A stretch of 64,000 nt of DNA from positions 62,001 through 126,000 of the forward strand of contig JAFAYL010000021.1 in NCBI GenBank assembly GCA_019240405.1. Direction: 5' to 3'. Position numbers and translations under genes: made by a program. This document shows positions 1-64,000 of the stretch, in pieces. This DNA comes from Acidobacteriaceae bacterium (GTDB lineage: Bacteria > Acidobacteriota > Terriglobia > Bryobacterales > Bryobacteraceae). Within the stretch, counting starts at the first letter, position 1; every line of letters starts with the position of its first letter. A model generated the notes under the pieces. The model saw only the letters and a list, made by a program, of their open reading frames with translations, did not search any database and was not told the origin of the DNA.

Positions 1-2
1 TC

Positions 3-416
3 GTTCGTTTGCGAGCGTTGCAGGACGATACTAGCGGATTCGTAACATTCATTCCGCTCGCATTTCATCCCGACCACACGGCCCTGAGCCATTTGCCGAA
101 GACGACCGGTTTCGACGACCTGAAGCAGATCGCGATCTCGCGATTAGTCCTGGACAACATTGCGCATATTAAGGCCTACTGGATCATGATGACGCCCAGC
201 GTTGCGCAGGTCGCCCAGCGCTTTGGTGCGAACGATATCGATGGAACCGTCGTCGAAGAGAAAATTTATCATGATGCTGGCGCTACCACAACCCAGCACC
301 TCCGGCGTCAAGATCTGCTTCGATTGATTCGTGAAGCAGGGCGAGAGCCGGTCGAGCGCGACACAGCATACCGGCCCGTGACACGAACTGAGTCCACGTT
401 TACTGTGCTTGTGTAG
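3..416 (+). CDS. mqnE: Aminofutalosine synthase MqnE, C-terminal part (cut by window edge)
   Basis: This is the last 137 residues of a radical SAM enzyme of the futalosine route to menaquinone, which joins 3-((1-carboxyvinyl)oxy)benzoate to SAM to give aminofutalosine. The frame is open to the first base of the window, so the catalytic CX3CX2C cluster lies outside. The visible part has the family's C-terminal signatures: FIPLAFHP near the start, SRLMLDN-like SRLVLDN, HIKAYWIM, and DGTVVEEKIYHDAGA, ending in ERDTAYRPV. The 3' end overlaps the convergent STAS gene by 17 bp. Assignment rests on remembered family motifs and is firm at the MqnE/MqnC superfamily level, with MqnE favoured by the DGTVVEEKI motif. 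Confidence 0.88.
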   Translation, partial: VRLRALQDDTSGFVTFIPLAFHPDHTALSHLPKTTGFDDLKQIAISRLVLDNIAHIKAYWIMMTPSVAQVAQRFGANDIDGTVVEEKIYHDAGATTTQHLRRQDLLRLIREAGREPVERDTAYRPVTRTESTFTVLV

Positions 417-879
417 GAGATCCGGCGAAAGCGATTCGCAACGTGCGAAGAATTGCTAATAATTTACCCAGCCGCCGGCCAGATCGTGGATTCTTCTTGG
501 CCGCGGCACTAATGATTGCGGAATGAATGACTCCGTTTGAAGGAAGCAGCGCTCCGGAAAGCGAGCTTGATGCGCATACCGCTCCTTGTACCGTCATAGA
601 GGAAACCCATTGCCTTCCGTCTTCGTCGATAGCTGTTAGGTCTCTCAAATCCAAGATGAGCTTTCGGTTTCCGAGCGTTGTTTTAGCTGTGCGCCAGCAG
701 CCATTAAGCTCTTCCAGATCGGCGCTCGTCAGTTCACCAATGAGTTGCAGACGGCAGGCGCTGACGCCATCATGGATGTAATACTTGAAGCGTGACGAGC
801 GAACAAACGTGTTCGGAGGCTCGGAAGCCGGCGACCCTGCCCGTTCTGTATTCGATTTGTCACTTTTCGATTCCACCAT
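400..879 (-). CDS. STAS-domain protein (anti-sigma antagonist-like)
   Basis: A 159-residue protein whose middle (about residues 30-110) looks like a STAS fold: a strand with LQLIGELTSADLEEL, then KLILDLRDLTAIDEDGRQWV. The position where anti-sigma antagonists carry the phospho-serine (DSxG) reads DEDG here, so it may be a non-phosphorylated STAS domain. The C-terminal 50 residues are basic and look unstructured. I chose the ATG at 879 (MVESKSDK) because a start further upstream would run into the divergent gene at 907. It ends 17 bp inside mqnE on the other strand. Partner and function are unknown. Confidence 0.6.
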   Translation of the reverse strand: MVESKSDKSNTERAGSPASEPPNTFVRSSRFKYYIHDGVSACRLQLIGELTSADLEELNGCWRTAKTTLGNRKLILDLRDLTAIDEDGRQWVSSMTVQGAVCASSSLSGALLPSNGVIHSAIISAAAKKNPRSGRRLGKLLAILRTLRIAFAGSPTQAQ

Positions 880-906
880 ACGGTATCGTTTGATTTGATT
901 CTCGCA

Positions 907-1773
907 ATGAGATCTGTGTTCCACGTTTTTCGTGCCGCCGCTACTCACCGGTGCATAAGTAAACGTGTGCTCTGCGGAGTTTTATCTCTGGTGGCGTTTG
1001 CGATTGCGGTGAACGTGGCGCTGTGCCAGGAAACCCAGAATTCTAGCACCCAGAGCAGCTCTTCCGCGTCGCAGCAGCCTTCTCAAAATCCTCAACAACC
1101 GGGACAACTGCCCCCGCGTGAACAACCTGGCGTTCAAGCCCCCGGCAAAACTCCGGAGGGGGAAGACAAGAGGATCTTCGGCGTGCTACCCAACTATCGC
1201 ACTGCTGAGCAACGTGCCGAGTACGAACCGATCAGCGCAAGCCGCAAAATGAAGATCGCGCTCAAGGATTCCTTCGATTATCCACTCATGATTCTCGCCG
1301 GAGCCTACGCGGGTCTTTACCAGCTTGAGGATTCGCATCCGCAATTTGGGCAGGGACTCGCGGGCTATGCGCGCCGGCTGGGCACTTCCTATGCGGATCA
1401 AGTGAACGGCAATATGTTGACCGAGGGTATTATGCCGATCTTGTTGAAGGAGGATCCTCGCTATTTCCGGATGGCTCACGGCCCAAAGAAACGGCGCACT
1501 CTGTATGCCCTAAGTCGAATTTTTGTCACGCACACCGATTCGGGTGGTACTTCTTTCAATTACGCAGAGGTGATAGGGAACGGAATGGCCGCCGGAATAG
1601 GACTCGCCTACTACACCGACAATCGCAACGTGCCCGATTTCATGTTGAACTGGGGTACGCAGTTAGGCACGGACGCGACGTCGCAGGTATTGAAAGAATT
1701 CTGGCCGGACGTGAAGCGCTGGTGGTTGGTGCGGCACGGTAGGCTCAACCCTGGCAATTCGCAGATTCCATAG
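907..1773 (+). CDS. Secreted acidobacterial protein of unknown function
   Basis: A 288-residue protein with an N-terminal hydrophobic segment (VLCGVLSLVAFAIAV, roughly residues 21-36) that looks like a signal peptide. A Q/S/P-rich linker (residues 40-80) follows, then a compact domain beginning RIFGVLPNYRT. I recognise this type as a conserved acidobacterial protein but know no activity. The domain has several glycine/alanine-rich hydrophobic stretches (MILAGAYAGLY, NGMAAGIGLAYY), which may insert in or lie against the outer membrane. A TTG at 895 is an alternative start; ATG 907 leaves 27 bp to the divergent STAS gene. No clear ribosome binding site is seen before either. Confidence 0.6.
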   Translation: MRSVFHVFRAAATHRCISKRVLCGVLSLVAFAIAVNVALCQETQNSSTQSSSSASQQPSQNPQQPGQLPPREQPGVQAPGKTPEGEDKRIFGVLPNYRTAEQRAEYEPISASRKMKIALKDSFDYPLMILAGAYAGLYQLEDSHPQFGQGLAGYARRLGTSYADQVNGNMLTEGIMPILLKEDPRYFRMAHGPKKRRTLYALSRIFVTHTDSGGTSFNYAEVIGNGMAAGIGLAYYTDNRNVPDFMLNWGTQLGTDATSQVLKEFWPDVKRWWLVRHGRLNPGNSQIP

Positions 1774-1774
1774 C

Positions 1775-2167
1775 TCACTTCGTCCAATCGATTATCCGCA
1801 GCCCTTTTACCCGCGAAAACTCTCTTGTATTGGTAGTGATCAGGGCCGCCTCACGGCTTAACGCTGTTCCGGCGATCAGCAGATCGAGCGGCCCAATCAG
1901 CAATCCGCGAGATTCAAGATCTATTCGGACGCGAGCCGAGTTTTCTGCCGCTTCACGATCAAACGGAACCTGAGGGAAAGCCTTGAGGAGTTCGGTGGCG
2001 AGTTCCCGGCGCCGACTAGTCCCGATCTTGAGAGTCCCGTACTCGATTTCGTACGCGACCACACTGGGAATCGCTAGGTCGCGAGGCGAACCCGCCTGAA
2101 GACGCGAGACTACCGCTTCGTGACCTTTCAAATATTGGATGATCGTGTTGGAATCGACCAATATCAC
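1775..2167 (-). CDS. vapC: VapC-type PIN-domain toxin
   Basis: A 130-residue PIN-domain ribonuclease, the toxin of a type II toxin-antitoxin pair. The acidic residues expected in the active site are visible: D5 in ILVDSNTII, the glutamate of AYEIEYGTL near residue 41, the aspartate of GPLDLLIAGTA near 97, and a C-terminal TTNTREF where a final D/N is usual. The ATG overlaps the stop of the upstream antitoxin by 4 bp (2164-2167), the usual translational coupling. The gene ends 2 bp from the convergent secreted-protein gene. Target RNA cannot be read from the sequence. Confidence 0.85.
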   Translation of the reverse strand: MILVDSNTIIQYLKGHEAVVSRLQAGSPRDLAIPSVVAYEIEYGTLKIGTSRRRELATELLKAFPQVPFDREAAENSARVRIDLESRGLLIGPLDLLIAGTALSREAALITTNTREFSRVKGLRIIDWTK

Positions 2168-2397
2168 TCAACAGATTTCCGCTTTACGTCTCGTCCGTAG
2201 CCTCTGCGAATTGTTTCAAGGCTGAGGAATTCAGGAACTGCACCCGCTGCATCCAGTACGCTCTTGGGCCATGTATCTCGAAGGTTCTGCGAGATTTGAT
2301 CAGCAATCCACCGGCTTACAGAGGTCTGTCTTTCCTGGGCCGCTTTTCGGGCCTTGTTCTCGATGTCATCTGGCAAATAGATTGTGATCTGTGCCAT
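2164..2397 (-). CDS. vapB: Antitoxin with ribbon-helix-helix start, paired with VapC
   Basis: A 77-residue protein whose first 40 residues fit a ribbon-helix-helix DNA-binding domain: the strand MAQITIYLPDDI followed by the helices ENKARKAAQERQTSVSRW. The remaining acidic/aromatic tail would wrap the toxin. It is transcribed ahead of the PIN toxin with a 4-bp overlap. No Shine-Dalgarno sequence precedes the ATG; a -10-like TATACT ends 9 bp before it, so a leaderless message is possible. Confidence 0.8.
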   Translation of the reverse strand: MAQITIYLPDDIENKARKAAQERQTSVSRWIADQISQNLRDTWPKSVLDAAGAVPEFLSLETIRRGYGRDVKRKSVE

Positions 2398-2414
2398 ATA
2401 CGATACAGTATACT
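2397..2414 (-). promoter_or_regulatory. Putative vapB promoter and operator
   Basis: TATAC (2397-2401) and GTATA (2408-2412) form an inverted repeat around 6 bp, and AGTATACT (2407-2414) is itself a palindrome. Read on the minus strand the same bases give a -10 box TATACT, 9 nt before the antitoxin ATG. RHH antitoxins repress their own promoters through such short palindromes, so this is a likely autoregulation site. No good -35 is visible. Confidence 0.4.
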
Positions 2415-2458
2415 GCCTACGGCGTGCACGAGCTACCCGGTAGATATCGGCGAATTCA

Positions 2459-3883
2459 CTAATCGTGGCTCAGCGAACCGGCTGCCCGCGAGAGCTCGAG
2501 CTCTTCGGAGTTATGGTTTTCTTCCGGATGATTGTGATTATGGTTGTAATTCAGCTTTGTCAAAAACGTCGTATCGAAACGGCCTGAGACAAACGCGTCA
2601 CTCGACAAAATTTGCTCGTGCAGCGGAATTGTTGTATGAATTCCTTCAATTACAAACATATCGAGCGCGCGTTTCATTCGCGCGATTGCTTCATCGCGAT
2701 CGCTGCCATGTGTGATTAGCTTCGCCACCAGTGAATCGTAATAAGGCGGAATCACGCTATCGGTGTAAGCAGCCGTATCAACCCGCACCCCAATGCCGCA
2801 CGGCAGGTTCAAGCCCGTAATTCGCCCCGGCGAAGGAGCAAATGTTTCCGGATTCTCAGCGTTGATCCGGCACTCGATAGCATGACCGGAAAACGAGATC
2901 GGTCGGGGCAGAATGTCGTCGAGATGCTCGCCCGCCGCGATTCGCAATTGGCTCTTCACGATATCGACTCCCGTCACAAATTCAGTAACCGGATGCTCGA
3001 CCTGTATTCGCGCGTTGACCTCAATAAAATAGAGCTCTCCGTTTTCATCCATCAGGAATTCCACCGTTCCCGCGTTGGTGTATCCGATGCTCCTCATGGC
3101 CTCGCGGAGGCGATCCGACGTGCGCGCCCGAAGCCCGGGAGAAAGGGCAGGCGAAGGAGATTCCTCCAGTAGCTTTTGGTGGCGACGTTGTATTGAGCAC
3201 TCGCGCTCACCAAGAATCTCTACGTCGCCATGCTCATCGCCGAGGAATTGGAACTCGATGTGCCGCGGAGCTTCGATCAGTTTTTCGAGATAAACATCGC
3301 CGCATGAAAAAGCCGCCGCAGCTTCGGATTGCGCTTGCGCAACAAGAGCAGGCAGCTCCGATTCGCAGCGCGCGATGCGCATACCGCGCCCCCCGCCGCC
3401 CTCCGCGGCCTTCAGCATAACAGGATAGCCGATTTCATCGGCTAAACTCAAAGCTTCTTCCGCACTGTTCAGGACGCCGCGCGATCCGCGCAATATCGGG
3501 ATTCCAGCGCTCTCAATGATGGTACGCGCGCGTTGCTTTGATCCCATTTGACGAATAACTTCGGGTTTAGGGCCGATGAACTTAATCCCGGAAAGTTCGC
3601 ACACTTCCGCGAAATCCGCATTCTCACTGAGAAAGCCATACCCTGGATGTACGCCGTCGACATTTGTGATTTCCGCCGCACTGATTACCGACGGGATATC
3701 CAAGTAACTCCGCGAGCTCTTAGCTGGACCGATGCAAATCGCCTCATCTGCGAATCGAACGTGCAAACTGTGGCGATCGGCCTCTGAATAGACCGCAACG
3801 GTCTTGATGCCGAGCTCCTTGCACGCGCATATCACTCGCAGCGCGATTTCACCCCGGTTAGCGATTAGAATCTTGCGAAACAT
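2459..3883 (-). CDS. accC: Biotin carboxylase subunit of acetyl-CoA carboxylase
   Basis: A 474-residue ATP-grasp enzyme that carboxylates biotin on AccB using bicarbonate and ATP, the first step of malonyl-CoA formation. Visible marks: N-terminal [17 protein letters not shown], the glycine-rich ATP loop [12 protein letters not shown] near 157-168, [28 protein letters not shown] near 287-302, and the C-terminal [11 protein letters not shown]. It is somewhat longer than the usual 450 because of a tail rich in N and H ([13 protein letters not shown]) after about residue 445. It lies 14 bp downstream of accB, so the two are co-transcribed; accA/accD are not in the window. Confidence 0.97.
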
Positions 3884-3897
3884 GAGTGCTTTTGTTC

Positions 3898-4404
3898 TTA
3901 AACAGGCCGAATGAGAAACAGCGTCTCCCCGTATTCCACCGGCCGGCCGTTTTCGACCAGTTTCGCCACCACCGTGCCGGCTACTTCCGCTTCAATCTCA
4001 TTCATCAGTTTCATTGATTCGATAATGCAAAGCACTTGGCGCGGCTCGATACGATCACCCACCTTGACGAAGGGCGGAGCATTGGGAGATGGCGCATCAT
4101 AATAGGTTCCCACAATTGGAGATGTCACCTTTATGTTCTTGTCTTCTTCTTGCGGGGAAGATGCGGGCGGAGCAGCCGATGGCTCAGACGGCGGAGGCGT
4201 CACCTGCGGTTGCGGCGGCTGAATGGGAATTGCGTGCGAGGTTGTGACCGGAACCGGTATTGCCGCTGGAAACGTCATTTCCGGATTGGCAGGTCCAGCC
4301 GCAGTACGAATTCGCACTTTATTCTCACCTTGCTGAACCTCGAGCTCATATATTCCTGTATCGCGGGCCACGTGAATCAACTCTTTGATCTCGTCGATGC
4401 TCAT
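3898..4404 (-). CDS. accB: Biotin carboxyl carrier protein of acetyl-CoA carboxylase
   Basis: A 168-residue carrier protein. The N-terminal helix/strand region (1-35) is followed by a linker rich in proline and alanine (about 38-90) and a biotinyl domain (90-168). The biotinylation motif reads ESMKLMNEI, with the target lysine at residue 132; the usual form is E(A/S)MKM, so the L is a mild variant common outside proteobacteria. It lies directly upstream of accC and 35 bp downstream of the M24 peptidase gene. The length fits the family. Confidence 0.96.
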
Positions 4405-4439
4405 TATTTATTCTTTCCGCGGCTAAACAGGAGCAGAGT

Positions 4440-5534
4440 TTATAGTACGACCAATTCTTTCCCTGTAGGAGTTAGAATCTCAGACCCACGGGCCGTTACA
4501 ACTACTGTGTCTTCGATGCGGACACCGCCAATCCCCTCCGCATAGACGCCCGGCTCAATTGTGACCACCATTCCGGGCTCTAACTTGGTTCTTTCCTTCC
4601 GGCCTATGCGGGGTTCCTCGTGAATCTCTAGCCCAAGCCCGTGCCCTGTCGAATGGACGAACAACTTGTCCAATCCGTGGCGGCGCAATACATCACGCGC
4701 GATGCGATCCACTTTTGTACATGAAACACCCGGGCGCACTGCATCGATCGCTGCAAGTTGGCTTTCAAGGACCGCCCGATACATTCGCCGTGCTTTTGGG
4801 GACGGCTGGCCAACGGCATGGGTACGAGTCATATCGCTGGCGTAACCGGCGACGGTCGCGCCCATATCCACCAATAATAATTGATGCCACTGGATTGGGT
4901 TAAGCGTCGGGCGCGCGTGCGGTAACGCGCTGCGCGGGCCCGAGGCCACAATCGTCTCAAACGCTTTACCGTCCGCGCCCAACTGTCGCATTCGATATTC
5001 AAGCTCGGCCGCCAAATCGAGTTCCGTCATGGACTGACGAAAGTGTTGCAAAGCTCGTTTGAGAGCCTCAGAATTCAGTTCGACTGATGATCTTATTAGC
5101 GCGATCTCCTGCGGAGATTTTGTCGCGCGCAGCTTTTCTACCGCGCCAATCGTGGCTTTCAACCGAATTCCCTGACCCTCTTCCCTAATCTGTTGGTAGC
5201 CCTCAAAACTGATTCGGTTTTGCTCGAACGCAATCGATTTCAGACGCATCCGGTGGGCCGATTTCACAAGCTCCTTCGTGAGCGGCCCTTTGGCAATCTT
5301 CAGTTCGCAGCCGGACTCCATTGCTGCCTGAGTCCCATATCTAGGATCCGTAAAAAGAATGCTGCGATCCGGCGTAACGAGCAATGCGGCGTTGCTGCCG
5401 CTGAAGCCACTCAGGTAGCGAACATTAGGAAGCGCCGTTGTGACAAACGCATTGGCGCGAGCTTCTTTGAGCAGAGCGAGGAGGCGCTTCTGGCGAGCTG
5501 CGAACTCGGCGTCCTGTTCCAATCCCGTTCTCAA
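4440..5534 (-). CDS. Xaa-Pro aminopeptidase-like M24 metallopeptidase
   Basis: A 364-residue creatinase/prolidase-fold enzyme expected to release N-terminal residues ahead of proline. The N-terminal domain (about 1-130) contains NVRYLSGFSGSNAALLV. The C-terminal catalytic domain has all five dinuclear metal ligands in order: the D of LVDMGA, the D of SDMTRTH, the H of STGHGLGLEIHE, the E of VTIEPGVY and the E of VRIEDTV. The start is TTG at 5534, overlapping the stop of the quinone reductase gene as TTGA, a coupled arrangement. PepP and PepQ cannot be separated here. It is upstream of accB, a common neighbour in acidobacteria and firmicutes. Confidence 0.92.
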   Translation of the reverse strand: MRTGLEQDAEFAARQKRLLALLKEARANAFVTTALPNVRYLSGFSGSNAALLVTPDRSILFTDPRYGTQAAMESGCELKIAKGPLTKELVKSAHRMRLKSIAFEQNRISFEGYQQIREEGQGIRLKATIGAVEKLRATKSPQEIALIRSSVELNSEALKRALQHFRQSMTELDLAAELEYRMRQLGADGKAFETIVASGPRSALPHARPTLNPIQWHQLLLVDMGATVAGYASDMTRTHAVGQPSPKARRMYRAVLESQLAAIDAVRPGVSCTKVDRIARDVLRRHGLDKLFVHSTGHGLGLEIHEEPRIGRKERTKLEPGMVVTIEPGVYAEGIGGVRIEDTVVVTARGSEILTPTGKELVVL

Positions 5535-6499
5535 GGCCTAAGCAACAATTTGCCGGTTGTCTTGCGCCCTTCGAGATCGCGATGTGCAGTTGCAGCATCC
5601 GCTAAATTGTAGGTCTTGAAAATTTGAACTTGGAGCCGCCCGCCTGCGATCCATTTGAAGAGATCAGATGCGCGCCACTTTAACTCGTTTGGATCGCTGA
5701 CGTAGTTCCCCAGACTGGGCCTAGTGAGGAATAAAGATCCCTTCTGGGTTAATACGAGCGGATCGAACTGCCCGACCGGACCGCTTGATTGCCCAAAGCT
5801 AACCATCATGCCGCGAGGCCGCAAACAATCCAAGCTTTTGTGAAAAGTCGTGCTGCCAACCGAGTCGTAAACAACATCAACCCCTTGATCCTGAGTAAGT
5901 CGCTTCGTCTCTGCGACGAAATCAGTTTGAGTATAGAGGATCACGTGGTCCGCGCGATGTTCTCTCGCGAGTTGCGCTTTGGCTTCGGTGGAAACGGTTC
6001 CAATGACGGTGGCGTCTGCGATTTTCGCCATCTGCACGATCATCAAACCAGCGCCTCCAGCAGCAGCATGGATCAGGCAGGTATTGGCCGGTTTCAGAGC
6101 GAAAGTCGAATGCGTCAGATAATGCGCCGTCATCCCTTGCAGCATCACCGCGGCGGCAGTTTCGAAACTGACGTTACCCGGCAATTCGACCAACATGGAT
6201 TGCGGGACCACCGCGTATTCTGCATAAGAGCCGCGCGCCATTGCATACGCGACTCGCGTGCCGATTTTGAGATTCACGCTCTTACCTACCGCGGCAATGG
6301 TTCCCGCGGCTTCACTGCCCAACTTTACCGGGCTTTCATTTGCTTTATATAAGCCGTTTCGGAAGTAAACGTCGATAAAATTTACGCCGATCGCTTCAAT
6401 CTTGACGAGTACCTCGCCTTCACTGGGCTGAGGCGTGGGTAAATCCATATATGCGAGATTTTCGGGACCACCGGGCGGGTCGGCGACAACGGCTTTCAT
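5531..6499 (-). CDS. qor: NADPH:quinone reductase-like zinc-less MDR enzyme
   Basis: A 322-residue medium-chain dehydrogenase/reductase of the quinone-oxidoreductase group, which reduces quinones or enones with NADPH. It starts MKAVVADPPGGPENL and has the GroES-like domain (1-120) with VKLGSEAAGTIAAVG. The Rossmann domain carries LIHAAAGGAGLMIVQMAK, matching the AxxGGVG nucleotide loop. The zinc-binding cysteines of alcohol dehydrogenases are missing, as expected for this subgroup. It is first in a four-gene run (qor, M24, accB, accC) with a 4-bp overlap to the next gene. The natural substrate is not evident. Confidence 0.9.
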   Translation of the reverse strand: MKAVVADPPGGPENLAYMDLPTPQPSEGEVLVKIEAIGVNFIDVYFRNGLYKANESPVKLGSEAAGTIAAVGKSVNLKIGTRVAYAMARGSYAEYAVVPQSMLVELPGNVSFETAAAVMLQGMTAHYLTHSTFALKPANTCLIHAAAGGAGLMIVQMAKIADATVIGTVSTEAKAQLAREHRADHVILYTQTDFVAETKRLTQDQGVDVVYDSVGSTTFHKSLDCLRPRGMMVSFGQSSGPVGQFDPLVLTQKGSLFLTRPSLGNYVSDPNELKWRASDLFKWIAGGRLQVQIFKTYNLADAATAHRDLEGRKTTGKLLLRP

Positions 6500-6691
6500 A
6501 TCTGGTGATTGTATGACGCGGGCACTTTCCTACCCGCAATTGAAATTGAGCTATGCCAGTCAAATTCAGGGCATCTTATCTCTAAGATTCGCTTGCACTG
6601 CTCCGGGAGTATAGGCGCGGAAAGTCTGCCGAATTCTGTCGCCGTGTTACAGCGGGAGAACCTAGCCAGCAATGGTGCTGTAACGAAATTA

Positions 6692-7933
6692 CTACTTAGG
6701 AACGAGCGGATCAGTATCCGCGACTTCCTCGACGTTTACAAGAGGAATCTTTGCGCCAAGCTCGTGATTCATTGATTCGATGTATGCATTCGCGAGAATG
6801 GCGTACCCGGTGTTCGTCGGATGTACTGCGTCCAGAGAGAAGATTCCGCCGAGATACTGCGTTGTCAAATGGTGTTTGCCCACCGTATATCCATTCCTTG
6901 TAATCTCCGCGAATAATTTGTTCACATCCACAAGTGCCGCGCCGCTCTTCTTTGCAGCCGCTGTAATAACGATGTTGTAGTCATGCACGGCAGTTCTAAC
7001 GTCAGCAATTAGAGAAGCACTCCGAACTGCGTAATCTGTGCAGATATTGAACGTAGTAGTCTTCGGATTCGCGATGCTCGGCACCACGTAGTCGTTTGGA
7101 CCCGCGCCGGAAGGTGGTGCATGGCAGATTGCTTCGAACTCATCAACACTGAATAGGAATGGCACTTCGGTCACATTAGGAACGTTAGAGACGACAAGCT
7201 GCGCCCCCGATTCCAAATTCAAACCTTCTAACAAGAAAGTGTATGCTTCTGAAAATTTCTTGAGACTTGTCGGCGGGATGCCATCAATCAGACTCTGTAA
7301 GACGTCATTGCTGCCCAGCGAAATCAGAATCGTTTTCGGTTTCAGCTCGATGGCGCATGCGGCCTCACTGAAAAGGACATCCCCATTAGGAAGGGGATAC
7401 ACGCCGCAAGGGGTCGCTCCCTTTTCTAGGCTTGGGAAACCTAAGACTTCTATGGTCAGGACGTCCTCAACGCTTGCGTTCTTGAGATCTTTCTCTACTT
7501 TCGCCACATTCACCGAGTGCAGAATTGCATCAATAACCGTGTACCCCGGAACAGACAGGTCCCGAGTCTGGACGGTTAGCGGCGGTTCGCGGCGACCGGT
7601 CTTCGTCCCGCGAGTCACTATGTCCTTGCCTTCCAGAGACAACACAGGCGGAATGCCAGGATAAGCAATCAACGGGAGATCCAGATCCGTTTTCGCTTGC
7701 CGAGCTATGAAAGCGGCAAACCCGAACCTCTGTCCTCCACGCGGAGCGAACTTATCGCTCTCACTGTCATAAAGCGAGAAGTTTTGGAACCCTGCGCCAA
7801 GGGAGTCCCCGATTACAACAAAGTGCGAAAGATCTGGCGCCTTCGATGCGCGATTGGCATCAGCAGACCATGCCGGAAGAATTGCAAGCGCTAGAAAGAT
7901 GAAATTGCGCGAAGTAATAAAGACGCGTTTCAA
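6692..7933 (-). CDS. Secreted SGNH/GDSL-family hydrolase
   Basis: A 413-residue exported hydrolase. Residues 1-27 form a signal peptide ending near AWSADA. The SGNH blocks are present: block I VVIGDSLGAGF with the nucleophile serine, the block III-type ISLGSNDVL, and block V DAVHPTNTGYAI carrying the Asp-His pair. The substrate is an ester (lipid, acyl or acetyl), not specified by sequence. I placed the start at TTG 7933 because GGAGGG lies 4 bp ahead of it; TTG 7945 is the alternative. Genes on both sides are unrelated, so it is probably transcribed alone. Confidence 0.85.
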   Translation of the reverse strand: MKRVFITSRNFIFLALAILPAWSADANRASKAPDLSHFVVIGDSLGAGFQNFSLYDSESDKFAPRGGQRFGFAAFIARQAKTDLDLPLIAYPGIPPVLSLEGKDIVTRGTKTGRREPPLTVQTRDLSVPGYTVIDAILHSVNVAKVEKDLKNASVEDVLTIEVLGFPSLEKGATPCGVYPLPNGDVLFSEAACAIELKPKTILISLGSNDVLQSLIDGIPPTSLKKFSEAYTFLLEGLNLESGAQLVVSNVPNVTEVPFLFSVDEFEAICHAPPSGAGPNDYVVPSIANPKTTTFNICTDYAVRSASLIADVRTAVHDYNIVITAAAKKSGAALVDVNKLFAEITRNGYTVGKHHLTTQYLGGIFSLDAVHPTNTGYAILANAYIESMNHELGAKIPLVNVEEVADTDPLVPK

Positions 7934-8050
7934 GGAACCCTCCAAGCGTTTGGCCGAAAGAAAATTGAGACGAGTACAAGTAAATCACGAAAATCGGTTT
8001 TGCACAACAGGGAAGGGCAGGGGGACGAAGAAGAGAAGCCGGACAGGCGT

Positions 8051-8066
8051 GGGCGGGCGCCCGCCC
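8051..8066. repeat. Perfect 16-bp GC palindrome
   Basis: GGGCGGGC followed immediately by its complement GCCCGCCC, 12 bp beyond the stop of the gene at 8079-8408. There is no T-run after it on either strand, so it is either a REP-like hairpin or a factor-dependent 3' end rather than a classical terminator. Confidence 0.4.
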
Positions 8067-8078
8067 GGCTCTACGAGG

Positions 8079-8408
8079 CTATTTGAAATCCGAGCCGCCG
8101 CGTGGCGTTGTTCCTGATCCGCGCGGTCCGGGAACTACATCGGGAGCGGGTGACTCCCCTGGGGCCGCAGGGGTGGATTGCGTTAAGCCGGCGCCGGCTC
8201 CTGCGCCAGTTTCCACGCCGGAGCTATCGACGCCTCTGGCGCCCACGGACATATTCGCATCTCGCGCAATCGTTTCGTTGATGCTCAGGCCCGCTCGGGC
8301 CCTTTTAAGGCGCGCTGCCTTTTGCTCTGCGGTGAGCGACTCTTCAGGAACATCGGCGAAGTCGCCTTCCGCGTCCACCGGAAGATCATTCAATTTGGGA
8401 TCAATCAT
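8079..8408 (-). CDS. Small hypothetical protein, low-complexity tail
   Basis: A 109-residue acidic protein starting MIDPKLNDLPVD. Residues 20-50 contain a charged helix (EESLTAEQKAARLKRARAGL) and the rest is rich in G, A, P and S. No domain is recognised and no signal peptide is present. The ATG at 8408 follows GAGAGG about 10 bp upstream, and MIDPK is a more natural start than the ATG 27 bp further up. The tail is probably disordered. The opposite strand is also open here, a by-product of the repetitive GC-rich composition. Confidence 0.5.
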   Translation of the reverse strand: MIDPKLNDLPVDAEGDFADVPEESLTAEQKAARLKRARAGLSINETIARDANMSVGARGVDSSGVETGAGAGAGLTQSTPAAPGESPAPDVVPGPRGSGTTPRGGSDFK

Positions 8409-8591
8409 GGGGTTAACCTCTCGCCTGTTTGACACCGCGGCGAGGAAATCTGGAACGAAAAGAATAAGGTTGAAGCCGTTCGCCCTTGCAAGACTATGAA
8501 ACTGCCCGTTTTCGCGAACCGAGAGAGTACCCTCACCGGGCCATGGTTTGAGGTGTGGTTCCGCTGAACCTATGCTGCGGGCCGTGGCCGT

Positions 8592-9521
8592 TCAATGCTC
8601 CATGCCTTTCTTCACCATGCCTGGATACCAGGAGCGAACCGCAAGAACTCGGGACTTCACCCCGGGAGCGCTATAGTAACCCACTGTGCAGTTGAGCCGG
8701 AAGAAATATGCGTCACCAGCTTTCGCGGCGTGCCGTCCCTCGATCCCGTCCATCCCGCCTCCAGCAACGATCTCGCCGCTGCCGTCGAGAAGTAAGTAGA
8801 TTTCTTCTTCTCGCTCATGATGGTGAGGAAAGTTCGTTCCACCTGGAGCGATTTCCATCACAAAGAGACTAGTAAGCACACGGCCGGCTGCAATGCGGTC
8901 GCGTTTACTATCGACATCTCCCATGAGTAAGCGATACAACGTCGAAGAAGGATGTCCGCTGACGGGCTGGGTTGGAACATCTTCGATGTTGGCCTCGAGC
9001 GCGTGAGCGGGTATTGGAGCCTTTTCAAATCCTCTAGTCCGGAATCCCATCACGATTAGCTTGCACTGGCTTCGAGAGGGGTTCGTGAGGGAGTGCGGCA
9101 CGGTTGCCGGAATATACAAGTAATCTTCCTTTTTTAATTGCACTTCCTCGCGCGCATACATCAAAGCCCCGGCGCCTTCCAGGACTACATAAACTTGATC
9201 TTCTTCCGGATACGCGCGCGTGGTACAGCTACCCTTCGGATCGAGGATAACTTCGCCGTATCGAGCTATCCCAACCACCACCCGCGCATCCGAATCGCCT
9301 TCCCCGAACAGTGGGAAGTAATGACATGACTGCGTTGTTATGTCGGCAGGCCGCTCCTTGGTTGCAAAAAGACTCCGGTGCAGAAACGTGGGGTCAACGC
9401 GACGTTCCTGAGCAAGAAGGAAGGCCACGCAGCAGAAGCCCGCTAAGAAAATCCTGCCGACCAGAAACCGTTCTCGCTGGTGAAATGTACCGGCTTTAGA
9501 TCCTAACTCGTCCATTTTCAT
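8592..9521 (-). CDS. Bicupin-domain protein, probably membrane-anchored or exported
   Basis: A 309-residue protein with two cupin domains. The first (about 95-160) has EEDQVYVVLEGAGAL and YLYIPATVPHSL; the second (about 205-280) has APGGTNFPHHHEREEEIYLLLDGSGEI, with the metal-binding HxH...E set, and GDAYFF. A hydrophobic stretch FLVGRIFLAGFCCVAFLL near residues 20-37 looks like a signal peptide or anchor. The start chosen, ATG 9521, overlaps head to head with the ATG of the divergent gene at 9520. The substrate is unknown; the fold suits a dioxygenase, isomerase or binding protein. Confidence 0.75.
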   Translation of the reverse strand: MKMDELGSKAGTFHQRERFLVGRIFLAGFCCVAFLLAQERRVDPTFLHRSLFATKERPADITTQSCHYFPLFGEGDSDARVVVGIARYGEVILDPKGSCTTRAYPEEDQVYVVLEGAGALMYAREEVQLKKEDYLYIPATVPHSLTNPSRSQCKLIVMGFRTRGFEKAPIPAHALEANIEDVPTQPVSGHPSSTLYRLLMGDVDSKRDRIAAGRVLTSLFVMEIAPGGTNFPHHHEREEEIYLLLDGSGEIVAGGGMDGIEGRHAAKAGDAYFFRLNCTVGYYSAPGVKSRVLAVRSWYPGMVKKGMEH

Positions 9522-10488
9522 GATGCACGCGTTCTCAAATCCTTGCCTCACTCGTATCTCCCGCCGCGAATGGCTCGCTCGCAGCGCCGGCTGCATCCTC
9601 GCGGCGCGCCCCGCTCTTGCGCAAAATCAGCCGACTTTCTCTACCGAAGTCAAAGTCGTCAACGTCTTCGCCACGGTCCGAGATAAAGAGGGCCATCTAA
9701 TCACTAATCTCACCAAAGATGCTTTCACACTCTTCGAAGAAGGCAAGCCACAGAATATCCGCTACTTCTCCCAAGAATCCGATCTGCCTTTGACCATCGG
9801 CCTTCTCGTGGATACGAGCCTCAGCCAAACCCGCATGCTCGAAGAGGAGCGTGGCGCCAGCTATCGCTTTCTCGATCAGGTCCTGCGCGAAAACAAGGAT
9901 CGAGCTGCTCTCGTTCAATTTGATCAAGCCGTAGTTGTGCGCTTAGGCTTGACGTCGCCTCACAAGGACTTGCAGGACGCTCTCGCGCTTCTCGATTCTC
10001 CGAGCGCCGAACAAGCCCGCTACGGCAGCGGTACGCTTCTCTACGATGCCGTGCGCACCGCTTCCATTCAGATCATGCGCCGCGTGCAGGGCCGTAAAGC
10101 CTTCATCGTTTTGACAGACGGCGTCGATTTCGGCAGCGCCGTCACGCTCGCCGACGCCATCGAGTCCGCCCAGCGCGCCGGAACGCTCGTCTACTGCATC
10201 TTGTTTTCCGATGAGTCCTATTACGGCGGCCTCTCATTCGGCCCAAGCGGACGAGGTGTCCTCAAGCGCCTCGCGCGCGAGACCGGCGGGGGCTATTTCG
10301 AGGTTTCGAAAACTCGCACGATCGCGCAGATCTACGATGCCATCCAGGAGGAACTTCGCAGCCAGTACAGTCTCGGCTTCGTCTCCGATCAGCCCATCAC
10401 TCATTCAGGCTTTCGCAAACTCGACTTAAAAACGAAACAGAAGAAGTTAATCGTTCAAGCAACCGACCGCTACTACGCCGAAACCTGA
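9520..10488 (+). CDS. VWFA-related secreted protein, acidobacterial type
   Basis: A 322-residue protein with an arginine-pair export signal (SRREWLARSAG, residues 14-24, Tat-like, cleavage near ALAQ). A short beta domain follows (VKVVNVFATVRDKEGHLITNL), then a von Willebrand A domain (about 85-280). The MIDAS motif DTSLS is visible at about residue 93, with the later threonine and aspartate in VLTDGVDFG. This architecture is expanded in Acidobacteriota and I assign it by that resemblance; the role is probably adhesion or envelope protein binding. Its ATG overlaps the divergent cupin gene's start codon, so both share a very small regulatory space. Confidence 0.88.
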   Translation: MMHAFSNPCLTRISRREWLARSAGCILAARPALAQNQPTFSTEVKVVNVFATVRDKEGHLITNLTKDAFTLFEEGKPQNIRYFSQESDLPLTIGLLVDTSLSQTRMLEEERGASYRFLDQVLRENKDRAALVQFDQAVVVRLGLTSPHKDLQDALALLDSPSAEQARYGSGTLLYDAVRTASIQIMRRVQGRKAFIVLTDGVDFGSAVTLADAIESAQRAGTLVYCILFSDESYYGGLSFGPSGRGVLKRLARETGGGYFEVSKTRTIAQIYDAIQEELRSQYSLGFVSDQPITHSGFRKLDLKTKQKKLIVQATDRYYAET

Positions 10489-10525
10489 GCGCAAACCTAA
10501 CCATTTCTCTCGAGCCGCTTCAAAG

Positions 10526-10804
10526 CTACTGCCGCTCGGCTGTAGTCGGGTCGATGACCGACCGCACCGCTGAAATCCTGTTAGCGGGACATCCGCCTTG
10601 TTTTGCGTGCTCCCGAATGGCTTCTTCATTCGGGGCAATATAGACGCAGTAAACCTTGTCGTCTGTTACGTAGCTCTCAACTCACTGGATCTGTGGCCCC
10701 ATTTTGTTTAACGCGCTACAGGATTTTTGCGAAATGGACTGTAAATCTTCAGATGTAAGTTTACCGGCGGCAGGTATGTCGCGTTCGATCACGTATTTCG
10801 GCAT
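10526..10804 (-). pseudogene. DUF4242 protein gene interrupted by in-frame TGA
   Basis: Codons from ATG 10804 to TAG 10526-10528 make a complete DUF4242 (SCO4226-like, proposed nickel-binding) protein of 92 positions. It starts MPKYVIERDIPAAGKL, and after codon 41 continues VESYVTDDKVYCVYIAPNEE and ends DPTTAERQ. Codon 41 (10682-10684) is TGA where, as I recall the family, a tryptophan follows GPQIQ. The reading frame is otherwise unbroken on both sides, so one G-to-A change explains it. It follows the selenium-binding protein and membrane genes on the same strand, 68 bp after the latter. Confidence 0.8.
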
Positions 10805-10872
10805 CGGCTCCCTCAAGGATGTGGAGAATGGATTATATCGCGTCAAAGCGAATTCCGTGGCCGCGAATCTCT

Positions 10873-11502
10873 CTAAATTATCCAGGCGAAGCAGCCTGTT
10901 GCGATCAAAGCCACAGCCCACACCAAATCAAAGTTAAGCCATGCTTTGCGCAGAAGCGCAAGTCCCAGGCTTTGATAAACGACAAGTGCAACTGCCCCTG
11001 TGAGCGTCAGATATCCAATGGTATGGACGAGCGTAGCTAAAATCGCCGTCAATGGGTCTCCAAAACGGCCCATGTGCGCATGATGCGCCGCCGGCATCGG
11101 CGGTAGCGTGAGCACAAGGGGCAGAACCATCAACCCTGCGCCATGCGCGGACGCCATCAGAAAAGACCAGATGGCAAGCTCGCGGAACCCCATCTGCATT
11201 CCACCCCAGCGGAAGTGATGGCTGCGCACAACCCGGTAAACACCCAGGGCGACAAGCGCCGCGCCGACCGCAATTTTTAGATACAGCAGGGGCAGCACGA
11301 TCTGCAAAAGCGCGCCTATAAGAACGGCCACGCCAATCGCAAGCGCGTGCCCTAGAGCAATTGGCACTAGCGAATAGACGACGGCCTGTGCGCTGTTCTG
11401 CTGCATGCCAACCGCAACGGCAAAAAGCCAGCCCATTCCAGGGTTGATACCGTGGTACGCGCCAAGGAGAAACAGAGCCGGCCAGCCCCAAGAATGGGCC
11501 AT
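10873..11502 (-). CDS. Multi-pass membrane protein next to selenium-binding protein
   Basis: A 209-residue hydrophobic protein with about six membrane segments. The motif LLGAYHGINPGMGWLFAVAVG at residues 12-32 and a second SAHGAG at about 117 resemble the HG motifs of NicO/UreH-type metal transporters; a run MPAAHHAHMG (about 136-145) may also bind metal. Such proteins are sometimes labelled ArcD-like in databases, which I doubt. It starts 3 bp after the selenium-binding protein gene, so the two are one transcript. A metal or thiol-related transport role is inference from motif and neighbour. Confidence 0.7.
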   Translation of the reverse strand: MAHSWGWPALFLLGAYHGINPGMGWLFAVAVGMQQNSAQAVVYSLVPIALGHALAIGVAVLIGALLQIVLPLLYLKIAVGAALVALGVYRVVRSHHFRWGGMQMGFRELAIWSFLMASAHGAGLMVLPLVLTLPPMPAAHHAHMGRFGDPLTAILATLVHTIGYLTLTGAVALVVYQSLGLALLRKAWLNFDLVWAVALIATGCFAWII

Positions 11503-11505
11503 CGC

Positions 11506-12900
11506 TCACGCGTAACAGTACGAGTCGGAGGAGGCGTCGCCGCCCTCTAGCCGGACTTGGTGCCCTCGCAGATCACCGAAATCGACAAAAAACTGCGGGT
11601 CGAGCTGCATGCCGCCTTGCGGATTCACGTTCACTTTCACCATCCAGCTCCGGATACCCTCGGGATAGAACTGCGCGTCCCAGGGTGCGTAAAGAGAGTT
11701 CGTGAAGTAAGCGCGGCGGCCGTCGCGGCTGACCTCAACCATCTGCGGCCCGCCGTTCAGCGCGGTTTTCGGGTGCTTGGGATGTGTGGCGCGCCGCACA
11801 ATCCCGCCCAAATGAAACGAACCCGTCTTCTTCGGATGGAATGGATCAGATACATCGTATTGCAGAAATTCGCCCGTGCCGAAACAGGAAACATACAGGA
11901 AACGATCGTCGAGCGAGAGGTTAATATCCGTGATCAACGGCGGCACAGCTTTGAATCCCTGCAGTAGTGGCGGCAGTTGCTCGGGTTCAGCGGGCTCGGC
12001 CGGAATGTCGATTATTTTCTGTACACCCCACTTTCCGTTATTGCGGTGCCAGAGCCAGATCGACGCTGAGAGGTCCTTCAGCGAGACTACAACGCCGAGA
12101 AAGCCGTAGGCGCGCGTCGGATCGTGAGCGGGCCGCAACTCAAGCGCCATTTGATATTCGGAGCCTAAATCGAGTTCCTGGACGCGCCGCCGCTTGCGTG
12201 AATCCCAGACATGCAGTTTATGGCCGTAGCCGCTCTTCAGCAAAATATCCGGGTTGACGCCATTCTGTACCATCTTCGGCGTACCCCACTCGCTCGTAAT
12301 CACCGTGTCGTATCCGAGATGCCACCAGAAATCGTAGGCGAGATACTGTGACCCGCGATCCAGCTCCCATTGCCCGAGCACGTCGAAGCTGTCCTGATCC
12401 ATCACAAAGATCCCGCCCGGTCCATCGCCGTCTGGCGATCCGAGAGCGCTGGCATAAATTCCCTCCGGTCCGCAGTGGATTGTATGCGGCGAAGCGTACC
12501 CCGCGCGCGTTGCCAGAGTCTCCGGCTCGATCACCTTGACGATTTCCGGACGGCGCGGATCAGGTTTGGTGTCGATGATGTGAATCCGCGAGGAGCGGAT
12601 GCCCGGAACAACGAGATAACGCCGCTCAACATGCGGATGTGGCGCATAAGGGCAGAGACACGCGCTACAGGCATTCCACCCAAAGTGATGAAGTTCATCC
12701 CCGGGATTAGGCATATCGAGTTGTCCGACAATATGGCTGTAGCCCGACGATTCGGGCTCGACGTCCACGACTCCGAGGGCGTCAGGCCTGCCGTTGTTGT
12801 TCGCGTTGAGCATGGCAACGAACGCGAGCTTCTCCGGGGGCGCCTGCATCGCCATCTTCGGAGAAGGATAAAAGGTTGGGTCGGGCCGCCAAAGTGGCAA
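11506..12900 (-). CDS. Selenium-binding protein 56 family, methanethiol oxidase-like
   Basis: A 464-residue beta-propeller protein of the SBP56/MtoX family; characterised bacterial members oxidise methanethiol to formaldehyde, H2S and H2O2 and use copper. Family marks include DELHHFGWNACSACLC (about 68-83, with the cysteine pair), RYLVVPGIRSSRIHIIDT, YASPHTIHCGPEGIYASALG, and the C-terminal GGPQMVEVSRDGRRAYFTNSLY. There is no signal peptide, so it is probably cytoplasmic unlike some MtoX. The start is TTG 12900, 7 bp after AGGAGA. The downstream partners are a membrane protein and the DUF4242 gene. Confidence 0.92.
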   Translation of the reverse strand: MPLWRPDPTFYPSPKMAMQAPPEKLAFVAMLNANNNGRPDALGVVDVEPESSGYSHIVGQLDMPNPGDELHHFGWNACSACLCPYAPHPHVERRYLVVPGIRSSRIHIIDTKPDPRRPEIVKVIEPETLATRAGYASPHTIHCGPEGIYASALGSPDGDGPGGIFVMDQDSFDVLGQWELDRGSQYLAYDFWWHLGYDTVITSEWGTPKMVQNGVNPDILLKSGYGHKLHVWDSRKRRRVQELDLGSEYQMALELRPAHDPTRAYGFLGVVVSLKDLSASIWLWHRNNGKWGVQKIIDIPAEPAEPEQLPPLLQGFKAVPPLITDINLSLDDRFLYVSCFGTGEFLQYDVSDPFHPKKTGSFHLGGIVRRATHPKHPKTALNGGPQMVEVSRDGRRAYFTNSLYAPWDAQFYPEGIRSWMVKVNVNPQGGMQLDPQFFVDFGDLRGHQVRLEGGDASSDSYCYA

Positions 12901-13260
12901 TCTATTCTCCTTTCCAAGACTCTAATCTGACCACTATAGATCGTAAATAGCGCTAACGGAAGACAGCCCCGGCTCCCAGCTCTTGCCCTGCATCTCTGGT
13001 GGCATCGGCCTGCCCAACGAATCCTGTGGTGGGGCAGACCATCGCAGTTTGTGGTCTGCCATTGCGAAGGCTATGTATTTCAGCAGATCGCGTCTGATCA
13101 ATACGCGCATCGCCTTCTACTCCCGGTTGTTCCCGTTAACAGTAATCATGAATTACTTGCGGCCGTGGTCAGATAATACTTCTTCACGCTGGACGCAATC
13201 AAAGGATTTCTGGAAGAATTCTGGGGGAAGACGGAGTCCGATTCTGATCGTTCCGGGACA
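12901..13260. other. Non-coding stretch with one strong inverted repeat
   Basis: No gene is supported here. The first part carries the ribosome binding site and probable promoter (TATAGT on the minus strand near 12936) of the selenium-binding protein gene. GGCAGACCA (13033-13041) and TGGTCTGCC (13052-13060) form a perfect 9-bp stem with a 10-nt loop, without a T-run, which resembles a REP-type hairpin. Confidence 0.4.
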
Positions 13261-13337
13261 TGGTGGGCGGTGACGGGATCGAACCATCGACCTCCTGCTT
13301 GTAAGGCAGGCGCTCTAACCGGCTGAGCTAACCGCCC
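13261..13337 (-). tRNA. tRNA-Val (anticodon UAC)
   Basis: Read on the minus strand, the sequence folds as a cloverleaf: 7-bp acceptor stem GGGCGGT/ACCGCCC, D arm with AGCTCAGCCGGTTAGAGC, anticodon stem CCTGC/GCAGG around CTTACAA giving anticodon UAC (valine, GUA/GUG codons), and the T arm with GGTTCGATCC. The discriminator A and CCA are encoded (13261-13264). A -10-like TAGAAT lies 17 bp upstream at 13355-13360. Confidence 0.96.
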
Positions 13338-13749
13338 GAACGAGAATTAACTCGATTCTAAACTAGCGCCTACTCAAATCGATCAAAAGCGATCCTTCCT
13401 CCGCAGTCGGGGACCAGCATCAGGATTCTATGGTCACCGCGACCTCGGAAAGGCCGTCGCGCGCCGCCAGGCGAGTCAGATACATCTGTAATGCACAAAT
13501 TGGAAATCTGCTCTAAAGTACTCTTGTACGGATCGATCAAACGAATAATGGTTACAACTGTCATTACTATCATCCTCTCGATTCTTTCCTCTGGCGGTGG
13601 TCAGGGGACGCAAAAAAGCCCCGATGGCGCCCGAAGGCCTCGCATGGTCGCGTCAGGTGCGCCCACGCCGCCTCCTCATCCGCACTGAGAAAGATTGCCG
13701 CATCGGGGTCGCCAGATCTCTTCTCTGGCTTCAGAATGTCCGAACAGCT
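13338..13749. other. Non-coding leader region before the RecA paralogue
   Basis: About 410 bp between the tRNA promoter and the RecA-like gene. Short open frames exist on both strands but none has a recognisable product, ribosome binding site or typical composition. I see no SOS-box palindrome I would trust. Confidence 0.4.
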
Positions 13750-14733
13750 ATGACCAGTTCTCTAGCCTTTAAACCGGAAAAACTTTGGTGTTCATCAGAC
13801 ACTTCTAAGGACTCATTCGGCTGGGGACGGCAGGAAGACTCGGTACGAAGTGGATCTCTTGGTCTAGATGCCGCATTGGGTACGGGCGGCCTTCCCACGG
13901 GGAGGCTCGTCGAAATCTATGGCAAATACGACACCGGCAAGACTACGCTGGCGTTGGCTGCCACCGCTCAGTTCCAAAAGAAAGGCCAGCCGACAGCTTA
14001 TCTGGATGTGGAGCACAAATTATCGAAGGCGTGGGCGAAAACGTCAGGAGTGAACGTCGATCAAACAATGTTTATCCGGTGCGGGGATGCATTTGAAGCA
14101 TTGAGGACCGTGCTCACCCTCGTCGCCTGTGGAGAGTTTTCCTTGGTCGTCGTTGATAGCCTGGCCGCTCTTGTACTGGGGTCGGACATTGAACAGACCG
14201 GCGCTAAGCCATCAGAACAAATAGAATCTGTTTTAGATCGAGCCCTTCCGAGGATTGCCGCGGAAGCTTCGAAAAGCGACACCTGCGTGCTGCTCCTCAA
14301 CCAGGTCAGGACCAATTACGAGGAGCTCTTTGGAAATCCTTTGACGACTCCCGGCGGGCACGTCCTTCGGCATGCCTGTTCGATTCGCATCGAGTTAGCC
14401 AGGCACCTGTCGATCAAGAGGAATTCAGATACGGTGCTCGGCCAGATCTCGCGCGCCACTATCACAAAGAACACACTTGCGCCGCCATGGCAAAGCGCAA
14501 AACTGCCGTTCACTTCGAGAGGTCTGGACGAATGCTATGAGGCCGCGCTGCTGGGCCGAGAGAACGGCATCTTTTGTCAAACCGCACGCGGTTTCGAATA
14601 CGCTGGCACGACACTGGGGAAAACAGAACTCGACGTCTACGACACACTGCTTCATCGTCCGGAGCTGACTGGACAAGTTCTTGCAGCGGTTAGAGCCCAA
14701 TCGCCGCAGTCTATGCTCACCCCAACTACGTAA
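13750..14733 (+). CDS. Divergent RecA paralogue
   Basis: A 327-residue RecA-fold ATPase. It has Walker A GKYDTGKT (58-65, canonical RecA has GPESSGKT), a catalytic-type glutamate in DVEHKL (E88), Walker B LVVVD (132-136) and the ATP-sensing glutamine in LNQVR (Q185). A loop-2 region reads ELFGNPLTTPGGHVLRH, close to RecA FGNPETTTGG. Loop 1 is altered: the conserved GDSHVGLQARLMS is replaced by AKPSEQIESVLDR. The C-terminal domain is present. ATG 13750 gives an N-terminus just shorter than RecA; longer upstream starts add unrelated sequence. It may be the second RecA found in some acidobacteria or an ImuA-like accessory; I cannot tell whether the genome has another recA. Confidence 0.8.
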   Translation: MTSSLAFKPEKLWCSSDTSKDSFGWGRQEDSVRSGSLGLDAALGTGGLPTGRLVEIYGKYDTGKTTLALAATAQFQKKGQPTAYLDVEHKLSKAWAKTSGVNVDQTMFIRCGDAFEALRTVLTLVACGEFSLVVVDSLAALVLGSDIEQTGAKPSEQIESVLDRALPRIAAEASKSDTCVLLLNQVRTNYEELFGNPLTTPGGHVLRHACSIRIELARHLSIKRNSDTVLGQISRATITKNTLAPPWQSAKLPFTSRGLDECYEAALLGRENGIFCQTARGFEYAGTTLGKTELDVYDTLLHRPELTGQVLAAVRAQSPQSMLTPTT

Positions 14734-14745
14734 GTGAGGACATAT

Positions 14746-15201
14746 ATGAACCTGCCTACCATGCAAGATAAAGGGCGCTTCTCGGATGTTTTGGCACAAC
14801 TCGGCCTCTCTGATCCGCTCTCTCCCATGAGCGACCTCGATGCAGGCGTTCTGGTCGCACGATACTTGAAGATGTATCGTTTGCTCGACGTGAAATCTTG
14901 CCCTGATGCATCTACCCGGAGTAATCGGCGACGTGAATATCTGGCTCTCATGCGTCAGTTTGAACGAAACATTTCGACCATACGAATGCTCAGGAGATCT
15001 GAGATGGCGCACACGGGCACTTGGAATTTCGCCCAATACCTTGCGCAAGGGTTTGTTATCGCGAAATGCCGCTTGAGCCTTCGTCTTGCCTACATTGGCC
15101 ATTTCATCCGCCTTCCTAACGCGTCCCGGCTCGCGCAGGACGCCGGGCTAAAAATGTTCGGATCCATCTTTTTTGATTACTGCGTGCCTGCACATACGTA
15201 A
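14746..15201 (+). CDS. Hypothetical protein downstream of the RecA paralogue
   Basis: A 151-residue, mostly helical, basic protein with no domain I recognise. ATG 14746 has a good ribosome binding site (GTGAGGA, 5 bp before it) and begins 12 bp after the stop of the RecA paralogue, so the two are very likely co-transcribed. Residues 40-95 are rich in R, L and M and could form an amphipathic helical bundle (YLALMRQFERNISTIRMLRR). Function by association would be DNA repair or recombination, which is inference only. Confidence 0.55.
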   Translation: MNLPTMQDKGRFSDVLAQLGLSDPLSPMSDLDAGVLVARYLKMYRLLDVKSCPDASTRSNRRREYLALMRQFERNISTIRMLRRSEMAHTGTWNFAQYLAQGFVIAKCRLSLRLAYIGHFIRLPNASRLAQDAGLKMFGSIFFDYCVPAHT

Positions 15202-15225
15202 TTAACCCCGCTGGACAGGTTGCAA

Positions 15226-15987
15226 GTGGTTAGCGAAACAATCTTGTGGAGTTCCATCGCTTTGCCGGTCGTGCTCCTGGCAAAGATGTATCGCGAAAAC
15301 CTGATCCTCCGCTATCCGTGCTTCAGCATCATGCTCTTTGTTGGCGTGGTGCGCGATGTATGGCTCGCCGCGCTGGCTCCGGAAAGCGCCTTGTATTCGC
15401 AAATCTGGGTTATTACGATGTTCCCCTTTCTGCTTTCGCAGATCGCGGCCGCTATCGCGGCATATGTTTCGCTGGCGAAATTCTATACGGGTATCGGAGC
15501 TTTTGCGGGATGGTTATACGCCGCCGGGACAATCGCGGGGCTTGTAGTCTCTTTCGCCATCAACCATCACGCCTATGACGGTGCATTCTACTCACCATGG
15601 GTCGGGTTCGCCGCAATCGCTGAGCGGTCGGTGGCCACCGTCCTTACGTGCGCAACCGTTGCGACATGTGCCTTCCTAAGTCGTTTCCCAAGCCCCCTCC
15701 AGCGAATGCCCAGCAATTCGATCGCTCACTTGAGCCTGTTAACCGTATTCTTTGGGCTGACTTCCCTCTTTCAATTCGCGATTGGCAACATTTTGGAGCA
15801 GGCGCTGGAGCGAACGGTCGAAACGGCTTTCCTTTTTCTCACTTGCGTATGCTACATACTTTGGGCGTTAATTTTCTCCGAACAGGGAGAATACGTGCTC
15901 CACTGGCCCGACATCGATCCCGCAGTTAGGCATCAGGTCCAGCAACTGAACACCCAAATGATGCGTGTGGTGCGAGAGATTTCCTAA
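15226..15987 (+). CDS. Integral membrane protein of unknown function
   Basis: A 253-residue protein with about seven hydrophobic segments, beginning LWSSIALPVVLLAKM and ending before a short polar C-terminal tail (EYVLHWPDIDP, then a helical QVQQLNTQMMRVV). No family is recognised; similar proteins of unknown role are frequent in acidobacteria. GTG 15226 follows GGACAGG by 6 bp and is preferred; TTG 15220 is possible. It lies 24 bp after the hypothetical gene at 14746, so it may belong to the same transcript as the RecA paralogue. Confidence 0.6.
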   Translation: MVSETILWSSIALPVVLLAKMYRENLILRYPCFSIMLFVGVVRDVWLAALAPESALYSQIWVITMFPFLLSQIAAAIAAYVSLAKFYTGIGAFAGWLYAAGTIAGLVVSFAINHHAYDGAFYSPWVGFAAIAERSVATVLTCATVATCAFLSRFPSPLQRMPSNSIAHLSLLTVFFGLTSLFQFAIGNILEQALERTVETAFLFLTCVCYILWALIFSEQGEYVLHWPDIDPAVRHQVQQLNTQMMRVVREIS

Positions 15988-16073
15988 GATTCGCAGAACT
16001 GAACTGATTCACGACAGCAGCAGGTCGTTACTGACTGTTGTGAAGCGGCTGTGCTTGTTACGCTGTCGTTGAT

Positions 16074-16628
16074 ATGGCACGCACAGAATCGACCATGCTT
16101 CCACTGGAGACGGCGGCCCCTCCTTTCGAGTTGCCCGATGTGGTCTCTGGAAAAAAGATCAGCCTCGAAGACTTCCGCGACAAAAAAGCGCTCCTCATCA
16201 TGTTCATATGCCGGCATTGCCCGTTCGTTGCGCATGTCCAGAACGAGCTGTCCCGCCTCGGCAAGGACTATGCCGGAAAATCGCTCGGCATTGTCGCCAT
16301 CTCGTCGAATGACGCCGATACATATCCCGACGACGCACCCGAGAGCCTCGCCGCGATGGCATCCGAAGTCGGATTTACTTTTCCGTTTTGCTACGACGAA
16401 AGCCAGGATGTCGCCCGCGCGTATTCGGCCGCCTGCACGCCGGATTTCTTTCTCTTCGATCAAAATCGCAAACTGGCGTATCGCGGCCAATTGGATGACA
16501 GCCGTCCGGGCAATGGGCAACCGGTAACCGGCCGCGATTTGCGTGACGCGATCGACGCACTACTGAACGGCGAGCCAGTAAATCCAAACCAGATTCCCAG
16601 CATCGGCTGCAACATTAAGTGGCGCTAA
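16074..16628 (+). CDS. Peroxiredoxin/thioredoxin-fold redoxin
   Basis: A 184-residue thioredoxin-fold protein of the AhpC/TSA-like group (PRX_like1 type). The active-site region reads IMFICRHCPFVAHVQ, a CxxC pair at about residues 46-49, followed by LGIVAISSNDADTYPDD and CTPDFFLFD with a cis-Pro-type turn. It lacks a signal peptide. Proposed role is a cytoplasmic thiol peroxidase or disulfide reductase. Its end meets the following helicase gene, whose longest frame overlaps it by 10 bp. Confidence 0.88.
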   Translation: MARTESTMLPLETAAPPFELPDVVSGKKISLEDFRDKKALLIMFICRHCPFVAHVQNELSRLGKDYAGKSLGIVAISSNDADTYPDDAPESLAAMASEVGFTFPFCYDESQDVARAYSAACTPDFFLFDQNRKLAYRGQLDDSRPGNGQPVTGRDLRDAIDALLNGEPVNPNQIPSIGCNIKWR

Positions 16629-16690
16629 AAGCGCAAACGACCCGATCCAACCAACCCGAGTTGCGGCATTCTGGAGAGAGGCGGGAATCG

Positions 16691-19600
16691 GTGTCTCTGT
16701 CTTTTTTTGATCCGATCATTGAAGCTTGGTTCACCGAGCGTTTTGGCGCGCCTACTGAGCCGCAAGAGCTCGGATGGCCGGAAATCGCGGCGGGGCAGGA
16801 TACGCTCATTTCCGCTCCGACAGGCTCCGGCAAAACGCTCGCCGCGTTCCTGATCTGTCTCGACAGGCTAGTGCGTGCGGCGCGGGCGCAGAATCTCGCT
16901 GATACCACGCAAGTGGTCTACATTTCGCCGCTGAAAGCGCTGAGCAACGACGTTCATAAGAATCTCGAGGTGCCGCTGGCCGAAATTGCCGCGCGAGCTG
17001 CGGCCGCAGGTATTCCTCTAATGCCGGTTCGAACCGCTGTTCGGACGGGCGATACAACCATGCTCGAGCGGACGCATATGCTCAAGAAGCCTCCGCACGT
17101 GCTGGTCACGACGCCGGAATCGCTGTTCATCTTACTAACTGCCGGGCGATCCCGGGAGATGCTGCGAACCACCTCGACGGTTATAGTCGACGAGATCCAC
17201 GCGATGGCAGATGACAAGCGCGGCTCGCATCTGGCGCTTTCTCTGGCCCGGCTCGACGCGCTGACCGGAAAGCGGGCGCAACGCATCGGGCTTTCGGCAA
17301 CTGTGAAGCCGATCGAGGAAGTGGCCCGGCTTTTGGGCGACCAGACGCGAACTGTAGATGTCGGACACCGGCGCGAGATGGAGCTCGCCGTCGAGGTTCC
17401 GCGGGACGAACTGGGACCCGTGGCGAGCACGGAGATGTGGAACGAGATCTACGACCGTGTGGCGGAATTGATTGTCACGAACCGCACCACGCTCGTGTTC
17501 GTGAACACGAGGCGTCTCTCCGAGCGTGTTGCGCACGCCCTCGCGGAACGGCTGGGTGAAAATGTCGTGCTTCCTCATCATGGAAGCCTATCTCGCCATT
17601 TGAGATTGGAAGCCGAGTCGCGATTGAAGCGCGGCGAGCTGCGGGCCGTCGTAGCCACGGCTTCGCTGGAGCTTGGTATCGATATCGGCACCGTGGATCT
17701 CGTGTGCCAGATCGGCTCGACTCGATCGATTGCAGTGGCGCTGCAGCGGATCGGACGTTCAGGGCACTGGGTCGGAGCGAAACCGAAAGGCCGGATTTTT
17801 GTGAGCACGCGCGATGAGCTCATTGAATGCACGGCGCTCGTTTCGGCGATTCGGAAAGGAGACCTTGAGCGAATCGAGATTCCTCAAAATGCTCTCGACA
17901 TCCTCGCGCAGCAGATTGTTGCGGCAACATCGGCGGAGCCGTGGAAGGAGGATAATCTGTACCGGCTCTTCCGATCCGCCTATCCATATCGCACGCTTGC
18001 GCGGGAAGATTTCGACGACGTGATCGAGATGCTTTCTGAAGGTTTCGCGACTTCTCGCGGCAGGAGCGGTGCGCTGCTCCATCGGGATCGAGTGAACGGG
18101 CGCGTGAAGGGGCGCCGGGGTGCGCGTTTAGCGGCAATCACTTCGGGCGGCGCGATTCCGGAAAACGCGAATTATGCGGTAATTGCCGAGCCGGATGCGA
18201 AAGCCGTCGGGACTCTGGACGAGGACTTTGCGGTCGAGAGCTTGGTGGGAGATGTGTTTCTGCTTGGAACCCACTCCTGGCGCATTAAGCGAGTGGAGCC
18301 GGGGCGCGTGCGAGTAGAGGATGCTCACGGCGCCGCGCCATCCATACCGTTCTGGCTAGGCGAAGCTCCAGGGCGGTCGCGCGAACTATCGGCGGAAGTA
18401 GCAGAGGTCCGTGAGCTCATCATCGCCGATGCGGAACCGGTGCCGGCGTTTCTTATAGATGATTGCGGACTCGACGAAGCGGGCGCGAGGCAGGCTGTGG
18501 CATACGTTCGGGCCGGAGCAGCCGAGCTAGGCGTGCTGCCGTCGCAGAAGACCGTTGTCGCGGAGCGTTTCTTCGACCAGGCTGGGGGCATGCAATTTGT
18601 TTTGCACGCCCCGTTTGGCTCGCGGATTATGCGGGCCTGGGGACTTGCTCTGCGAAAGCGCTTTTGTCGCACCTTCAACTTTGAGCTTCAAGCTGCGGCA
18701 ACGGATAACGGGCTGGTCCTGTCCCTAAGCGATCAGCATTCGTTTCCGCTCGAGCTCGTCTTCGCATTCTTAAAATCCGCGACTGTCGAAGACGTATTGC
18801 GGCAAGCGCTGCTTACTGCGCCAATGTTTGGCGCGCGATGGCGCTGGAATACGACGCGCTCGCTGGCAATTTTGCGATTCCGCAACGGTGGGCGTGTTCC
18901 TGCGCCGATTCAGCGCATGCGCGCCGACGACCTTCTCGCTTCCGTATTCCCGGACCAAGTTGCGTGTGCCGAGAACTTAACCGGTCCGATTCGCATTCCC
19001 GATCATCCGCTAGTGAAGGAAACCATCGATAACTGCCTGCGCGAGGCGATGGATGTGGACGGACTGCGTGAGATTCTAGCAGCGATTGAGGAAGGGCGTA
19101 TTCGCGCAGCGGCAATCGATACGGCACAAGCTTCGCAGTTCTCTCACGAGATTTTGAACGCAAATCCGTACGCGTTCTTGGACGACGCTCCGCTCGAAGA
19201 ACGGCGCACGCGAGCAGTGCAGTTGCGTCAGACGTTGGGCACCGACGTAACCGGGGGAGAAGGCGTGCTCGATCCGGCAGTGATCGAGCAAATTTCAGAG
19301 GAGTCATGGCCGGAGGCCCGGGATGCTGATGAGCTGCACGACGCCTTGCTGACCTTAGTGAGAATGCCTCCCGTTCCGGAATGGCAGGCATTCTATGACG
19401 AGCTTGCGGCCGATGGTCGAGCTTCCACGATCACTCGCGAGGGATCCGCTTTTTGGATCGCCACGGAACGCTTGCCTGTCGCCGGTGACGCGCACGCGGT
19501 GCTGCAGGGCTGGATGGAATCCACCGGACCCGCGACTGCCCCCGCATTATCGGAAAAGCTGGCGTTTACTCTCGAGGAAATTGAAGCGGCTCTGTTGCAA

Positions 19601-20728
19601 TTGGAGGCGCAAGGACAAGTGCTGCGCGGGCATTTTCGCAACAGAGAAGGCGATCCGCAGAGTGAGACCGAGTGGTGCAACCGGCGGATCCTTGCACGCA
19701 TTCATCGCGCAACGCTCGGCAGATTGCGGAAGGAAATCGAGCCGGTTACAGCCCTCGATTTTGAACGCTTCCTGCAGAGCTGGCACCACGTCTCGCCCGG
19801 AACACAATTGCACGGTGCGGACGGAACGCTGCAAATCATCCGGCAATTGCAGGGTTACGAGATTCCAGCGGCCGCTTGGGAATCGGAGATTCTGGCGCGG
19901 CGAATTGCTAAATATCATCCCGATTTTCTCGACGAGCTATGCCTTGCCGGAGAGGTGATGTGGGCGCGCGTATCACCTCATCCGGCGCTCGCGGAAAATC
20001 GCCGCGTACGGCCGACACGGATTGCGCCGGTGACGCTTTTCTTGCGGGAAGATGCAGACTGGATTATGGGCGCGACCGGGCCGGGGGATCCATCAGCGCT
20101 TTCGCATCCCGCAAAAGATGTCTTGCTTGCTCTGGAGCGAAATGGAGCAAGCTTCTTCATCGATCTGCGCAGGCAGACCGGGCGCCTGGCGAGCGAGGTA
20201 GAAGACGGACTCTGGGAATTGTTGGCGGGAGGATTTGTTACCGCGGATGGGTTCGACAATCTGCGCGCGCTCATCGATCCGAAGCGGCGCAGCGGTGAGG
20301 GCCGAGGCGGTCAGAAGCGTCCCCGTCATGCCGCCGGACGTTGGGCGCTAGTGCGGCATACATCTCATTCCGTATCTCGCGAGGAAAGAGTGGAGCACTT
20401 TGCCCGCCAACTGCTCACAAGATGGGGCGTGCTGCTGCGCGATTTGTTAGTGCGCGAAACATTGTCTCCGCCGTGGCGGGATTTGCTTCCGGTGCTTCGA
20501 CGCATGGAAGCGCGCGGCGAGATTCGCGGCGGGCGCTTTGTGTCGGGTTTCACGGGCGAACAGTTCGCCCGCCCTGAAGCTATCGAGCTGCTGCGGAGCA
20601 TGCGCCGCCAGGCCGAAAAACCGGACCCGGTTGCTGTCGGAAATGCGGACCCGCTGAATCTCACCGGAATCATTTTGCCCGGCCCGCGCGTAAGCCGAAT
20701 CGCTGCCATCGGTTTGATTGGAGCGTGA
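16691..20728 (+). CDS. lhr: Large Lhr-type ATP-dependent helicase
   Basis: A 1,345-residue superfamily 2 helicase of the Lhr group, a 3'-5' DNA/RNA helicase linked to DNA repair. It has motif I SAPTGSGKT, motif II DEIH (VIVDEIHAM), motif III LSAT, and motif VI QRIGRSGH, all in the first 400 residues. A winged-helix and Lhr core follow, then a long C-terminal domain (about 860-1345) as in full-length Lhr. GTG 16691 is preferred because GGAGAGAGG lies 9 bp upstream and homologues begin near this point; GTG 16619 is the alternative. No phosphoesterase or ligase partner is adjacent. Confidence 0.93.
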   Translation: MSLSFFDPIIEAWFTERFGAPTEPQELGWPEIAAGQDTLISAPTGSGKTLAAFLICLDRLVRAARAQNLADTTQVVYISPLKALSNDVHKNLEVPLAEIAARAAAAGIPLMPVRTAVRTGDTTMLERTHMLKKPPHVLVTTPESLFILLTAGRSREMLRTTSTVIVDEIHAMADDKRGSHLALSLARLDALTGKRAQRIGLSATVKPIEEVARLLGDQTRTVDVGHRREMELAVEVPRDELGPVASTEMWNEIYDRVAELIVTNRTTLVFVNTRRLSERVAHALAERLGENVVLPHHGSLSRHLRLEAESRLKRGELRAVVATASLELGIDIGTVDLVCQIGSTRSIAVALQRIGRSGHWVGAKPKGRIFVSTRDELIECTALVSAIRKGDLERIEIPQNALDILAQQIVAATSAEPWKEDNLYRLFRSAYPYRTLAREDFDDVIEMLSEGFATSRGRSGALLHRDRVNGRVKGRRGARLAAITSGGAIPENANYAVIAEPDAKAVGTLDEDFAVESLVGDVFLLGTHSWRIKRVEPGRVRVEDAHGAAPSIPFWLGEAPGRSRELSAEVAEVRELIIADAEPVPAFLIDDCGLDEAGARQAVAYVRAGAAELGVLPSQKTVVAERFFDQAGGMQFVLHAPFGSRIMRAWGLALRKRFCRTFNFELQAAATDNGLVLSLSDQHSFPLELVFAFLKSATVEDVLRQALLTAPMFGARWRWNTTRSLAILRFRNGGRVPAPIQRMRADDLLASVFPDQVACAENLTGPIRIPDHPLVKETIDNCLREAMDVDGLREILAAIEEGRIRAAAIDTAQASQFSHEILNANPYAFLDDAPLEERRTRAVQLRQTLGTDVTGGEGVLDPAVIEQISEESWPEARDADELHDALLTLVRMPPVPEWQAFYDELAADGRASTITREGSAFWIATERLPVAGDAHAVLQGWMESTGPATAPALSEKLAFTLEEIEAALLQLEAQGQVLRGHFRNREGDPQSETEWCNRRILARIHRATLGRLRKEIEPVTALDFERFLQSWHHVSPGTQLHGADGTLQIIRQLQGYEIPAAAWESEILARRIAKYHPDFLDELCLAGEVMWARVSPHPALAENRRVRPTRIAPVTLFLREDADWIMGATGPGDPSALSHPAKDVLLALERNGASFFIDLRRQTGRLASEVEDGLWELLAGGFVTADGFDNLRALIDPKRRSGEGRGGQKRPRHAAGRWALVRHTSHSVSREERVEHFARQLLTRWGVLLRDLLVRETLSPPWRDLLPVLRRMEARGEIRGGRFVSGFTGEQFARPEAIELLRSMRRQAEKPDPVAVGNADPLNLTGIILPGPRVSRIAAIGLIGA

Positions 20729-20751
20729 GTGCGAAATCGGCCCTGCGAAAA

Positions 20752-20779
20752 TGTGTATGAGGTGACATCAGGATACACA
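20752..20779 (+). promoter_or_regulatory. Putative vapB operator (7-bp inverted repeat)
   Basis: TGTGTAT (20752-20758) and ATACACA (20773-20779) are perfect inverted repeats separated by 14 bp, ending 2 bp before the antitoxin start. This is the position and form expected for a VapB/VapBC autoregulatory site. Confidence 0.5.
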
Positions 20780-20781
20780 CG

Positions 20782-20976
20782 GTGAGAACGAACATTGTCA
20801 TAGATGATAAGCTCATGCGCGACACCTTGCGCGCGACTGGTTTGAAGACCAAACGTGAAGCCGTAGAACTCGGCTTGCGGACCTTGCTACGGCTACGCAA
20901 ACAGGCGCGCATCCGGCGCTTCCGTGGAAAACTACACTGGGATGGCGATCTCGAAACCATGAGGGCCGGCGATTGA
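20782..20976 (+). CDS. vapB: VapB antitoxin (DUF2191-like)
   Basis: A 64-residue antitoxin typical of the VapB/DUF2191 group: MRTNIVIDDKLMRDTLRATG, then TKREAVELGLRTLLRL, and a short tail ending WDGDLETMRAGD that fits the toxin groove. Start is GTG 20782 just behind the inverted repeat. The stop overlaps the TTG start of the following broken vapC gene as TTGA. The antitoxin itself looks intact although its toxin is frameshifted. Confidence 0.82.
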   Translation: MRTNIVIDDKLMRDTLRATGLKTKREAVELGLRTLLRLRKQARIRRFRGKLHWDGDLETMRAGD

Positions 20977-21366
20977 TCATTGTCGATTCAAGCGTTTGGA
21001 TCGACTACTTCAATGGATCAATTAACCCCCCAAACCGATAGGCTCCACGCTCTACTTGGGTCCGAACCTTTAGCTATTGGGGACCTGATCTTGACCGAGG
21101 TCCTGCAGGGTTTCGACGATGAACGGGACTTCGAGCAAGCAATGAAGCTTTTGACTTCCCTGACCGTCATAGAGTTGGGAGGGCAGAATACCGCCATTCA
21201 GGCGGCGCGACACTTCCGGACGCTACGTCAAATGGGTATTACGGTGCGCAAGACTATCGACTCGATCATTGCCGCGAAATGCATCGAAAGCAATCATGAC
21301 CTTTTGCACAGTGACCGGGATTTCGATCCGTTTACGAAACATCTAGGTCTCCGCTCCGTCGTTTAA
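20973..21366 (+). pseudogene. vapC: vapC toxin gene with a +1 frameshift in a C6 run
   Basis: The PIN-domain toxin is split in two frames. TTG 20973 starts IIVDSSVWIDYFNGS, with the first active-site aspartate, and runs into a TAG at 21039-21041. The other frame carries the rest: QTDRLHALLGSEPLAIGDLILTEVLQGF, TIDSIIAAKCIE and SDRDFDPF, with the remaining acidic residues. The switch lies in six consecutive C at 21026-21031. Removing one C restores a continuous 130-residue VapC (…SINPQTDRLHALLG…). It may be a true mutation, a phase-variable tract, or a sequencing error. Confidence 0.8.
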
Positions 21367-21448
21367 CCAGCCTTCGGAACAAGTGCGACGTACCGAGCTC
21401 CTCATCCGAATCCGCCATGAACCGCCTCCAGCCGCATCTCAACTGGCC

Positions 21449-21817
21449 TTACATCGATTGCAACTTCTTAGGCGCAATTAGACACCAAGCCTCGCGAATA
21501 TAGTATGCGAGCTCGTCATCGTTGATCTGATCGAGATCGATACCGATCCAGCCGCGCACGCCGACATATGGCGGCCTGTAGAATTTTTCCGGCTCTGCGC
21601 TCATGAGTGCTTCTTGCGTTCCCGGCGGCGCGGGTAGCAAGACCGCGATGTGGCCGTCATTGTGGTGATTATTCGAGAACATTGCGAATACCTTCTTACC
21701 GGTGAAAAAGGTCGGCTCACCGTGGGAGAGTCTCTCAGACGTTCCCGGAAGACTGGTGCAAATTCGGCGTACGCGCCTCAGGTGCTCGCCTTCAATATCG
21801 GATTTGCGACCTTTCAC
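21449..21817 (-). CDS. MmcQ/YjbR family protein
   Basis: A 122-residue protein of the YjbR/CyaY-like fold. Visible marks are the start [27 protein letters not shown], which matches the family's LPG..E...G.P.F pattern, then KKVFAMF, a central strand [11 protein letters not shown], and [14 protein letters not shown] near the end. Proposed DNA-binding function is unproven for the family. It ends 82 bp from the convergent broken vapC and lies 9 bp after the STAS gene. Confidence 0.82.
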
Positions 21818-21826
21818 AGCCGGTTG

Positions 21827-22186
21827 TCAGCTCAGGGCCCGCTCCGCCTCCGCGATGTTCGAATAAATCACAAAAAGATCACCGAGATTAGACATCGCGA
21901 AAAGCTTCTTTAAGCGCTCGTTCGGGTTCACAAGCGCATATTTTCGGCCGGTTTTATCGCACGATACATGCACGCCGACGAAGCTGCCGAGCACCGCGGA
22001 ATCGATGTAGGGTACATCCGTGAGATCGATCAGCAGGACAGGCGGCGCTGGTTGTTTCCGAGTCAAGCTTTGAAACTCGAAAAAATTATGCATCGTGAGC
22101 GGCCCGCTCAGCTTGATTATGGTGACGCCTTCGCGGCTGCCCGGAAGCGCTTCTACCGCAACGTCCTGTGTTGGATGGTGTTCCAC
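21827..22186 (-). CDS. STAS-domain anti-sigma factor antagonist
   Basis: A 119-residue single-domain STAS protein. The pattern is textbook: strand GVTIIKLSGPLTMHNFFEF, then VLLIDLTDVPYIDSAVLGSFVG, where S63-type phosphoserine in DSAVLG is the expected target of an anti-sigma kinase, and RKYALVNPNERLKKLF. No kinase or phosphatase gene is nearby. It lies between the YjbR gene and the M28 peptidase on the same strand, 6 bp after the latter. Confidence 0.85.
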   Translation of the reverse strand: MEHHPTQDVAVEALPGSREGVTIIKLSGPLTMHNFFEFQSLTRKQPAPPVLLIDLTDVPYIDSAVLGSFVGVHVSCDKTGRKYALVNPNERLKKLFAMSNLGDLFVIYSNIAEAERALS

Positions 22187-22192
22187 AATATT

Positions 22193-24358
22193 TCAATAGT
22201 ATGCGCGAGTTGTTTCAGCCTTGTGACAAAGCTCCGTCGCGCGGTCAAAGGCTGCGCCGAGTTCGCGCGCTTGTGCGACAGCCCGGTCGAGATCGTGCGC
22301 GACGAGCGCTTCGCGCAGGCCCGGCAACGTCTCCGCCTCATAGCTTGGCAACGGAGCGTAGATCAAGTGCCGGAACCAGGGGCGGCCCGGGATTCCGTGT
22401 TCCGATAGCAGCGCGCGTTCTTCATCCATGAGCGTGCGATTGAGTGCTTCGGCGGGACTCTTCTCCATATCTGTCAGCTCTGTTGCCGCCTGTTGCCACG
22501 CATGACATTTCTCTACGAGCGACGCTAGTTCGCGCCGCATGGCGGCAGGCGCAGTTTTCTCGATCTCCTTTAAATAGGACTCGATTTCCCGCCCGTACAA
22601 CGAATAGTCGAGCGGCACGGTATCTGCGTTCGCGAATCGCAGCGCAAGCACTCCCCATAAGTTCGCCATCGTAGCGTGATAGACAAACGTCGGATCGCCG
22701 AAGCGGCTCATCCATTCGAAATCGTCGTAGAGGGAGTGGTAAACGCCATAAGGCCCATCAAAAATCATGTCGAGCGAAGGCACGCCATCATGCTGTAAGA
22801 ACACCATGAAATCCGATCCGCCTCCCAGTACGCCGAAGGGAACGCCCGCGCTCGAAGCGCCCTCCACGCGATAACTGCGAATGTTTCCTGCGGCCTTCCG
22901 CTGCTGCTTCCAACCCTCATAGACGGAGTGCTTCGTATCAGCTTCCCGGACCGCCTGCGCGGCCTCGATAATAGCGCGAAGCATGCTGGGCACCGTACTC
23001 ACGGTGAATTTGTCGCCGCTTGTCGCAGAGTCGACATTTAGACAGACTACGCCGTTCTGACGCAGCTCGCTTTCGTGTTGCTGCCCCCATTCGGTCGACC
23101 CGGTTAGCGTGAATTCTTCGGCATCCCAACTGCCGAAAAGAATCGTGCGGCGCGGCCGAAATCCGGATCGCAGCATTTCTCCGAATGCTCGCGCGAGCTC
23201 GAGCATCGTCGCCGTGCCGCTTCCCGGGTCGACAGCTCCGTAAACCCACGCGTCATGATGATTGGAAAGGACCAGAAGTCTCTCCGGTTCCTCGGTGCCT
23301 CGTATTCGCCCGATCACGTCCCAAATCGGAGTCACGCGATTCTCCAATCCCACCGAAAAGTGAACTTGCGTGTTGCCGTCGCCCATGTGATACGGCCCGA
23401 TCGATGATCGCAGCCCGCCTTGCCACTCGCCGGGAGCTTCCCTTCCGCGCATGGCACCGAGAATCTCTTTCGCATCTGCGGCAGAAAGCGGAATCATCGG
23501 AATCTTCGGAAGAATTCTTGGTTCGGCATTGCCCGGGGCGATGAAATCGTACACGGTCGCGCCCCGCTGGAAGTGGAATAACGGGCCCCACGGGCCATCC
23601 GGATACACTTTGCCTTTCGCCGCTCCATCTTCCTCGGGATCGGAATAGACGATGACCGCCGCCACGCCGCGTTTTTCCGCTTCGAGGCTTTTGCCCCCGC
23701 GATATCCGTGAAAATAGCGAGCCAGAACAATGCGATTCCTGACGGTCACGTTCAGTTTTTCAAGCCGGTCGTAGTCTTCGGGGCGGCCGTAGTTCACATA
23801 GATAACTGGACGGGTGAGGTCGGCGGACGGTGAATACGCGTTCCAGGGAATATGGGCGATTGGATCGGAAACTTCAGTATCGCGGTCACCGGAAATCGGC
23901 GGTTCGGGATTCGCGAGCCGCCTTCTGTCGGGTGCGACCATTTCTAAGCTCACGTACTCGGGATACGAAAGCAGGACCTTATACTCAACCAATTCAGTTT
24001 CAAGGCCGTCTTTCCTAAATTCACTGGCAATATACTCGGACACGCGCCGGTCGCCGGCCGTGCCCGCCACATGCGGCTCTGAGGTCAGCTTTCGAAGATA
24101 CGTTCGGCAGCGCTGCGGGCTGACCGTGCTCATAAGCTGCTCTTCCCACCGGCTCTCGCTGCTGAATGAGCTTGGTGTGAAGCCAAGCGGAATCTTCGCG
24201 CTAGCGGCTTGCTCGTGATATGAACCGGCGATCGCCAGGAATCCTAGCAAACCAAACCCAATCGAGACTGCGGTAACGGCAGTCCTGGGGGTAAATCTAA
24301 CGAGAGAGGTTCCTATGGACTTCAGAATCGTATCCCTGGCCTTCTTTATATTGGGCAT
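22193..24358 (-). CDS. M28 metallopeptidase, glutamate carboxypeptidase II-like
   Basis: A 721-residue membrane-anchored or exported peptidase with the three-part layout of GCPII/PSMA and the transferrin receptor. It has an N-terminal anchor (TAVSIGFGLLGFLAIAG, about 28-45), a PA domain (about 115-330) and a peptidase domain with the zinc ligands in NHHDAWVYGAVDPGSG and WDAEEFTLTGSTEW. A helical dimerisation domain ends it. ATG 24358 has GGAAGG 8 bp upstream. The first 44 bp overlap a possible small membrane-protein gene on the opposite strand. It probably releases C-terminal acidic residues from peptides. Confidence 0.93.
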   Translation of the reverse strand: MPNIKKARDTILKSIGTSLVRFTPRTAVTAVSIGFGLLGFLAIAGSYHEQAASAKIPLGFTPSSFSSESRWEEQLMSTVSPQRCRTYLRKLTSEPHVAGTAGDRRVSEYIASEFRKDGLETELVEYKVLLSYPEYVSLEMVAPDRRRLANPEPPISGDRDTEVSDPIAHIPWNAYSPSADLTRPVIYVNYGRPEDYDRLEKLNVTVRNRIVLARYFHGYRGGKSLEAEKRGVAAVIVYSDPEEDGAAKGKVYPDGPWGPLFHFQRGATVYDFIAPGNAEPRILPKIPMIPLSAADAKEILGAMRGREAPGEWQGGLRSSIGPYHMGDGNTQVHFSVGLENRVTPIWDVIGRIRGTEEPERLLVLSNHHDAWVYGAVDPGSGTATMLELARAFGEMLRSGFRPRRTILFGSWDAEEFTLTGSTEWGQQHESELRQNGVVCLNVDSATSGDKFTVSTVPSMLRAIIEAAQAVREADTKHSVYEGWKQQRKAAGNIRSYRVEGASSAGVPFGVLGGGSDFMVFLQHDGVPSLDMIFDGPYGVYHSLYDDFEWMSRFGDPTFVYHATMANLWGVLALRFANADTVPLDYSLYGREIESYLKEIEKTAPAAMRRELASLVEKCHAWQQAATELTDMEKSPAEALNRTLMDEERALLSEHGIPGRPWFRHLIYAPLPSYEAETLPGLREALVAHDLDRAVAQARELGAAFDRATELCHKAETTRAYY

Positions 24359-24539
24359 TATTTGCCTTCCTTTCTGGCCATACAGCAGGAATTGGTTGAT
24401 TTACCCAACCGTGTTCTGCTGGTTTATTGCAGTGCTGACGTTTCTTGTAAACTTTTTTTGGGAAACGGGGCAGCTCGGTCTGGAAGCGCAAAGGACAAGG
24501 ATAGGCCGGGCGTCAATATTGACGCAGCGCCCACAGTGA
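24315..24539 (+). CDS. Possible small membrane protein
   Basis: A 74-residue frame with two strongly hydrophobic segments (IVSLAFFILGIICLPFW and FCWFIAVLTFLVNFF). ATG 24315 has GAGAGG 5 bp upstream. It overlaps the 5' end of the divergent M28 gene by 44 bp, and its last 20 residues are basic and unremarkable. The hydrophobicity and ribosome binding site favour a real gene; the overlap with a strong M28 start argues against it. Confidence 0.35.
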   Translation: MDFRIVSLAFFILGIICLPFWPYSRNWLIYPTVFCWFIAVLTFLVNFFWETGQLGLEAQRTRIGRASILTQRPQ

Positions 24540-24567
24540 ATTCAGCCGAATTGGCGCGCGGAGCGAG

Positions 24568-25104
24568 CTATTGCACCTTCAGGGTCGTTGAGACTGAAGC
24601 CTTGTCCCACTCCAGCGTGAGGCGGGCCGTGTTGTTTCCTTCTTTGTCGAGCTTAATCGTAAACTGCTCAACCGGCGAGGCGAGCTGTTTTACGTTGAGA
24701 TCGAAGCGCCCGAGATCCTGGGATTGATCATATTTAAACGCACCCCACTGATCCGCGACCTTGTTCACAATCATGGTCCACTTGTTCTGCCCCGGAATCG
24801 CGAATAGAGCATAACTGCCGGGCAGAAGTTCGACCGAGGCATCCGAGATTGTAGTGTTCGCGTTGACGCTGATTTTCGTGGCTTCGTCCGCGCCGAGGCG
24901 CCACACCTTTCCATAAGGCGCGACCTCCTCGCCGACATGGCGCCCTTTCAGAGAGGGCCGGCCGTAGGTGATCGATATTTTCTTCCCATCGAGGTCAACA
25001 GAAACAGTTTCGTGCGGGCTGACTCTGTTTTGTCCCTGAGCCCAAAGCGTGAGTGCGATCAAAGGAGAAACAGCGGTGAGTATATGTGCGGTTCTACGTG
25101 TCAT
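24568..25104 (-). CDS. DUF2911 secreted protein
   Basis: A 178-residue protein with an N-terminal signal peptide (LTAVSPLIALTLWAQ, cleavage near WAQGQ). The DUF2911 block follows: ISITYGRPSLKGR, VWRLGADEATKISV, and LLPGSYALFAIPG, ending in strands. The family is common in Acidobacteriota and Bacteroidota and has no known activity. The length is typical. It stands alone between the M28 gene and the ankyrin lipoprotein. Confidence 0.88.
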   Translation of the reverse strand: MTRRTAHILTAVSPLIALTLWAQGQNRVSPHETVSVDLDGKKISITYGRPSLKGRHVGEEVAPYGKVWRLGADEATKISVNANTTISDASVELLPGSYALFAIPGQNKWTMIVNKVADQWGAFKYDQSQDLGRFDLNVKQLASPVEQFTIKLDKEGNNTARLTLEWDKASVSTTLKVQ

Positions 25105-25147
25105 GTTTCTATTTATGTCACATGAGCGGGGCGCCGCCTGGCATCAC

Positions 25148-25756
25148 TCACGAACATTTCTTCAATTTCGCGGAGTCTTTGGGACGCAAATCAGGCGCTC
25201 TTTGCCGGAGTAAGCGCACGGTCTCACCTTGACAGCTTCCCCATGTGAAGCGATCGATGTCGGTTGATCCACTGAGTGCGGCGTCAAGAGCATTCTCGCC
25301 GCTTGATGAAACCGCGTGCGCGTTCGCCCCGTGATCGAGCAGGATCCGCACAATATCTGTGTAACCGTAACCGGCTGCCATCGTCAGCGGAGTTCCGCCG
25401 CGACCTCCCGCGAGATTGACATTTGCGCCGCTGTTTAAGAGCGCGATTACGGCGCGCGGCTGATCCTTATGGATTGCGTGCATTAGCGGTGTCCAATCGT
25501 TTACGCCCCACGTGGTGTTAGGGTCGGCCCCGTTCTTCACCAGAAGTGAAATGGATTCAGGTTGACCGAAACGCGCCGCCCAAACAAGCGCGCTGTTTCG
25601 CTCATCAATACTCGGATTCTCGGCGAGTATACGATTCATCTCGGTGAGATTGCCTTGAACAGCAGCCTTTCCAAGCGGATCGTCAGGTTGGGGGGTGCAA
25701 GCAGGCAACGCGGCAAGGATGACAGCGAGCGCGACAAGTGCTGCGGGTTTGAACAT
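25148..25756 (-). CDS. Ankyrin-repeat lipoprotein
   Basis: A 202-residue protein with a lipoprotein signal: hydrophobic core LVALAVILAALPAC, with the lipobox LPAC putting the modified cysteine at residue 20. About four ankyrin repeats follow (approximately 27-160); examples are NSALVWAARFGQPESISLLVKNGADPN and TPLTMAAGYGYTDIVRILLDHGAN. The last 30 residues contain two cysteines. It would sit in the periplasm bound to membrane and mediate protein contacts. It is divergent from mraZ, with about 210 bp between the two starts. Confidence 0.88.
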   Translation of the reverse strand: MFKPAALVALAVILAALPACTPQPDDPLGKAAVQGNLTEMNRILAENPSIDERNSALVWAARFGQPESISLLVKNGADPNTTWGVNDWTPLMHAIHKDQPRAVIALLNSGANVNLAGGRGGTPLTMAAGYGYTDIVRILLDHGANAHAVSSSGENALDAALSGSTDIDRFTWGSCQGETVRLLRQRAPDLRPKDSAKLKKCS

Positions 25757-25873
25757 GCTTCGAGGCTACCACAAAGAACTCTGCAATGCAAAGAGGAATA
25801 CTAGGCAGGCACTGGACGGAGGCGAAACAAAGGCGAATCAACTACTTAGGAGAAATCCGATCGAAAAAATTCG

Positions 25874-25933
25874 TTGCAAAGTTCAACAAAGCATGCAACT
25901 ATCTATCCAGTGGTCTGAAGTGGTCGGAAGTGG
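25874..25933 (+). promoter_or_regulatory. mraZ/dcw promoter and MraZ-box operator
   Basis: Three AGTGG boxes at 25909-25913, 25919-25923 and 25929-25933 are spaced exactly 10 bp. This matches the GTGG-N5-6 direct repeats to which MraZ binds when it represses its own operon in E. coli and other bacteria. A possible promoter is TTGCAA (25874-25879) with AACTAT (25897-25902) 17 bp later. The boxes lie just upstream of the chosen mraZ start. Confidence 0.6.
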
Positions 25934-25968
25934 CAGAAGACAGCGCTCGAGACAGCACGCCCTCGCCG

Positions 25969-26424
25969 GTGCAGGCCCCTCGTGGCTTTCTCAGCGCTCG
26001 TGTAGACGAAAAGGGGCGCTTGAAGCTGCCCTCGGCGATCACGCAATATCTCGCTGGGTTGGGGGAGAGCCGTGTTTTTGTCACGACCCTGAATGGGTCG
26101 ACTGCGAGGATCTATCCGCTCTCGGCATGGCGGCAAGCCGAAACCATGCTGGAGGAAGCGGGCGACGATGCCGACGTCAGAGAGGATGTGGCGTTCATCG
26201 CCTATCACTTCGGCGCGGATTCGGATATCGATCCGCAGGGTCGTGTGCTGGTGCCGACCGATCTGCGGCGGACGTTGAAGCTCGAAAACGAGCAGGTATT
26301 TTTGCGCTGCTTCAAGCAGCGAATCGATGTGATTGGCCGCGACGTTTACGAGCAGCGGCTGGCGAAGGCGATGGAAGGGCTGGACGACAAGCTGCAGACG
26401 CTAGAGAAGAAGGGATTGCGATAG
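25969..26424 (+). CDS. mraZ: Transcriptional regulator MraZ
   Basis: A 151-residue AbrB-like DNA-binding protein that represses the dcw operon. It has the two tandem DxxxR motifs: DEKGRLKLP at about 13-21 and DPQGRVLVP in the middle. The frame is open further upstream (to 25786), but there the sequence is the operator with three AGTGG boxes. I therefore start at GTG 25969, which puts PRGFLSARVDEKGRL where family members begin (usually 140-152 residues). A weak point is that no strong ribosome binding site precedes it. rsmH follows after 9 bp. Confidence 0.9.
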   Translation: MQAPRGFLSARVDEKGRLKLPSAITQYLAGLGESRVFVTTLNGSTARIYPLSAWRQAETMLEEAGDDADVREDVAFIAYHFGADSDIDPQGRVLVPTDLRRTLKLENEQVFLRCFKQRIDVIGRDVYEQRLAKAMEGLDDKLQTLEKKGLR

Positions 26425-26433
26425 CTCGTATGT

Positions 26434-27330
26434 ATGGATCCCGAGCGCAGCGAACCCATAGCTCTCGTCCGGCACTATCCGGTGATGCTGAGGGAATCGC
26501 TCGAGTATCTCGCGATTCGGCCGGATGGAGTCTACGTCGATGCGACGGCCGGCCTGGGTGGGCATACAAAAGCTATCGCCGAGCGGCTGGAAAGCGGTTT
26601 TGTAATTGCCTGCGACCGGGATGCGGAGTCGCTAGAAATAGCGCGCGCGAAAACCGCCGGGCAATCTAAGCGAATTCGGTTTTTTTGCGGACCCTTTTCG
26701 AACCTTCCAATTGGGTTGAAGGAGAACGGTGTCGAGCTGGTGGATGGGGTGCTCGCAGATCTGGGGGCCAGCCGCTATCAATTGAGTAGTCGCGAACGCG
26801 GTTTCTCGTTGATAGAGGATGGACCCCTGGACATGCGAATGGACAGAAGCCAGCGCACGACGGCAGCGGATTTAGTGAACGAACTGCCTGAAAAGGCGCT
26901 CGCCGACTTGATTTATCAGCTCGGCGAAGAAAGGAGGTCGCGGAGAATCTCCAGAGCAATCGTTCGCGCGCGGCCAATTTTGACGACCGGCCGCTTGGCG
27001 GAGGTGATCGAAACGGCCGTGCCGCGAACGGGGAGACTGCATCCCGCAACGCAAACTTTTATGGCGCTGCGGATGAAAGTGAACGGCGAGATGGAGGAAT
27101 TGGACGAGCTGCTTCGGGTGGCGCCGGAGCGGATTCGGAGGGGAGGGCGGTTCGTAGTACTGACATTCATGTCGCTTGAGGACCGCAAGGTAAAGCAAAG
27201 GTTTCAATCGTTAGCTCGGACCGGGCAGGTACAAATCTTGACAAAGCATGTTGTCAGGCCGAGCAAAGAAGAAGTTGCCGGGAATGCCGCGTCGCGAAGC
27301 GCAAAGCTGCGAGCGGTCGAGTTGAACTAG
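26434..27330 (+). CDS. rsmH: 16S rRNA m4C1402 methyltransferase RsmH
   Basis: A 298-residue SAM-dependent methyltransferase that modifies C1402 of 16S rRNA. Motif RHYPVMLRESLEYL opens the protein, then the SAM loop DATAGLGGHTKAI, LADLGASRYQLSSRERGFS and DMRMD, and TGRLHPATQTFMALRM. The usual FHSLEDR reads FMSLEDR, a His-to-Met change, which is unusual. It lies between mraZ and ftsL, 9 bp after the first. Confidence 0.95.
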   Translation: MDPERSEPIALVRHYPVMLRESLEYLAIRPDGVYVDATAGLGGHTKAIAERLESGFVIACDRDAESLEIARAKTAGQSKRIRFFCGPFSNLPIGLKENGVELVDGVLADLGASRYQLSSRERGFSLIEDGPLDMRMDRSQRTTAADLVNELPEKALADLIYQLGEERRSRRISRAIVRARPILTTGRLAEVIETAVPRTGRLHPATQTFMALRMKVNGEMEELDELLRVAPERIRRGGRFVVLTFMSLEDRKVKQRFQSLARTGQVQILTKHVVRPSKEEVAGNAASRSAKLRAVELN

Positions 27331-27389
27331 GACGGCGTTGACAGGCGGATGGTTCGGGTCGAATAGGTTTCGTAAACAGGTGAAGGAAC

Positions 27390-27893
27390 ATGGCGTCGCT
27401 GGCAAGTTTGGTAAATCGTTTCGTCGCGGTAAGTGAATTGGCCGATGTACGGCCGGCGGTATGGACGCGTGCAGACTCGTGTCGCTTGCGTCCCATCGCG
27501 AATGAGGACGTGTTTTTATTTGTGAAACGGATCGACAATAGCTCCGTGATTAGGGCAGCCGACCCGCTCGCGCGACGTGCGCGCACGCGTTCTGTGACAA
27601 CTGGCTTCGCTGCTGCCATGTTGGTGATTGCAGGTCTCATGCCCGCCGCGTACAACACAATGACCGGGTTCTCCGTGCAGACCCTGAAGCAGGAGCAGCA
27701 GAAGCTGCAACAGGAGCGCGCAGCGTTGGATCTCGAAGAAGCCAAGCTACTCAATCCAGCGCGGTTGGCGCAATTGGCGAAATCGCTCAAAATGGTCGAG
27801 CCTGTAGCCCAGCAGGTTCAGTATCTGGATAGCAAGACGAAAGCTGATGCGCGAAACCGCCTGCCGGCCGCCGTGGAGGCGAGCCCCCAATAA
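27390..27893 (+). CDS. ftsL: Cell-division protein FtsL
   Basis: A 167-residue bitopic membrane protein. An unusually long N-terminal cytoplasmic part (about 70 residues, basic) precedes one membrane segment (TTGFAAAMLVIAGLMPAAY, about 70-88) and a coiled coil (QTLKQEQQKLQQERAALDLEEAKLL), then LAQLAKSLKMVEP, as in FtsL/DivIC proteins. Assignment rests on the location between rsmH and ftsI plus this layout; FtsL sequence conservation is low. The extended N-terminus resembles the acidobacterial form. Confidence 0.85.
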   Translation: MASLASLVNRFVAVSELADVRPAVWTRADSCRLRPIANEDVFLFVKRIDNSSVIRAADPLARRARTRSVTTGFAAAMLVIAGLMPAAYNTMTGFSVQTLKQEQQKLQQERAALDLEEAKLLNPARLAQLAKSLKMVEPVAQQVQYLDSKTKADARNRLPAAVEASPQ

Positions 27894-27942
27894 GCTTCAC
27901 TTGACCCGCCGCTGATTCTCGCGCGCATTGTATCGGCATCAA

Positions 27943-30024
27943 ATGGAGATAGAACGAGCGCCTTTTGTGCCGGTGACACAATCGACCGAGCGATTGCTCA
28001 TCGCAGGGCTCGTCTTGTGCGGCTGGGCAGCGATTATCCTGCTTCGGCTGCTCGACCTCGAAGTTTTCGCGCACGAACAATATGTAAAACTCGGCGCTTC
28101 TCAACAAGAGAAGCTCGAGCTCACCGATGCGCCGCGTGGCGCTATTCTCGATCGGAACGGAAACTATCTTGCGATCAGCTCGCCTTCCGAGTTCGTAGTT
28201 GTCAATCCGAAGCGCATCCCAAACAAGGAGATCGCTGCGGCGCTCCTGGCGCGGATCCTGGACTTAAATGCAGCAACTTTGGAGAAAGACCTGGAAGCTG
28301 CCTCAGAATCGAAGCACCATCACGGATATTTTGTTGTCGATCCGCACGTTTCCGATGAAAAGGCGGACGCGTTACGCGGGATGAAGTTGGATTGGCTGGA
28401 AATCCGTCAAGGAAGTTTGCGGAGTTACCCCAACGGCCAATTGGCGGCGCACGTCGTGGGTAACATCGGCGGAGAAGGAAAGGGCGCGGCAGGCATCGAG
28501 CTCAAATTGGATAAAGAGCTTGCCGGAAAACCCGGCCTGATGCGCGTCAAGATAGATGTCAAGCAGCGAGCCTATGCATCCGAGATTGAGAAAGCCTCGA
28601 TAATCGGCAAGAATATTGGGCTAACTATCGACAGCGAGCTGCAACAAGTTGCCGAAGAGGCTCTGAAAACTGCAGTTATCGATAACCACGCCGTGCACGG
28701 GAGCCTTGTGGCAATGGACCCAAAAACGGGCCAGGTTCTGGCGCTGGCGAACTATCCCGCCTATGATCCAAACGAACGCCTGCATGCTGGTGAGCAGCCG
28801 CATGGGCGCGAAGACCTCGCCGTCGTCGCTCCGTTCGAGCCGGGCTCAGTATTCAAAGTGATTACCCTCTCAGCCGCGCTCGAGACCACGAATCTGCGCC
28901 CGGAGACCATCATCAACTGCGGCAACGGATCGATCACGATCTTTGGGCGCGTTGTGCACGATCACAAGTCGTACTCTGCCCTCTCCATGGAGGACGTGCT
29001 CGCCAAATCGAGCAATATCGGAGCGATTCGGATCGGCATCGCCGTGGGCAACAAGAATCTGTATGAGTACATCCGCCGGTTCGGGTTCGGGCGTCGAACC
29101 GGAATCGAGCTACCCGCGGAGGCTCCGGGAATGGTCCGGCCACTCAGGCGTTGGCAGCCGACCTCAATCGGCTCGGTGCCAATGGGGCACGAGATCAGCG
29201 TGACTTCGGTGCAACTTGCGCAAGCAGGCAGCGTCATTGCGAATGGCGGATTCCTTGTGCATCCACATTTAATAGCTTGGAAACAAGCTCCCGGTGACGC
29301 GAAAGAAGTGATGAAATATCCGCCTCCCGTCCAAGTGTTAAGGCCGGAGAGCGTCATGACAATGCGGATGATGATGCACCGCGTCACAATGCCGGGGGGG
29401 ACAGGCCACGCGCTTCACATCACCGGTTACAGCTTGGCCGGGAAGACCGGAACTGCGCAGATCTATGATTTCTCGCATCACGTCTACACGCACAGATACA
29501 ACGCATCGTTTCTGGGGTTCGCTCCGTTGGAAAATCCCGCAGTGGTGATTGCCGTGACGGTGACCGGAACTACGGGAGAGGCCGGTTACGGTGGTTCCGC
29601 GGCTGGCCCCGCGTTTCAAACCGTCATGGCAACGGCCCTCCGGTTAATGGATATTCAACGCGATGTGCCGGAGGAAGTAGAGGCCGCCGCGCTGAAAGCA
29701 GATCAAGCCAAAGCCAAATTGAAGAGCAAATTGAAGGACGAGGACGTCGACGATCTGCCCCTTGCCGAATTGAGTAATCCACTGACGGAGCGCGATATGC
29801 AGGAAGCGGTCGCCGCAGAAGGTGAATCGCCCTCAGAGGCGGCGAGCCCAAATGGAAAGGTCCCAAGTTTCCTAGGCGAAACCGTCAAGGACGTGATTGA
29901 AGACGCTGCGGAGAATGGCGTTCAAGTGGATATGTTCGGCGACGGATTAGCGCGTGAACAGAGTCCCGCTCCGGGTACGTCCCTCATTCCCGGTGAGCAT
30001 ATTCGGGTGAGGTTTGCGCGCTGA
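27943..30024 (+). CDS. ftsI: Peptidoglycan transpeptidase FtsI (PBP3), with PASTA-like C-terminus
   Basis: A 693-residue division-specific class B penicillin-binding protein. One membrane segment (LLIAGLVLCGWAAIILLRLL) near 17-36 is followed by the PBP dimer domain, then the transpeptidase with catalytic SVFK (in FEPGSVFKVIT), SSN (KSSNIG) and KTGT (LAGKTGTAQ). Residues about 635-693 form a PASTA-like domain (VPSFLGETVKDVIEDAAENG) beyond a charged linker. I start at ATG 27943; TTG 27928 is possible. It is 49 bp after ftsL and 10 bp before murE. Confidence 0.95.
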   Translation: MEIERAPFVPVTQSTERLLIAGLVLCGWAAIILLRLLDLEVFAHEQYVKLGASQQEKLELTDAPRGAILDRNGNYLAISSPSEFVVVNPKRIPNKEIAAALLARILDLNAATLEKDLEAASESKHHHGYFVVDPHVSDEKADALRGMKLDWLEIRQGSLRSYPNGQLAAHVVGNIGGEGKGAAGIELKLDKELAGKPGLMRVKIDVKQRAYASEIEKASIIGKNIGLTIDSELQQVAEEALKTAVIDNHAVHGSLVAMDPKTGQVLALANYPAYDPNERLHAGEQPHGREDLAVVAPFEPGSVFKVITLSAALETTNLRPETIINCGNGSITIFGRVVHDHKSYSALSMEDVLAKSSNIGAIRIGIAVGNKNLYEYIRRFGFGRRTGIELPAEAPGMVRPLRRWQPTSIGSVPMGHEISVTSVQLAQAGSVIANGGFLVHPHLIAWKQAPGDAKEVMKYPPPVQVLRPESVMTMRMMMHRVTMPGGTGHALHITGYSLAGKTGTAQIYDFSHHVYTHRYNASFLGFAPLENPAVVIAVTVTGTTGEAGYGGSAAGPAFQTVMATALRLMDIQRDVPEEVEAAALKADQAKAKLKSKLKDEDVDDLPLAELSNPLTERDMQEAVAAEGESPSEAASPNGKVPSFLGETVKDVIEDAAENGVQVDMFGDGLAREQSPAPGTSLIPGEHIRVRFAR

Positions 30025-30034
30025 GGCATGCGAA

Positions 30035-31576
30035 ATGGATCTGAACCGCGTGCTGGAGGGAGTGCCACTCGTTTCGCGGGTCCCCGACCAGCTATTAGAT
30101 CAGGAGGTGCGAGGTCTCGCTTACGACAGCCGTAAGGTTGGACCGGGCTACCTGTTCTTCGCGTTTTCAGGAGCAAAAACGGACGGCGCGCAGTTTGCCA
30201 ATGCTGCGGTTGGGGCGGGATCTCTCGCCGTGATAAGCGACCGGCCCAAGCCGGGCGGCTTTACCTATACCTGGCTTCAAGTAACGCATGGGCGGCATGC
30301 GCTCGCGTTCGCTTCCAAAAATTTTTATAATTACCCCGACCAGCGCCTGGCCCTCACCGCTATTACGGGGACGAATGGAAAAACGACCAGCACCTCCCTG
30401 ATCGATTCCATCCTGCGTGCCGCCGGTAAAACAACCGCGCTCATCGGAACCATTGAATACCAGCTTGCTGGGCGCGTCCTGCCGGCGGTGAACACAACGC
30501 CCGAGTCGCTCGATCTGTTCCGGATGTTTCACGAGCTCGAGGAAATGGGCGGAACGCATGCGACGCTCGAAGCCTCCTCACATGCTTTGGACCTCGGGCG
30601 AATCTACGCGATAGAGTTTCATACCGCGGGATTCACAAATTTCACGCGCGATCATCTCGATTACCACCACACGATGGAAGCGTACTTCGCGGCAAAGCAA
30701 CTGCTCTTTAGGCCTGAGGCTGGCCGGCCGCCGCGTTACGCAATACTCAACGCCGATGATGAGGGCGCGCGGCGCTTGGAAATATCGCCCGAAACCCGGA
30801 TTCACTGGTACGGCATCGATCAGCCGCCGGCGCCTGGCAGACACGAGACGTGGGTGCGGGCGCGCGATGTCGAGTCCTCATTCGCCGGTTTGCGCTTCGT
30901 TGTAGAAGCTGGTGCGAGGCGATTCCTGGTTGAATCGAGATTGGTCGGGCGCATCAATGTCTACAACATCCTGCTAGCTTGTGCCGCAGCGCTCGCGCAT
31001 GGTTTGGGCGAAGAAGAAATTCAGAAAGGCATACAGGAATTGGCAAGAGTTCCCGGACGATTTGAACGGGTCGAAGAAGGACAGCCGTTCATGGTCGTCG
31101 TGGATTATGCGCATACCGATGACGCTTTGCGCAACGTAATCGCGGCCGCGCGGGGCACGAACCCGAAGCGTGTGATTACGCTTTTTGGCTGCGGAGGCGA
31201 CCGCGACCGTTCGAAGCGCCCTCTCATGGGGATGGCGGCGGCCGAATTGAGCGACTATGTTGTCTTAACTTCTGACAATCCGCGCAGCGAAGACCCCTTG
31301 ACCATCATGAACGACGCCATGGTAGGGCTGAAGCGGTATGACACTCCGAACGTTGCGGAACCGGATCGCGAACGCGCGATCCGCAAAGCGATTGAGGTAG
31401 CCGAACCAGGCGATATCGTCATTCTAGCGGGAAAAGGACACGAGACATACCAAGTTCTCAAAGATGGACCGATTCCGTTCGATGATCGCGAAACGGCCCG
31501 CCGGATTCTGCGCGCGTTAGGATACGCGCGAAATCCAGAGCAGGCCGGCGAGGCTAAGAACGCGAGGAATTCGTAG
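30035..31576 (+). CDS. murE: UDP-MurNAc-tripeptide ligase MurE (meso-DAP type)
   Basis: A 513-residue Mur ligase that adds the third residue of the peptide. It contains the P-loop TGTNGKTTSTSLI, the MurE signature ASSHALDLGRI, and the C-terminal TSDNPRSEDP. The DNPR motif is diagnostic for meso-diaminopimelate, so this organism likely has DAP-type peptidoglycan. ATG 30035 follows GAGG by 8 bp. It overlaps no neighbour and is 6 bp before murF. Confidence 0.97.
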   Translation: MDLNRVLEGVPLVSRVPDQLLDQEVRGLAYDSRKVGPGYLFFAFSGAKTDGAQFANAAVGAGSLAVISDRPKPGGFTYTWLQVTHGRHALAFASKNFYNYPDQRLALTAITGTNGKTTSTSLIDSILRAAGKTTALIGTIEYQLAGRVLPAVNTTPESLDLFRMFHELEEMGGTHATLEASSHALDLGRIYAIEFHTAGFTNFTRDHLDYHHTMEAYFAAKQLLFRPEAGRPPRYAILNADDEGARRLEISPETRIHWYGIDQPPAPGRHETWVRARDVESSFAGLRFVVEAGARRFLVESRLVGRINVYNILLACAAALAHGLGEEEIQKGIQELARVPGRFERVEEGQPFMVVVDYAHTDDALRNVIAAARGTNPKRVITLFGCGGDRDRSKRPLMGMAAAELSDYVVLTSDNPRSEDPLTIMNDAMVGLKRYDTPNVAEPDRERAIRKAIEVAEPGDIVILAGKGHETYQVLKDGPIPFDDRETARRILRALGYARNPEQAGEAKNARNS

Positions 31577-31582
31577 GCTGGC

Positions 31583-32947
31583 ATGGAGTTTTCGCTCGCG
31601 CAAGTAGAAGCGGCGTTAAGCGCGCGAAGGCACCGGCCGTCCGCTACGACGGCGCCGGCCGACTTGCGCGTACACGGCTGGAGCACTGATTCAAGAACCG
31701 TCCGCGCAGGCGATCTGTTTTTTGCACTCAAGGGCGACCGGTACGACGGCCATGCGTTTGCGAATGCCGCCTTGAAGCTAGGCGCAGTTGCGGCCGTCGT
31801 GAGCGACCGGGTGGACACTAGCGGCGGAATGTTGCTTGAAGTCGCGGATACGCTAGACGCTCTGCAGAAGTTGGCGCGCTGGGCGCGGCGGAAATGGGGG
31901 CGTCCGATTGTCGCAATAACCGGGAGCGCCGGGAAGACGACTACGAAAGATATCATCGCTCAGCTACTGAGCGTTCGTTTTCGTGTTGGAAAGACGGTTG
32001 GCAATCTGAATAATCACATCGGCGTGCCGCTTTCAATCCTGAGAATCCCGGCCGATGCTGATGTGGCTGTCCTTGAGCTTGCCATGAACCACCCCGGAGA
32101 AATTGGCAAGCTGGCCGCGATTGCCAAGCCACAGATTGGCGTTGTGACGAACGTTGGCTTTGCGCACGTTGAAGCGTTCGATTCGATTGAGCAAATTGCA
32201 GCGGCAAAACGGGAATTGATCGATTCTTTGCCCGCGACCGGGATCGCGGTCCTAAACGCGGATGATGAGCGAGTTGCCGCATTTCGCGCCGCGCATTCGG
32301 GCTCGAGTCTCACGTACGGTTTGTCCGCGGGCGCTGACGTGCGTGCGACGGATGTCGAGATGAGCCCTGAAGGAACAGAGTTCAACGCACGGGGAGTCCG
32401 CTTTCATACTAAGCTGGCAGGTCGCCATAATCTGCTGAACATTCTTGCCGGACTTGCGGTCGTTAGCATCTTCGACATCGATGTTCACGAGCTGGTGTCC
32501 CAAGTAGCCGCGCTCGCCCCCGGCGAAATGCGCGGAGAACGTCGCATGTTGCGCGGCGTCACAGTCCTGAACGATTGTTATAACTCAAATCCCGAAGCGG
32601 CACGCGGCATGATCGACGTGCTTCGGAATGAGCCGGCGCAGCGTCGAATTGCGGTGCTGGGAGAAATGCTCGAGCTCGGACTCATGTCCGAGGCTTTGCA
32701 TCGCGAATTAGGCCGGTACGCTGCGAACTCAGGAATCGATGTGCTGATTGGGGTGCGCGGCGTGAGCCGGTTCATGGTTGAAGAAGCCAAAATAGCCGGT
32801 CTTAATGATCACGCCGCGTATTTTTTCGAAGAGGCGGAAGAAGCTGGCTCGTTTTTGCGCGCCTTCGCGCGTGCTGGTGACGCGATTCTGTTTAAAGGAT
32901 CTCGCGGGACGCATGTCGAACGGGCACTCGCCAGAATGGAAGCATAG
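31583..32947 (+). CDS. murF: UDP-MurNAc-pentapeptide ligase MurF
   Basis: A 454-residue Mur ligase adding D-Ala-D-Ala to the tripeptide. N-terminal domain has RVHGWSTDSR-like sequence (VHGWSTDSRTVRAGDLFFALKG), the P-loop ITGSAGKTTTKDI, and LELAMNHPGEIGKLA, and ends FKGSRGTHVERAL, as in MurF. It begins 6 bp after murE and ends 3 bp before mraY. The length is normal. Confidence 0.96.
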   Translation: MEFSLAQVEAALSARRHRPSATTAPADLRVHGWSTDSRTVRAGDLFFALKGDRYDGHAFANAALKLGAVAAVVSDRVDTSGGMLLEVADTLDALQKLARWARRKWGRPIVAITGSAGKTTTKDIIAQLLSVRFRVGKTVGNLNNHIGVPLSILRIPADADVAVLELAMNHPGEIGKLAAIAKPQIGVVTNVGFAHVEAFDSIEQIAAAKRELIDSLPATGIAVLNADDERVAAFRAAHSGSSLTYGLSAGADVRATDVEMSPEGTEFNARGVRFHTKLAGRHNLLNILAGLAVVSIFDIDVHELVSQVAALAPGEMRGERRMLRGVTVLNDCYNSNPEAARGMIDVLRNEPAQRRIAVLGEMLELGLMSEALHRELGRYAANSGIDVLIGVRGVSRFMVEEAKIAGLNDHAAYFFEEAEEAGSFLRAFARAGDAILFKGSRGTHVERALARMEA

Positions 32948-32950
32948 GCA

Positions 32951-34087
32951 ATGCTGTACTGGCTGTTGTTTCAAGTCCTGCACAACTATATTCCCGCTTT
33001 TCGCGTGTTCGGCTACATTACAACGCGTGTGGCGCTCGCGAATCTGACCGCCTTGTTTTTGGCTCTCATGCTCGGCCCTTGGATGATCCGCAAATTGACT
33101 GACCTCAGTTTTGGCCAGCACATCCGGGAAGAGGGGCCGCAATCTCATCACCGGAAGGCCGGCACGCCGACTATGGGGGGCTTGCTCATAGTCGCATCCA
33201 TCGTGGTTCCGACGATACTCTGGGCGAATCTCCAGAACAAGTATATTTGGATCGCTCTTCTCGGTCTGCTTGGATTTGGAAGCATCGGCTTCGTAGATGA
33301 CTACGCGAAACTGATGAAGCGGCGAAACCTCGGGTTGACAGGAAAGCAGAAATTCTGGGCGCAAGTGGCATGTGCGATGGTGATCGGCTTCTGTTTGCTG
33401 CTGCTGCATGCGAATCAAGCGTACTCAACCGTCATCAACGTTCCGTTTTTTAAGCAATTCAAGCCGGATTTGCTTATTGAGCCTCTAACCAAGAGTTATT
33501 GGACCTATCCGCTGGCCTTCGTGCCTTTCTACCTTTTTATTGTTTTCGTAATGGTGGGCTCATCGAATTCGGTGAATCTGACCGACGGGCTGGATGGATT
33601 GGCAATTGGCCTGATGATCATCGCCTCGGGTGCGATGACGGCGCTGACTTATGTCTCGAGCCACGCAAAATTCTCTGATTATTTGGACTTGGCGCGATTG
33701 GCAAATTCGCAGGAGCTAACGATTTTCTGCGCGTCCATCGTAGGCGCTTCGTTGGGCTTTCTTTGGTACAACTGCCATCCTGCGCAGATGTTCATGGGCG
33801 ATGTAGGATCGATGGCTTTGGGCGGCGCGCTCGGAATCATCGCCGTGCTCATTAAGCAGGAAATTCTGTTGGTCTTCATCGGAGGAATTTACGTCCTCGA
33901 AGCGCTCTCGGTGATTCTGCAGGTCGGGAGCTACAAGCTGCGCGGCGGGAAGCGCATCTTCAAGATGGCGCCTATTCATCATCATTTCGAGGCGTTGGGG
34001 TGGGCGGAGTCGAAAGTCATCGTTCGTTTTTGGATCGCAGGGTTGGTAATGGCGCTGTTCGCGTTGGCGACGCTCAAGTTGAGATAA
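32951..34087 (+). CDS. mraY: Phospho-MurNAc-pentapeptide transferase MraY
   Basis: A 378-residue, ten-segment membrane enzyme that makes lipid I from UDP-MurNAc-pentapeptide and undecaprenyl phosphate. Signatures are KAGTPTMGGLLI, FGSIGFVDDYAKLMKRRN (Asp pair), NLTDGLDGLAIG and FMGDVGSMALGGALG; the C-terminus has MAPIHHHFEALGW with the HHH loop. Start ATG 32951 is 3 bp after murF. Confidence 0.97.
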   Translation: MLYWLLFQVLHNYIPAFRVFGYITTRVALANLTALFLALMLGPWMIRKLTDLSFGQHIREEGPQSHHRKAGTPTMGGLLIVASIVVPTILWANLQNKYIWIALLGLLGFGSIGFVDDYAKLMKRRNLGLTGKQKFWAQVACAMVIGFCLLLLHANQAYSTVINVPFFKQFKPDLLIEPLTKSYWTYPLAFVPFYLFIVFVMVGSSNSVNLTDGLDGLAIGLMIIASGAMTALTYVSSHAKFSDYLDLARLANSQELTIFCASIVGASLGFLWYNCHPAQMFMGDVGSMALGGALGIIAVLIKQEILLVFIGGIYVLEALSVILQVGSYKLRGGKRIFKMAPIHHHFEALGWAESKVIVRFWIAGLVMALFALATLKLR

Positions 34088-34099
34088 CAGGCAAGCCGT

Positions 34100-35458
34100 T
34101 TGGAATTAGCGGGAAAAAACATTCTAGTGATCGGCACGAAACGATCGGGCATAGCAGCAGTCGAGTTGCTAATCAAACAGGGTGCGCGTGTTCAAGCCAT
34201 GGATGAAAATCCGCTCGCGGCAGAAGAACAAGCGAAGTTCGATCGGATGGGAGTGCCGGTTGTGCGGCAAGCGCCGGAGAACTTCGCGCCCAACGGGCAG
34301 TTCGCCGACATGATTGTGCTCTCACCCGCGGTTCCGTTCGATCTTCCGATGCTCGATCCGGCAAAAAAGCGCGGTCTTCCGGTGATCGGAGAAATCGAGC
34401 TTGCTTCCTATTTTCTGAGAGGCCCTGTAATCGGCATCACGGGTTCAAATGGCAAGACCACCACAACCGCCCTCACCGGACACCTGCTCAGCGAATGTGG
34501 AATCGCTTGCCAGGTCGGGGGCAACATCGGAACCGCTGCTGCCTCCATGATTGACTCTTCGAAGGACAACCAGTGGAATGTGTTGGAGTTATCGAGTTTT
34601 CAGCTCGAATCGATTTTCCATTTCCGGGCCGAGATTGGCTGCTGTCTCAATCTGACGCCCGATCACTTAGACCGGCACTACACGGTCGAGCGTTATGCTG
34701 CCGCCAAAGCTCGATTGTTTGAGACACAGCAATCGGGCGATCTGGCGGTCTTGAATTATGCGGATGAGAGATGCCGGGAATTCGCAAAGCGTACGAACGC
34801 GGAAGTCTATTGGTTCAGTGTGTCGGGCGAAGTCCCGCAAGGTGTCTCGATGAAGGGCGATGAATTACGTTTCAATGATCGGCCCTTCATGAGACGCTCT
34901 CAGATCAAATTGCGGGGTCTGCACAACGTCGAGAATGTCATGGCTGCGGCTCTGATGGCGCGCTTGGCGGGAGCGAAGCTTGACCTTATCGGGCCGGCTG
35001 TTCAATCGTTCCCGGGCGTCGAGCATCGCATCGAATTTGTTCGTGAGCTGGACGGCGTCACCTATTACAACGATTCGAAAGCGACCAACGTCGACGCGAC
35101 ATTGAAGGCCATTGCCGCTTTTTCCGGCAATTTATGGATCATCCTGGGTGGGAAAGATAAAGGAAGCGATTACCGGCCGTTGCGCGATCCGCTTCGCGAG
35201 CGGGCGAAGGCGGCGTTGCTGATCGGAGCGGAGCCGCCGTATCCATATGCTGCAGCCCCACTGATCAAGAAGGCATTGGATAATGCCGTCCCAATAGCCG
35301 ATTGCGGGACATTACAAAAGGCCGTGAAGTATGCGCACGCGAACGCGATTGCCGGTGACGTTGTGCTTCTCGCTCCGGCTTGCGCAAGCTTCGATCAGTT
35401 TGAAAATTACGAGCACCGCGGAGCCACATTCAAACAGTTGGTGGCAGAATTGTTTTAA
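34100..35458 (+). CDS. murD: UDP-MurNAc-L-Ala:D-Glu ligase MurD
   Basis: A 452-residue Mur ligase. The N-terminal Rossmann part reads LVIGTKRSGIAAVELL; the P-loop is ITGSNGKTTTTALTG; NLTPDHLDRHYTVERYAAAK is typical of MurD, as is FPGVEHRIEFVRELDGVTYYNDSKATN. Translation starts at TTG 34100. It is 12 bp downstream of mraY and 3 bp before ftsW. Confidence 0.97.
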   Translation: MELAGKNILVIGTKRSGIAAVELLIKQGARVQAMDENPLAAEEQAKFDRMGVPVVRQAPENFAPNGQFADMIVLSPAVPFDLPMLDPAKKRGLPVIGEIELASYFLRGPVIGITGSNGKTTTTALTGHLLSECGIACQVGGNIGTAAASMIDSSKDNQWNVLELSSFQLESIFHFRAEIGCCLNLTPDHLDRHYTVERYAAAKARLFETQQSGDLAVLNYADERCREFAKRTNAEVYWFSVSGEVPQGVSMKGDELRFNDRPFMRRSQIKLRGLHNVENVMAAALMARLAGAKLDLIGPAVQSFPGVEHRIEFVRELDGVTYYNDSKATNVDATLKAIAAFSGNLWIILGGKDKGSDYRPLRDPLRERAKAALLIGAEPPYPYAAAPLIKKALDNAVPIADCGTLQKAVKYAHANAIAGDVVLLAPACASFDQFENYEHRGATFKQLVAELF

Positions 35459-35461
35459 CAA

Positions 35462-36604
35462 ATGGCGCAGCGGCTGAAGACAGATTGGATTCTATTCCTG
35501 ACAGTGCTCACACTTGTGTGCTTCGGTTTGGTGATGGTGTATAGCGCGTCATCGATTGTGGCGGAGCTCCAATATCACGTCTCAGGCACCTATTTCTTTT
35601 TGCGACAGTTGGGCTGGGCCGTGGTGTCGTTCGCGATCCTTCTTTACTGCATGAAGCGGGATTACAGGCGGTGGAATGACGCAAGATTCGCATTCGCCGG
35701 ATTGGGAATTGTGTTGCTGCTGCTGTTGGTGGTCTACTTTCTGGACAGCGCGAGCCATCGCTGGTTGAAGGCCGGACCATTTTCGCTCCAGCCATCCGAA
35801 CTGGCGAAGCCGGCGCTCGCCTTGTTTCTCGCGTTTTTCCTTTCCGGCAGGCTGGGCGCGATTAATGACAAACACACGCTGCGCCCAATTGCTGTCTCGA
35901 TCTGCGCGATGGCGCTGGCGGTTGCCGTCGCGGACCTTGGAACGGCGGTTGTGCTTGTGGGAACCAGCATGGTGGTGCTGTTTGTCGCGGGACTGGAATC
36001 GCGTTACCTGATCGTCTGCGCTGTCTTGGGCGTGCTGCTCGGGGTGGGATTTATTGTCATGAAACCCTACCGGCTGGCGCGCGCTATCGACTTTATGGAC
36101 AAGAACCACAAGCTGCTCGGAATCATTGATCCGCACGGACACATTCTCGGCTATGCAAAACAGACAGCTTCGACTAGCGATCCCGGATATCAGCAGCGCC
36201 AAGCCAAGATCGCGGTCGGATCGGGCGGTGTGACAGGGCTCGGCTTGATGGAGAGCCGCCAAAAGATGCTCTATTTGCCCGAGGCACACACCGATTTCAT
36301 ATACGGCGTTGTGGGCGAGGAAACCGGCTTGCTCGGTTGTATTTTCTTGCTTGGCGGCTTCCTGGTTGTGCTGTGGCGCGGAATGCGAGCGTACTTTCGC
36401 GCACCCGATGAATTCGGGCGATACCTCGCTTTGAGCGTGACAGTGGTTGTGGTTTTGCAGGCGTTCATCAACATCAGTGTCGTGCTGGATCTAGTGCCGA
36501 ACAAAGGGATTCCGCTACCGTTTGTCAGCTATGGCGGGAGCTCGCTTTTGAGCTCGTTGGTGTTAATGGGAATGCTTTTAAGCGTGAGTGAGCATGCCGG
36601 ATAG
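35462..36604 (+). CDS. ftsW: Lipid II polymerase FtsW
   Basis: A 380-residue SEDS-family glycosyltransferase with about ten membrane segments. Typical blocks are VYSASS near the start, HRWLKAGPFSLQPSELAKPA, HTDFIYGVVGEETGLLG, and the C-terminal GIPLPFVSYGGSSLLSSL. It partners the FtsI encoded upstream. The length fits FtsW without cytoplasmic extension. Confidence 0.96.
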   Translation: MAQRLKTDWILFLTVLTLVCFGLVMVYSASSIVAELQYHVSGTYFFLRQLGWAVVSFAILLYCMKRDYRRWNDARFAFAGLGIVLLLLLVVYFLDSASHRWLKAGPFSLQPSELAKPALALFLAFFLSGRLGAINDKHTLRPIAVSICAMALAVAVADLGTAVVLVGTSMVVLFVAGLESRYLIVCAVLGVLLGVGFIVMKPYRLARAIDFMDKNHKLLGIIDPHGHILGYAKQTASTSDPGYQQRQAKIAVGSGGVTGLGLMESRQKMLYLPEAHTDFIYGVVGEETGLLGCIFLLGGFLVVLWRGMRAYFRAPDEFGRYLALSVTVVVVLQAFINISVVLDLVPNKGIPLPFVSYGGSSLLSSLVLMGMLLSVSEHAG

Positions 36605-36655
36605 GCGCGAGCGGGGGCATTTGCTCATCAGTGGGAATAGGCCGGCGAGGAACGA

Positions 36656-37768
36656 TTGCCGTACACGTTTGTGATGGCTGGCGGCGGCACCGGCGGGCAT
36701 GTCTTCCCTGCGCTGGCGGTCGCGCGCGTTTTGAAAGAGCGCGGTCATAGATCCGCCTTCATCGGCACTCGCGAAGGAATGGAATCGCGTTTGGTTCCGG
36801 AGGCTGGGTTCGAAATACAGTTCATCCGCATCGGCGGGCTGAAGCGCGTCGGACTTCGCAAACAAATCCAAACGGTAGTGCTGCTGCCGGCGAGCATTGC
36901 AAGTGCCTGGCGTTTGTTGGGACGTCTTCGCCCGGACGCAGTGTTCAGTATGGGCGGATACGTTGCGGGACCAGCCATGGCGGCGGCACTTCTTCGTCGA
37001 ATTCCCCTCGTCGTAATGGAGCCCAATGCGATTCCGGGTTTTGCGACTCGAAAGGTTGCGCGGTGGATCTACCGGGCGCTTGTGGGGTTCGACTCCACAC
37101 GCGCGTGGTTTCCGGCAGGAAAGTGCGAAGTAACCGGCTTGCCGATCCGCCCTGAGTTCTTTCGGATTCCGCCGAAGCGCGAGGGGACCTTTACCGTGTT
37201 GATTACGGGCGGCAGCCGCGGCGCTCGAACCCTCAACCGGGCGTCACGCGAAAGCTGGGACCTGTTTCGGAAAAGTGAAGCGCCCGTGCGGATTGTGCAT
37301 CAGACCGGGGCAACCGAACACGAGTCATTGCGCGAAGCATTTTCAAGTGCAGGAATTGAGGGGACGGTTCTGCCATTCATTGAAGATATGCCCAAAGCTT
37401 TTTCGGAAACTGACCTGGTTGTCGCGCGCGCGGGCGCCGGATCTGTTAACGAGATTGCCGCGGCGGGGATGGCTTCGGTGCTGGTGCCGCTTCCGTTCGC
37501 GGCAGACGATCATCAGGGCAAGAATGCTGAGGCCTTAGTTGAAGCTAGTGCGGCGCGAATGGTGCTTGATCGGGAGATGAACGGGCAGCGATTGTTTCAG
37601 GAAGTCGAGGCGCTTCGTCAGAACCCCTGGGAGTTGGATCGCATGCGAGCCCGTGTACGCCAGTTTGCACGACCCGGCGCGGCGGAGCGCGCAGCGGATG
37701 TACTCGAAGAAGCTGCTCTTTCGAGAAAAAACCAGATAAGAGCAGCAAAAGGCAGCTTTGCACATTGA
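36656..37768 (+). CDS. murG: Lipid II-forming GlcNAc transferase MurG
   Basis: A 370-residue GT28 enzyme making lipid II from lipid I. N-terminal MAGGGTGGHVFPALAVAR, then SMGGYVAGPAMAAA, ITGGSRGARTLNR and ARAGAGSVNEIAAAGM, and PFAADDHQGKNAEAL match the family. TTG 36656 is preceded by GAGGA at 4 bp and is preferred to ATG 36674. The 51-bp gap to ftsW is the longest but one in the cluster. It ends 36 bp before murC. Confidence 0.96.
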   Translation: MPYTFVMAGGGTGGHVFPALAVARVLKERGHRSAFIGTREGMESRLVPEAGFEIQFIRIGGLKRVGLRKQIQTVVLLPASIASAWRLLGRLRPDAVFSMGGYVAGPAMAAALLRRIPLVVMEPNAIPGFATRKVARWIYRALVGFDSTRAWFPAGKCEVTGLPIRPEFFRIPPKREGTFTVLITGGSRGARTLNRASRESWDLFRKSEAPVRIVHQTGATEHESLREAFSSAGIEGTVLPFIEDMPKAFSETDLVVARAGAGSVNEIAAAGMASVLVPLPFAADDHQGKNAEALVEASAARMVLDREMNGQRLFQEVEALRQNPWELDRMRARVRQFARPGAAERAADVLEEAALSRKNQIRAAKGSFAH

Positions 37769-37804
37769 CACCTCATCCGAAAGCCGAAACAATACGTGTG
37801 AGAA

Positions 37805-39199
37805 ATGTTGTTTAAGCCCCAACATGTGCACTTCGTCGGAATTGGAGGCATCGGCATGAGCGGGATCGCCGAGGTTCTGCTCACCTTGGGGTACGAAGTG
37901 TCAGGATCAGATATCCGGCTGAGCCCAATTACGGAACGGCTATCGAGACTTGGGGCGACGATTTATCAGGGTCATCGGGCCGAAAACATCGAAGGAGCCA
38001 AGGCGGTGGTCGTGACTTCGGCGCTTGATCGCAATAATCCGGAAGTTGCTGAAGCCCGCCGCGTGCAGATACCGGTAATCCCCCGTGGCGAGTTACTGGC
38101 CGAGCTAATGCGCTTTAAATTCGGCATAGCCATTGCCGGAAGCCACGGCAAAACGACGACTACGTCCATGGTGGCCTCGATCTTAAACGCTGGCGGTATG
38201 GACCCGACTGTTGTCGTCGGAGGACGAGTTGCAGCGATGGGGGAATCGAATGCCCGCGTGGGCAAGAGCAACATGCTGCTGGTGGAGTCGGACGAGAGCG
38301 ATGGTTCGTTTTTGAAGCTTGCGCCGATCATTGCGGTTGTCACGAACATAGATCGCGAGCATCTGGATCACTACAACTCGCTCGAGGAGATTCAGGCCGC
38401 ATTCACGGATTTCGTCAATAAAGTGCCGTTTTACGGCGCGGTCGTGTTGTGCATGGAAGACGAAAACGTGCAGCAAATCTTCCCCTCGATTCAAAGGCGC
38501 ACCGTCACGTACGGGCGCTCGGCGCAGGTCGATTTAGAGATTCAGGATGTCGATTTGTCGCCTTCAGGAAGCAATTTTCGCGTTCGCCGCCGGAGTGACG
38601 ATCTCGGCACATTCCACGTGGCGGTTCGGGGCATGCACAATGTCCTGAACGCAACAGCAGCGATCGGCGTGGGCTTGGAAACCGACGTCCGGCTCATAGA
38701 CATTCGAACGGGCTTGGCTTCGTTTGAGGGTGTTGACCGCCGGTTCTCCGTACGCGGAGTGGAGCGCGGAATCACTGTGGTCGACGACTATGGGCATCAT
38801 CCGACAGAGGTAAAGGCAACGCTCGCCGCGGCGCGGCTCTCGCCCTATCATTCGATTCGCGTATTGTTTCAGCCGCATCGCTTTACCCGAACGAAACACC
38901 TTCTGGACGAATTCGGGACTGCGTTTCACCAAGCGGACGACTTGTATCTGCTTGATATCTACGCGGCCTCCGAGCCGGAGATTGAAGGTGTGACAGCCGA
39001 GGCTCTCTTAGAGAAGGTTCAATCGTACGGCCATCGCTCGGTTCATTACGCCGCGAGCATGGATGAGGCCATCGAAGCAATCGCGGCTGCAGCCCAGCCT
39101 GGCGATCTAATCGTGACGCTCGGCGCAGGTAACGTGTCCCAAGCAGCGGAAAGGATTCTTGGCAAATTGCGGGAGCAAGGGAATGGCGCGGCGGCCTGA
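37805..39199 (+). CDS. murC: UDP-MurNAc:L-alanine ligase MurC
   Basis: A 464-residue Mur ligase for the first stem residue. FVGIGGIGMSGIAEVLL, the P-loop AGSHGKTTTTSMV, NIDREHLDHYNS and YGHHPTEVKATLAAAR are diagnostic, and GAGNVSQAAERILG closes it. The C-terminal 17 bp overlap ftsQ. murB, which often follows murC, is missing here. Confidence 0.97.
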   Translation: MLFKPQHVHFVGIGGIGMSGIAEVLLTLGYEVSGSDIRLSPITERLSRLGATIYQGHRAENIEGAKAVVVTSALDRNNPEVAEARRVQIPVIPRGELLAELMRFKFGIAIAGSHGKTTTTSMVASILNAGGMDPTVVVGGRVAAMGESNARVGKSNMLLVESDESDGSFLKLAPIIAVVTNIDREHLDHYNSLEEIQAAFTDFVNKVPFYGAVVLCMEDENVQQIFPSIQRRTVTYGRSAQVDLEIQDVDLSPSGSNFRVRRRSDDLGTFHVAVRGMHNVLNATAAIGVGLETDVRLIDIRTGLASFEGVDRRFSVRGVERGITVVDDYGHHPTEVKATLAAARLSPYHSIRVLFQPHRFTRTKHLLDEFGTAFHQADDLYLLDIYAASEPEIEGVTAEALLEKVQSYGHRSVHYAASMDEAIEAIAAAAQPGDLIVTLGAGNVSQAAERILGKLREQGNGAAA

Positions 39200-40046
39200 A
39201 GCCGAGGAACGTACAAACCGCGTTCATACCGCGAAGGAATCTCTGTTTGCCGGCATTCGGTGGGGCCGCTTCGCTATTTGGCTGAGTTTGGGCTTCTGCC
39301 TGATGATGGGCACGCTGTACGCTTGGCGGCGCACCGAAGAGTTTCTCATCAAGGACGATCGCTTCCGCGTCACGGAAGCGGATGAATTTCCCGGGCAGAG
39401 CCCGAATCTCATTGTCGAAGGGATACATTATGCGTCGGCTTCCCAGATCCGTCACGTGTTCGCGGAGGATTTTGGCCGCAGTCTTTATCTCGTTCCGGTC
39501 GAGAGGCGCCGCGAGCAGCTCCTGGCGATCGATTGGGTGGAGGAAGCGACTGTATCGAAGATCTGGCCCAACACGATAAAAGCGCATGTCCGCGAGCGCA
39601 CGCCTGTTGCCTTCGTTCGCTTGAGGGCGAATCCGAAGGACGGCATGTCGCAGCTCGCGCTCATTGATAAGGATGGATACCTGCTCCGGCCGAGAGTTGC
39701 CGCGAAGTTCATCCTACCGGTCATCAGAGGAGTTCGCGAGACCGAAAGTTTAGAGAACCGGCGAGCGCGCGTGCGGCGAGTGCTCGGGATGCTAAAGGAA
39801 GCCGGCCCACTGGCGAATCAGATTTCTGAAGTCAATGTGGCGGATCCCAACAATCTTATTGCCGCTGAGCACGTCGACAATCGAGTAGTGAATTTGATGC
39901 TTGGAGACGAGAACTACGCCGAGAGGCTGCGCAACTTTCTGGCGAACTATCACGACGTGATGCTCAGCCGGCCCGATGCGAAGACATTCGATCTGCGCGT
40001 CGATGGGGTGATTACCGCGCTGGGAGAGGAGACGCGTGGCGAATAA
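39183..40046 (+). CDS. ftsQ: Cell-division protein FtsQ
   Basis: A 287-residue bitopic protein of the FtsQ/DivIB group. One membrane segment (GRFAIWLSLGFCLMMGTLYAW) near 25-46 precedes a POTRA domain (NLIVEGIHYASASQIRHVF...) and the beta domain that contacts FtsB/L (VEEATVSKIWPNTIKAHVRERTPVAFVR). ATG 39183 lies inside the end of murC with GGGAG 7 bp ahead. The frame continues upstream, but that sequence is murC coding. It overlaps ftsA by 11 bp. Confidence 0.92.
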   Translation: MARRPEAEERTNRVHTAKESLFAGIRWGRFAIWLSLGFCLMMGTLYAWRRTEEFLIKDDRFRVTEADEFPGQSPNLIVEGIHYASASQIRHVFAEDFGRSLYLVPVERRREQLLAIDWVEEATVSKIWPNTIKAHVRERTPVAFVRLRANPKDGMSQLALIDKDGYLLRPRVAAKFILPVIRGVRETESLENRRARVRRVLGMLKEAGPLANQISEVNVADPNNLIAAEHVDNRVVNLMLGDENYAERLRNFLANYHDVMLSRPDAKTFDLRVDGVITALGEETRGE

Positions 40047-41232
40047 GACGAAGCTCGCCGTCGGCCTGGACTTAGGCAGCACGAGCACGCGCATTGTGAT
40101 TTGCGCGGTGGAAGAAGATGCGATCCGGTTTCTGGGTCACGGAGAGGCTCCCGCAAGAGCGTGGAACCGGTCACGGCTGGCGGATCAGGAGGCGCTTGCC
40201 GCAAGTATTCGGATAGCTTTGGCGGAAGCCGAGCATCGGGCGAAAGTTTCTCCGGAAGCGGCCCTGATCGGAGTAGGCGGGAGCATCGCAGGAGTGAATA
40301 GCCGCGGCCTTTATGAGTTTGGGCGAAGGCGCGAGATCGAATCCGACGATCTACGCTATGCCGTCCAATTGGCCGCCCGCGTGAGGTTGGAAGACGATCG
40401 CGAAGTGCTGCAGATTTGTCCTCAAGATTTCACCATCGATGGACGCGCTGGATATCGCAATCCGAAAGGAATCTCGTGCGCGCGGCTGGAAGCCAACGTG
40501 CACATCGTTACCACATCGGCTCACGAACATCAGGGTCTGATTTCGGCAGTGCACCAGGCGCATTTAGCTGTGGAGGAATCGATCTTCGAAGGCATGGCAG
40601 CGGCGTATGCGGCAGTGCTGCCGGCGGACCGCGCGCGAGGCGTAGCGGTGATTGATGTAGGAGCGCAATCGACGCAGCTCGCAATATACGAGGGCGAAGC
40701 GTTGCTGCTCGCGACGGCGATTCCGATTGGTGCCGACCACTTCACTCGCGATATTTCGTGGCTCCTGAAAGTGAACTACGAGGACGCCGAAAACCTGAAG
40801 CGGGAATATGGCTGCGCGCGGGCAGGACAGGTCTCCGAACACAGCTTGGTCGACGTGCCATCGCCTGAAGGCCGTGCTCCGCGCGAGGTAGCGCGTCAAG
40901 AGCTAAACGAGATTCTGGAAGCGCGAGCGGAAGAGATCCTCGAGCAGATCTATTCCGAGATCCTGCGTGTCGGCATGGAGCAGTCGCTATTGGAAGGAGC
41001 GATTCTCACCGGTGGAGGAGCCTTATTGCCGGGGATGTGCGACGTCGCCGAGCGTGTACTGAATTGCCAGGCACGAAACGGGTTAGCGACCGGAATTGAA
41101 GATTGGCCTTCTGAGTTGGATAGCCCCACGTGGACAACCGCTGCAGGACTCGCGATGTATTCGGGACGGCTGAAACTGAAGCGCGACTGGAAACGCGCTG
41201 CGGCGGGAATGGCAGGAATGGTTGCGAAATAG
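40036..41232 (+). CDS. ftsA: Cell-division actin-like protein FtsA
   Basis: A 398-residue actin-fold ATPase that tethers FtsZ to the membrane. Blocks: VGLDLGSTSTRIVICAVE (phosphate 1), GVGGSIAGVNSRG, AVIDVGAQSTQLAIYEG (phosphate 2), TAIPIGADHFTRDIS and LTGGGALLPGMCDVAERV (adenosine). The last 20 residues (RLKLKRDWKRAAAGMAGMVAK) could be the amphipathic membrane-targeting helix. GTG start, overlapping ftsQ. Confidence 0.95.
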   Translation: MANKTKLAVGLDLGSTSTRIVICAVEEDAIRFLGHGEAPARAWNRSRLADQEALAASIRIALAEAEHRAKVSPEAALIGVGGSIAGVNSRGLYEFGRRREIESDDLRYAVQLAARVRLEDDREVLQICPQDFTIDGRAGYRNPKGISCARLEANVHIVTTSAHEHQGLISAVHQAHLAVEESIFEGMAAAYAAVLPADRARGVAVIDVGAQSTQLAIYEGEALLLATAIPIGADHFTRDISWLLKVNYEDAENLKREYGCARAGQVSEHSLVDVPSPEGRAPREVARQELNEILEARAEEILEQIYSEILRVGMEQSLLEGAILTGGGALLPGMCDVAERVLNCQARNGLATGIEDWPSELDSPTWTTAAGLAMYSGRLKLKRDWKRAAAGMAGMVAK

Positions 41233-41264
41233 GACAGGTTTACAGACACAAGAAAGAGGAACGC

Positions 41265-42446
41265 ATGACAGAAGATTTGAAGTTTCTGATTGAAGACGAA
41301 GTGCAACTTGGGACCAAGATTAAGGTAGTCGGAGTAGGGGGCGGAGGATCGAATGCGGTTGCGCGCATGCTGCAGGAGGGGCTGGGCGGCGTCGAATTCT
41401 ACGTTCTAAACACCGATAAACAAGCGCTGGGCGCTTCTCCTGTCGCAAATAAAGTCGCGATTGGGAAGAAGCTGACAAACGGGCTGGGCGCGGGTGCGGA
41501 TCCGTCGATCGGACGGCAGGCGGCGCTCGAGGACACAGAGCAGATTATTGAAATCCTTGAAGGGGCCGATATGATTTTCGTCACAGCGGGACTCGGAGGC
41601 GGCACGGGGACAGGTGCCGCACCCGTTGTGGCGTCGCTCGCGAAGGAACTAAATGCGCTCACCGTTGCCGTGGTGACGAAGCCGTTTGCATTCGAAGGAC
41701 CGCGTCGCATGAAGCAGGCTGAGCGCGGATTGGCCGAGCTCGCGGGAAGCTGCGACACGCTGGTCAGCATTCCAAACGAAAAGCTTCTGACACTGGTGCC
41801 TAAAGGGACGAGCTTCTTCGAGTCGTTCCGGCTGGCGGACGATGTGCTGCGGCAGGCGGTCCAAGGAATCGCGGATATCATCACAACGCCAGGCTTGATC
41901 AATCGCGACTTTTCCGACATTCGAACGATCATGCTCGGAATGGGTTACGCGATGATGGGCACGGCCATTGCATCGGGCGAGAACGCGCCGGTCGATGCAG
42001 CGCGCAAGGCGATCAACAGCCCGTTGATGGAAGAAGGCGGAGTGCTTGGCGCGCGCGGCGTGCTGATCAACATTACTGGATCGAGCCAGCTCGGAATCCA
42101 TGATGTAAACGAGGCCTGCAATCTGATTCGATCGGCTACGCAGAACGATGATGTGCAGATCAACTTTGGCGTGGTGATGGATGAGCGGATGAGCGACAAG
42201 GTGAAGGTGACGGTGATTGCGACAGGGTTCCAAAGAGAGTCGCTGCCTGAGATCGACCGGCGTAGCCCACATTTTCCGTTCACCTCGCCACTTGCGCCGG
42301 ATGCCGTTTCGACCTCCGGAGCGGAATCACAAGCCGAGTCTGGCGCTCAAAATGGCCCGCCAGAGCCAGCAATCGAAGAAGCGCCTCCGATGCCCGATTA
42401 TGAATTGCCTGCGATATTGCGCAAGCAGAAGCGGATGGTGCAGTAG
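41265..42446 (+). CDS. ftsZ: Tubulin-like division protein FtsZ
   Basis: A 393-residue GTPase, the Z-ring subunit. Start ATG 41265 has AAAGAGGA 4 bp before it. GTP-binding parts: KVVGVGGGGSNAV, the tubulin loop GGGTGTGAAPVVA at about 105-117, and FSDIRTIM. The linker (about 330-378) is short, rich in A, E and S. The tail DYELPAILRKQKRMVQ is the conserved peptide that binds FtsA. It closes the dcw cluster; I see no strong terminator after it. Confidence 0.98.
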   Translation: MTEDLKFLIEDEVQLGTKIKVVGVGGGGSNAVARMLQEGLGGVEFYVLNTDKQALGASPVANKVAIGKKLTNGLGAGADPSIGRQAALEDTEQIIEILEGADMIFVTAGLGGGTGTGAAPVVASLAKELNALTVAVVTKPFAFEGPRRMKQAERGLAELAGSCDTLVSIPNEKLLTLVPKGTSFFESFRLADDVLRQAVQGIADIITTPGLINRDFSDIRTIMLGMGYAMMGTAIASGENAPVDAARKAINSPLMEEGGVLGARGVLINITGSSQLGIHDVNEACNLIRSATQNDDVQINFGVVMDERMSDKVKVTVIATGFQRESLPEIDRRSPHFPFTSPLAPDAVSTSGAESQAESGAQNGPPEPAIEEAPPMPDYELPAILRKQKRMVQ

Positions 42447-42496
42447 GAAAGCATTCTCGGCTCGCTTCGCCTCACCTATTCCCAAAGCTTCGAGGA

Positions 42497-43723
42497 TCAC
42501 GAGGGAGTGTGACCAGAATAGAAGATCGTATCCATGAGGGCGGCTCGCGCATGCCAGACTTCTTTTTCACTTTCATTAATTGGCTCAGGCGATTGAAACC
42601 AAGGCGAAGAATGTAGGAGTCGCATTAACTGTATGTATCCGTGAACCGACGAGAAGCTCTCTCTTGAAACGTTCAGCGCCTGCGAGAGATTCTTGCGCAC
42701 CGAGGGGGATGCCACTGTGCAATACATGTCGGGACGCACGAGGCAAAGTACGCGACCCCACACTTTCATAGTGGGACCAAGTGCGACGAGTTTTTCAAGT
42801 AGCCCGATCAAATTATCGTAAGCGAGAGGCAGATTGAGCGTAGCGATCGCGTTAATTGCATCAGCAATTTCCGCTTTTTCTATGTGGGTTCCATATGCAA
42901 GCAGGCGCATGAATCGTCCAGAGGCACCCACATGGCCTAGCCAGCCATATTCACCCAGGCCTCCGATGATTCTGCGTTTTTCCCGATTATCAAAGTAGCT
43001 CGGCTCCCATGGTATTGGTAAGTGCTCTTTGGCTGCCCTGAGAACGGCAAGGTAGTCCTCCATGGTGTGACCGTGGAGCTCCAGACCTTCGACCACCTTG
43101 AGATAATACGTATCCCAATCTGCGTTGCGCAACCAATTTGCGACTGGTATTCTGTGTTCGCAAATCGGAGGGGTTTGTATTCTATACTCCTGCTCACGTT
43201 TGCGAGCTTCTGCATAATCGTTTCGGTACTTCGCCATCCACTCTGGAGACGGTACAAACGAAAACTTGTCTGTGTGCCAAACCTCAAATTGCCTCAATGC
43301 CGCAGTAATATCGGGAGTCTGATCTGTACCCCTGAGCAATCCCTCGAGAAGTACGTTCGTCTCCGCGTTGCAATAGAATCCTGCGTATGTGAGGTTCGAA
43401 CTGCCAACAAACAGCGCACCTCTCTCGCCGGACGAAAAGAAGTAGACCTTGGGGTGAAAGAGTGTTGTGTTTTTGTTAAAGACTCGCAGGTCAGCCTCAA
43501 ATTTCTTGAGGAGATCGAGCGCATCAGGATGCGTGTAGTTAAAAGACATTCCTATCGTAGCCTTTATCCTCCCTCTCATCGATTCGAGGTGAGCGTAAGG
43601 GAGGACGAACCGTGGATCCCCACACCAGGCCGTCGCTATATGAAGTGAAGTATAAGCGCGACAACAGCGTTCAAACTCCCTCGTAAAGCTTTCCGGGTTG
43701 CTCAAGATAGTCGTTTTCAGCAC
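42497..43723 (-). CDS. PLD-superfamily (single HKD) nuclease-like protein
   Basis: A 408-residue protein. GTG 43723 has AGGAAGG 8 bp upstream and begins VLKTTILSNPESF, where the PLD part starts. The catalytic motif is FHPKVYFFSSGERG...FVGSSNLTYAGF: H90, K92 and GSSN near 108-111. One HKD motif implies a dimeric active site, as in BfiI/Nuc-like enzymes. The C-terminal 200 residues (with WGRVLCLVRPDMYCTVASPSVRK) match nothing I know. The same frame stays open upstream to 43933 into the remains of a DUF5615 gene, so a 478-residue fusion is the alternative. Restriction or phage defence is inference. Confidence 0.75.
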   Translation of the reverse strand: MLKTTILSNPESFTREFERCCRAYTSLHIATAWCGDPRFVLPYAHLESMRGRIKATIGMSFNYTHPDALDLLKKFEADLRVFNKNTTLFHPKVYFFSSGERGALFVGSSNLTYAGFYCNAETNVLLEGLLRGTDQTPDITAALRQFEVWHTDKFSFVPSPEWMAKYRNDYAEARKREQEYRIQTPPICEHRIPVANWLRNADWDTYYLKVVEGLELHGHTMEDYLAVLRAAKEHLPIPWEPSYFDNREKRRIIGGLGEYGWLGHVGASGRFMRLLAYGTHIEKAEIADAINAIATLNLPLAYDNLIGLLEKLVALGPTMKVWGRVLCLVRPDMYCTVASPSVRKNLSQALNVSRESFSSVHGYIQLMRLLHSSPWFQSPEPINESEKEVWHARAALMDTIFYSGHTPS

Positions 43724-43975
43724 GCGATCTTCCTTCCTAATTTCCTTAAATTCAAAATTCCCTGTTCCGGAGGCAGCGAGCAGATCGCCGAAATCCGGAT
43801 CAAATGTCAGCCCGATTCGATCCTCGTCAACGGCTTTGGTCAGGATATGATCGTCGGGCAAACTCTGCAGCCCCGCTTCCCGGAGATGAACTGCGTCCTT
43901 ACCGAGGTCACGAAGCGTCCGCACTGTCGTCATTGAGACGCTCGGCGAGGAACTTCAAGCTGCAGGGCTCGTAAA
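43724..43975 (-). pseudogene. DUF5615 toxin-like remnant fused ahead of the PLD gene
   Basis: Residues TLRDLGKDAVHLREAGL...DDHILTKAVDEDRIGLTFDPDFGDLLAASG are a DUF5615 (PIN-like) core. Its start, read in a different frame, is a TTG beginning KFLAERLNDDS, only partly overlapping; the two frames meet around 43920-43935, where a loss of two bases (GTGT to GT) would explain the break. Its C-terminal part is missing after LLAASG, and the PLD gene's ribosome binding site follows in the same frame. It normally pairs with DUF433, which lies directly upstream. Confidence 0.6.
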
Positions 43976-44184
43976 GAGGTGAATCTCGTCGTTGGCTAAT
44001 GCTGAAGCGTATGCCAGAGCTTGGCGGATGTCTTCAGATTCGAGATCTGGATATTCTCGGGTGATGTCGTCCGCGGTCATGCCATTGGCTACCAAATTTA
44101 CGAGGAGTGCAACAGTGATCCGCATTCCCCGTATACATGCACGGCCGCCCATAATCTTGGGATCGAGGTGATCCTGTCAAACAT
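43955..44184 (-). pseudogene. DUF433 antitoxin-like gene with a one-base frameshift
   Basis: ATG 44184, 9 bp after AAGGA, starts MFDRITS, the usual DUF433 opening, and then falls out of frame. The rest, PKIMGGRACIRGMRITVALLVNLVANG... through EDIRQALAYASALAND, is read in the next frame and itself has a start codon at 44152. One base missing near 44163 restores a 76-residue DUF433. If only the shorter frame is used it would give a 65-residue protein lacking the N-terminus. It is a partner of the broken DUF5615 gene. Confidence 0.6.
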
Positions 44185-44272
44185 GCGAGACAATCCTTCT
44201 GCTTCCGAGTCTAGCCGACAACCGAATCTCAGGTTCACCTATATCCGCTTCCATTCTCTTCTCACCTCCTGG

Positions 44273-46366
44273 TCATGAGCTTGCCACCAGACTTGTCAGC
44301 TCGGGTTTCTCTTCAATTCCTTCTGGAAGGCCGCTTGTCTTTGCGTAGCACCGGAGCACCTCGGCGACGCTCCAGGCCTGGGCGCAACAGCCTCGGGGAG
44401 TGAACGGCGGCTCCGCATCGAAGATTTCGCTGATCGACCCGACGCACGCCGAATGAAGGTGCTCTTTGAATCCATCAAGAAATCCGCGGGCTGTCTCGAG
44501 GTCTTCCGGATAGACTTTCAGCCAGGCGTCGATGAAGGGGCCGATGAGCCAAGCCCACACGGTGCCCTGATGGTAAGCTGCATCGCGCGCTCGGAGGTCC
44601 CCGTCGTATCGGGCCTTAAACTCCTTGTCGCCTGGCGCGAGCGATCGGAGACCAACGGGCGTGAGCAGTTTCTTTTTGGCTACTTGGAGCACGCTCTCCC
44701 AGCGGTCCTCATTTAATACCGGGTGTTCAAGAGAAATCGCGAACAATTGATTCGGCCGGCACGCGGGATCACGGCCGCCGCTCTCGCCCTCGATTACGTC
44801 GTAAAGGTAACCGCCATCCGCGTACCAGAATTTTTCGTTGAATGAGGCCTTCGCCCGGTCCGCGTGCTCTGCGAGCCCATTTGCTTCGTCCGTTCTCCCA
44901 CCGTCACGCAGCCAGCCCTCGAGGAGCCGCAATGCGTTGTACCAAAGCGCGTTGATCTCGACTGCTTTGCCGCGCCGCGGAGTGACGACCCAATCTCCTA
45001 CCTTCGCGTCCATCCAGGTGAGTTGATATCCTTCTTGCCCCTGTACTAGAAGTGCGTCGCTATGATCGACGTGAATGTTAAACAATGTTCCGCGAAGGTG
45101 GTGACCGACGATGTCCAGAAGATGCGATTCGAGTTGTTTCAGCAGGTGGAGATCGCCGGTGTTTTCAACATAGCGGTGGAGGGCGTGAAAAAACCATAGG
45201 GTGGCGTCAGCGGTGTGATAGAGGCCTTCTTTCTTTCCCTCAGGAAACATATTCGGGATGAGACCGTGGCGGATGTAATGAGCGAAGGTGCGGAGGATAT
45301 AACTTGCTTCGACTTGCCGCCCTGTCGTGAGGGTAAGGCCTTCGAGACTGATCATCGTGTCGCGACCCCAGTCGGTAAACCAGTGATAGCCGGCAATAAC
45401 GGTTCGAATTTCGTCTCCGGCTGCGCGAGCCCGCGCGGTGTCTTCCTGCCGGCCGACTGGAGCGATGACGAACTGATTCGCAGCCCAGATAAGCTCGTCG
45501 CGTGTTTCGCCGCCTGCGCCTGGAAATGCTTCCATCAGAAGCCGCCGTCTGCGATCGTGCTCCGCATCCCATGCTTGCGCCGGGGAAAGCGCCGACATCA
45601 CGTCCCAGTTTTCGGTTGACGCGATCAGATTTGCTTCGCGGCCGGGAGCAATTTCGGCGGTGAAGAATCCAGGACTCCACAGATCGCCCTTCCATATATA
45701 TCCGCGGCTTCGCTCGACCGCATACACAACGTCTCGGATGCAGGCGCACTCGACCGCTAAGCCTGCATGCTCTGCCATGATCATGATGCGAAGCGGCGGC
45801 AAGTCATTCGAGCTCTTGAAGAGCTCGTACTGGTGATCACGAACGGTGAAGCTATACGTTTCGACGGGCGTGTTCACCGGGGTTTCGTGCGCGCGCATAT
45901 TCACGGCTGGGCGAAGCTGCAATTTCCAAGAGGCCGAACCTGCGGAGATCCGGTAATTGACGTATGTCGTGTTCTGGCCGTGCGGAAGGAGGAGGCGCTT
46001 TTCCAGTGTCACGCCCTCGATTTCATAGGTCCAGACAGGAAGGCCGAGTTCCAAACCAAAGTGTGTCAGGTATTCGGAAGCGGCGAAGCCCTTATCATCT
46101 GCTTTCTGAAGGCCGTTCAGGGGAATGATGCGGCCATCCGGAAGCGCTACTTGCTCGAGGATGTCATTCAGCATCACGGTCCGCCCCAGCGGAGAAGGTA
46201 AAGCGGCAATCAAATAGCCGTGAAAGACACGCGTCAGGCTTCCGCCGATAGTGCCGGACGCATATCCGCCGAGGCCGTTCGTGACCAGCCACTCCGTCTC
46301 GTTCAAGTGTTTGGAATCGGACTCACTCAGCGGGGTCCGCGAGGCGTGCCGGAAAATATTTTTCAT
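44273..46366 (-). CDS. Glycogen debranching enzyme, amylo-alpha-1,6-glucosidase (GH133)
   Basis: A 697-residue enzyme with an N-terminal GDE domain starting TEWLVTNGLGGYASGTIGG and an (alpha/alpha)6 catalytic domain (about 285-670). The catalytic region has AGYHWFTDWGRDTMISLEGL, LTWMDAKVGDWVVTPRRGKAVEINALWYNAL and a late acid EIFDAEPPFTPRGC. It hydrolyses alpha-1,6 branch stubs of glycogen. Genes for TreZ follow upstream on the same strand (34-bp gap), pointing to a glycogen/trehalose unit. Confidence 0.93.
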   Translation of the reverse strand: MKNIFRHASRTPLSESDSKHLNETEWLVTNGLGGYASGTIGGSLTRVFHGYLIAALPSPLGRTVMLNDILEQVALPDGRIIPLNGLQKADDKGFAASEYLTHFGLELGLPVWTYEIEGVTLEKRLLLPHGQNTTYVNYRISAGSASWKLQLRPAVNMRAHETPVNTPVETYSFTVRDHQYELFKSSNDLPPLRIMIMAEHAGLAVECACIRDVVYAVERSRGYIWKGDLWSPGFFTAEIAPGREANLIASTENWDVMSALSPAQAWDAEHDRRRRLLMEAFPGAGGETRDELIWAANQFVIAPVGRQEDTARARAAGDEIRTVIAGYHWFTDWGRDTMISLEGLTLTTGRQVEASYILRTFAHYIRHGLIPNMFPEGKKEGLYHTADATLWFFHALHRYVENTGDLHLLKQLESHLLDIVGHHLRGTLFNIHVDHSDALLVQGQEGYQLTWMDAKVGDWVVTPRRGKAVEINALWYNALRLLEGWLRDGGRTDEANGLAEHADRAKASFNEKFWYADGGYLYDVIEGESGGRDPACRPNQLFAISLEHPVLNEDRWESVLQVAKKKLLTPVGLRSLAPGDKEFKARYDGDLRARDAAYHQGTVWAWLIGPFIDAWLKVYPEDLETARGFLDGFKEHLHSACVGSISEIFDAEPPFTPRGCCAQAWSVAEVLRCYAKTSGLPEGIEEKPELTSLVASS

Positions 46367-46399
46367 TATTGAGGTAGTGAATCGCGAAACAGGAAATTT

Positions 46400-48289
46400 C
46401 TAGTCTTCGAGGAGCCGAGGTTTCAGAAACACGGCCGCCTGCCCAGGGATAATCCAATTCTCGTGAGTATCGAGGAGTGCGGTTCCGCAGCCGCCGTACG
46501 GAGGATCCTCGGAAGACCACACCTTCACCCACTCCATAGACGCCGGAGGAGCCAATAATGGTTCGGGCGCAGGATTGAAATTCAGATCGATTCCCAGATT
46601 GATGAGGAGCAAGCGGTCTTGCTCGTAAGTTGGCGAAAAGAATCGGACAACGAAACACTGCGGCGAAAGAACCGCGCCATCAATGCCATCGGCGCCTTGC
46701 CGCGAAAGGATCGGGTCCTCGCGCCTCAGCCGCAAAAGGTCGCGATGCAATGCGTAGATGTCCGCGTGTCGCTCCACTTCGGAAAAATCGAGCTTGCATC
46801 TTTCGAATGTTTCGGGGACGTGAGGATCGGCAAAGCATTTCTGCATTTCGGGGAGGGTGAACGAGCGCCATTGCCCCAAGAATTCCAAACGCCCGGTCTT
46901 AATTAGTTGCGCCAAATCGGGTTTATGGTCGGCAAAGAACAGGAACGGACTGGAGGCTCCAAACTCCTGGCCTTGAAAAAGCATCGGAGTTGCGGGCGCG
47001 AGGAGGGTGAGAGCCGTGATGGCTTTGAACATTCCTGGAGAAGTCAGTTTGTCGATTCGCAAACCCCGGGCTGAATTTGCGACCTGATCGTGATTTTGAA
47101 TGAAATTGATCATTGCGGGCCGGGGCAGTCCGAAGGCCGGGGAGCCGCGCCGCTTTTTTTGCCAGCTATACCATTGGCCCTGAAACAGGTAACCGTGCTT
47201 GATGCTCGATAGGAGCTCCTGCGCCGTCCCGCGGTAATCGTTGTAGTAGGCGTCGACCTTGCCGGTGAGAGCGACCATCGCGGTGTGATGAAAATCGTCG
47301 TTCCAAAGCGCGTCGAGACCGTAGCCGGCGGCATCGGTGGGTTTGATCAAGCGCGTGTTTTGCGGTTCGTTCTCGGCGACCAGAAGGATTGATCTCTCGC
47401 CCGCGGCCCGCCGCACAGCACCACTAATTTCGGCGAGGATGTGCGAGTCGGAATCGTCGTGAATGTCTTGCGTGGCATCTAAGCGCAAGCCGTCGAGATG
47501 AAATTCCCGGATCCAATATGCCGCGTTTTCGCGAAAGAACTCGCGCACAGGGCCGGACTCTTCGCCATCAAAGTTGATTGCTTCGCCCCAATCGGTCTTG
47601 TGGCGCTTGGTGAAATAGAACGGCGAAAATTTGGTCAGGTAGTTGCCGTCCGGACCGAGGTGATTGTAGACGACATCGAGAATGACTCCGATCCCGAGCG
47701 CGTGCGCGCGGTCAACGAAAAGCCGCATGTCATTCGGGACGCCGTAGATGGAAGCGGGCGCGTAGAGCTGCACGCCGTCGTAACCCCAGCCGAATTTGCC
47801 AGGGAAATTGGCAACGGGAAGTACTTCGACTGACGTGATGCCTGTGTCGCGCAAGTACTCCAGCTTTTCTGCCGCGCTGAGCCAGGTACCACCCGCTGTA
47901 AAGGTGCCGAGGTGCAGCTCGTATATGATTTGGCCTGGCAGCTTGATGCCCGGCCAATCGCGATCCGACCAACGAAACGCGGCGGGATCGACAACCTCCG
48001 ACCAGCCGTGGGGACCCTTGGGTTGATAGCGCGAGGCGGGATCAGGATAAGCCTCGCCAGCCTCGAGCTCGAATTTGTAGCGTGATCCGGGACCGGCACC
48101 GGCGATGAACCCTGAGAAGTATCCGTTCCCCTCGTTATCCAAATCGCGCTTTGCGGACCGGCCTTCGAAAACGACTTTGACGATTCTATGCTGAGGCGCC
48201 CAAACGCGAAAATGAGCTCCGCCTCGTTCCGCTTCAACTTCAGCGCCTACGGGCGTGCATCGAGTGAGGGAGGGAAGAGCGGCCGCCAT
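46400..48289 (-). CDS. treZ: Malto-oligosyltrehalose trehalohydrolase TreZ
   Basis: A 629-residue GH13 enzyme that releases trehalose from malto-oligosyltrehalose. An N-terminal CBM48-like domain (about 10-90, FRVWAPQHRIVKVVFEG) precedes the barrel. Catalytic blocks are DVVYNHLGPDGN, DGLRLDATQDI (nucleophile Asp), LLVAENEPQN (acid Glu) and IQNHDQVANSARG. The IQNHDQ..N form and the SPAF insert favour TreZ over GlgB. ATG 48289 is the likeliest start, since the longer frame overlaps the upstream gene. TreY, its partner, is not in the window. Confidence 0.92.
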   Translation of the reverse strand: MAAALPSLTRCTPVGAEVEAERGGAHFRVWAPQHRIVKVVFEGRSAKRDLDNEGNGYFSGFIAGAGPGSRYKFELEAGEAYPDPASRYQPKGPHGWSEVVDPAAFRWSDRDWPGIKLPGQIIYELHLGTFTAGGTWLSAAEKLEYLRDTGITSVEVLPVANFPGKFGWGYDGVQLYAPASIYGVPNDMRLFVDRAHALGIGVILDVVYNHLGPDGNYLTKFSPFYFTKRHKTDWGEAINFDGEESGPVREFFRENAAYWIREFHLDGLRLDATQDIHDDSDSHILAEISGAVRRAAGERSILLVAENEPQNTRLIKPTDAAGYGLDALWNDDFHHTAMVALTGKVDAYYNDYRGTAQELLSSIKHGYLFQGQWYSWQKKRRGSPAFGLPRPAMINFIQNHDQVANSARGLRIDKLTSPGMFKAITALTLLAPATPMLFQGQEFGASSPFLFFADHKPDLAQLIKTGRLEFLGQWRSFTLPEMQKCFADPHVPETFERCKLDFSEVERHADIYALHRDLLRLRREDPILSRQGADGIDGAVLSPQCFVVRFFSPTYEQDRLLLINLGIDLNFNPAPEPLLAPPASMEWVKVWSSEDPPYGGCGTALLDTHENWIIPGQAAVFLKPRLLED

Positions 48290-48305
48290 CAATTCGTTTT
48301 GTTGA

Positions 48306-49082
48306 CTACTTTCCGGACCAGCACGCAACGCGTTTTTCGAGAAACGCCGAAATTCCCTCTTGCGCGTCGCCGGCCAGAGCGTTTGTAGTCATGACCTCCT
48401 TCGCGTAGGAGTAGGCTTTCGGCTGGTCGAGATCGATCTGGGTATAGTATGCCTGTTTTCCGATGCTGACCGTTAACGGGCTCGCTTGCGCAATGCGGGC
48501 GGCGAGCTTGCGCGTGGTGGGTTTCAGCTCAGACGCAGAAACTACGTCGTTGATCAAGCCCCACCCGGCTGCAGTTCGCGCGTCGATCGCTTCACCGGTG
48601 AGCAGCATGTGCAAGGCGCGCTTACGTCCGACAGCTCGGCTAAGCGCGACCATCGGGGTGGTGCAGAAGAGGCCGATGCGAACGCCGGGAGTCGCAAAGC
48701 TTGCCTGCTCGGAGGCGATTGCCAAATCGCAGCTTGCAACGAGCTGGCATCCGGCGGCTGTCGCCGTTCCTTGCACCTCTGCAATGACGGGCTGAGGAAT
48801 CGATTGAATCTTCAGCATGAGATCGGAGCAGACGTCGAAGAGCCGGCGGTAATCGCTGACCGAGCGGTCGACCATTTCGCTCAAATCGTGCCCGGAGCAA
48901 AACACGCTTCCCGCTGCGGCGAGAATGACGGTCTGTGCGTTGCGATTGCGCTCGATTTCTTCGAGACAGCCGATCAGCTCAAGCATGAGATCTAGCGAGA
49001 GCGCGTTGCGGCGATTCGGGCGATTCAGCGTCAGGATTGCCGTGGTGCCTTCGTACTCAAGCGACAGATTTTGGTTTGGCAT
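48306..49082 (-). CDS. Enoyl-CoA hydratase/isomerase family protein
   Basis: A 258-residue crotonase-fold protein. The oxyanion blocks are VFCSGHDLSEM and GTATAAGCQLVASCDLAIAS. At the position of the second catalytic glutamate of true hydratases it has VRIGLFCTTP where mitochondrial enzymes have E, so it belongs to the ECHDC3-like branch with uncertain substrate. ATG 49082 has a near-perfect AAGGAGG 7 bp upstream. It overlaps nothing and reads into treZ after 16 bp. Confidence 0.9.
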   Translation of the reverse strand: MPNQNLSLEYEGTTAILTLNRPNRRNALSLDLMLELIGCLEEIERNRNAQTVILAAAGSVFCSGHDLSEMVDRSVSDYRRLFDVCSDLMLKIQSIPQPVIAEVQGTATAAGCQLVASCDLAIASEQASFATPGVRIGLFCTTPMVALSRAVGRKRALHMLLTGEAIDARTAAGWGLINDVVSASELKPTTRKLAARIAQASPLTVSIGKQAYYTQIDLDQPKAYSYAKEVMTTNALAGDAQEGISAFLEKRVACWSGK

Positions 49083-49121
49083 TATGCGCCTCCTTGGCCT
49101 GTACACTTTTAGTGAATCACT

Positions 49122-49622
49122 GTGGGACCTGAAAATTCAGAGCGACGCATACAACTGCTCGATTCGCGCCTGTTCGAAAGCCTTGTCGAACGAGCGCGGA
49201 AATCTCCGCGGCTGCGGACCAATTACAATTTTCACCGCACGATGGAGGATAATCCGCATCGATTTTTGAACGTGATGGCGAAGGGGACGTACGTGACTCC
49301 GCACCGGCATCTCGATCCGCCAAAATCGGAAGCGTTCCTGGTGCTGAGCGGGGAGATGGCGTTTTTCGCGTTCGACGACCGAGGGCAGATCACCGAAACT
49401 CATGTGCTGGGCCGCGATCCGATGGGGATCGACATTCAGCCGGGAGTTTGGCACACCTTGGCTGTTATCAGCGAGTACGCGGTTTGCTATGAAGTGAAGC
49501 CGGGGCCTTATTCGGTAGCGAATGATAAGGATTTTGCGCCGTGGGCGCCGAGGGAGGGCGATCCGAGCGCGGCGGAGTATCTGGATTGGTTGATTGAGCA
49601 AGTGGGGAAGGCAGCGGTGTAG
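49122..49622 (+). CDS. WbuC-type cupin metalloprotein
   Basis: A 166-residue protein with the WbuC fold: FESLVERARKSPRLRTNYNFHRTMEDNPHRFLNVMAKGTYVTPHRH and LVLSGEMAFFAFDDRGQI. The HRH and the downstream Glu/His (KSEAF, PGVWHTL) are the cupin metal ligands. Family members are linked to LPS/O-antigen loci, but no such genes are here. Start GTG 49122 near the divergent enoyl-CoA hydratase gene. Its last 115 bp overlap the convergent gene at 49508. Confidence 0.88.
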   Translation: MGPENSERRIQLLDSRLFESLVERARKSPRLRTNYNFHRTMEDNPHRFLNVMAKGTYVTPHRHLDPPKSEAFLVLSGEMAFFAFDDRGQITETHVLGRDPMGIDIQPGVWHTLAVISEYAVCYEVKPGPYSVANDKDFAPWAPREGDPSAAEYLDWLIEQVGKAAV

Positions 49623-50419
49623 GTTGCTTCCAGCGCATTGCCGGTGCTTGTTCGCGAAACGAACCCATTGGCCGGCGGATTTTGACGGACGAACTGGCGA
49701 TCCTGCGAAACGAAGCCAAGTTCGTTCCGGCGACGCTCTTTTTGCAAGCGGGACAGTGTGGCGAGAGCCCTGTGAAAGGCGCGTTCGTGGGTCGTTTGGT
49801 AGCGGATTAGTAAGGATAAGCGGGCATGCTCAACGCGTACAACGGGCACCAAACACCCTGTGCGCTCGTCATCGAGGCAGCTTTCAGTGAAACATTCGTT
49901 CTGAAGGCGAATGGCGCGTTGGGTGAGCCACCAGGATTGGGCCATTTCGTGAATCAAAAGCTGTTCGGTCTGAGTGGCGGGCGGGTGCTCTTCGAGGAGG
50001 GCGTGCTCGAGCGCGTCGAAATCGGCGGGGTCTTCGCCCGGGATGATCAGAGTGCCGCTGGCGAGACCATGCTTGAGGGAATTACGAGACGAAGCCAATT
50101 TTCCGGTGGCGCTAGTCGGGCCGGAAGAGCGCTGGGCGTTCTGGCGGTTGGCGGCGAGTCGGGCGGGGGAGACGGCGGGTGCAGCGCTGGGTGATCCGTC
50201 GCGAAGCTCGGTGGGGGGATTATCTAGCGGGCCGGGCGACGATGCCGCGGCCTCTACGAGATTCGGAGCCAGATCTTCGATGGTGGTTGAAAAAACGAAC
50301 CCATTTGAGGGTTGGGCAGCATTGCGCTCCGCGTGATCGATTTCTTTCATTTTTCTCTCCAGTTTCCGTTGCCGGCGCTCGGCGGCGCGGCGAAGATTGC
50401 GTGCTTGACGAGTGGACAT
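49508..50419 (-). CDS. Acidobacterial hypothetical protein of the 'LAANRQNAQRSSGPTS' type
   Basis: A 303-residue protein with a basic, RNA-binding-like N-terminus (MSTRQARNLRRAAERRQRKLERK), a disordered region, and the block SPARLAANRQNAQRSSGPTSAT...SSRNSLKHGL (about 100-140). I know this block as recurring in acidobacterial proteins of unknown function. A helical segment LLIRYQTTHERAFHRALATL follows. ATG 50419 has GGAGGA 6 bp before it. The tail after about residue 265 overlaps the WbuC gene on the opposite strand by 115 bp and is less typical, suggesting read-on past a lost stop. Confidence 0.7.
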   Translation of the reverse strand: MSTRQARNLRRAAERRQRKLERKMKEIDHAERNAAQPSNGFVFSTTIEDLAPNLVEAAASSPGPLDNPPTELRDGSPSAAPAVSPARLAANRQNAQRSSGPTSATGKLASSRNSLKHGLASGTLIIPGEDPADFDALEHALLEEHPPATQTEQLLIHEMAQSWWLTQRAIRLQNECFTESCLDDERTGCLVPVVRVEHARLSLLIRYQTTHERAFHRALATLSRLQKERRRNELGFVSQDRQFVRQNPPANGFVSRTSTGNALEATYTAAFPTCSINQSRYSAALGSPSLGAHGAKSLSFATE

Positions 50420-50586
50420 CGAGTTTCCTCCAAAAAGAAATGGGCAAGAGCGGCGAAGAGCCGTCCTGCCCGGTTCGAGGCTAACACGAGCCTCCAAAGA
50501 AGCGAGCCGAGCGGGGCAAGAGAGTGCTTTGTAAGTTGCTCAGGCTTTTGAAGAAACGAGATATTTTCGAAGATTGTGACCGGGAA

Positions 50587-50607
50587 TGTACGAAAGTTTT
50601 GTACAAT
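50587..50607 (+). promoter_or_regulatory. Putative phd operator with two TGTAC boxes and a -10
   Basis: TGTAC boxes at 50587-50591 and 50600-50604 are 13 bp apart; the second is part of the perfect palindrome TTGTACAA (50599-50606). TGTACA is the core hexamer bound by YefM of E. coli, a relative of Phd. TACAAT (50602-50607) is a good -10 ending 7 bp before the antitoxin ATG, so repressor and polymerase would compete. Confidence 0.5.
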
Positions 50608-50614
50608 AAGAACC

Positions 50615-50845
50615 ATGAGGGAGTATACAGCCTCGGAAGCGCGGGAGCGCTTCGCGGAAGTTTTACAGGCGGTCGAGCAAGGGAATGATGTTGCGATTAC
50701 GAAGCATGGCAAACCCGTGGCGAGAATTACGCGCGTTGAACATGCACAGATACCGGCGCGGGGGTGGGCCACGAAAGAGGGCTGGTCAGTTACGATGAGC
50801 GATGATTTCAACGCTGTCCCCGAAGAGTTCGAAGATTACACCTAA
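50615..50845 (+). CDS. Phd/YefM-type antitoxin
   Basis: A 76-residue antitoxin. The N-terminal DNA-binding part reads MREYTASEARERFAEVLQAVEQGNDVAITKHGKPVARITRV, the standard Phd/YefM fold, and the tail SVTMSDDFNAVPEEFEDY is the toxin-binding peptide. ATG 50615 lies immediately behind the TGTACA boxes with no ribosome binding site, so it may be translated from a leaderless message. It is directly followed by the PIN toxin at the next base. Confidence 0.85.
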   Translation: MREYTASEARERFAEVLQAVEQGNDVAITKHGKPVARITRVEHAQIPARGWATKEGWSVTMSDDFNAVPEEFEDYT

Positions 50846-51235
50846 TTGCTTCTCGACACGCAGGTTCTCGTCTGGCATGCAGTGGGCTCCAAGGGCCTAA
50901 GCCGGAGAGCTGCTGATGTCATTCACCGAGGGGGGAATCACTACAGTCATGCCACGCTGTGGGAATTGGCGATCAAAAGTGCATTGCAGAAAGTACACCT
51001 GATCCTTGATGGAGAGCGCAGAACAGCTCGGGATTTCATGCTGGCGATCGCAGCGCGACTCCAACTCGCACCTCTTCCCATAGAGTTCGACGATATTTCA
51101 GCGGTGGAGTTGCTGCCCTGGTACCATCGGGACCCGTTTGACCGTCTTTTAGCCGTCCAGGCGAGACGCCGTGGGATGCCGATCGTCTCTTCCGACCCGG
51201 TCTTCGAAGATTATGGCGTGAAACGTATTTGGTGA
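50846..51235 (+). CDS. vapC: VapC-type PIN-domain toxin paired with Phd
   Basis: A 129-residue PIN nuclease. The acidic residues are in place: D4 (LLDTQVLVW), E42 (WELAIKS), D100 (RDPFDRLLAVQA) and D116 (SSDPVF). The TTG start follows the antitoxin TAA at once, so translation is coupled. It belongs to the common Phd-PIN pairing. Ribonuclease target unknown. Confidence 0.85.
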   Translation: MLLDTQVLVWHAVGSKGLSRRAADVIHRGGNHYSHATLWELAIKSALQKVHLILDGERRTARDFMLAIAARLQLAPLPIEFDDISAVELLPWYHRDPFDRLLAVQARRRGMPIVSSDPVFEDYGVKRIW

Positions 51236-51337
51236 GATCGGATTCAGACGGGAAACGAATTCAGTAACTCCGACTAGTGATCTTCAGCGCGGACAAGTGA
51301 CTCGTCCGCGCCTTAGATACGTTAAGCTGAAGCAACC

Positions 51338-52201
51338 ATGCAGATGATTCGCCGGACACGCGTGTTGCTCGCAAGGATTACTAAGAAAACGGAGTGCGCA
51401 CAAGTCGCAAAACGGAGTCGAAGCGGTCTTGCAGAGTGGACAGTTACGATCCTTCTGCTTCTTTTTGGGACTACGACGCTTTGCCAAGCTTTTGTCATAC
51501 CTACAGGCTCTATGGAAGATACGCTTTTGGTTGGTGATCATCTTCTCGTCGATAAGCTTGCCTATGCGCCTGCCGGACCGATCGGCCGGTATTTGCTTCC
51601 CTATGAGGAGCCTAAGCACGGCGACATAATCGTGTTCCGCTATCCGCCGGATATCAGCAAAAGTCTGGTTAAACGGTTGATCGGACTGCCGGGCGATCGG
51701 ATAAAGATCACGGACGGCATTGTCTACCGGAACGGAATCAGACTTAACGAACCGTACGTGTATCACAAATACGCGTACAACCCGAGGCTTGATAATTTCC
51801 CTTGGCAATGCTGCCACCCTGGGAAAGAACAAACTGCACTCGAGGCGCAGGAGCAAATGCTCAGTCAGAACGTTGTGTCCGGAGAAGTGATTGTGCCCGC
51901 GAATGAGTATTTCGCTATGGGCGATAACAGGGATAACTCGTCCGATAGCCGCTATTGGGGCTTTATCCCGCGCGACAACATTACCGGCAAGCCGTTCATC
52001 ATTTACTGGTCATACCGGGCATCCACAGAGGACCTGATGGGCGATTCGGCGGGGTCGATGATCTCGCATTTTGTCGATCTCGGCCAGCACTTTTTCACGC
52101 GAACGAGGTGGGAACGCACGTTCAAGCTCGTACACGGCTTCCCTGATTCTGAGTTGCCGCGTGAACCGCTTCCGTTAAATCCTGGAAATCCAGAGCCCTG
52201 A
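51338..52201 (+). CDS. lepB: Signal peptidase I
   Basis: A 287-residue type I signal peptidase. A membrane anchor (WTVTILLLLFGTTTLCQAFVIP, about 33-54) precedes the catalytic serine box PTGSMEDTLLVGD and the lysine box KRLIGLPGDRI; the C-terminal signature is GDNRDNSSDSRYWG. A larger insertion between boxes (about 120-180, with CCHPGKEQ) is an acidobacterial trait. It cleaves exported proteins on the outer face. ATG 51338 is 102 bp after the PIN toxin. Confidence 0.96.
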   Translation: MQMIRRTRVLLARITKKTECAQVAKRSRSGLAEWTVTILLLLFGTTTLCQAFVIPTGSMEDTLLVGDHLLVDKLAYAPAGPIGRYLLPYEEPKHGDIIVFRYPPDISKSLVKRLIGLPGDRIKITDGIVYRNGIRLNEPYVYHKYAYNPRLDNFPWQCCHPGKEQTALEAQEQMLSQNVVSGEVIVPANEYFAMGDNRDNSSDSRYWGFIPRDNITGKPFIIYWSYRASTEDLMGDSAGSMISHFVDLGQHFFTRTRWERTFKLVHGFPDSELPREPLPLNPGNPEP

Positions 52202-52392
52202 TAATCGGCATCAACTTTCGCCTTCGACGGTGTTTTCGAACGCGCTTGATGCGTAAATGGATTCGATGCTGTTGAAAAACTAGGGGTCCGCTTTACGGCG
52301 GGCCTACTCTCTTGGGATGTCCCGCGGAGCAGCGGCTTCATCATTAATAAATGCGAAGTCGCCGCAGAGTTTGGTCGGTTTTGAGGTTGCCC

Positions 52393-53406
52393 ATGAGAGT
52401 TCTTGGTGCTCTTTTGGCGACAGTCGTTGTTCTTGGCGGAATTGGCGCGATCTATCAGAGCGTTGGCTATTGGCTCGACAGTCGGCGCTTTCCTCAGCGC
52501 GGTCGCTCTTTTTGGGTCGAATCCATCAAGCTGAATCTAAACTGCACTGGGGAGGGAGGTCCGCTAGTAGTTCTGGATAGCGGTCTGGGAGGTTCTTCGT
52601 TGGACTGGCTACGTGTTCAGCGGGGAATTGCGAAGTTCACACGCGTCTGTTCGTACGATCGTGCTGGCTATGGCTGGAGCGATCCATCCCCGATGCCAAG
52701 AACAAGTCTGCAAATTGCTACAGAGCTGAGGGAACTTTTAGCGTCAGCAGAAGAGCGAGGGCCTTACCTGCTCGTGGGTCATTCTTTTGGAGGCTATAAC
52801 GTTCGCATGTTTGCCAAGCTTTACCCGTCCGATGTTGCGGGCATGGTGTTAGTCGATGCTGAACACCCCGATGAAGAAATGAGGCAGAAGCGGTTGCAGG
52901 ATGCACTGCCCGCCCTTGTCAAAAAAAGCATAGAGAATAATGAGGAGCGAACGAAAGTTTGGGATCGAATCACTCAGCCGATCAAGTTGTACTTGGGCGT
53001 TGATCGTTTGAAAGTAGCGCTGGGCGGAGTATACTCTCCGAGCTTTCCAAGGGACTTTCAAGAAGAGATCCTGTTCCTGGAGCAGCAACCGAAATACATC
53101 AAAGCTGTCGAAGCCGAAGACAAGCTGGATGACCAGAGCGCGGCGCAAGTCAGAGCCGCTGGAAGCCTAGGTGATCGACCTTTGATCGTGCTTACCGCAG
53201 GAATACCATATGCCGGTGATCCGAGCGATACTGTACTCACCGAAGCTCAGAAAAAGAGTCGCGACAATCTTTGGATTAGCGAATTGCAAACTCAATATGC
53301 CCACCTTTCTAGTAGGGGCAAGCAGGTCGTTGTGGGCGATAGCAGTCACGAAATGGTCGCCGCCGTTCGGGAGGTTTGGGGACTGGTCGACTTGCACAGC
53401 CCGTGA
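52393..53406 (+). CDS. Alpha/beta hydrolase, membrane-anchored
   Basis: A 337-residue hydrolase. An N-terminal hydrophobic segment (VLGALLATVVVLGGIGAIY) near 2-21 is an uncleaved anchor or signal. The alpha/beta core has the oxyanion motif VVLDSGLGGSSLDW, the nucleophile elbow GHSFGGYNVRM and the catalytic DAEHP and late SSHEMVAAV (His). Such proteins act on small esters or amides; no substrate is clear. ATG 52393 follows TGAGG by 7 bp. The longer frame from 52351 has no ribosome binding site. Confidence 0.82.
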   Translation: MRVLGALLATVVVLGGIGAIYQSVGYWLDSRRFPQRGRSFWVESIKLNLNCTGEGGPLVVLDSGLGGSSLDWLRVQRGIAKFTRVCSYDRAGYGWSDPSPMPRTSLQIATELRELLASAEERGPYLLVGHSFGGYNVRMFAKLYPSDVAGMVLVDAEHPDEEMRQKRLQDALPALVKKSIENNEERTKVWDRITQPIKLYLGVDRLKVALGGVYSPSFPRDFQEEILFLEQQPKYIKAVEAEDKLDDQSAAQVRAAGSLGDRPLIVLTAGIPYAGDPSDTVLTEAQKKSRDNLWISELQTQYAHLSSRGKQVVVGDSSHEMVAAVREVWGLVDLHSP

Positions 53407-53505
53407 AGTAAAAGGGCGGTTTCTAAACAATTATTAGGTGTTACGTTTGCGGTGACTTTCAATGCTTCTCGTCGTCATAGCATTGACTACGTTTTTGCAA
53501 CCGTG

Positions 53506-54120
53506 TTACTGAAGTCGAACGTGCTTGTACTTCATCCATTTGGACATGTCGGTGACGATGACGTGGTCACCCGGTGTGAGTCCATCAATAATCTGGATGA
53601 GAGGACCAGAAATCTCGCCATATCGCACAGTCGCGCGGCGCGCAGATGAGGAACCGGGCTCAAGAACGAAGACCTGCGCCGTGCTGTTCGCCGACGAGGC
53701 GGCTGGCCTGGCAAAGAATACAACGTTTGGCAACTTGCGGACCTCAATGAGGGCGTCAAGCTTTTCACCGATCGTTGTGCCTTCGGGTATCATGTCAGTG
53801 AGTTCAAGTTCGCATGAGCCGGGTTTGCCATTGTCATGCAAGTACTGGACTACCCTTCCTGCCAGCGGTTTTGGAGAACGGTCGAGATGTATTTTGGCAC
53901 TATGTCCTGCCTCGCAACGTCCGGCTTGGTATTCGGCAAACGTGACTGCCGCTCTGGGAGGCTTGACGGATAACAGTGTGCCGCTTGCCTGCTCGAAGAT
54001 AGGCATGTCGCCCCGTTCGACGGTATGTACTGATAGTGTGTCCTTTGACACCACAGGATCTCCCTCCTGAGCGGCCATCGGCAGGAAACAGACGAGAATT
54101 ACATGAATAGCTCTGGTCAT
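53506..54120 (-). CDS. Secreted adaptor-like protein (efflux periplasmic adaptor C-terminus)
   Basis: A 204-residue protein with a signal peptide (IHVILVCFLPMAAQ). It is missing the coiled-coil and lipoyl parts of an RND/HlyD adaptor but has its beta-barrel and membrane-proximal pattern: GTLLSVKPPRAAVTFAEYQAGRCEAG, KIHLDRSPKPLAGRVVQYL, and RRATVRYGEISGPLIQIIDGLTPGDHVIVTD, which is the typical adaptor end. It may be a truncated adaptor or a stand-alone family; no pump gene is adjacent. Confidence 0.6.
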   Translation of the reverse strand: MTRAIHVILVCFLPMAAQEGDPVVSKDTLSVHTVERGDMPIFEQASGTLLSVKPPRAAVTFAEYQAGRCEAGHSAKIHLDRSPKPLAGRVVQYLHDNGKPGSCELELTDMIPEGTTIGEKLDALIEVRKLPNVVFFARPAASSANSTAQVFVLEPGSSSARRATVRYGEISGPLIQIIDGLTPGDHVIVTDMSKWMKYKHVRLQ

Positions 54121-54292
54121 CCGCTGAAACTGTGCACGCGGCGGACCACGTTTAAGTCACTGAAAAATACAGCGAGCGTTATCCGTCTGTCCGAAATTGA
54201 CATTGCTACAGTCACGCGCGGACACCGTGGTGCAATAGCAACTCACCAGAGCTGGGCGTGACCAGTCGAGAATAGAGGCAGGGAATAAACGC

Positions 54293-54796
54293 GTGTCGAC
54301 CGCGACGGCCATATCGCTCAGCGAATATTTGGAGACGAGCTACCGACCTGATTGCGACTATTTTGAGGGCGAACTGTTGGAGCGAAACGTGGGCGAGTGG
54401 GACCACAGCCGGTTGCAGGCGCTGCTCGGCGGTTATCTTGCAGACCGTGAGAAGAAGCAATCGGGCTTCCTTGTGGCGCTCGCACAACGGGTGCAGATAA
54501 AGCCCGCCCGTTTCCGTGTACCCGATATTACTGTGCTACTCGCGGCGCCTGCCGGTTCAATCATCACTGAGCCTCCATTCCTCTGCATTGAAATTCTGTC
54601 TCCGCGAGACCGCATGCAGGAAATGCAAGAGCGGATCGATGACTATCTGGCCTTTGGCGTGCGCTATGTCTGGCTTATTCATCCGCGTTCCCGGCGGGGC
54701 TTTGTCTACACCGCGGATAGCGTTCGGGAAGCAAAGGACGGAGTGCTCTGTACAGAGGACCCGAAAATTTGCGTTTGTCTGGCGGAACTCGACTAA
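54293..54796 (+). CDS. Uma2-family (DUF820) putative endonuclease
   Basis: A 167-residue protein of the Uma2 family, PD-(D/E)xK fold. Visible: SLSEYLETSYRPDCDYFEGELLERNVGEWDHSRLQ, then VPDITVL (D), CIEILSPRDRM (E) and the strand YVWLIHPRSRRGFVY. These proteins are frequent in acidobacteria and cyanobacteria and their activity is untested in most cases. It is not in an evident operon and ends 33 bp before the convergent serine hydrolase. Confidence 0.87.
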   Translation: MSTATAISLSEYLETSYRPDCDYFEGELLERNVGEWDHSRLQALLGGYLADREKKQSGFLVALAQRVQIKPARFRVPDITVLLAAPAGSIITEPPFLCIEILSPRDRMQEMQERIDDYLAFGVRYVWLIHPRSRRGFVYTADSVREAKDGVLCTEDPKICVCLAELD

Positions 54797-54829
54797 AAAC
54801 CGCAGGGCGGGCAAGCGGCGGACTCTCGA

Positions 54830-56827
54830 TTAGCTCGCTTCTGTAAACACGTATTCGTGCTGGCCGTCGCGGATGATGAGCGCGCGTTTTCCGTTACGGT
54901 TGGCTTCGACGAATTCGAAACCGCGGCGCGTGGGATCGATGGTGATGAACGAGATTGTGCCGTCATCGTTCTTGCGCGATGCCATGGTGCTCTTCCATCC
55001 ATCGAAACCGAAGACGGTGTTTGCGCCGTCATGCTCGACCGTGATGTTTCCGAGCGCACTGCTGTTGTAATGGGGGGCGAGTTTTGCAGTCTCGTCGTTG
55101 CTCGCGGGCACTTGGAGGCGCGGGCGCTCCTTCGCCAAGTACGCCCGGTAATTCTGAGCCGCGCTGTCGAGGTCGCCGACAGCTTCGGGCTTACCGTCGA
55201 AAACCACTTCGAGTAGGCGGCGCATGAATGGATGGAGCATCATCCCACCGTTATCGGCGTTCGTGAGCAGCACCGCTCCGATGCCGGAATCAGGGAGGAT
55301 CATCCAGTCGCTTTTGTAGCCAAATAAGCTGCCTCCGTGATGGACAACGGGCACACCCCAGCGGCTGTTTACTTCCAAGCCCATGCCGTAGGTTTCGTCT
55401 TCTCCTGTTGCGATTTGCGGCTTGCGGCGCATGAGCAGGTTTTCTTCCGAGACAAATTGTTCGCCATTGGGCAGTTTGCCGCGGGAGAGCTCAAGCAGGG
55501 CGTAACGCGTCATATCGTGCGCGGAAGTCCACACGCCGCCTGCAGGACGGAAGGGAACGACCGAGTAGTTGTTGTCCATAGTGGCCACGGCGGGGTGGCC
55601 ATCGATGTCGTCGGCGTGCGGGCTGGCGAAGTTGCCGTGCTGGGCGCGTTCCATATCGAAGGTGGAAACGGTCATGCCGAGGGGATCGAAGATCTGCTTT
55701 TGCATGGCATCATCGTATGCTGCGCCAAGCTCTTTATCCGGTTCGTACAGATGCGCGCCGACGTAGCCGGCGGCAGAAGCCATAAGATTGCTGTATTGAA
55801 AGACCTCGCCGAAGCGGCTGGTTGGCTGCATGCCGCTGAGCAGAGCAAACGTCGATTCGGCCGTGAACTTTTTGTATTCAAATATCCATTCGAGATCTTG
55901 CCTGGGGAGGCCGGTGCACGCGCAGATCAGGTGCTTGATTTCGACCTGACGTGTCGTATTGGCGTCGCCGAGCTTGAAGTCTGGATAGACCCGAGTGACG
56001 GGCTCTTCCCATTGCAGCTTGTGCGCGTCGACTAAACGGGCGAGCAGAAGCGTGGTCATGCCTTTCGTATTGGAAGCGGCCATGAATAGGGTGTTAGCGT
56101 CGACGGGGGTGGGCTTGCCGAGTTCGCGGACTCCGAGGCCGCCTTCGTAGACAACCTTGCCGTTGTCGATTAGCGCGAGGGAAGCGCCGGGGACGCCGAG
56201 CTTTTGCATTGCGGTTTGGACGAAGGTCTTTAGGGTTTCGATTCGGTCGGGCGTGAGTGGATGCGCTTTGCGGCCCGCGAATGATTCACGCTGGTAGGCT
56301 TTCGGGCGCAAACTCTGGACGATGAGATTGATCTGCGCGCCGCGTTTTTCAAAGGTGGGTTCCGCGCCGTCGAGGAGGACGACGGTCCAGGTGTCGCCCG
56401 AGTGTAATGCGACCGCCACGGCCACAGCGCGCTCGTTCGGCGAAGTCTCATAGACGAATTGTTTGCCGTCCTTCCAACCATTGCGATCCGGAATCGGGAC
56501 CGAGAGTTTCAACGGCCGCTTCATATCCGGCCGATATGTGCCCCATGCGCTGGCGACGGCTGCTGCGGCATCTGCAGCGTGCGTGTCGAAGATGGCGATG
56601 TGAGTGTCGGGCTCGGGAGGCTGTAGTGTCACGGATGAAGCTTCGGTTGCAATGGACCAACCGGCCGGAACCATGAATGTGGCACCGGCGGGAGTGGTGC
56701 GGGAAGAATCTGAAGTGACTACTTGCCCGGCCGCTTTGGTCGCGGGTTGCGCTTGTGTTGCACAATTGGCCGGTATGCGGGCGAATGCAAGAAGCAGAAC
56801 GAATGATAAGGAAGCGGTGCGCATCAT
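54830..56827 (-). CDS. Beta-lactamase-fold serine hydrolase, secreted
   Basis: A 665-residue exported enzyme. Residues 1-20 form a signal peptide; 40-180 are a beta domain (TFMVPAGWSIATEASSVTLQ); the class C-like core (about 200-530) has S-x-x-K in ASNTKGM, Y-x-N in YSN (FQYSNLM) and HGG (HHGGSLFGY). A C-terminal beta part (about 560-665) reads lipocalin-like. It may be a D-aminopeptidase, esterase or penicillin-binding relative. A TATAAT ends 5 bp before ATG 56827, so the message may be leaderless. Confidence 0.85.
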   Translation of the reverse strand: MMRTASLSFVLLLAFARIPANCATQAQPATKAAGQVVTSDSSRTTPAGATFMVPAGWSIATEASSVTLQPPEPDTHIAIFDTHAADAAAAVASAWGTYRPDMKRPLKLSVPIPDRNGWKDGKQFVYETSPNERAVAVAVALHSGDTWTVVLLDGAEPTFEKRGAQINLIVQSLRPKAYQRESFAGRKAHPLTPDRIETLKTFVQTAMQKLGVPGASLALIDNGKVVYEGGLGVRELGKPTPVDANTLFMAASNTKGMTTLLLARLVDAHKLQWEEPVTRVYPDFKLGDANTTRQVEIKHLICACTGLPRQDLEWIFEYKKFTAESTFALLSGMQPTSRFGEVFQYSNLMASAAGYVGAHLYEPDKELGAAYDDAMQKQIFDPLGMTVSTFDMERAQHGNFASPHADDIDGHPAVATMDNNYSVVPFRPAGGVWTSAHDMTRYALLELSRGKLPNGEQFVSEENLLMRRKPQIATGEDETYGMGLEVNSRWGVPVVHHGGSLFGYKSDWMILPDSGIGAVLLTNADNGGMMLHPFMRRLLEVVFDGKPEAVGDLDSAAQNYRAYLAKERPRLQVPASNDETAKLAPHYNSSALGNITVEHDGANTVFGFDGWKSTMASRKNDDGTISFITIDPTRRGFEFVEANRNGKRALIIRDGQHEYVFTEAS

Positions 56828-57035
56828 GCGGGATTATATCGTGAAACGCCCGTTACGGGGCCGCGGGCTTTACCGAAGTACACGCCTTATGCCGCCAAGA
56901 GGGCTTTGGAAGCATAGTTGGCCAATGTATTTCGATGCACTCGGGCGCGATTGGAAACCGTATTTGGAAGGCAGGGTTTCCTTGGATACCGCCGTTTCTG
57001 CCATCGTTAGACGTGTCGGAATCCCAGAGCATTGA

Positions 57036-57049
57036 CGGGCTGAAGCCCG
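57036..57049. repeat. REP-like GC hairpin
   Basis: CGGGCT-GA-AGCCCG forms a perfect 6-bp stem with a 2-nt loop, set in GACGGGCTGAAGCCCGCCTC. It lies between a serine hydrolase and the downstream end of a vapC gene. Similar palindromes recur across intergenic regions of acidobacterial genomes, as far as I recall. Confidence 0.35.
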
Positions 57050-57071
57050 CCTCCAAGAATCTGAATCGTGC

Positions 57072-57479
57072 TCAAGGTACGGGGCGGAACGGGCGGTTCG
57101 CGCCCCAACGGTACACGGTGAAATGCTTATCCAAGGTGAGGATGTCTCCCGTTCGGAGCTCTGAAGCGAGGTGGATCAGGCAGGCATCGGCCAAATCGAT
57201 TTTTTGGTCCCGATACTTTCTCAGGATGCGCTGAATTGCCATGGCGGAGCGGGAAAGCTGAATGGGTATTTGGAACGTGCCGTCGGCCACGTTTTGAAGA
57301 ATAGCTTCGGGAGCTCCGGGAAGGCTTCGCGTCAGGTAGCAAGCTTCTGCGATCACCGGCTCGCACGTGACTAATGGAGCATCGACTTGATCAAGAGCCT
57401 CAACAGAGTCGGTATGACGGAGCTCGCTTCGATCGAGTAGAGCAACAATCACACCGGTATCCAGCAGAACCGGCTTCAA
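57072..57479 (-). CDS. vapC: VapC-type PIN-domain toxin
   Basis: A 135-residue PIN nuclease. Expected acidic residues are D7 (LLDTGVIVALLDRSE), E43 (VIAEACYLT), the DxxD of KIDLADACLIH (about 94-98) and D117 (TLDKHFTVY). The start overlaps the antitoxin stop by 4 bp (57476-57479), so the pair is co-translated. It is the third intact vapC of the window. Confidence 0.86.
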   Translation of the reverse strand: MKPVLLDTGVIVALLDRSELRHTDSVEALDQVDAPLVTCEPVIAEACYLTRSLPGAPEAILQNVADGTFQIPIQLSRSAMAIQRILRKYRDQKIDLADACLIHLASELRTGDILTLDKHFTVYRWGANRPFRPVP

Positions 57480-57706
57480 CCGCCGAAACCTTTCATATGT
57501 TTCTTGTTCGAGGCGAGATCGGAAATGCCCGAAGAAAACTGGCCTGTACCGACGATCCGGGCACGCCCAGCCGGTAATTGAGAAGACGCCATGCGGCGGA
57601 GCGCCTCGCGTACTACCTGGGACGGACTCAAGCCGAAGTTTCGTACCAATTGCGCGAGAGCGCGACGGCTCGCGCCATCCAGCCGGGCTTGAACGGTTAA
57701 TCTCAT
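57476..57706 (-). CDS. vapB: Antitoxin with ribbon-helix-helix domain
   Basis: A 76-residue protein beginning MRLTVQARLDGASRRALAQLVRNFGLSPSQVVREALRRM, a clear ribbon-helix-helix pattern; the tail is for toxin binding. The start ATG 57706 lies 11 bp from a long inverted repeat; an ATG 18 bp upstream would sit inside it. Directly followed by the PIN toxin. Confidence 0.8.
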   Translation of the reverse strand: MRLTVQARLDGASRRALAQLVRNFGLSPSQVVREALRRMASSQLPAGRARIVGTGQFSSGISDLASNKKHMKGFGG

Positions 57707-57716
57707 TGACCGACAG

Positions 57717-57744
57717 TGTAACACAAGCTAGGGATTGTATTACA
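57717..57744 (-). promoter_or_regulatory. Putative antitoxin operator (10-bp inverted repeat)
   Basis: TGTAACACAA (57717-57726) and TTGTATTACA (57735-57744) are inverted repeats, 9 of 10 matched, with 8 bp between, 11 bp upstream of the antitoxin start. Position and symmetry match an autoregulatory site for an RHH antitoxin and are likely bound by the toxin-antitoxin complex. Confidence 0.6.
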
Positions 57745-57758
57745 TTTGGCGGACCGGG

Positions 57759-59696
57759 CTAGAAAAACTTTGTTTTGAAGGCTTCGTAGCGGCGGCGCGC
57801 GAGATTCAGTGACTCGGCGAAAGGCGGTTCGTTGTGGATGTTAGCGAGAAGCGGATCGGTTACCAGATACGGATAGGGGAAGAAGCCGTTCTCGATGCTA
57901 GAGCGCAACGTACGCAGGGCTGAAATCTTGTCGCCCAAAACGGCGTAGCTTTGCGCAATCTTGTAAGTCGCTTCGGGATCGCCCACGCCGCGCTGGCGGA
58001 TCATGTCCTCCACTTTGTGCAGAATTCCGAGAGCCTCAGAATTCTGGCGCGCAATCGAGTAACTCAACGCCTTACCGATCTGCGCATATAAAGAAGGATG
58101 GATTTCGTTGGCGCGGTCAAAGTCCTTAGCCGCGCGGTCCCAATGTTTCAGGTGATACTCCCCGAACCCGCGATAGAACAGAATGAAATCTGAATTCTCA
58201 TCGTCAGGCAGACTTTGAAGGAATTTGTCGTACTCGCCTAGATAGAGATAGGTGTTGAGGACCGCGCCATTAGGTTTCATTCGACTACTGCCTTTTGTAC
58301 CTTCAACAGACTGCCCGCTATTCACCGATGGATCGATCTGCCGGGCGCGCTCACATTCCGCGACGGACTCCCTCAACATGCCGGCGAAACGATAGGCGTA
58401 TCCCAGCTCCCAATGAACCGCAGCTTGCATAGGGTTGCTCTTTAGCGCGTCGCGCAACAGCGGCACGGCCTGTTCGACCTTGCCTGTATCGATAAGCAAG
58501 TTTGCAAGAAACGTACTCGCTTCGATCTGCTTTGGCCGGAGCGCGAGCGCGCGCTCATAGGCGGCTTGCGCTTTGTGATACTGCGCGCGCCCGCCGAATT
58601 CGAAAGCAGCATCGGACGTGTAGCACTGTCCGAGATAGGCCCAGGTCAAGGCGTGCTTTGGGTCGATGTCGGCGGACTTCTCGAGCATCTTGATGGCGAG
58701 CGGGAAATTATGGCTGCCCATCAGATCAACACCGCGCAAGTAGTATTCGTAGGCGAGTGGATTTACAGGTTCGTCAGGCTTGATTCGCTCCGCCTCAGAC
58801 GGCGATAGGTTCAGTTCGAGGGACTTGATGATCTGCTGGGTGACGTTGTCCTGAACGGTCAGAAGCTTGTCATATTTCAGATCGATCTCGTCTTTGCCGA
58901 GAATCCGGTCGGTTTTTGCATCGACCAACTGGTAGGTAATTCTGAGATCGTCGCCTTCGCGAATGAAAGTGCCGGTAAGCAGCGTGTCTACATTCAATTC
59001 CGAGGCGACTCTGGGAATATCGACGGGCTGCGTTCTGTATTTTTCGATTGCCGATGAGGGTCGGACTGTCAGTGAACTTACGGAATCGAGCTTGGTGATA
59101 ACTGCGTCGGCGAGCGAAAAACCAAGAAAGTCGTTTTCGGGATCGTGCTTCACGTTTTGTAGCGGCAGGATTGCGAGGCTGTGCTGCCCACTTGTTGCGG
59201 CCGAGTTTGTTTTCCGCTGGCGCACTAAATAGGCGGTGATTGCCAAGCCGCACAGGATGACTGCCGCAGCGGCGATTACGATTGTCTTCCGACGTGAAGG
59301 GCGTGGGGTTACAGGCGACGGGAGTTGGGGGGCGTGTTCTTCTGGGACCGGCGAGAGCTCAGGAGTCCGCACCTCCTCCACCGAAACTGCGAAGCGGTAG
59401 CCTTTCTTGGGAATCGTCTCAATGTAAGATAGATCGCCGTCGGCCTTCTCCAGCGCCTTGCGGAGGGCAGAAATCGAAACGGTAAGGTTCGCCTCTTCGA
59501 CGAAGCTGCCAGGCCACACCGCGCGCATGATTTGGTCTTTCGTCAAGAGGCGGCCGTGGTTTTCGACGAGATAGACAAGCAGCTCAAAAGCCTTGGGAGC
59601 AAGTGAAACCGGCTGGCCGTCGCGCATGAGACGGTGTTCGGCGGGATCCAAGCGAAATGGGCCGAATTGATAAACCGCTTGCATCTTCAACACCAC
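57759..59696 (-). CDS. Winged-helix (OmpR/CadC-type) transcriptional regulator with TPR domain
   Basis: A 645-residue regulator. The N-terminal winged helix (about 8-105) reads FGPFRLDPAEHRLMRDGQPVSLAPKAFELLVYLVE..., with RKALEKADGDLSYIETIPKKGYRF as recognition helix and wing. One membrane segment (TIVIAAAAVILCGLAITAYLV, about 139-159) follows, then a periplasmic or cytoplasmic FlgM-like beta domain and several TPR repeats (about 300-610). A stretch SVNSGQSVEGTKGSS (near residue 457) interrupts a TPR. This layout is typical of acidobacterial CadC-like sensors. It is divergent from the secreted gene at 59847 and is the intact copy of a duplicated pair. Confidence 0.9.
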   Translation of the reverse strand: MVLKMQAVYQFGPFRLDPAEHRLMRDGQPVSLAPKAFELLVYLVENHGRLLTKDQIMRAVWPGSFVEEANLTVSISALRKALEKADGDLSYIETIPKKGYRFAVSVEEVRTPELSPVPEEHAPQLPSPVTPRPSRRKTIVIAAAAVILCGLAITAYLVRQRKTNSAATSGQHSLAILPLQNVKHDPENDFLGFSLADAVITKLDSVSSLTVRPSSAIEKYRTQPVDIPRVASELNVDTLLTGTFIREGDDLRITYQLVDAKTDRILGKDEIDLKYDKLLTVQDNVTQQIIKSLELNLSPSEAERIKPDEPVNPLAYEYYLRGVDLMGSHNFPLAIKMLEKSADIDPKHALTWAYLGQCYTSDAAFEFGGRAQYHKAQAAYERALALRPKQIEASTFLANLLIDTGKVEQAVPLLRDALKSNPMQAAVHWELGYAYRFAGMLRESVAECERARQIDPSVNSGQSVEGTKGSSRMKPNGAVLNTYLYLGEYDKFLQSLPDDENSDFILFYRGFGEYHLKHWDRAAKDFDRANEIHPSLYAQIGKALSYSIARQNSEALGILHKVEDMIRQRGVGDPEATYKIAQSYAVLGDKISALRTLRSSIENGFFPYPYLVTDPLLANIHNEPPFAESLNLARRRYEAFKTKFF

Positions 59697-60212
59697 AGCG
59701 GTCTGCGCCGACTTCGGGAAGCTCTTTGGAAATTATTTGGCGATTTCTTGGCGAGTTTTAAGGACGAGGAGACCCGGCGTGAACCAGTATGGCCGAGGAG
59801 CCGACGTCGATCCGGTTCCGTTTGAACAAAGGAGAAAAAACTAATCATGAAAAAGTCGCTTATACTCGCGTTCGCCTCAATTGCTCTCGGGATAGCTGCT
59901 GTGCCGGCATCTGCACAGGTTCCCGAGACTACTTTCAATCTGGTGGCTCAACCGAAATTTGTTAACTGTCTGGGGACAACGCATGGTCCGGCACCTACTG
60001 CTGAAGTGATTGTTCAGAGGGGTGAACTGAATGACATTCTGATTCTGCGCGCGCACAACTTAAAACCTAATCTGGCGTTCGACCTGTTCACGATCCAGAA
60101 TACAAATTTAGAGTCGAATGGAGAAGTCAATCCGGACTTCAAGAATTTCGGATTGGCTTGGTATCAGGGCGATGTGCAGGCTGACAGGAGCGGAGAGACG
60201 ACTTTTTTGATA
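59554..60212. repeat. Direct repeat copy 1 (with 62996-63654)
   Basis: The start of the winged-helix regulator, the shared intergenic region and about two-thirds of the secreted gene are repeated 3,442 bp downstream. Positions match exactly at that offset (ATG 59696 to 63138, ATG 59847 to 63289), with no gaps up to about 60212. A weaker match extends upstream to about 59393. Confidence 0.9.
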
Positions 60213-60257
60213 AAGCTCGATCCCGGCTCGATCGAGTTGCAAGGACGTACGATATGA
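59847..60257 (+). CDS. Small secreted protein, truncated copy
   Basis: A 136-residue protein with a clean signal peptide (MKKSLILAFASIALGIAAVPASAQ). It is aligned without gaps to the first ~122 residues of the gene at 63289, sharing QPKFVNCLG, AEVIVQRGELNDILIL, FDLFTIQNTNL and NFGLAWYQ, but then turns into LDPGSIELQGRTI and stops. The full-length copy continues for another 87 residues. The stop overlaps the next gene (ATGA). RBS AAAGGAG lies about 12 bp before ATG. It may be inactive. Function unknown; I know no family outside acidobacteria. Confidence 0.7.
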   Translation: MKKSLILAFASIALGIAAVPASAQVPETTFNLVAQPKFVNCLGTTHGPAPTAEVIVQRGELNDILILRAHNLKPNLAFDLFTIQNTNLESNGEVNPDFKNFGLAWYQGDVQADRSGETTFLIKLDPGSIELQGRTI

Positions 60258-62659
60258 CGGGACGTAAGAATCGAATTTGCGCGACTCTGCTGCTGAGCTG
60301 TGTGCTGCCAATACTGGCCCAACAATCTCCCGGCAGCACGGACAAACCCACGATACCGCGATTGGTAAACTTTGGCGGCGTATTGACCGACGCAGAGGGC
60401 AAGCCGCTGGTTGGCCAAGTCGGCGTGACGTTCTCTTTATATAAGGGGCAACTAGACAACACGCCGCTGTGGAGAGAAACGCAGAACGTCGAAGCGGATA
60501 AGAGCGGCCATTACGCTGTGACGCTGGGATCAACCAGCAGCGATGGATTGCCCTCCGGTATTTTCGTAGGTGGCGATGCGCGCTGGCTCGGGGTGGAACC
60601 TGAGGGACAACCCGAGCAGTCGCGTGTCCTTTTGCTCAGTGTGCCCTACGCCCTCAAGGCGGGCGATGCGGACACGTTGGGCGGGTTGCCGGCGTCGGCT
60701 TTCCTATCGTCCGCATCGCGGGGAGCGCCGTCGAGCGGTTCGCCTGCAGCACCTGACATTGCGGTCGCTGCAGTTCCGGGTGCGCCACCTCCGGCAGGCG
60801 TGGGCGGCAGCGGAGCCACGGATTTTGTTCCGCTGTGGACCAGCAGCACCAATTTGGGTAACTCGATCCTGTTTCAGAGCGGCGGCACGATGCAAGTGAA
60901 CGGCGGATTCGAATTTCCCGCGCTCGGGACAGCCACAGCGACGGCTGGAAAGAACTCGCAGCCGCTAGAGCAAGCTGCGTCGGCATTTGACAGCAGTACG
61001 GGTAAAGCGGTCGCTGAAGCGTTTCAGTGGCAGGCGGAGCCGGCGGGGAACGACACCGCCAGTCCATCGGCCACATTGAACCTGCTGTTCGGCTCTGATG
61101 GTGCAACGCCTAAAGAGACAGGACTAAAGATCGATCACCAGGGCCTGTTGACCTTTGCCGCAGGGCAGACTTTCCCCGGCGGCAAAATTACTGGAAGTGA
61201 AACCATTAACGGGAACCTCTCGGCAACGAACTTGACTGCATCGTCGGGAATTCAGGCGCAGTTCGGGTCCTTCACGGGCAGCAATACTGGTGACATTCTC
61301 ATTGCGCAAAATCAGAACACCAGCGGCGGCATCGGCGTTGTCGGCAACGCCGTCGGCACCACCGGGATCGGTATGGAAGGCAATGCCTTCGGCAGCGGCG
61401 GCACCGGAGTGCAGGGTAGCGCCAGCGGCAGTAGCGGCATCGGTCTGCAAGGTAATGCCACCGGCAATAACGGGATCGGAGTACAAGGCAAAGGTGCTAC
61501 CGGGATAACAGGAACCGCGTCTTTCCCTAACGGCATTGGCGTGGAGGGCATTGGCGGGAACGGTAAAGGCGGTATCGAGTTTAGCATCGGCGTGGAAGGC
61601 ATTAGCGGCGGTATTGGCGTTTCGGGCGTTGGCAACCTCACTGCCGGTAGCGGTGGTATCGGCGTATCGGGGAGTGGTGCCAGCATCGGCGTGTCCGGCT
61701 CGAGCGGTAATAATGGCACCGGAGTCCAGGGGAAGGGGGCCACTGGCGTATCGGGTAACGGAACGGGGCTGGGCGTTGCGGCCATCGCAACGGGCACGGG
61801 CAGCCAGGGTGTGTTCGCCGCCGGCCAGCATCAGGGACTTGCAGCTTTTGCCGACGCCTCGAGTGGAAATCACCAGGGCGTATTTGCTCAGGCCTTTAGT
61901 CCAACCGGCACAGGAACGCTCTCAATGGCTGTGGGTGAGAGTAAAACCGGGCAGTCCCTGATTGGTTGCTGCGCGGTCGGAGTTTGGGGCGACACGAACC
62001 AGACCAGCTCCGGCGCGGCGGCAATAGTCGGCACGGCCGATGACGCTCAAGCGCTGTTTCTGCAGAACAACAGCACCACTCATCTGACGGCCAACATCAA
62101 CAACCCCGCAGCGGGTGCGGGCGTTGAAATCCTAAACGTAGCGGGTAGGGATGGTTCATGTAGCATCGACGGTTTTGGCAACCTGGAGTGTGGTGGGGAA
62201 TTGTTCGGCGAAAACCTCAACGTCAAAAACAATGCCGTTATCACAAATCTCTTCGTCACCGGCCACAAATCGGGTGTGGCGACTCTGGACAACGGCCACA
62301 AGGTAGCCCTCTACGCAGTCGAGGCACCGGAAAACTGGTTCGAAGATTATGGCGGAGGCAGGTTGGAAAATGGCGTGGCCACCATTACCATTGAGCCTAC
62401 TTTCTTCCAGACCGTGAACACAAACCTTGAATACAGGGTGTTCTTGACTCCAAAGGGCGACTGCGAAGGTCTTTACGTGACGAATAAAGGCCCACAAGGC
62501 TTTGAAGTGCATGAGCTGAGAGGCGGCCGCTCGAACGTGGAGTTTGACTACCGCATCATTGCTCGCCGCAAAGGCTTTGAGAACCTGCGCCTCGGTGATG
62601 TGACCGAGGAGATTCGAGCTGCTCAAAACAGAAAACCAGTGAGATCAAACGCGCGATAG
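60254..62659 (+). CDS. Large secreted glycine-rich repeat protein with C-terminal fibre-like domain
   Basis: An 801-residue exported protein (signal peptide about 1-22). The N-terminal domain, NFGGVLTDAEGKPLVGQVGVTFSLYK...GVEPEGQPEQSRVLLLSVPYALKAGDADTLGGL, is a recurring acidobacterial secreted module. Residues about 350-510 are made of short repeats around GxGVxGxxxGxxGIG (for example GIGVQGKGATG and GIGVEGI), resembling a repetitive beta-solenoid or a phage fibre stalk. The end (NWFEDYGGGRLENGVATITIEPTF...YRVFLTPKGDCEGLYV) is a compact head domain. No chaperone domain or phage neighbour is seen. It starts inside the stop of the truncated gene. Confidence 0.8.
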   Translation: MTGRKNRICATLLLSCVLPILAQQSPGSTDKPTIPRLVNFGGVLTDAEGKPLVGQVGVTFSLYKGQLDNTPLWRETQNVEADKSGHYAVTLGSTSSDGLPSGIFVGGDARWLGVEPEGQPEQSRVLLLSVPYALKAGDADTLGGLPASAFLSSASRGAPSSGSPAAPDIAVAAVPGAPPPAGVGGSGATDFVPLWTSSTNLGNSILFQSGGTMQVNGGFEFPALGTATATAGKNSQPLEQAASAFDSSTGKAVAEAFQWQAEPAGNDTASPSATLNLLFGSDGATPKETGLKIDHQGLLTFAAGQTFPGGKITGSETINGNLSATNLTASSGIQAQFGSFTGSNTGDILIAQNQNTSGGIGVVGNAVGTTGIGMEGNAFGSGGTGVQGSASGSSGIGLQGNATGNNGIGVQGKGATGITGTASFPNGIGVEGIGGNGKGGIEFSIGVEGISGGIGVSGVGNLTAGSGGIGVSGSGASIGVSGSSGNNGTGVQGKGATGVSGNGTGLGVAAIATGTGSQGVFAAGQHQGLAAFADASSGNHQGVFAQAFSPTGTGTLSMAVGESKTGQSLIGCCAVGVWGDTNQTSSGAAAIVGTADDAQALFLQNNSTTHLTANINNPAAGAGVEILNVAGRDGSCSIDGFGNLECGGELFGENLNVKNNAVITNLFVTGHKSGVATLDNGHKVALYAVEAPENWFEDYGGGRLENGVATITIEPTFFQTVNTNLEYRVFLTPKGDCEGLYVTNKGPQGFEVHELRGGRSNVEFDYRIIARRKGFENLRLGDVTEEIRAAQNRKPVRSNAR

Positions 62660-62756
62660 CACGACAGCGCTCTTTGGTTGCCCGCTGCTGAATTTGTCTG
62701 CCACTCGGCTGCCTTTTGGGTGTTCCCCAAGCCCCGTTAGAGTTGGACGATTCTCT

Positions 62757-62789
62757 CGCCCGCCTGCTCCACAGCAGAGCGGGCGTTTT
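62757..62789 (+). terminator. Rho-independent terminator after the glycine-rich gene
   Basis: CGCCCGC-CTGCT, loop CCAC, AGCAG-A-GCGGGCG then TTTT: a 12-bp GC-rich stem with one bulged A (62778), followed by a T-run at 62786-62789. It lies 98 bp after the stop of the 801-residue gene. Confidence 0.8.
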
Positions 62790-62929
62790 GCAGGATGCTG
62801 CATTGGTGCTGAAGGTGTCTGTCGTATCCGGGATATGAGTGGCGGTTCAGCCTCGGGATATTCTCTGTGGCCTTCCAGTGCGGGGTCCAGCATGCTTTGC
62901 CATTAAATCGCTGTCGAGAACCAGGGCTT

Positions 62930-63138
62930 CTTTTCAGCGTTATCCTTTCTTGGGAACCGTATCAATTATGGCAGGCACCATCGGCCTTTTCGATACCGTG
63001 GTTTTCGACGAGGTAAACAAGCAGCTCAAAGGCCTTAGGGGCAAGTGAAACCGGCTGGCCATCGCGCACGAGCCGGTGTTCGGCGGGATCCAAGCGAAAT
63101 GGGCCGAATTGATAAACCGCTTGCATCTTCAACACCAT
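62930..63138 (-). pseudogene. Truncated second copy of the winged-helix regulator gene
   Basis: Read on the minus strand from ATG 63138, the first 49 codons (QAVYQFGPFRLDPAEHRLVRDGQPVS...LLVYLVENHG) match the regulator at 59696 almost fully. After that the second copy lacks 101 bp (59424-59553 region reduced to 30 bp), which shifts the frame. A short further match to codons for TIPKKG (62944-62966) follows before similarity ends. It lies in the same place relative to the secreted gene at 63289 as the intact regulator to the gene at 59847 and cannot encode a working regulator. Confidence 0.85.
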
Positions 63139-63654
63139 AGCGATCTGCGCGGATCTCGGGAGGCTCTTTGGAAATTACTTGGCGATTTTTTAGCGAGTTT
63201 TAAGGACGAAGAGACCCGGCGTGAACCAGTATGGCCTAGGAGCCGGGTTCGATCCGGTTCCGCTTGAAAAAAGGAGAAAAAACTAACCATGAAAAAGTCG
63301 CTTATACTCGCGTTCGCCTCAATTGGTCTCGGGATAGCTGCTGTGCCGGCCGCCGCGCAGGTTCCCGAGATCGTTTTTAATCTCGTGCCTCAGCCGAAGT
63401 TTGTCAACTGCCTCGGGGCGGGCGATGGTACGACGCCTAGTGCCGAAGTCATTGTTCAGAGAGGTGAGCTGAATGACATTTTAATCCTGCACGCCGAACA
63501 TTTGAAACCGAACCTCGGCTTTGACCTATTTACAATCCAGAATACAAATTTGCTAACCGACGGGAAAGTTGACCCGAATTTCAAAAACTTCGGACTCGCT
63601 TGGTATCAGACAGATGTTCAGGCGGACAGCAATGGAAACGCCGAGGTCGCTATC
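62996..63654. repeat. Direct repeat copy 2 (with 59554-60212)
   Basis: This copy carries the truncated regulator and runs into the full-length secreted gene. Upstream it has a 101-bp deletion compared with copy 1. The coding parts differ by scattered substitutions, many of them silent or conservative, so the duplication is not recent. Confidence 0.9.
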
Positions 63655-63918
63655 AAAACGATTCTGCTGGACCAGATCTTCGGATTCGATCCGGCCGCAT
63701 CGCTTACGCCCACTCACACCTTCCATGTCGGGTTCTGGTTCAATAAACCGCAAGACGCGGCAGCATGTGGTTTTGATGTGAGCAAACCGACACCGTTCAA
63801 CGGAGAACAGAATGCAGGACCAAACGCAATGATCTCGGTGACGAATTCGTCGACGCACCTGGGTCCACTGTGCACCAGCTCGCACAAAGTTGGATCAGTG
63901 TGGGTTTGCAACGAGTAG
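63289..63918 (+). CDS. Small secreted protein, full-length copy
   Basis: A 209-residue exported protein (signal peptide MKKSLILAFASIGLGIAAVPAAAQ). After the shared N-terminal part it continues AIKTILLDQIFGFDP, THTFHVGFWFNKPQDAAACGFD and PLCTSSHKVGSVWVCNE, with four cysteines that could form two disulfides. ATG 63289 has AAAGGAG about 12 bp upstream. No enzymatic motif is visible. The function may relate to the adjacent regulator, whose intact copy is at 57759. Confidence 0.8.
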   Translation: MKKSLILAFASIGLGIAAVPAAAQVPEIVFNLVPQPKFVNCLGAGDGTTPSAEVIVQRGELNDILILHAEHLKPNLGFDLFTIQNTNLLTDGKVDPNFKNFGLAWYQTDVQADSNGNAEVAIKTILLDQIFGFDPAASLTPTHTFHVGFWFNKPQDAAACGFDVSKPTPFNGEQNAGPNAMISVTNSSTHLGPLCTSSHKVGSVWVCNE

Positions 63919-63963
63919 CAAGTAGCGCGAAAAACTTTCGCTAAGTAGTATCGGGAATTCCAA

Positions 63964-64000
63964 ATGGATAGTAAACGCCGCGGTGTGTTTTATGGCTGGT
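63964..64000 (+). CDS. Probable MFS transporter, N-terminus only (cut by window edge)
   Basis: The last 37 bases open with ATG and encode MDSKRRGVFYGW, the form in which many MFS permeases begin (…FYGWWIV). GGGA lies about 10 bp upstream. Only 12 codons are visible, so this is a weak call. Confidence 0.35.
   Translation, partial: MDSKRRGVFYGW

Follow-up and report, generated by a model that had tools for sequence, protein, structure and literature searches.

Regulators of the ToxR/CadC type are single proteins encoded beside their target, cadBA in the case of CadC, and are built from a winged helix, one membrane stretch and a large C-terminal part. For CadC of E. coli, one report describes the DNA-binding domain and two promoter sites, Cad1 and Cad2 (PMC5430869). 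Members of the PhoB/OmpR-type group of winged-helix proteins mostly bind direct repeats, according to one account (PMC3960148), and PhoB is described as binding the pho box (PMC3348028). Among fibrous proteins, mosaic adhesive trimer (MAT) fibres have been reported from Bdellovibrio (PMC10769870). A literature search for winged-helix/TPR regulators of Acidobacteria found no match; a study of Solibacter paralogues treats, among others, a two-component winged-helix group, and the accessible part of its text makes no mention of TPR regulators (PMC3174227). Here we describe a locus in a 64-kb stretch of DNA from a soil acidobacterium (the window) at which a winged-helix/TPR regulator (REG) lies divergent from a gene for a secreted-type protein (SEC), and at which part of that pair occurs twice, on either side of a glycine-rich gene (GLY).

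The complete REG ORF (57759..59696, minus strand) encodes 645 aa, with a winged-helix DNA-binding domain at residues 27-102 (Pfam Trans_reg_C, E 8.3e-21) and TPRs (Pfam TPR families) C-terminal of one strong hydrophobic stretch (about residues 139-158), the top three 19-residue hydropathy windows all falling at 138-158 (mean Kyte-Doolittle up to 2.56). This layout of winged helix, single predicted membrane stretch and TPRs is ToxR/CadC-like, but REG is not CadC itself: it scores 93 bits against the NCBIfam CadC model, whose cut-off is 400, its C-terminal part holds TPRs, and its neighbour encodes a secreted-type protein, a predicted beta-sandwich, in place of a decarboxylase operon. REG belongs to the same winged-helix fold family (Trans_reg_C) as the PhoB/OmpR-type regulators and differs from them in that a Pfam scan found no receiver domain. 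The complete copy of the neighbour, SEC2 (63289..63918, plus strand), encodes 209 aa, and its structure model (pLDDT 83.4) predicts a beta-sandwich. The best Foldseek match is Cu/Zn-SOD-like and weak (E 1.9e-3, TM about 0.4 by query length), with none at E<=0.001; by sequence, Pfam, NCBIfam and PHROGs gave no family at E<=0.1, and PDB sequences gave one chance-level match (E 0.69). The GLY ORF (60254..62659, plus strand) encodes an 801-aa protein which resembles the MAT fibres in its hydrophobic N-terminus, its glycine-rich repeats and the phage-tail-like character of its C-terminal part, residues 658-784 matching phrog_6616 (tail) at E 8.6e-16; a profile search also gave a phage head fibre as a weak match (E 0.026). 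The match to NCBIfam Bdello_MAT_N, with 29 residues matching, scores only 21 against a curated cut-off of 60, and GLY is therefore not a MAT member by the score test.

The first-pass annotation had proposed that a block running from the regulator start into the secreted-protein gene occurs twice at a fixed offset of 3,442 bp, and a blastn comparison of the window with itself bears this out: 59554-60187 matches 62996-63629 at exactly that offset, ungapped, with 84.7% identity over 635 bp, and at E<=1e-3 the only other matches were repeats within GLY. The two divergent intergenic regions, 59697..59846 and, by comparison with it, 63139..63288, match collinearly at 134 of 150 bases (16 differ); the similarity is therefore more than that of common coding motifs, and chance or coding-motif resemblance is ruled out as its source. 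The dimensions first given to the block require adjustment. It does not begin at 59393 with the main offset, for 59393-59423 pairs with 62936-62966 at an offset of 3,543 because about 101 bp have been lost from the copy-2 regulator remnant, and of the 209 codons of the secreted-protein gene it takes in not two-thirds but the first 113-123 or so (54-59%). ORF coordinates and alignment do agree that copy 1 holds the complete REG and a cut SEC and copy 2 the reverse. The cut gene, SEC1' (59847..60257, plus strand), is an ORF of 136 aa in which clear SEC homology stops at about 60187-60215; beyond codon about 123, comparisons with five relatives were equalled by 2 to 309 of 500 shuffles, and the alignments disagree. 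In copy 2, a stub of REG codons 1-48 (REG2; 62996..63138, minus strand; matching REG at 134 of 143 bases) is accompanied by a decayed scrap of about codons 83-102 (62936..62992, minus strand; 45 of 56 aligned bases kept), so that regulator homology extends to codon about 102. Two working regulators are ruled out, as copy 2 has no regulator ORF of at least 70 aa and, in the scrap, codon 100 is a stop. A search of 62640-62936 for further regulator or SEC remnants returned chance-level short matches only.

By gene order among relatives, REG divergent from SEC is a conserved pair that is duplicated here. In the family genome set, which holds one genome per species, SEC occurs in 13 of 237 genomes, and 23 related loci from other records have one SEC each and no second one within the stretch compared. 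Eight of these loci are divergent REG-SEC pairs, three have REG then SEC on one strand and one is convergent, while two have a weakly similar regulator only and nine no REG match in the stretch compared. Two SEC copies occur in the window's genome only, and the duplication flanking GLY is, as had been supposed, lineage-specific; likewise sound is the suggestion that recombination between the direct repeats, whose longest exact match is 64 bp, would remove GLY; it would yield the relatives' single-copy form. Judged by its surroundings, SEC2 is the copy whose right-hand neighbour is ancestral: 1.3 kb past the window lies a gene for 361 aa, and its homologue is found directly behind SEC in G011.

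Both intergenic copies have retained an 11-bp direct-repeat motif, which we take to be the putative operator of REG on the strength of alignment, a weight matrix and genome searches. Putative operator 1 (59725..59757, plus strand) consists of the three repeats TTTGGAAATTA-TTTGGCGATTT-CTTGGCGAGTT, and putative operator 2 (63167..63199, plus strand) reads TTTGGAAATTA-CTTGGCGATTT-TTTAGCGAGTT. As in a PhoB-type operator, 11-bp head-to-tail repeats, about one helical turn each, stand in front of the target, and REG may bind them. The repeats of the pho box are spaced at 11 bp. Unlike the motif of the present locus, Cad1 is described as holding an AT-rich quasi-palindrome (PMC5430869). The matrix was built from six related sequences picked by eye from the alignment, each being excluded when its own region was scored, and it finds the motif before REG relatives, in 11 of the 14 upstream regions scored (none of 200 mononucleotide shuffles was as good), including seven of the eight divergent loci; two of the six sequences are the window's own copies, so that these two regions are not independent of each other. 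The three upstream regions in which the matrix does not find the motif are those of L093, G005 and the second G008 regulator, and at L081 the opposite strand scores nearly as high (16.3 vs 17.6). With up to two mismatches, the host genome has five motif matches (reversed control, 0), three of which, including the two best, lie in the REG-SEC locus, and no equally close site occurs elsewhere in that genome. Beyond near relatives, the motif search does not rise above chance: exact searches of 101 family genomes gave three matches (reversed control, 2), namely the window's own and two that do not adjoin REG. Among 17 genus genomes, 18 sites have up to one mismatch (reversed control, 2), and 13 of them do not adjoin REG.

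How the two copies arose can be read in part from their divergence. The high-identity tract (59554..59908, partner 62996-63350) has 26 differences in 355 positions vs 73 in the next 277, a change-point at 59909 that 0 of 500 permutations reach. The 5' block (regulator 5' end, intergenic DNA and signal peptide) is 91.7% identical and the SEC body 75.8%, a step of +15.9 points; the same step ranges from -7.6 to +4.3 points in 14 between-species comparisons, which were drawn from six sequences and are not independent, and none of them is like the window's. Synonymous changes number 10 at ~52 sites in the 5' coding parts vs 43 at ~62 sites in SEC codons 24-113 (Fisher p 8e-8). By this pattern the block is a mosaic of two ages, with an older SEC body and a more recently common 5' part. 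The annotation had instead envisaged a single tandem duplication, one of its ends lying within the regulator gene, after which SEC1 lost its 3' end and copy 2 its regulator independently, a history that is compatible with the direct-repeat geometry and the single-copy state of the relatives. Against it, one block contains two ages, the SEC bodies of the two copies being as diverged as between species though the promoter is 90% alike, and regulator homology runs past the main block; the step in synonymous divergence already tells against this account, which seems to us improbable. Purifying selection on the promoter and both gene starts, the SEC body being left to drift, would make do with no conversion at all, and could appeal to the recurrence of the motif before most of the REG relatives tested and to the continuing need of SEC2 for its promoter. 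In the between-species comparisons, however, the 5' block shows no clear excess of conservation over the SEC body, and in the window conservation extends to synonymous sites in the stub of the regulator and in the signal peptide, so that we find selection of this kind very doubtful as the explanation. The step within the duplicated block is unexplained by constraint, and a crossover tract would look alike.

Such a tract is expected if circular or end-joined DNA of a relative, carrying a REG 5' end, promoter, SEC1 fragment and GLY, integrated by a single (Campbell-type) crossover at the resident REG-SEC promoter. This predicts the order REG(full)-P-SEC1(cut)-GLY-REG(cut)-P-SEC2(full) without the need for any later loss, and identity that peaks at the crossover; SEC1 codons 24-113 are about equally far (77-79% aa) from SEC2 and from G008, G010 and G011, and at two further loci, G013:C210 and G000:C37, members of the GLY family adjoin a REG gene or a REG-like one. 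We nevertheless regard integration as rather unlikely: a block brought in from outside should show even divergence throughout, barring repair of the heteroduplex, none of the eight window proteins scanned (54.3-63.9 kb) matches an integrase or transposase family, and the SEC-body tree (support of 15-76 within the clade) is too weak to show a foreign origin. An artefact in which loci of two strains were joined in one contig is scarcely credible. The genome is an incomplete draft in 63 contigs with 3.84% contamination, and the copies have their 64-bp exact stretch in common, but this is short compared with ordinary read pairs, the contig spans 193,523 bp, and GLY is a multi-copy family with relatives on other contigs of the same genome.

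The history that we favour, with moderate confidence, combines an older second REG-SEC unit, replacement by GLY, later recombination at the promoter and a single REG driving two secreted-protein units. The ancestral locus, whose arrangement and motif are taken from comparison, would have had REG divergent from one SEC with the direct repeats between them. In this lineage a second REG-SEC unit, about as old as the species splits in the genus to judge by the SEC bodies and presumably once whole, would have come into direct repeat with the first. SEC1 itself may be an old paralogue or may stem from another species. The interior, from the SEC1 3' part to most of REG2, is now taken up by the fibre-like gene GLY; both cut ends face GLY, and one replacement can therefore explain what had been called reciprocal loss, a description that is apt in that both inner genes are cut and superfluous in calling for two events. 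Because of the step in identity, we infer that gene conversion later evened out the two copies between REG codon 48 and about SEC codon 21, the operator included, or else that this segment is a crossover tract. Gene conversion between linked duplicates is a known process, and here as there an internal high-identity tract is bounded by older divergence; what sets this locus apart is that a divergent promoter lies at the centre of the tract and that, of the two regulator copies, one is apparently dead. The argument for conversion is drawn from identity alone. A literature search on gene conversion of bacterial promoters yielded nothing matching by title, and the event itself is of an ordinary kind. 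That seven of the nine changes between the REG2 stub and REG are synonymous (p 8e-4) hints that REG2 once worked, a hint that becomes weak when the differences are polarised by the nearest relative, G008 (of eight codons, three changed in copy 1 and three, one nonsynonymously, in copy 2, with two undecided).

On this favoured history one regulator probably serves two promoters: the remaining REG would bind both operators and drive SEC2 as well as SEC1'-GLY, the latter two perhaps coupled, as the GLY ATG overlaps the SEC1' stop (ATGA). The locus would then show a regulon gaining its second unit by promoter copying instead of regulator copying, and it pairs a winged-helix/TPR regulator of Acidobacteriota with a specific predicted operator and with a conserved neighbour of the secreted type. 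A broader reading, to which we give little credence, is that the REG operator-promoter block acts as a landing pad through which new secreted surface proteins are added to an existing regulon; incoming fibre-gene DNA would recombine once at the promoter, duplicating operator and promoter and leaving a regulator stub, and recombination between the repeats would make this reversible. If the repeats do recombine in populations, GLY would be a switchable surface trait.

GLY had also been credited with a terminator of its own. An imperfect GC-rich hairpin followed by only TTTT can be read from the letters behind it (62757..62789, plus strand) and may serve as one, but no plus-strand site downstream passes the scan rule. 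In G013, the GLY relative is divergent from a REG relative (58% identical), and this regulator has greater similarity (70-72%) to its counterparts in G005 and G015, where SEC follows REG on the same strand. What faces a regulator of the REG family is SEC in near relatives and GLY in G013; at the present locus it is both.

The 4.45-Mb draft genome carrying this window (contig C46, 62001-126000) contains a block that occurs twice at a fixed offset of 3,442 bp, as the first-pass annotation had proposed; positions 59554-60187 and 62996-63629 align in register with 84.7% identity over 635 bp, and a decayed piece (59393-59450 and 62936-62992) lies at a separate offset of 3,543. The ORFs also confirm the asymmetry claimed for the copies. 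In copy 1 the regulator gene, REG (57759-59696, minus strand), is intact and the secreted-type ORF, SEC1', is truncated to 136 aa; copy 2 retains regulator codons 1-48 plus a scrap containing a stop (together REG2) and a complete secreted ORF, SEC2, of 209 aa. Between both copies lies GLY, a glycine-rich, fibre-like gene (60254-62659); its start codon shares bases with the stop of SEC1' (ATGA). The two separate losses previously invoked ("reciprocal loss") are unneeded: because both cut ends face GLY, one replacement or one single-crossover integration suffices. The structure is real and lineage-specific, and of an ordinary kind, namely duplication plus recombination; the strain-to-strain variation also claimed for it is hypothetical, if plausible. 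Directly behind REG, a PIN-domain ORF (57072-57724; Pfam PIN, E 2.8e-11) is overlapped by a small, weakly RelB-like ORF (below cut-off), and by sequence the two are likely a toxin-antitoxin pair.

Divergence between the copies changes in a step along the block. Copy against copy, the 48 regulator codons differ with dS 0.25 and dN 0.02, the intergenic region at 16 of 150 positions and SEC codons 1-23 with pS 0.16, whereas dS reaches 1.9 in SEC codons 24-113. Synonymous sites have changed at 10 of about 52 in the 5' coding parts versus 43 of about 62 in SEC codons 24-113 (p 8e-8), and plain base differences number 30/362 in the 5' block (regulator 5' end, intergenic region and SEC start) versus 69/270 in the SEC body (p 5e-9). 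The identity change-point falls at 59909, with none of 500 permutations equally strong. Between species the 5' block is conserved no better than the SEC body (-7.6 to +4.3 points of identity in 14 comparisons among six sequences), as against +15.9 points for the window copies. From this step it follows that the SEC bodies parted at about the time of the species and that the promoter block was shared later. In the scrap left of the deletion 45 of 56 bases still match, a lower share than in the high-identity tract (p 0.014), and the tract may thus be bounded on both sides. The 90-codon trees did not distinguish SEC1 as a paralogue from SEC1 as an import. In the regulator stub, seven of nine base changes are synonymous, the start codon (GTG/ATG) being one of the other two, an excess that would be rare were the stub neutral (p 8e-4). 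Polarised by genome G008, three of eight codon differences fall on copy 1, three on copy 2 (one nonsynonymous) and two are undecided, so that this sequence pattern is a hint, not proof, that REG2 once worked.

SEC is present in 10 of 60 genomes searched and, by profile search, in 13 of 237 family genomes (own included in each); among the 237, only the own genome has two. Within a named collection of 23 loci, ten of them taken as identical to contigs of the compared genomes so that the sets overlap, REG and SEC are divergent in eight (L076-L079, L090, L092-L094), on the same strand with REG first in three (L083, L084, L086) and convergent in one (L081); two (L080, L088) have only a weakly similar regulator, and a REG match is absent from the examined stretch of nine. 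The gene behind SEC in G011 has a homologue of 361 aa further behind SEC2, 1.3 kb past the window end, so that the ancestral right flank is preserved at SEC2; the left flank is assumed to be REG, since that copy is complete. Another homologue of this gene, in G008 (L056, contig C213), adjoins a second REG-family regulator with no SEC between. At L081 (2229-5284) two REG-like genes are mutually divergent, with SEC convergent to one. SEC relatives also occur at L082, L085, L087, L089, L091 and L096-L098, in MAGs labelled Chloroflexota, Rhizonema (cyanobacterium), Acetobacteraceae, Proteobacteria, Deltaproteobacteria and Acidimicrobiia, and the SEC family may, on these matches, be wider than the regulator pair.

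REG has the layout of ToxR/CadC, with a winged helix (Pfam Trans_reg_C, 27-102) and one strong hydrophobic stretch by hydropathy, plus TPRs, but scores far under the NCBIfam CadC equivalog cut-off. SEC matched no family at E<=0.1 in Pfam, NCBIfam or PHROGs; its structure model, built from 25 sequences (pLDDT 83.4), appears weakly similar to Cu/Zn-superoxide-dismutase sandwiches (best E 1.9e-3, TM about 0.4). GLY, of 801 aa, contains 36-bp repeats and is phage-tail-like towards its C-terminus (phrog_6616, E 8.6e-16), with a sub-threshold NCBIfam match to MAT and a weak match to a phage head fibre (E 0.026).

The locus yields a usable operator prediction. Alignment of the intergenic regions gives a consensus of roughly TTTGGAAATTA-TTTGGMGATTY-YTTRG, three 11-bp direct repeats, from which G011 and G003 depart; such repeats fit the mostly direct-repeat binding of winged-helix family members described in PMC3960148. 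Of 14 regions lying upstream of REG or a relative of it, a leave-one-out matrix found the motif in 11 (0/200 shuffles as good) and missed it at L093 (7/200 shuffles as good), in G005 (52) and at the second G008 regulator (71); at L081 the opposite strand scores nearly equally. With up to two mismatches the own genome has five sites (reversed control, 0), three of them in this locus, where copy 1 is matched in two registers; the two sites elsewhere each carry the full two mismatches. Across the 17 genus genomes, up to one mismatch gives 18 sites versus 2 in the control, and five of them, including all three exact ones, adjoin REG. An exact search of 101 evenly drawn family genomes gave 3 sites versus 2 in the control, none adjoining REG besides the window's own, so the exact form is uninformative beyond near relatives. 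In our model one membrane REG protein would read both putative operators and drive SEC1'-GLY and SEC2. The two motif copies, the one intact regulator and the ATGA overlap are observed, REG binding, activation and SEC1'-GLY translational coupling are inferred, and most likely a single REG serves both units. In G008 (contig C203, about 11315; L111, 1501-1530) a three-fold operator-like repeat, TTTGGAAATTATTTAGAAATTCCTTAGG, lies about 40-70 bp upstream of a 468-aa ORF, presumably an FAD-dependent oxidoreductase; the 3-kb locus has no REG match, and the ORF is a possible further target in this species.

The GLY family occurs in 3 of 17 genus genomes: the own genome, with relatives on contigs C30, C37, C34 and C1, G013 and, weakly, G015. 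In G013 (62% complete), where SEC was not found, GLY is directly divergent from a REG relative that is 58% identical to REG and 70-72% identical to the G005 and G015 regulators. On contig C34 the match to a GLY relative (about 4470-6142) is broken by one TGA and one TAG stop, and this copy is probably a decayed family member. On C37 a REG-like ORF with 31% identity to REG is followed by the C-terminal part of another relative (6194-6961), which is about 85% identical to the regulator-adjoining GLY of G013; pieces of GLY may move between regulator loci.
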